Below, piece by piece: positions 1 to 18,614 of a stretch of 18,614 nt of DNA. The notes under the pieces are model-generated. The model had not been told where the DNA came from. It ran no database searches and saw only the letters and a program-made list of their open reading frames with translations. The stretch is from the NCBI GenBank assembly GCA_003141795.1, contig PLNO01000295.1, positions 1 to 18,614 on the forward strand. The letters are read 5' to 3'. Position 1 is the stretch's first letter, and each line of letters begins with the position of its first letter. Source of the stretch: Spirochaetaceae bacterium (GTDB lineage: Bacteria > Spirochaetota > Spirochaetia > SZUA-6 > Fen-1364). A program made the translations under genes and the position numbers.

Positions 1-1042
1 CCGTGGTGCCGGCCTGTTTTTCCACCGCACCGCCGGTGAGGAAGAGGCATGACTTGTACATTGCATGGTTGATCATGTGGAACAGGCCGCCCACGATACC
101 GATGGGGAGCGCCGTTCCGATGCCGAGCATCATGTAGCCGACCTGGCTGATGGCGTGGTAGGAGAGGAGGCGTTTGTAGTCCTTCTGCACGAGGGCCATC
201 ATGACCGCGAGGATTATGGTGGCGGCCCCGACCACCATGAGCACCGTGCTTACCCAGGTGCCCGGGGCGAGGGTGAACATGTCGAGGGAGATGCGCGCCA
301 GGAAATAGATCCCCAGCAGCTTTTCGATGCTCGCCGGGAGGATCGCCATGAAGGGGAGAGGAGCGTCCAGCGCCGCATCGGGGATCCAGCTGTGAAACGG
401 CATGGCCCCGGCCTTGCCCATGGCGCCCACCATGAGGAGGATGAACGCTGCGCCTCCGACGCCGTCGACGGGCAGCTTGATGGCGGACATCGTGAGGGTC
501 CCCGCCATGTGACCGGTGAGGATGACGCCGAGCATCATGCAGAGGTCCGTGATTCCGACGATCACCACCGCCTTGATGGCCGTCCCGCAGGGCCGGCTGC
601 TGCCCGTTCCGATCATGCCGAACAGGGTGACGAGCAGCCCCTCCCAGAAGACGAGGAGAAGCACGAGGTTGTCAGCGAGCACGGCGCCACTTGCCATGGC
701 AACGGTGAGCAGCATCCACGCGTGGAACTGTCGGGAACTCGGGACTTTCGCCATGAACGCGGCGGAGTACAGGGAGACGAGGAAGGAGAACCCGTCGATC
801 GCAAGGAGGATGAAGGCGCTCATCCGCGAAAGGCGGAGGCTCAGGTCAATGCCGAACCCCAGCCAGGGGATCGAGACGCTGAAATCGTTCGGGAAGATCA
901 CGATGGCCAGGGCGAGTGCGGCGGCCGAGGCTGCGATGGCAACGACGGAAACGAGCCATGGGGACCTGCGCGGAAGGAGGAACGTGAGCAGGCCGAGGCA
1001 GAGGGGGATGGCGACGGTGAGGACGAGCAGGGTCGCGTTCAT
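1..1042 (-). CDS. NuoL/NuoM/MrpD-type proton-translocating membrane subunit (partial, cut by window edge)
   Basis: I translated this directly; the first 347 codons are present and the C-terminus lies beyond position 1. The protein is strongly hydrophobic with about ten predicted membrane segments. It carries the proton-channel signature of the antiporter-like family: Glu134 in VFWEG, Lys210 in GKAGAMPFHSWIPDA, Lys241 in the next helix and the QKDYKRLLSYHAISQ segment (Lys287/Lys290). These charged residues form the proton path in complex I NuoL/M/N, Mrp MrpA/D and Hyf/Ech-type hydrogenase subunits. The ATG at 1042 overlaps the upstream stop as ATGA, and a GGGGGTG stretch lies just upstream, so the two genes are translationally coupled. 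Which complex it belongs to cannot be decided, because the rest of the operon (including any hydrogenase-like or Nuo B/C/D subunits) is outside the window. Confidence 0.9.
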   Translation of the reverse strand, partial: MNATLLVLTVAIPLCLGLLTFLLPRRSPWLVSVVAIAASAAALALAIVIFPNDFSVSIPWLGFGIDLSLRLSRMSAFILLAIDGFSFLVSLYSAAFMAKVPSSRQFHAWMLLTVAMASGAVLADNLVLLLVFWEGLLVTLFGMIGTGSSRPCGTAIKAVVIVGITDLCMMLGVILTGHMAGTLTMSAIKLPVDGVGGAAFILLMVGAMGKAGAMPFHSWIPDAALDAPLPFMAILPASIEKLLGIYFLARISLDMFTLAPGTWVSTVLMVVGAATIILAVMMALVQKDYKRLLSYHAISQVGYMMLGIGTALPIGIVGGLFHMINHAMYKSCLFLTGGAVEKQAGTT

Positions 1043-2499
1043 CGGGTCACCCCCGGCATCTGCAGCAGCGCGGTGTGCGCCAGAGCGGCGGGCCAGTGGA
1101 CGAGAAGCCCGCCGGCGAGTGAGAGCACAGCGAGAAGCACGACACAGGCGACCATCAGCCGTGAGCCCTCCATTGCGGCCGTACCTCCGCGAGGTTCTCC
1201 CAGGAAGACCCGGGTGAAAAGTCGGAACAGGTACAGGATCGTGAGAACGGCGCCTCCGAGATAGACGGCGGCCAATGCGGTCTGCCCGGCGTCGACTGCG
1301 GAGGAGATGACCATGTATTTGCTGAAAAACCCGCCGAAAGGCGGTATCCCCATGACCGAGAAGGCGCAGCCGAGGAAAGCGACGGCCGTCACCGGCATCG
1401 TCTTCAGGAGGCCGCCGAGCTTCGTGATGTCCTTGGTGTGTGCGTTCTGCTCGACGATGCCCGCGGAGAGGAAGAGCCCCGCTTTTGCCAGGCCGTGCAT
1501 GAGGATATAGAGAAGCGCTCCGACCGCCCCGATGGGGCTGCCGGTTGCCAGACCGAGGAAGATGAACGCGATCTGGCTGATGGTGGAGTATGCCACGATG
1601 CGCTTGATGTCCTTCTCCACGAGCGCCGCTCCCGCGCTCACCAGCGCGCTTGCGGCAGCAATGACGATGACGGCCATCTGCACCTGCGCGCCCACGGTGA
1701 ACGTCGCGAGGAACAGGCGCGCGTACACGTACACGCCGATCTTCACGAGGACGGCGGCATGGAGCAACGCGGTGACGGGGGAGGGAGCGACGCCCGCGTC
1801 CGGCAACCACGTGTGGAACGGAAGTGTTGCGGACTTGGAGAGCATCCCGAGGAGCAGAAGGGCGGAGACGATCCAGGGGAGGGTCGTACCCTTCATGGCG
1901 TCGAGGTCGAAGGTTCCGGTTTGGCCGTACACAGCGATGATTGCGATGAGCATCGCGAGCGCCCCGAAGGCCGTCATCAGGAAGGCCTTATCCGCGCGCA
2001 GAACGTCCGTTTTCCCTCTATAGAACCCGATGAGACGCCAGCTCGCTATTCCGGTGATCTCCCAGAACACGTAGAGGAAAACGAGGTTGGAGGAGAAAAC
2101 GAGCCCCATCATCGAGCCGAGGAAGAGCACAGCCATCAGGTAGTACTCGTTCTGATGGGGGTAGTGGCTGATGTAGTCCCAGGAGAACAGCATGATCACG
2201 GCGCCCACCAGGGAGGAGACTGCGGCCATGAAGACCGCCAGGGCGTCAGCCCGGAGGGAGAAGGAGATGCCCAGAGCGTTACCGGTAGCGAATGTCGCTA
2301 TGTCTCCCCTGAGCGCTCCGGGAACCAGCAGGAGAGAGCACACGAGCGACACGAGCACCAGGACCAGCGACACGACATTGCGCAGCCGCGCCGAGATGCG
2401 GCCGAGCAGGGGGAGGAGGAACGCTCCGGCCAGGGGCACAAGGACGCAGATGAGCATTATGGCTGCTCTTCCCATACCCGTCTCCATGAGTTCAATCAT
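1039..2499 (-). CDS. NuoL/MrpD-type proton-translocating membrane subunit
   Basis: A 486-residue polytopic inner-membrane protein of the proton-conducting transporter family (NuoL/M/N, MrpA/D, HyfB/D/F). Visible signatures are Glu147 in VFWEITG, Lys222 in SKSATLPFHTWLPDA, Lys253 in HAAVLVK, EKDIKRIVAYSTISQ (Lys296/Lys299) and a later PPFGGFFSKY helix. All the usual charged proton-path residues are therefore present. The length fits a MrpD/NuoM-like subunit and is shorter than a full NuoL with its lateral helix. It is the first gene of an operon: the next gene starts inside its stop (ATGA) and a sigma70 promoter lies about 40 bases upstream. The start at 2499 has only a weak ribosome site (GAGAAACCA); the internal Met at residue 9 is an alternative. 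Known members exchange protons or sodium while coupled to a redox module, and that module is not in this window. Confidence 0.9.
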   Translation of the reverse strand: MIELMETGMGRAAIMLICVLVPLAGAFLLPLLGRISARLRNVVSLVLVLVSLVCSLLLVPGALRGDIATFATGNALGISFSLRADALAVFMAAVSSLVGAVIMLFSWDYISHYPHQNEYYLMAVLFLGSMMGLVFSSNLVFLYVFWEITGIASWRLIGFYRGKTDVLRADKAFLMTAFGALAMLIAIIAVYGQTGTFDLDAMKGTTLPWIVSALLLLGMLSKSATLPFHTWLPDAGVAPSPVTALLHAAVLVKIGVYVYARLFLATFTVGAQVQMAVIVIAAASALVSAGAALVEKDIKRIVAYSTISQIAFIFLGLATGSPIGAVGALLYILMHGLAKAGLFLSAGIVEQNAHTKDITKLGGLLKTMPVTAVAFLGCAFSVMGIPPFGGFFSKYMVISSAVDAGQTALAAVYLGGAVLTILYLFRLFTRVFLGEPRGGTAAMEGSRLMVACVVLLAVLSLAGGLLVHWPAALAHTALLQMPGVTR

Positions 2500-2541
2500 T
2501 GGTTTCTCATTCTTTCTCGAGGCGACTGCAAAAGCCGACGA

Positions 2542-2570
2542 ATTATATCCCGAGATGACGGGTTTGGCTA
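2542..2570 (-). promoter_or_regulatory. sigma70-type promoter of the proton-pump operon
   Basis: On the minus strand there is a -35 TAGCCA (2570-2565, four of six consensus), a 17-base spacer and a perfect -10 TATAAT (2547-2542). Transcription would start near 2535, giving a leader of about 36 bases before the ATG at 2499. It sits in the 132-base gap after motB, so this operon is probably transcribed independently of motAB. I saw no strong intrinsic terminator after motB in the same gap. Confidence 0.6.
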
Positions 2571-2631
2571 CCGGAATGTTTGGGGTAAAACTGGCAGTCT
2601 ATTGCGGAAAAGGCAAAACGTTGCAGGTGAC

Positions 2632-3372
2632 CTACTGTCTCTCCACGACGACGATGTCGACCCTGCGATTGTACGCTCTGCCTTCGGCCGTGTCGTTGGA
2701 TTGTACGGGCCGCGTCTCCCCGTAGCCGGACTCCGACAGCCTCTCGGTCGGGATGCCGTAATCTTCCAGCGTCTGCAGCACGGCCACGGAGCGTTCCGCG
2801 GAGAGCTGCCAGTTGCCGCCCGTCCATCGCGATGCATCGGGGGGAATGTTGTCCGTATAGCCTTCGACGACGATGGAGTTGGAGATCTGTCCCAGGAAGT
2901 CGGAGACCTCCTGGAGCACGGGCATTGCGTCGGGACTGAGCGCAGCCGAAGAGGAGGGGAAGTACAGGTCAGACACCAGAGAGATGGCGAATCCGTTCTC
3001 CGTGGGTATCACGCGCACCTTTCCCGCTTTGACCAGATTCTGCAGCGACGAGGTGGCCTGCGTCCGTAATATGGAGGTCCCGCCTGTCCCCTGCCGGGCA
3101 CCGCCACGGCTGCTCTGCACCTTCTGTCCGGGGCTCACCCCTTCCAGAACGCCGCTGCCGCCGCCGTGCGTCGCGAATATCGTGAAGTTCGCACCGTTGA
3201 ACACGCTGTTGAAAGCCTCCGCCATCTGCTGGAACTTGGTCTGGCTCGGGCTGCTCTGCGCGTAGAGGATGATGAAGAAAACCATCAGCAGCGTGATCAT
3301 GTCCAGATACGTGAGCATCCACCGCTCGAGGTTCTCTTTGGGTTCCTCTACCTTCCGCTTTTTTCGCGCCAT
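2632..3372 (-). CDS. motB: MotB, flagellar stator subunit with OmpA-type peptidoglycan-binding domain
   Basis: A 246-residue protein that anchors the stator ring to peptidoglycan and carries the ion. A basic N-terminus is followed by one membrane helix (about 17-38) with the essential ion-binding Asp24 in TYLDMITLLMVFF. A linker and plug region of about 90 residues is rich in Gly, Ser and Gln. The OmpA/MotB domain (about 125-246) shows VEGYTDN (168-175), NWQLSAERSVAVL (187-199), LSESGYGETRPV (212-223) and NRRVDIVV. It starts 12 bases after the motA stop with a GGAG ribosome site, so motA and motB form one operon. The TYLDMITLL helix differs somewhat from classic TYADMVTLL forms; whether it uses protons or sodium cannot be read with confidence. 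Confidence 0.93.
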   Translation of the reverse strand: MARKKRKVEEPKENLERWMLTYLDMITLLMVFFIILYAQSSPSQTKFQQMAEAFNSVFNGANFTIFATHGGGSGVLEGVSPGQKVQSSRGGARQGTGGTSILRTQATSSLQNLVKAGKVRVIPTENGFAISLVSDLYFPSSSAALSPDAMPVLQEVSDFLGQISNSIVVEGYTDNIPPDASRWTGGNWQLSAERSVAVLQTLEDYGIPTERLSESGYGETRPVQSNDTAEGRAYNRRVDIVVVERQ

Positions 3373-3384
3373 TTTCCGCTCCGC

Positions 3385-4182
3385 CTACTCCGCCTTGTTC
3401 GCGTCGAGCTCTTTCTTTTCCTGCTCCTCGAGGAACCCTTCGATCTTTTCCTTGACCAGCGCCGGGCTCTCCCCCTGCTGGATGGAGCGCACGCCGACGA
3501 TGATGAGCTGTTTCTCCAGCCGGAACTTCTTGATCTGCCCCTTGAGCTTGTTGCCAATGGGCAGCCAGAAAAGGTTGGCAAGACCGATCCCGTACAGGGT
3601 CGCGATGAACGCAGTGGCCACTGCGCGGCCCAGCTCGTTCATGTCGCCTCCGAGGCGTCCGAGAACGAGGACGAGGCCCATGACCGTCCCGATGATGCCC
3701 ATGGTGGGGGAGAAGCCGCCGGCCGTATCGAACAGGGCCGCGTCCTCCACCTTGCGCGCCTCGAGGATCGCGAGATCGCTCTCCAGCACTTCCACCAGGA
3801 TCTCAGACTCCGTGCCGTCCACGACGAGGCGCAGGCCCTTGCGGAGCGTCTCGTCCTCCAGGTCCTCCACCGTGTCCTCGAGGCTGAGGATGCCGTCCCG
3901 CCGCGCTTTCTCGGCGAACTCCAGGAGCTGCTGCGCGAGCTGTGGCGACGGCCCCGGCTCGCGCCTCATGGACTGCATGACGAGCGAGGGGATGCGCAGA
4001 ACGTCCTTCAGGCTGGAGGAGATGGTGAGGGCTCCTGCGGTTCCCGAGACGATGATGATGAGCGCGGGGATCCCCACGAGGGCTACGATGTTTCCGCCGT
4101 CGAGAATGAAGCCTCCGAGCATTCCGCCGAGAGCGATGAGCAATCCAATCGCTGTCGAAGTGTCAGAACCCTTCCTGGCCAT
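3385..4182 (-). CDS. motA: MotA, flagellar stator ion-channel subunit
   Basis: A 265-residue inner-membrane protein of the MotA/TolQ/ExbB family. Four membrane helices are visible at about 11-27, 33-50, 157-177 and 190-210, with a large cytoplasmic loop between helices 2 and 3. The two functional prolines are present: Pro159 in GGFSPTMG and Pro208 in LPIGNKL. In the loop, ARRDGILSLE places Arg94 and Glu102 eight residues apart, matching the Arg90/Glu98 pair of E. coli MotA that contacts the rotor protein FliG. The start at 4182 is supported by AGAAGGAG upstream. The neighbour motB follows in the same operon. No other flagellar genes are nearby, so the stator genes stand apart from the main flagellar cluster in this window. 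The C-terminus is highly charged (KELDANKAE). Confidence 0.93.
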   Translation of the reverse strand: MARKGSDTSTAIGLLIALGGMLGGFILDGGNIVALVGIPALIIIVSGTAGALTISSSLKDVLRIPSLVMQSMRREPGPSPQLAQQLLEFAEKARRDGILSLEDTVEDLEDETLRKGLRLVVDGTESEILVEVLESDLAILEARKVEDAALFDTAGGFSPTMGIIGTVMGLVLVLGRLGGDMNELGRAVATAFIATLYGIGLANLFWLPIGNKLKGQIKKFRLEKQLIIVGVRSIQQGESPALVKEKIEGFLEEQEKKELDANKAE

Positions 4183-4266
4183 CCGTGACTCCTTCTGATT
4201 GCACGACCGTCAGTCTACCTGTCCGGGGGGCGCGGGACCACCAGAGACGTGCCCTGCTCCCCCCTT

Positions 4267-4277
4267 AGTATATCGGC
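4267..4277 (-). promoter_or_regulatory. candidate motA promoter: sigma28-like -10 (GCCGATAT) overlapping TATACT
   Basis: On the minus strand, GCCGATAT (4277-4270) matches seven of eight bases of the flagellar sigma28 -10 consensus GCCGATAA. It overlaps a sigma70-like TATACT (4272-4267). The -35 region is poor for both: only a CAA core is found near the expected sigma28 TAAA position, and no TTGACA-like hexamer at 17 bases. The implied leader to motA is about 80 bases. FliA control of motAB is established in enterics; here it is inference. Confidence 0.4.
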
Positions 4278-4292
4278 AGATTCCGGGAACTC

Positions 4293-4321
4293 TTGCCTGC
4301 CAAGCTCCGTGGTCGTATCAT
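4293..4321 (+). promoter_or_regulatory. sigma70-type promoter of the Rieske-reductase gene
   Basis: TTGCCT (4293-4298), a 17-base spacer and TATCAT (4316-4321) match the consensus at four and five of six positions. Transcription would start near 4328, leaving a leader of about 11 bases that just contains the AGGGGG ribosome site. It supports the start codon at 4339 over the longer reading frame beginning at 4249, whose first codons would precede the promoter. Confidence 0.5.
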
Positions 4322-4338
4322 CACCTGAGGGGGTGGCC

Positions 4339-5922
4339 ATGGCAGACATCGAATGGCGGAAAGCGTCATCTGACAGCGCGCTCGTCGAAGGCGTACCGGT
4401 CGTCGTCCAGCTGGGGGAGGAGAAGATCCTCCTTGCCCGGGTCAAGGGTACGGTGTATGCGGTCGGCCACGAGTGCCCCCATTACCAGGAAAAGCTGGAA
4501 AACGGCGTCCTGTTCGGCGCTGAAATCGTCTGCAAGAGCCATTTCGCCCGCATGGACGTGACCACGGGCAGGGTCGTCTCCGCCCCTGCCATGAACGATC
4601 TCCCCGTCTACCCCGTAAAGGTCCAGGAAGGCGAGATCTGGGTCGGGCCCGCCGAGAAGCCGAAGTTCCCCAAGCCCCCGGCCCCGATCGGTTCGGACCC
4701 GAGGCTCTTTCTCATCATCGGTGCGGGAGCCGCGGGAAACGCCGCCGCGGAGACGCTGCGCCGCCAGGGCTTTGCCGGCAGGATCTGCATGGTCACCGAC
4801 GAGCAGGAGCGGCCGTACGACAGACCCAATCTCTCCAAGGACTTCATCACGGGGAAAGCCGGGGAGGAATGGCTTCCCCTGCGTGGCCCCAAGTTCTATC
4901 CCGCCCAGGGCATCGAGCTCCTGACGGGCCGCAGGGTCGCCTCCCTCGACCCCGTCGGCAAGACCGTGCGATTCGCCGACGGTGAATCCCTGGGCTTCGA
5001 CAAGGCGCTCATCGCAACGGGCGGGACGCCGCGAAAGCTCTCCGTACCGGGCGGCGACGGCTGCCTCGTTCTACGCACCGCCGCCGACGCGCGCGCGCTC
5101 CTGGCTGCGGCCGCGCAGGCCCGCAGCGCCGTTCTCATCGGCGCGGGTTTCATCGGCCTGGAGCTTGCCGGGAGCCTCCGCGAGCGCGGCCTCGCGGTGA
5201 GCGTCGTGGCCCCCGAAGCCATTCCGCTCGCCTCGGTGCTCGGCGACAGAATCGGCGCGGGGCTCATGGCGTTGCACCAGGCAACGGGCGTGAGCCTCCT
5301 GATGGGACGAAAGCCGGTGCGGATCGAAGGCGCCGCGGGGGTGAAGGTCACGACGCTGGATGACGGCACGCGCCTTGAATCCGACTTCGTCGTCGTCGGG
5401 GTGGGCGTGCAGCCCGCGATCGAGTACCTTGACGGCACCGCGCTCATCGCGGCGGGGGCGGTGCCCGTGGACGGCGCGATGCGGACCAGCGTGCCCGACA
5501 TCTTCGCGGCCGGAGATGTCGCCGCGGTTGCCGGTCCGGACGGTGTGAGGCGGCGTGTGGAGCATTGGGTCGTCGCCGAACGCCAGGGAGCACGGGCCGC
5601 CCTCGGAATGATGGGCAGGGATCCGGGTCCCGCGGAGGTGGAGGTCTTCTGGAGCAGGCAGGCCGGCGCCTCATTGAAGTACGTCGGACACGCCCGTGAC
5701 TGGGACCAGATCGTGTATCGGGGATCCGTGGAAGAGGGCAAGTACCTCGCCGGGTTCTACAACAAGGGCACCTTGAGGGCGGGGGCGAGCATCGGAATGG
5801 CGAGGGATCTGGTTGCCGTGGAGCGCATCCTGCGTCTGGGCGGGGGGCTTTCCGCCGCGGAGCTCGGCGACGCCTCCTTCGACCTCATTGCCGCCGCGCG
5901 GGCTATGGGTCGATCTGGATGA
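4339..5922 (+). CDS. Rieske-domain / FAD-dependent pyridine nucleotide-disulfide oxidoreductase fusion (AIF-like)
   Basis: A 527-residue predicted cytoplasmic electron-transfer enzyme. The N-terminal Rieske [2Fe-2S] domain (about 1-105) has both ligand pairs, Cys46-Pro-His48 and Cys65-Lys-Ser-His68. A linker of Pro and Lys leads to an FAD/NAD(P)H reductase (about 120-500) with GAGAAG (128-133) for FAD, RPYDRPNLSK (158-167), ATGGTPR, GAGFIG (268-273) for NAD(P)H, and FAAGDVA (389-395). A reductase C-terminal dimer domain follows. This layout is known from AIFM3-like and ferredoxin/rubredoxin reductase-like proteins; its physiological acceptor is not shown. The start at 4339 has GAGGGGGT upstream. 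A frame starting at 4249 would add 30 unrelated residues and is rejected. The 3' end overlaps the convergent STAS gene by 20 bases. No electron-acceptor gene is adjacent. Confidence 0.88.
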   Translation: MADIEWRKASSDSALVEGVPVVVQLGEEKILLARVKGTVYAVGHECPHYQEKLENGVLFGAEIVCKSHFARMDVTTGRVVSAPAMNDLPVYPVKVQEGEIWVGPAEKPKFPKPPAPIGSDPRLFLIIGAGAAGNAAAETLRRQGFAGRICMVTDEQERPYDRPNLSKDFITGKAGEEWLPLRGPKFYPAQGIELLTGRRVASLDPVGKTVRFADGESLGFDKALIATGGTPRKLSVPGGDGCLVLRTAADARALLAAAAQARSAVLIGAGFIGLELAGSLRERGLAVSVVAPEAIPLASVLGDRIGAGLMALHQATGVSLLMGRKPVRIEGAAGVKVTTLDDGTRLESDFVVVGVGVQPAIEYLDGTALIAAGAVPVDGAMRTSVPDIFAAGDVAAVAGPDGVRRRVEHWVVAERQGARAALGMMGRDPGPAEVEVFWSRQAGASLKYVGHARDWDQIVYRGSVEEGKYLAGFYNKGTLRAGASIGMARDLVAVERILRLGGGLSAAELGDASFDLIAAARAMGRSG

Positions 5923-6208
5923 GAGAATCGAACTTGATCATCTTCAGGAGCTGAAGCATCTGCTGGCTGCAGTTGCGCATCACCAGATGCCTGCCCAGCT
6001 CGTCGCAGGACTTCTTGAAGTGCAGGATCTTGCCGATGGCGGACGAGCTCAAGCTGTTCACGCCCTGGAAATTGAGCACGATGGTCCGCTGTCCGCCCTG
6101 GAGCGCGCGGTCCAGCCATGTCTGGAACTCGCTCATGTCTTCCCGGGACAGGTTCCCTTCCGGAATCACTTCGACCTCGTCGGAGGAGATTTCCCGGATG
6201 CGCATCAT
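5903..6208 (-). CDS. STAS-domain anti-sigma factor antagonist-like protein
   Basis: About 101 residues forming a single STAS domain (SpoIIAA/RsbV family), which normally binds an anti-sigma or switch kinase and is controlled by Ser phosphorylation. The strand-helix order is visible: VEVIPEGNLS, then TIVLNFQGVNSLSSSAIGKILHFKKSC, then HLVMRNCSQQMLQLLKMI. The classic loop Asp-Ser-Ser/Thr-Gly is Ser-Ser-Ser-Ala here, so the Asp before the phospho-acceptor is replaced while Ser remains. I chose the Met at 6208 because the longer frame to 6280 would start inside the promoter and lacks a ribosome site; GGGGAACAG precedes 6208. The Met at 6205 is equally possible. No anti-sigma kinase or phosphatase gene is adjacent, so the partner is unknown. 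Confidence 0.85.
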   Translation of the reverse strand: MMRIREISSDEVEVIPEGNLSREDMSEFQTWLDRALQGGQRTIVLNFQGVNSLSSSAIGKILHFKKSCDELGRHLVMRNCSQQMLQLLKMIKFDSLIQIDP

Positions 6209-6251
6209 GCTCTGTTCCCCGTTTTCCTTTTCAGCTTCCAAGGTATCTTTC

Positions 6252-6280
6252 AGTATATGGCAATGCCTGCCCGGGCGCAA
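6252..6280 (-). promoter_or_regulatory. sigma70-type promoter of the STAS gene
   Basis: On the minus strand, TTGCGC (6280-6275), a 17-base spacer and TATACT (6257-6252). The -10 matches five of six bases and the -35 only the TTG core. Transcription would start near 6245, giving a leader of about 37 bases. It lies in the 79-base gap after the pyrophosphatase gene, so the STAS protein can be made independently of it. Confidence 0.5.
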
Positions 6281-6287
6281 CGGTCGA

Positions 6288-7640
6288 TCACAGCGTCTTC
6301 AGGAGATCGACGAAATACGGCAGGACCTGCTTCTTGCGGGACAGCACGTCCTTCATCTCGAACAGGTTGTCCTCCCGGTGCGGGTAGGCGATGGCCGCGA
6401 TGACCCGAGCTTCGCCCCGGCAGAGCAGGAGGCTCGTCTCCCGCGTCACGTCGGTGATCATGAGGCAGGCGAAGGCGCACTTCTCGACCTCCAGGATGCG
6501 TTCCAGCTCCGCCGCAAGGCCCTCCTTCATCGCCAGGAGCGGACCGAACCCGACCGTTTCCACCTGGCTCAGGCTGAAGCGCCTGTCCCCTTCCGTATAG
6601 ACCTTCTGGTCCCGCTCGATGATCTTGCGCGGATCCATGCCCTCTAGGGACGCGCCGGCTGCAAACATCTCCCCGCCGTACTTCTCGATGTCCACCCCGC
6701 TGAGCCCGGCAAGCCACCCCGCCAGATCCCTGTCCAGTTGCGTGGTTGTCGGGGAACGGAGCACGAGCGTGTCGGACAGCATTGCTGAGAGCATGAGCCC
6801 TGCGTCCGTGGCGGGGGGCGTTGCCCCCTCCGTGCGGTAGAGGTCGGCGATGATGGAGCAGGTCGATCCGACGACCCTGTTGATGAACGTGATGGGCAGC
6901 GTGGTCGTACGCGCGGCCAGACGGTGATGGTCGATGATCTCCACGACGTCCGCCTCTTCGATCCCGTCGACGGCCTGTCCGACCTCGTTGTGATCCACCA
7001 TGACCACGCGCAGCCTGTTCTCGGAGATGAAGTTGATCCGGGTGATCACCCCCTGGAGGTGCCCCTTTTCGTCGTTGACGAGGAACCCGCCCTCATTGCT
7101 GCGGCTGATCTCCCGCTGGACGTCGCGGACGATGTCCTCGGGGTGGAACGTGGTTTGGTCGCGGTCCACGAGCGGGCTCACGGTTCCCGACAGCATGTCC
7201 TTGTCCGCCTGCCCGATGGGCTCGTCGTCATGACATCCGGCGGCGACGCGCCGAAGCACTCCCACCAGTCGGAGCGCCGTGACCTTGCCGATGCACACGC
7301 CCTCCCCGTTGACCACGGGGAGGAAGGAGAAGTGGTTGGCCGTGAGCTGGTCGCACGCTTTTTCCAGCGTGTCGGATTCCCTCAGGGTGATGAGGTCCTC
7401 CCCGGGGATCATGATGTCCTCGATGCGGGAGCGCACGTCGGTGGCCAGCGGGGGGCTCTCCTTCTGGAACCGCGCGAGCACGAACTGCGTCTGGGGGTTG
7501 ACGTTGCCGGCCCTTCGGGGATGCGCTTCCTCCCCCATGACCTCGGTCTTGAACCGTGCGTAGGTGATGGCGGCGCAGATCGAGTCGGTGTCGGGGTTCT
7601 TGTGGCCTATGACGATGAGGGGCTTCTGTTTGCGCGGCAT
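6288..7640 (-). CDS. ppaC: CBS-domain family II (Mn-dependent) inorganic pyrophosphatase
   Basis: A 450-residue cytoplasmic DHH-superfamily enzyme that hydrolyses pyrophosphate to two phosphates. Metal-binding motifs are GHKNPDTDS (12-20; His13, Asp17, Asp19), VDHNE (215-219; Asp216) and DHH (237-239). The substrate-binding SRKKQ lies at 434-438 in the DHHA2 domain. Between the first and second motifs sits an insert of about 145 residues with two CBS domains (about 66-130 and 155-208). No DRTGG domain is evident; the total length fits the CBS-only subclass. In characterised CBS pyrophosphatases, adenine nucleotides bind the insert and inhibit (AMP, ADP) or activate (ATP). The start at 7640 has GGGAG upstream. 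It lies 39 bases after the aminotransferase stop and may also have its own promoter. Confidence 0.94.
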   Translation of the reverse strand: MPRKQKPLIVIGHKNPDTDSICAAITYARFKTEVMGEEAHPRRAGNVNPQTQFVLARFQKESPPLATDVRSRIEDIMIPGEDLITLRESDTLEKACDQLTANHFSFLPVVNGEGVCIGKVTALRLVGVLRRVAAGCHDDEPIGQADKDMLSGTVSPLVDRDQTTFHPEDIVRDVQREISRSNEGGFLVNDEKGHLQGVITRINFISENRLRVVMVDHNEVGQAVDGIEEADVVEIIDHHRLAARTTTLPITFINRVVGSTCSIIADLYRTEGATPPATDAGLMLSAMLSDTLVLRSPTTTQLDRDLAGWLAGLSGVDIEKYGGEMFAAGASLEGMDPRKIIERDQKVYTEGDRRFSLSQVETVGFGPLLAMKEGLAAELERILEVEKCAFACLMITDVTRETSLLLCRGEARVIAAIAYPHREDNLFEMKDVLSRKKQVLPYFVDLLKTL

Positions 7641-7653
7641 TCTCTTTCTCCCT

Positions 7654-7683
7654 AGAATACCGCGCGCAGGATACCGCCGTCAA
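7654..7683 (-). promoter_or_regulatory. possible promoter of the pyrophosphatase gene
   Basis: On the minus strand, TTGACG (7683-7678) overlaps the aminotransferase stop codon. It is followed by an 18-base spacer and TATTCT (7659-7654, four of six). The predicted start point falls only about 7 bases before the ATG, beyond the GGGAG ribosome site, which lowers confidence. Readthrough from the aminotransferase gene is an equally good explanation for expression. Confidence 0.3.
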
Positions 7684-8903
7684 CGCTTGGCGCTTGTTTT
7701 CCCCCGGTAGTCGGAGAGCGCGCCGGCGAGGATGTCGACGGATTCGCTGATCGTCGCGGATTCAAGAACGTAGGCGATGCGCACCTCGTCCCTGCCCTTT
7801 TCCGGCGTGGAGTAGAAACCCGCGCCCGGTGTGAGCATCACCGTGCTGCCGTTCAACGAGTAGTCGGCGAGGAGGAACCGGCAGAAGTCTTCCGCGTCGG
7901 GGACGGGCAGCCGCGCCATGAGGTAGAAGGCCCCCTCGGGCACGTGGAAGCTCACCCCGGGGATGCCGCGCAGCCCCTTCACCAGTGTGTCCCGCCGCCT
8001 GCGGTATTCGTCCCTGATGGGAGTGAAGTACGAGGGGTCCATGCGGTAGGCAGCGTCAGCGGCGAGCTGGCCCACGGTGGGGGGGCACAAACGCGCCTGC
8101 GCGAACTTGTCGACGAGCTCCATGACCCCACGGTTGAAGGAGACGATGCAGCCGATGCGCGCTCCGCAGGAGGAGAAGCGTTTTGACACCGAGTCGACGA
8201 GGATCGCGTGCTGCTCGAAACCCTCAAGGTCGAGCACCGAGCGGAAGCGCACGTGCTCGTCGTAGATGAACTCCCGGTAGACCTCGTCGGAGATGAGGTA
8301 CAGCCCGAAGCGGTCGCAGAGCTCCCGCAGGGTGTCCATCTCACGCCTGTCGTACACGATGCCGGTCGGATTCTCGGGGGAGATGTAGAGGATCGCCTTG
8401 GTCCGTGGCGTGATGTACTGCGCAATCTCCTCCCGGGACGGGAGCGCGTACCCGTTGTCGATGGAGGAGGGGATGGGGACGACCTTCGCCGAGATCATCG
8501 CGGCAAAGGCGATGTAGTTGGCGTAGAACGGCTCGCGCACGAGGATCTCGTCACCCGGGTCGCAGATGGCGGAGAGGGCGAAGAAGATCGCTTCGCTGCC
8601 CCCCACCGTGACCGCGACCTCGGTAGGGGTCACCGGGTGGCCGTAGCGCCGGAAGTAGTCGGCGATGGATTCCCGCAGGGAGGGAATGCCGAGGGACGGG
8701 CTGTAGGCGAGCACCTCTGCATTGAAGTTCCGGTAGGCGTCGATCACCGGCTGCGGCGTGCGGATGTCGGGCTGGCCGATGTTGAGGTGGTTGACCCGGA
8801 TGCCCCGCCTCTTCGCCTCGTCGGCCAGAGGGGTCAGCTTGCGGATGGGGGAGAAGGGGACCTCTCCTCCCCGTCGGGAGAGTGAAAGTAGTCTCTGTTC
8901 CAT
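7680..8903 (-). CDS. Class I pyridoxal-phosphate-dependent aminotransferase (AspC/AspB-like)
   Basis: A 407-residue fold-type I aminotransferase, predicted cytoplasmic. Visible motifs are the N-terminal substrate loop (NIGQPD, 41-46), GGSEAI (101-106) in the cofactor phosphate region, NPTG (178-181), SDEVY (205-209) with Asp206 pairing the pyridine nitrogen, and the Schiff-base Lys241 in SVSKRFSSCGARIG. Arg375 in EVRIAYV is the expected substrate-carboxylate binder. Such enzymes transfer amino groups between aspartate, alanine or aromatic amino acids and 2-oxoglutarate; the exact substrate cannot be assigned. I chose 8903 because AGGAAG precedes it and it lies 19 bases after the CBS-ACT stop. 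The frame could extend to 8942, but that overlaps the upstream gene. Co-transcription with the CBS-ACT gene, whose ACT domain type often senses amino acids, suggests a role in amino-acid metabolism. Confidence 0.9.
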   Translation of the reverse strand: MEQRLLSLSRRGGEVPFSPIRKLTPLADEAKRRGIRVNHLNIGQPDIRTPQPVIDAYRNFNAEVLAYSPSLGIPSLRESIADYFRRYGHPVTPTEVAVTVGGSEAIFFALSAICDPGDEILVREPFYANYIAFAAMISAKVVPIPSSIDNGYALPSREEIAQYITPRTKAILYISPENPTGIVYDRREMDTLRELCDRFGLYLISDEVYREFIYDEHVRFRSVLDLEGFEQHAILVDSVSKRFSSCGARIGCIVSFNRGVMELVDKFAQARLCPPTVGQLAADAAYRMDPSYFTPIRDEYRRRRDTLVKGLRGIPGVSFHVPEGAFYLMARLPVPDAEDFCRFLLADYSLNGSTVMLTPGAGFYSTPEKGRDEVRIAYVLESATISESVDILAGALSDYRGKTSAKR

Positions 8904-8922
8904 AGTAGTGGGTCTTCCTGTT

Positions 8923-9567
8923 CTATGCTTCCCTGATGTCATCGATCGACCGGACCACAGGGGTGAGAATGGAGCGCAGCTTCTCCAGAGGGACGCCGTC
9001 CACCTTGATCGTGCAGCGGCCGTTCTGCGGGTCCTCCCCGAGGAAGGTGCCCAGAGCGATGATGTTGCCGCCGGCCTGCGCGACAGCCGCCGCGATCCGT
9101 GCCAGCTCGCCTGCCTGGTTGGGCATCGTCACCGAGACGCGAACGCCCTTCTGGCGCGCGCCGAAAAGCTCGATGAAGATGCGGAAGAGATCGCTCTCCG
9201 TGATGACCCCCACGAGTGACTTGCCCCGCATGATGGGCAGACCGCCGATCCCGCGATCCGCCATGATCCGCGCGGCTTCCTCCAGGGGAACGTCCTCCGT
9301 CACCGTCACGACCTCCCGCGACATGACCTTCTCCACCTTGAGCTTGGCCAGAAGAGACGTCATCTCGTATACGCTGAGGGTCGTGGCCATCGAGGGGGAG
9401 GCGTACAGCAGATCCTTCTCCGTGACGATGCCGACGAGCTTTTCGTCCTTGTCCAGGACGGGCAGGTGATGGATCTTCTCCCTCTTCATGAGGGCCTGCG
9501 CCTCCGTGACGGGCATGTCGGGACGGATAAAGACCGGATTGCGGGTCATCCTCTCCTTCACGAGCAT
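8923..9567 (-). CDS. CBS-CBS-ACT domain protein (AcuB-like)
   Basis: A 214-residue predicted cytoplasmic sensor with two CBS domains (about 1-57 and 75-133) and a C-terminal ACT domain (about 141-213, GVRVSVTMPNQAGELARI). Characteristic CBS features are HHLPVLDKDEKLVGIVTEKDL and GGLPIMRGKSLVGVITESDLF. CBS pairs usually bind adenine nucleotides or S-adenosylmethionine, and ACT domains bind amino acids; no catalytic domain is present. This layout is shared with AcuB-type proteins, whose function is poorly defined, so I do not assign the symbol. The start at 9567 is fixed by GGAAGGAG. A TTG start at 9615 would use the -35 hexamer as a codon and is rejected. The aminotransferase follows 19 bases downstream, likely in the same transcript. 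Confidence 0.88.
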   Translation of the reverse strand: MLVKERMTRNPVFIRPDMPVTEAQALMKREKIHHLPVLDKDEKLVGIVTEKDLLYASPSMATTLSVYEMTSLLAKLKVEKVMSREVVTVTEDVPLEEAARIMADRGIGGLPIMRGKSLVGVITESDLFRIFIELFGARQKGVRVSVTMPNQAGELARIAAAVAQAGGNIIALGTFLGEDPQNGRCTIKVDGVPLEKLRSILTPVVRSIDDIREA

Positions 9568-9586
9568 GGCGTTCTCCTTCCGTAAA

Positions 9587-9615
9587 ATAGTAGAGGGCTT
9601 TTCCGCTTTGGTCAA
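9587..9615 (-). promoter_or_regulatory. sigma70-type promoter of the CBS-ACT/aminotransferase unit
   Basis: On the minus strand, TTGACC (9615-9610, five of six), a 17-base spacer and TACTAT (9592-9587, four of six). The start point would be near 9580, giving a leader of about 13 bases containing the GGAAGGAG ribosome site. It follows the transporter stop at 9632 by about 16 bases. This is one of the better promoters in the window. Confidence 0.55.
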
Positions 9616-9631
9616 CGCGCCCCGGCGGCGC

Positions 9632-10714
9632 TCAGGCCTGCTCGGGCGGCGGGGGAGGGGGACGTCGCGGGGTACGGCGCCGCGTCGTCTTGCCCAGGAG
9701 CATGGCGATGCGGGCGGTCGCGGGAACGCGCTCGAGGATGATCTTGATCGACGCGGTGACGGGAACCGCCAGGAGCACGCCGGCAGCTCCCCACATCCAG
9801 CCCCAGAAGAAGAGGGACAGGAAGATGACGAAGAAGGACAGATCGAGCCTCTCCCCGAGGAAGCGCGGCTCGATGAAGTTGGAAATCGTGAGGTGCATGA
9901 CGATGAGGCTCGCAGCGACCGCTATCGGGAGCCCCGCACCCGAGAACTGGATGAGGGCGATCAGTGTGGGCAGCGCGATCGCCGTGATGGGCCCGAGGGT
10001 GGGGACGAAGTTCAGGAGGATGGTGAGGAATCCCCACGTCACCGCGAACTCAACGCGGAAGGCCAGCAGGATGAGCGCCGTGCCGATCCCGACGACGAGG
10101 CTCGCCAGCGCCTTGATGCCGAGGAAGGCCCGCATGTGGCGGTCGATGTGCTTGAGCATCACGACCACCATGCTCTGACGGCGCGGGAAAACGGTGAGCA
10201 TCATGCGGATCATGCTGTGCTTCCCGAGGAGGAGGATGATCGCGAAAAAGAAAATGAGCACGAACTCCGAGAAGAACCTGAGGCTCGAGCGTGCGAGGCT
10301 CATCAGCACGGGACGCACGGGCAGATTGCGCAGCTCCTCGAAGGGATCGATGGCGATCTGCATCCCCGTGCTCCTGCCCACACCCTCCACCAGACCCTGC
10401 GCGCGGGCGAGGATCTCCTCCTGAAACCGCGGGAAGCTGCGGGCGAAATGGGGGAGGTCGAGGTAGATCACGACGCCGAGGCCGGCGAAGACCGCCGCAA
10501 AAACGATGACGGCGATGCCCGCGGAGAGCCACAGCGGCAGGCGCATGCGCGTGTTGAGAACGACGACGAGGGGGTCGATCAGGTATACGAGAAGCATCGT
10601 GAGGAGGAGGACGATGATGACGGGTGCCGCGAGCTTGAGCACGACGCCGGAGAGGAAGATCACGATTGCTAAGAGAAGATGGTTCGTGGTCTTGCTGGGT
10701 GAGGGCTCAGGCAT
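9632..10714 (-). CDS. AI-2E/PerM-family transporter
   Basis: A 360-residue inner-membrane protein with about seven or eight hydrophobic helices. The order is typical of the AI-2E/PerM (UPF0118) family: two N-terminal helices, a third helix before a soluble segment (about 90-150), then a C-terminal bundle. Family signatures are NFVPTLGPITA, ISNFIEPRFLGERLDLSFFVIFLSLFFWGW and AAGVLLAVPVTA. Members have been linked to autoinducer-2 export or to sodium/proton antiport; the substrate here is unknown. The C-terminal tail is basic and ends with six consecutive prolines before EQA. The start at 10714 lacks any ribosome site, and no better in-frame start precedes the first helix, so a leaderless transcript is possible. 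It is divergent from the carbamate kinase gene. Confidence 0.87.
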   Translation of the reverse strand: MPEPSPSKTTNHLLLAIVIFLSGVVLKLAAPVIIVLLLTMLLVYLIDPLVVVLNTRMRLPLWLSAGIAVIVFAAVFAGLGVVIYLDLPHFARSFPRFQEEILARAQGLVEGVGRSTGMQIAIDPFEELRNLPVRPVLMSLARSSLRFFSEFVLIFFFAIILLLGKHSMIRMMLTVFPRRQSMVVVMLKHIDRHMRAFLGIKALASLVVGIGTALILLAFRVEFAVTWGFLTILLNFVPTLGPITAIALPTLIALIQFSGAGLPIAVAASLIVMHLTISNFIEPRFLGERLDLSFFVIFLSLFFWGWMWGAAGVLLAVPVTASIKIILERVPATARIAMLLGKTTRRRTPRRPPPPPPEQA

Positions 10715-10720
10715 CGGTTC

Positions 10721-10749
10721 AATCCATCAGAACGAGGACTCCGTGTCAA
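10721..10749 (-). promoter_or_regulatory. candidate promoter of the AI-2E transporter gene, predicted leaderless
   Basis: On the minus strand, a perfect TTGACA -35 (10749-10744), a 17-base spacer and a weak -10 TGGATT (10726-10721). The -10 is preceded by TGA, as in an extended -10, and only six bases separate it from the ATG. The start point would fall about at the start codon, which fits the missing ribosome site. The -35 overlaps one arm of the hairpin at 10747-10783. Confidence 0.4.
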
Positions 10750-10783
10750 GGGGGGATGCGCGGATGACGCGCATCCCCCCTTG
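10747..10783. repeat. 16-bp perfect inverted repeat between divergent genes
   Basis: Arms CAAGGGGGGATGCGCG (10747-10762) and CGCGCATCCCCCCTTG (10768-10783) are perfectly complementary around a five-base loop, GATGA. It lies upstream of both divergent genes, so it is not in the position of an ordinary terminator for either. No run of T follows on either strand: GTTATTC follows on plus and ACACGG on minus. It overlaps the transporter -35. It could be an operator, a transcription insulator, or a remnant terminator. Confidence 0.85.
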
Positions 10784-10811
10784 GTTATTCTTTCGAACGC
10801 CGCGGTGGGGG

Positions 10812-10817
10812 TATACT
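10812..10817 (+). promoter_or_regulatory. candidate -10 of carbamate kinase gene, predicted leaderless
   Basis: TATACT (five of six) lies six bases before the ATG at 10824, so transcription would begin at or next to the start codon. No ribosome site is present at the usual distance, and no convincing -35 is found 16-18 bases upstream (TCTTTC at best). A longer transcript from further upstream, containing the hairpin in its leader, is an alternative. Confidence 0.4.
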
Positions 10818-10823
10818 ACCGGC

Positions 10824-11798
10824 ATGAACAGCGCAAAGAAGGTGGCGGTGATCGCCATTGGCGGCAATTCCCTGATCCGTGACTCCGGGCATACCACTGT
10901 CGAGGACCAGGAGGAGGCGCTTCGCGACACGGCGCACCACCTTGCTGACATGATCGCCGAAGGGTGGGACCTCGTCATCGGGCACGGCAATGGGCCCCAG
11001 GTGGGGTTCATCCTGCGGCGATCGGAGATCGCGCACAAGGTGGAGGGGATGCACGAGGTGCCGCTGGACGTCTGCGGCGCGGACACCCAGGGCGCTATCG
11101 GCTACGAGCTGCAACAGGCACTGCAGAACGAGCTCTACCATCGTGGCATCCACAAGAACGTCGCCACGATCATCACACAGGTGCTCGTCGACCGAACGGA
11201 TCCTGCCTTCTCGGCGCCGAGCAAGCCCATCGGTGGGTTCATGGACGCCGCGGAAGCCGAGCGCCGCCGCCGCGACATGGGATGGACCGTCGTCGAGGAT
11301 GCGGGCCGGGGGTGGCGCCGCGTCGTGCCGTCTCCCCAGCCGAAGGAGATCGTCGAGCTGGATTCGATCAAAGCTGTCATCGACAAAGGGATCATCGCCA
11401 TCGCCGTCGGCGGCGGAGGCATCCCCGTCGTGGATGTCGGTGACGGGGAATACAGGGGCGTCGCCGCGGTCATCGACAAGGATTTCGCGTGCAGTCTGCT
11501 CGCGCGGGAGCTGAAGGCGGATCTCTTCCTGATCGCCACGGCCGTTGACAGGGTCGCGATCGATTTCGGGACTCCTCAAGCGAAATGGATCGAGCGGATG
11601 AGCCGGGCCGAGGCGGCAGCCTACCTTCAGGAGGGCCGCCACTTCAAGAAGGGGTCCATGGCGCCGAAGATCCAGGCCATCCTCTGGTACCTCGAGGCAG
11701 GGGGCCCGGAGGCGCTGATCTGCACGCCGCAGGGGATCGGCAGGGCGCTCAAGGGGGAGACGGGGACCCGCATCATCGGTGATGCGGCCTCGAAGTGA
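10824..11798 (+). CDS. arcC: Carbamate kinase
   Basis: A 324-residue cytoplasmic amino-acid-kinase-fold enzyme that interconverts ADP plus carbamoyl phosphate with ATP, carbamate or ammonia and CO2. Diagnostic motifs are AIGGNSL (11-17) near the phosphate site, GHGNGPQVG (53-61), the subdomain KPIGGFMDAAEAERRRRDMGW, VGGGGIPVV, AVIDKDFACSLLA and FKKGSMAPKIQA. The length matches the family. In fermenters it usually makes ATP at the end of the arginine deiminase pathway or in agmatine, allantoin or purine breakdown. Here no arcA, arcB or other catabolic gene lies next to it, so the source of carbamoyl phosphate is unknown. The frame is open further upstream to 10506, but that part is antisense to the transporter; 10824 gives the canonical N-terminus. 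Confidence 0.94.
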   Translation: MNSAKKVAVIAIGGNSLIRDSGHTTVEDQEEALRDTAHHLADMIAEGWDLVIGHGNGPQVGFILRRSEIAHKVEGMHEVPLDVCGADTQGAIGYELQQALQNELYHRGIHKNVATIITQVLVDRTDPAFSAPSKPIGGFMDAAEAERRRRDMGWTVVEDAGRGWRRVVPSPQPKEIVELDSIKAVIDKGIIAIAVGGGGIPVVDVGDGEYRGVAAVIDKDFACSLLARELKADLFLIATAVDRVAIDFGTPQAKWIERMSRAEAAAYLQEGRHFKKGSMAPKIQAILWYLEAGGPEALICTPQGIGRALKGETGTRIIGDAASK

Positions 11799-11822
11799 CG
11801 GGAGGCCTTACGGCCTCCGTCA
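11796..11822. terminator. shared hairpin between convergent genes
   Basis: TGACGGGAGGCC pairs with GGCCTCCGTCA around a TTAC loop, giving 11 base pairs with one bulged G. The stop codons of carbamate kinase (11796-11798, plus) and of the caspase gene (11822-11820, minus) form the two feet of the stem. The position fits a bidirectional terminator, but the T tract is only two bases on the plus side and absent on the minus side, so its efficiency is uncertain. Confidence 0.55.
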
Positions 11823-13685
11823 TTCGGCCTGCATCACGACGCGGAACCCCTGGTCTTCCTCCTCGGAGGTGACCGGCTTCATCTGCGAGTAGCCTGCGGT
11901 GAAGTACTTCGGGCGTGACACCCGCCAGCTCCCGCCCGCGGATGCGGCGAGGTCCGTGGACCCGTCGGCCGCCTTCCCGTGATCCGAGCACCATTCGCTG
12001 ACGTTTCCCGCAAGCATCTTCACGCCGTCCAGCGTCACGTCATTGAGGAAGAAGAGCTCCTGCAGCGGCCCTGACTCTCCCTGCAGGGGGAGGACGTCGG
12101 GCGCCTCCGAATCAGCGCACTGGCAGTAGGCGGGATCCCAGTCGTTTCCCCAGGGATACGTGGAGTCATAACGTCCGCCCGCCGCATACCGCCACTGGGC
12201 GAGGCTCGGCAGCGCCGCGCTCTCCTTGAACTTCTTCGAAAACCACTTCACGTAGGCGACACAGTCGTCCCAGGTGACATGGATGACGGGATAGAAATCG
12301 TAGGCGGGCTTGTAGTACGTCTCCCAGGTCCCCTGCGCCCTGTATCCCGACTGCTTCACGAAGTTTGCGAACTGCCCGAAGCGCACCTCGGTCATGCCCA
12401 TCCAGAAGCCGGGCATGCCGCTCTTTCCCTTCACGAACACGAAGGGCATGTCGCCGACCTGACGGTTGTCCCGCTCGGGCTTCACGATCAGCATGTTCGC
12501 CACGCGGGTCCGCGCGCCGTCCTTGACGGTGAACTCCTTCTCGAAAACGCCGTAGGGATGCGTGATGACGATGCGATGGATGCCGGCTGCGATGTCGTCG
12601 AACAGCCGTGTCTGTCCCTTCGCGATGTCGCCCTCCGCCGCGCCGTCGATCTCTACCGTGCCCTCCACGTTGGAGTAGACTTCCATCGAGCCCGCCCCGG
12701 GGGCGACCGCCGCCTGTTCGACGCCGGCGTCGATGCGGGTGGTCGCGTCGATGCTCGCGCTGTACGTGGAAAGCGCCAGATCCCCGAATGATTCCCCGTT
12801 GTAGCTGATGGACGGGGACTGGTCGAGCTGCTGCTCGTGCGCGTAGCTCGTGACCTGCTGCTCCACGAACCTCGACAGCTCACTGAAGGTGACGATGCCG
12901 TCACTGTTTCCGGACTGGTAGTCCGCCTTGCCCTTGACCCCCTCCAGGAGGAAGCGGGTGAAGATCCCGTGGTCGGAGTTCGGGTCATCGTAGCTCGACC
13001 AGCCCGTTTTCGTGGCGTAAAAGACCGCCGAAATCCTCGATTGCTCGTAGCGTGCCGCCCTGAGGCTCGTCTCCGCCAGGCCCCTGCCGCCGCTTTTCGC
13101 CATCGTCACTCTGCACGCGTCGAGCAGGAGGAGAGATTTGCTGACGGAGAGCTTTCCGACCCAGTCGACGATTTCCTTGACCGGGAGGCTCGTGGTCCAC
13201 TTCTGCGCTACGCGCGTGTCCGCGACCAGAAGGTACCCGTCCCCCTCCTCGGTGGCGATCCCGTGACCCGCGAAAAAGAAGACCACGAGGTCCTCCGGGC
13301 GGATCTGGGAGGACAGCGCTGCCATGCGGGCGCGGATATTCACGAGGCTGGGGTAGGCATGACCGGCGTCGTAGGCGGGGTCGATGTCGTCGGTCATCTT
13401 CACGACGGTGTCGAACTGCGCGTACTTCTTCAGCGTCTCGGCGAGCTCCGCCGCGTCATTGCGCGCGCCCTTGAGCCGGGGGATACCCTTGTCCATAAAA
13501 TCGTTGATGCCGACGCACAGCGCATAGCGCTTCCCCGCGTTGCCCTGGATGCCGGCGATGCTGCCGGCGCCCTTCACCGTGACGAGCCCGCGACTCCCCT
13601 CCTGGGTGCCGAGCAGGAGAAGCATGGCCAGGGGGAGGAGCAGCGCGATGCGTCGCCCTCCCCGCGGTAACAGCCTTTTCCTCAT
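11820..13685 (-). CDS. Exported caspase-like peptidase (C14) with PEGA-like and SUMF1/FGE-like domains
   Basis: A 621-residue protein with a basic N-terminus and hydrophobic core (about 12-26), suggesting export. The caspase domain (about 52-300) shows the early GARNDAAEL motif (73-81), catalytic His141 in FFFAGHG and catalytic Cys191 in LLLLDACR. An EF-hand-like loop lies at 258-269 (SGNSDGIVTFSE) with Asn3, Asp5, Gly6 and Glu12 in place but Ser at position 1. A PEGA-like beta segment (about 331-400) follows. A C-terminal SUMF1/FGE-like domain (about 410-620) has MTEVRFGQF, PVIHVTWDDC, LPSLAQWRYAAGG, PWGN, LAGNVSEWC, GGSWRVS and QGFRVV. The segment after GGSW lacks the cysteine pair that FGE needs, so it is probably a binding rather than oxidase domain. 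The ATG lies two bases after the preceding stop with no clear ribosome site, implying coupling. The last gene of the operon; substrate unknown. Confidence 0.85.
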   Translation of the reverse strand: MRKRLLPRGGRRIALLLPLAMLLLLGTQEGSRGLVTVKGAGSIAGIQGNAGKRYALCVGINDFMDKGIPRLKGARNDAAELAETLKKYAQFDTVVKMTDDIDPAYDAGHAYPSLVNIRARMAALSSQIRPEDLVVFFFAGHGIATEEGDGYLLVADTRVAQKWTTSLPVKEIVDWVGKLSVSKSLLLLDACRVTMAKSGGRGLAETSLRAARYEQSRISAVFYATKTGWSSYDDPNSDHGIFTRFLLEGVKGKADYQSGNSDGIVTFSELSRFVEQQVTSYAHEQQLDQSPSISYNGESFGDLALSTYSASIDATTRIDAGVEQAAVAPGAGSMEVYSNVEGTVEIDGAAEGDIAKGQTRLFDDIAAGIHRIVITHPYGVFEKEFTVKDGARTRVANMLIVKPERDNRQVGDMPFVFVKGKSGMPGFWMGMTEVRFGQFANFVKQSGYRAQGTWETYYKPAYDFYPVIHVTWDDCVAYVKWFSKKFKESAALPSLAQWRYAAGGRYDSTYPWGNDWDPAYCQCADSEAPDVLPLQGESGPLQELFFLNDVTLDGVKMLAGNVSEWCSDHGKAADGSTDLAASAGGSWRVSRPKYFTAGYSQMKPVTSEEEDQGFRVVMQAE

Positions 13686-13687
13686 GA

Positions 13688-16177
13688 TCAGAACCCGAAC
13701 ATGTACCCTGCGTTCAGGCTGACGCTGAAGTCCGACGAGGTGGCGTTGGAGGAGTACACGTCCATGCCGAGGGTGAAACCGCCGTTTCTCTTCTCATTGA
13801 GGAAGGCGAGCCCGCCGCCGGCCGTGAACCCTCCGCCGAAACCCACGTCGAGCACGAAGGCCAGGTCCGACGTTTCGATGTCACCGATCATCATGTCGAT
13901 GGTGAACGCCCCCCCCGGATTCGATCCGACGACGTCATCGAACAACCCGCCGATCCCCAGACCGAGGCCGGGCAGCATGTACCAGTACAGCTGTGCGGCA
14001 AGGGTGATGGCCAGACCACTCTTCGTGGTGTAGTGATACGAGCCCGAGTAGTACGAGGAGCTCTCGTAGCTTCCGTACCCGATGCCCGCCGCCATGTTGA
14101 GGAAGAAGCTCGACGGCTCGATGTCGCCGCGTGAGGCCGGCTTCGACGCGGTTGCGGCCGCTCCCGCGGCGTCGGCCTGGGTGGCGATCACCGGCGTCTG
14201 GCCCGCGGACTTGCCGACGCTTTCGGCCCTCCTGTTGGCGTTCTGCTCGGCCGTGGCCCTAAGTGCGGCGAGGTCGACGAAGACGACGAGGTCTTTTTCA
14301 GGGAGGATCTGGCTCTTTTTGAACGTTTCATCGATGCCCTGCCACCACGTGGAGGAGCCGTCCTTGGAGACGCCGCGGGTCCAGATGGTGTAGGTGACTT
14401 CGGGATACGCGTCCCAGTCCGCCTGTGCATATTCGCTCGCGATGGTGATCTTTTCCTTGTCGCCCCAGTACAGCTTGTCCACCGCAAGGGACTGATCGTT
14501 CACGTGGATCCAGCCCCAGTAGCCGAATCCCGGCTGAAGGATGAAGGTCACCTTCGTCATGCGCGGGGATTCGATTGCCTGCTTCTCCTGCAGCCCGAAG
14601 TCCGCGATCTGCAGCTTCACGTCCTTGGGCTCGCGCACGGTCACGGACAGCGGCTTGCTGGTGAGCGTGAGCTTCGTGGACGTGTACCATACCCCGGTGA
14701 TCCCGCTCAAGCCCTCGGGCGGATTGCGCGACACCACGACGTCGTACGCGGCAAGCGGCACATTGCTGATGAGGATGTCCTGCGTGGCAGGCCGGTACTC
14801 CGCGAGGACCTTGTCGGATTTCCCGGCGTCAGCCTTGCGTGTCGCGTTGTCCTGCTTGTCCTTGGAGATCTCCCCGTCGGCGAACGTGACGGTGAACGGG
14901 TCCTGCGGCATCGCCGGGTCGAAGATCTCCCACCAGTACTGCTCGCGCTGCTTCTTCGGCGTGGCCACGATCACGTACGAGGTGGTGGGGGCGATGCCTC
15001 CGATGGTGATGGTCCCCTTGGGGGTGTCAAGGTGCTGCTTTTCGATCACGACGTTCCTGATATCCCCCGCGCCGATCGTGAAGGGGACGGTCTTGATCTG
15101 CTGGGTTTTGCGGTTGTACACGGAGATGACGTACTGCCCGGGGAGCACCCAGTAGAAGACGTTCTTCCTCACCTCACGCTTGTCCGAATCGTCGGAATCC
15201 GCGACGGTCGCGTCGTTCTGCTTCACCTGGCGCGGCTGCCAGAACAGGCGGTAGTCGTACGCAGGACCGTTCGGCGCGGCCTGCGTGCCGCCGATCTGCG
15301 TGTCCGTCGGGGCCGTTCCCGAGACCTCCGCGCTCTCCGAGATGGTGAACTGGGCGCAACTGCTGTTGAGAAGATCCGTCATGATCCGCTGGCAGATCTG
15401 GGCACACGCGATGGGGAGGTCGTGCAGGTCCCGTTCGACGACGGCTGCGTAGGAGTAGACCTCCTCCGCTCGTCGCGTGTTGAGGACCCGGACATTGATC
15501 CCGATGGCGTCGTTTTCCCGGAACTTCGTCTCGTATACGTTGCCCAGGACGAGGAAGTTCAGGTCCGTGAAATTGAAGGCGCCGACGCTTTTCGTGTACA
15601 GGTCGCGGACGGTGAAGCTCCCGTTTTGAAGGGCGCTCTCCACGTACTTCTTGTCGTAGATCTTGAAGATGGAGGGGAAATACAGGCGGGCGACCTGACG
15701 GTCTCCGATCCTCGCGATCTCCTCCAGCGCGGTCGAGTGCGCCGCCGCTGCCGCGGCGGCCTTGACGGCGTCGTCCATCGCCCGGTTGCGCGAGCTGTCG
15801 TCCGACGCGCGGGCGTACGCCTCGGCGGCCCTGTCGATGGCGTCTGCCGAGGCCCGTTCCGAGGCGTTGTCCATCACGAAAAGCCGCGCGTTGACCGTCG
15901 TCATGCCGGGATCGTACACGGGTGCGCCGGTGATCACGCGGCCGTCCTTCGGCGCGTAGACCGCGTTCGCGGCGTTCTGCTGCACGAGCACGGTCATGAG
16001 CGCCTGGCTGATGAGCTGCCCGTAGAACTGCTTGCTCGCCTGTCTTTCCGGCGCGCTCATGGATACCTCGAAGTCCGCGACCGCGACGGTCGGGGGGACG
16101 AGATACGTGAAGTCCTGCGCGTTCGCCGCCACGGCGAATGCGACGAGTGCTGCGGCGATGAGAAGTGCACGCTTCAT
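13688..16177 (-). CDS. Exported CsgG-like protein with C-terminal outer-membrane beta-barrel
   Basis: An 829-residue protein with a clear signal peptide (cleavage likely after ANA at 20). The N-terminal third (about 30-270) resembles the CsgG/curli-assembly fold: TVAVADFEVS, then NFLVLGNVYETKFRENDAIG and INVRVLNTRRAEEVYSYAAV. It is interrupted by an Ala-rich helical stretch (about 104-157). A long beta-rich middle (about 280-600) is unrecognised; it includes several PEGA- or immunoglobulin-like stretches. The last 140 residues (about 690-829) are alternating aromatic/Gly strands ending SVSLNAGYMFGF with terminal Phe, as in outer-membrane barrels. The start at 16177 follows a strong GGAGGT. 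It lies 19 bases after the lipoprotein stop and 2 before the caspase start, so all three are probably co-transcribed. The function is not known; outer-membrane placement is inferred. CsgG similarity was judged by eye. Confidence 0.75.
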   Translation of the reverse strand: MKRALLIAAALVAFAVAANAQDFTYLVPPTVAVADFEVSMSAPERQASKQFYGQLISQALMTVLVQQNAANAVYAPKDGRVITGAPVYDPGMTTVNARLFVMDNASERASADAIDRAAEAYARASDDSSRNRAMDDAVKAAAAAAAHSTALEEIARIGDRQVARLYFPSIFKIYDKKYVESALQNGSFTVRDLYTKSVGAFNFTDLNFLVLGNVYETKFRENDAIGINVRVLNTRRAEEVYSYAAVVERDLHDLPIACAQICQRIMTDLLNSSCAQFTISESAEVSGTAPTDTQIGGTQAAPNGPAYDYRLFWQPRQVKQNDATVADSDDSDKREVRKNVFYWVLPGQYVISVYNRKTQQIKTVPFTIGAGDIRNVVIEKQHLDTPKGTITIGGIAPTTSYVIVATPKKQREQYWWEIFDPAMPQDPFTVTFADGEISKDKQDNATRKADAGKSDKVLAEYRPATQDILISNVPLAAYDVVVSRNPPEGLSGITGVWYTSTKLTLTSKPLSVTVREPKDVKLQIADFGLQEKQAIESPRMTKVTFILQPGFGYWGWIHVNDQSLAVDKLYWGDKEKITIASEYAQADWDAYPEVTYTIWTRGVSKDGSSTWWQGIDETFKKSQILPEKDLVVFVDLAALRATAEQNANRRAESVGKSAGQTPVIATQADAAGAAATASKPASRGDIEPSSFFLNMAAGIGYGSYESSSYYSGSYHYTTKSGLAITLAAQLYWYMLPGLGLGIGGLFDDVVGSNPGGAFTIDMMIGDIETSDLAFVLDVGFGGGFTAGGGLAFLNEKRNGGFTLGMDVYSSNATSSDFSVSLNAGYMFGF

Positions 16178-16196
16178 GACTGGTACCTCCGTCCGC

Positions 16197-18389
16197 CTAC
16201 TTGAGGGGGAAATCCTGCTTGAGCTCGTAGTCTCCCGAGACCACGTTCACGACCGACACCTGGAGCGAATCCGGATCGTAGGCCACCAGCGGGAAGAACC
16301 GCGCGATGGGCGAGCTGGACGGGGGCTTGATGTACGGCGACGCCGGGGTGCCCGTCTCCAGGAGGGAGAAATAGATGATCTTGTCGATCCCGTAGTACGA
16401 CTTCAGGGGCGCTGTGGAGCCCCACTTGGACAGGAGCAGCGGGGAGAGATACAGCATCTCCTCGGGAACGTCCGCCGCGGTGTCCGCCAGCCGCACCGAT
16501 TTCTGCAGCAGGTAGCGGGAGTACAGCGACTCCATTTTTTCGTTCGGCGCCGCGTCTCCAGCGACGAGCGCGCTGCACAACCCGTCCTCGAACCACGACT
16601 GCATGAGGTTGACCGCCATGGTCATGTTCAGCTCCTGCGCCGGGGTCCACTTCTGCTCGTCCTCCTTCGCCTCCGCGGTTTTTGCCGGTTTCTGTCCGAA
16701 GGTCCGCAGCACCTCGTAGGCGTTGTAGTACGCCATCATCAGCGCGATCTGGTCCTTTCCCTTGGGGAGCCTGTTGAGGATGAAGTCCTCCGACTCGGTC
16801 TTTTCCCCGATATAGTTGTTGGCTATCTCCATGCGGCGGTTGACGAGGGAGGTATGCGTGGCGTCCGTGACGACGCCGCTCGAGCGCAACGCGGCGGCAA
16901 GTCCCGTGAAGCCCTTCGTGCGCGCATAACAGCGGTAGAGGACGTTCGCGTCGAGCTCAGCGTCGGTTCCGAACGAGAGGTAGTCGCTCAGCACGACCCG
17001 TCCGCTGTCCGCCATGTCCATGATCTTCACGTAGATGCCCAGGATCTTGCCGCTGAGCTCGAGGTCTTTGTCGCCCTGGAGGAGCTGTACGCCCTGGAGC
17101 GTCTTCCACATCACCCGGTAGCCGATCATGTACTGCGCGCCGTAGTAGCTGCGGAACTGGGAGTAGTCACCGCTGAGGAGCGGGTTGACGTAGTGCACCG
17201 CATGCGCGAGCTGCCACGGCTCCTTGTACTGCCGCGGATACAGCTTCTCCATGACCTGGACGGGTTGCCCGGCGCCGACCTGCAGGGAGGCGAAGAACGA
17301 CTCGAGTGCGTTCTCCACGGCGAAGTCCTCCCGCGTCACCGGGTAGGACCCGAAGACCGGAATGTCGTCGATCTTCACGAGAACGGCGCTCATCGTCCGT
17401 ACGCCCTGGTCGCGCAGCGTCCGTGCAAAAGCGTCGCGCTGCTGGGTCGCGACTTGCTGCGGAATGGTGAGCCGGGCGGTCCCCAGGAAGGGCACCTTTT
17501 CCCGCGGGAACTTGGAGGATGTGAGGGATTTCGTGCCGCTCCACAGGAGCTTCCCTCCGCGGGAGGCGTCGATGAGCCGGAAGCTCACCTGCATCCCGAT
17601 GTAGTCCATTCCCGAGGAGACGACATTATTGATCGAGTAGATGAGGACCTTTGCAATAACGTTGGGCTTGTACGTGTCCTGGATGTCGCTCCACGTGTTG
17701 AAGTTCACCATGTTCGTGTTGAATACGAGCTTGCCGCTCTGATGATCCGCCAGGCGCTTCTGCGCGAAGGCGGGTGTGTCGGAGGTGTCCATGGCTGTCG
17801 GCCACAGCCGCTCGAAGCCCTTGCCCTGCTTCTTGAGCACGGCGGCCAGGAGCCCGCTCTCGAAGGAATCGATGAAATAGGGATTGGCTCGCGCGAACTC
17901 CGTGACCGAGAAGCGGCCCAGACCGGAGTAGCCGGCCCCCCCGAGGGTGCGGCCGAGCAGGAGCTCGTTGTACTTGTCGCTGCCCGTCTTCAGCTTGTAG
18001 ACGTTGTTCGTGCTGTCGAGCTCGAACAGATCTCCCAGGAGCTGGAGCTCGGGTATACCGCCGGTTTTGTCGTCCGTCACGGTGAAAAGCTTTCGTGCGT
18101 TGGGGAGGATGGTCTCGTCGTAGTCCGACTGCTTCACTTCGAGAGGGGTCGGCACGAAACGCCATGCCTCGGTGCCATCGTATGCCGGCGCGTTCGCCAG
18201 CAGGATGCGATCTCCGCGGTCGATCCACTGTTCGACGATCGGCTGCAGCGCGTCCTGGCCCAGCTTGAAGACGTCGGAGTTGTTGATCGCCTCGATGGGC
18301 GCCGGCTTGGGAGCCGACGGGCATCCGCTGAGCACTGCCAGAACGCAGACCATGGCGGTTGCAGCGGCGATACGAAGGAATGTTCGCAT
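16197..18389 (-). CDS. Large lipoprotein with two CsgG/FlgO-like segments
   Basis: A 730-residue predicted lipoprotein: a hydrophobic signal ends in the lipobox VLSGC with lipidation at Cys23. Two segments have the strand pattern of CsgG/FlgO/LPP20-type domains, about 242-290 (VIAKVLIYSINNVVS, then VSFRLIDASRGGKLLWSG) and about 418-472 (YMIGYRVMWKTLQG, then GIYVKIMDMADSGRVVLSD). In known families this is the 'compound activity found, then subject/property described' beta pattern of periplasmic assembly proteins. The rest, including a helical part (about 480-640), is unrecognised. The start at 18389 is fixed by AAGGAGG; a longer frame to 18455 would put 22 residues before the signal peptide. 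It is the first gene of the operon with the barrel protein and the caspase, so they probably act together at the outer membrane. No enzymatic motif was found. Confidence 0.72.
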   Translation of the reverse strand: MRTFLRIAAATAMVCVLAVLSGCPSAPKPAPIEAINNSDVFKLGQDALQPIVEQWIDRGDRILLANAPAYDGTEAWRFVPTPLEVKQSDYDETILPNARKLFTVTDDKTGGIPELQLLGDLFELDSTNNVYKLKTGSDKYNELLLGRTLGGAGYSGLGRFSVTEFARANPYFIDSFESGLLAAVLKKQGKGFERLWPTAMDTSDTPAFAQKRLADHQSGKLVFNTNMVNFNTWSDIQDTYKPNVIAKVLIYSINNVVSSGMDYIGMQVSFRLIDASRGGKLLWSGTKSLTSSKFPREKVPFLGTARLTIPQQVATQQRDAFARTLRDQGVRTMSAVLVKIDDIPVFGSYPVTREDFAVENALESFFASLQVGAGQPVQVMEKLYPRQYKEPWQLAHAVHYVNPLLSGDYSQFRSYYGAQYMIGYRVMWKTLQGVQLLQGDKDLELSGKILGIYVKIMDMADSGRVVLSDYLSFGTDAELDANVLYRCYARTKGFTGLAAALRSSGVVTDATHTSLVNRRMEIANNYIGEKTESEDFILNRLPKGKDQIALMMAYYNAYEVLRTFGQKPAKTAEAKEDEQKWTPAQELNMTMAVNLMQSWFEDGLCSALVAGDAAPNEKMESLYSRYLLQKSVRLADTAADVPEEMLYLSPLLLSKWGSTAPLKSYYGIDKIIYFSLLETGTPASPYIKPPSSSPIARFFPLVAYDPDSLQVSVVNVVSGDYELKQDFPLK

Positions 18390-18591
18390 GGCACCCTCCT
18401 TTGCACTCTCTGGAGAGACGATCGAGGCAGCCGACCGGGCTCGCATGAGCGTCAATGAGGGAAACCGCGGGCATATTGATAGCCCGTCGCTACGAAAACC
18501 ATTTTCATTGACACGTCAGGATCGACTGCGGACTGTTATCTGGGCACGATAGCATCGTTATCGTCGGCCCGTCAAGGGACATCAGGGGACC
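18390..18591. other. non-coding region upstream of the envelope operon
   Basis: About 200 bases with no convincing gene. It contains the candidate minus-strand promoter, and a CTCTC-TG-GAGAG inverted repeat near 18406-18417 just upstream of the lipoprotein ribosome site. It also contains a plus-strand TTGACA (18508-18513) without a well-spaced -10. The base composition is more AT-rich than in the neighbouring genes, as expected for a regulatory region. Confidence 0.6.
18546..18575 (-). promoter_or_regulatory. candidate promoter of the lipoprotein-barrel-caspase operon
   Basis: On the minus strand, TTGACG (18575-18570, five of six), an 18-base spacer and TATCGT (18551-18546, four of six) preceded by TGC, an extended -10. 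The inverted repeat ACGATA/TATCGT (18546-18564 on plus) overlaps the -10 and could be an operator. The leader would be about 150 bases, which is long for this window; a closer promoter cannot be excluded. Confidence 0.4.
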
Positions 18592-18614
18592 ATGTCAACG
18601 CAAAGCAGAAATGT
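18592..18614 (+). CDS. possible start of a divergent gene, cut by window edge
   Basis: An ATG at 18592 preceded by CAGGGGACC opens a frame of seven codons (MSTQSRN) before the window ends. A divergent gene here is plausible because the region behind it looks intergenic and promoter-bearing, but too little sequence is present to call a product or to be sure it is real. Confidence 0.25.

Follow-up and report, generated by a model that had tools for sequence, protein, structure and literature searches.

Bacterial caspase homologues have been studied mainly for intracellular signalling and cell death, and the fold shared by PelC, FlgT, LpoB and CsgG builds rings or activates enzymes in those proteins. 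In the literature searched, which left out most subscription journals and all preprints, we found no known system that pairs the CsgG/PelC/LpoB/FlgT/TolB-N fold with a caspase, nor the gene trio LP, MID and CASP described here. Among the closest described proteins are the Peptidase_C14 'metacaspases' or orthocaspases. In a survey of prokaryotic caspase homologues (PMC3501461), FGE-sulfatase fusions were counted in 33 of 671 sequences, the His/Cys dyad was intact in 89% for Spirochaetes, and N-terminal helices, which may be signal peptides, were reported in many homologues. Caspase-FGE fusions are thus already in print, and CASP has in common with these proteins the caspase domain, the His/Cys dyad, the C-terminal FGE-sulfatase-type domain and the N-terminal helix. 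It differs from them in that it lies in a fixed operon with two envelope proteins, lacks the FGE cysteines and has an invariant dyad.

The window, which is the whole stretch of 18,614 nucleotides that was analysed, comes from a Spirochaetaceae bacterium. The sequence-only reading had described three closely spaced minus-strand genes, and the open reading frames were found where it had placed them, with gaps of 19 bases between LP and MID and 2 bases between MID and CASP:

18389..16197, minus strand: LP gene, open reading frame of 730 aa from ATG
16177..13688, minus strand: MID gene, open reading frame of 829 aa
13685..11820, minus strand: CASP gene, open reading frame of 621 aa
18546..18575, minus strand: sigma-70-like promoter match upstream of LP, TTGACG-18-TATCGT with TG
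11780..11835, no strand assigned: strong hairpin where CASP and an amino-acid-kinase-family gene converge, -36.9 kcal/mol

Reading the DNA, we found that the ATG of LP is preceded by AAAGGAGG and that of MID by GGAGG, and that MID and CASP meet at TGA-TC-ATG. One promoter match was found upstream of LP against 0.1 expected; it is a consensus match only, in this window only. The hairpin is without a T run and had a z score of -6.9, with 0 of 200 shuffles as good, and it is the probable shared transcription end of CASP and the kinase-family gene. The latter (10506-11798, plus strand) is convergent with CASP and looks carbamate kinase-like by eye.

Protein searches gave 29 LP, 27 MID and 73 CASP clusters. 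The named LP, MID and close CASP relatives were spirochaetal, and the weaker CASP matches included Aminicenantes and other groups. Six genomes bear LP (G001 with locus L001, G002 with L002, G069 with L032, G738, G726 and G701), and in all six MID adjoins LP and CASP lies on the same contig. The trio is thereby upheld against the possibility, named in the sequence-only reading, that the homologues are scattered and never adjacent elsewhere. The LP-MID-CASP order and strand were kept in five of the six, and the LP-MID and MID-CASP junctions measured 19/7 bases in L001, 10/10 in L002, -4/2 in L056 and -1/3 in L057. In the divergent G069, CASP is on the opposite strand and convergent with MID, with 523 bases between the open frames, so it cannot share the LP/MID transcript there. 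The four most distant LP are 30-34% identical to the window LP, indicating that the gene order survived long divergence. Among clusters on contigs of at least 10 kb, the contig was exactly equal in size to that of a partner cluster for 14 of 15 LP, 11 of 15 MID and 11 of 18 CASP clusters. When 11 sets were compared, the distances of LP, MID and CASP were correlated, with r 0.92-0.95 and 0 of 5000 permutations as high, which is what joint inheritance predicts. These results indicate that the three genes are a conserved unit.

The distribution of this unit is patchy and accessory. In a draw of 392 genomes from the phylum, LP was found in two genomes and MID in the same two, while CASP-profile matches at E <= 1e-40 occurred in 10, the other eight having neither LP nor MID. 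Both partners were also missing from 15 of 15 stretches around other caspase matches (L033-L047). The class draw gave CASP at E <= 1e-110 in 5 of 384 genomes, four with the trio and one (G785) without either partner; the order draw gave CASP at E <= 1e-100 in 2 of 390 genomes, and the family draw gave LP in 2 of 23. All draws are samples of the larger group, and absences in the large ones can be misses, since scoring there was confined to the 2 or 3 best candidates of each genome. The G785 protein (L059) has its caspase joined to a SUMF1 domain with nothing matched between, and is a possible relative outside the trio. The trio is also present in what appears to be an unclassified Oceanispirochaeta (P0078, L056).

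LP carries the lipobox LSGC, as had been read from the first gene, and its Cys23 is invariant in the 22 aligned rows. Modelling suggests that LP consists of tandem TolB-N/PelC/LpoB-like alpha-beta domains, at about residues 54-298 and possibly at 308-474 and 489-730. A profile comparison of LP 32-305 with LP 300-485 gave a probability of 19%, and the other segment pairs were lower, so the three-domain reading is taken from the model only. MID has a signal peptide at its N-terminus and ends in ...YMFGF, in agreement with the signal peptide and terminal Phe reported for the second gene; an N-terminal hydrophobic segment was present in 20 of 21 rows, the exception starting late or being cut. Its predicted domains are a TolB-N/FlgT-like one (about 21-273), a beta-rich middle (about 305-635) and a C-terminal OmpX-like barrel of 8 strands (690-829), the last modelled as a separate domain formed by a single chain. 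Unlike OmpX/OmpA-type 8-stranded barrels, that of MID is preceded by soluble domains spanning about 670 residues, and it is optional between lineages, being missing from MID in three of the six trio genomes.

No Pfam family matched the window LP or MID at E <= 1, CsgG was not matched at E <= 0.05 in the 22 LP or 21 MID rows, and a sequence search of both proteins against solved structures gave nothing useful (best E 1.6 for LP and 0.084 for MID). The second gene had been called a CsgG-like barrel. A barrel is indeed predicted, and the models suggest that the soluble domains of LP and MID have a superfamily resemblance to the broad TolB-N/FlgT/PelC/LpoB/CsgG fold; the CsgG part of the name does not hold, as the modelled barrel is a separate OmpX-type domain and not inserted hairpins, is dispensed with in some lineages and comes without a family match. 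The OmpX-type 8-stranded barrel and the lack of a Pfam or CsgG match in LP and MID led us to reject a CsgG export pore. We hold it very improbable that MID and LP form an outer-membrane pore as an export route for the caspase or its products, passage of CASP through its partners having no support. Nothing showed the gating or export of the caspase by its partners that the sequence-only reading had envisaged, and its own signal peptide suffices. In another alternative, LP and MID would make up a periplasmic module that has a structural role or activates enzymes (for peptidoglycan synthesis as LpoB, in a flagellar ring as FlgT, or Tol-like), and CASP would be no more than the processing or quality-control protease of this module; we regard this as unlikely.

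CASP has a caspase domain at residues 52-294 (PF00656, E 1.4e-20, 74.4 bits against a cut-off of 21.4), and PF00656 scored above the curated cut-off in 29 of 29 rows of the CASP alignment (A3). His141 and Cys191 were intact in 57 of 57 rows covering both positions; the 58th row, P0089, is a fragment without the dyad region, and the 58 include copies of the same protein (window/P0057, P0078/L056 and P0086/L058) as well as relatives outside the trio. The N-terminus is hydrophobic: averaged over 12 residues, hydropathy reaches 2.2 or more in 28 of 29 aligned rows, and the exception, P0080, begins inside the hydrophobic segment. The 23 weaker CASP clusters (P0107-P0129) were left out of the hydropathy and dyad counts. 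These results bear out the signal-like N-terminus and the His141/Cys191 dyad assigned to the third gene, and the lipobox or signal peptides on all three proteins, together with the invariant dyad, fit the surface or periplasmic proteolytic system proposed from them. The accompanying statement that caspase homologues of bacteria are as a rule cytoplasmic in their action was too strong, since PMC3501461 reports possible signal peptides in many of them.

An (S/A)RG(L/V) segment is conserved at the N-terminus of mature CASP, with Gly33 in 52 of the 55 residues present, and from its sequence it could be a self-processing site. The linker at about residues 330-410 was judged PEGA-like by eye, and the relatives P0097 and P0100 carry PF08308 (PEGA); because 0 of 29 A3 rows matched PF08308 at E <= 0.05, a PEGA domain is not claimed for CASP. 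Judged by its sequence, exported CASP is probably active as a protease. A secreted digestive enzyme with a nutritional role would likewise be an exported protease of accessory distribution, but PMC11129491 reports no proteolytic activity in Oceanispirochaeta M1 and M2 and no extracellular peptidase genes, and the trio-bearing Oceanispirochaeta may be M1 or M2. We give this explanation hardly any credence.

The C-terminal part of CASP holds a SUMF1/FGE-like domain (residues 424-617; PF03781, E 8.1e-23, 81.8 bits against a cut-off of 23.3), which was overlooked in the earlier reading. The active-site cysteine pair near the C-terminus of FGE is catalytic. In the alignment, GGSFLC..C of FGE 5nxl falls on GGSW-K-L (GGSWRV in the window), with no cysteines on the CASP side. 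CASP as an FGE enzyme was ruled out by the missing pair, and the domain is more likely, on this sequence comparison, to serve binding. Among SUMF1-fold proteins without FGE chemistry (PorK/GldK and the Treponema denticola variable protein TvpA), the CASP profile matched PorK at E 8.7e-20 and the T. denticola protein 2y3c at E 2.1e-13. A T9SS PorK/GldK identity was ruled out, the GldK model scoring 38.2 bits, far below its cut-off of 350. CASP could also be a variable protein of a diversity-generating retroelement (DGR); among the 27 neighbouring genes scanned, no reverse transcriptase was seen.

According to PMC10907252 and PMC8195603, SUMF1/FGE (C-type-lectin-fold) domains are proposed sensors beside peptidase effectors in other bacteria. 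This proposal, together with the patchy, accessory distribution of the trio and the match of CASP to the generic caspase profile PDLC02987 of PADLOC (E 9.7e-10), would agree with an envelope-level defence or self-destruction system, in which an invader or damage is detected by the SUMF1 domain and the caspase, acting from the periplasm, then kills the cell or disarms it. However, that match was the only one in the trio, no PADLOC model being matched by LP or MID, and the scanned neighbours included no NTPase or adapter domain either. We consider such a role quite unlikely.

On balance, we lean slightly towards a Sec-exported caspase-type protease that works in the spirochaete periplasm with LP and MID as two dedicated partners. 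Sequence supports the export, the conserved unit and the dyad; the docking, gating and substrates are inferred. CASP would owe its export to its own signal peptide and act in the periplasm. LP would be placed in the outer membrane, and MID would be anchored there in the lineages with an OmpX-type barrel, its soluble domains facing the periplasm. Through their small domains of the PelC/FlgT/LpoB/CsgG fold, LP and MID may dock CASP and restrain or activate it at the outer membrane, and the SUMF1 (C-type-lectin-like) domain may recognise a ligand or substrate. Other prokaryotic caspase homologues cleave after Arg or Lys; by analogy, activated CASP might cleave envelope proteins, perhaps after these residues, with remodelling, a stress response or self-destruction as candidate outcomes. 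More tentatively, and as a possibility that we would not call probable, LP and the outer-membrane-anchored MID, both of undescribed families, may assemble and gate the caspase in a dedicated spirochaete periplasmic machine whose lectin-like domain surveys the periplasm and which makes a regulated cut in envelope proteins.

The trio adds two protein families, LP and MID, without a Pfam model. A conserved operon by which an intact caspase leaves the cytoplasm together with two dedicated envelope partners would provide a defined, testable system for an extracytoplasmic role, and, if the more tentative reading is true, a new class of envelope system would have moved caspase signalling outside the cytoplasm. 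The trio can be tested at the bench, since one of its lineages appears to be Oceanispirochaeta, a genus with pure cultures according to PMC11129491.

The neighbours of the trio vary by lineage, with an ADP-ribosylglycohydrolase and a topoisomerase in L001 and a CHASE2-cyclase and a cytidylate-kinase-like gene in L002. Two related lineages have a HlyIII-family membrane gene that diverges from the trio (4694-5371 in L056 and 4941-5615 in L057) and is absent from the corresponding place in L001 and L002. Elsewhere in the window, a Rieske-type and pyridine-nucleotide-disulphide oxidoreductase protein (PF00355, PF07992) is encoded at 4249-5922 on the plus strand, and a MotA/MotB-type pair (PF01618, and PF13677 with OmpA) at 2632-4182 on the minus strand fits a motile spirochaete-like source.
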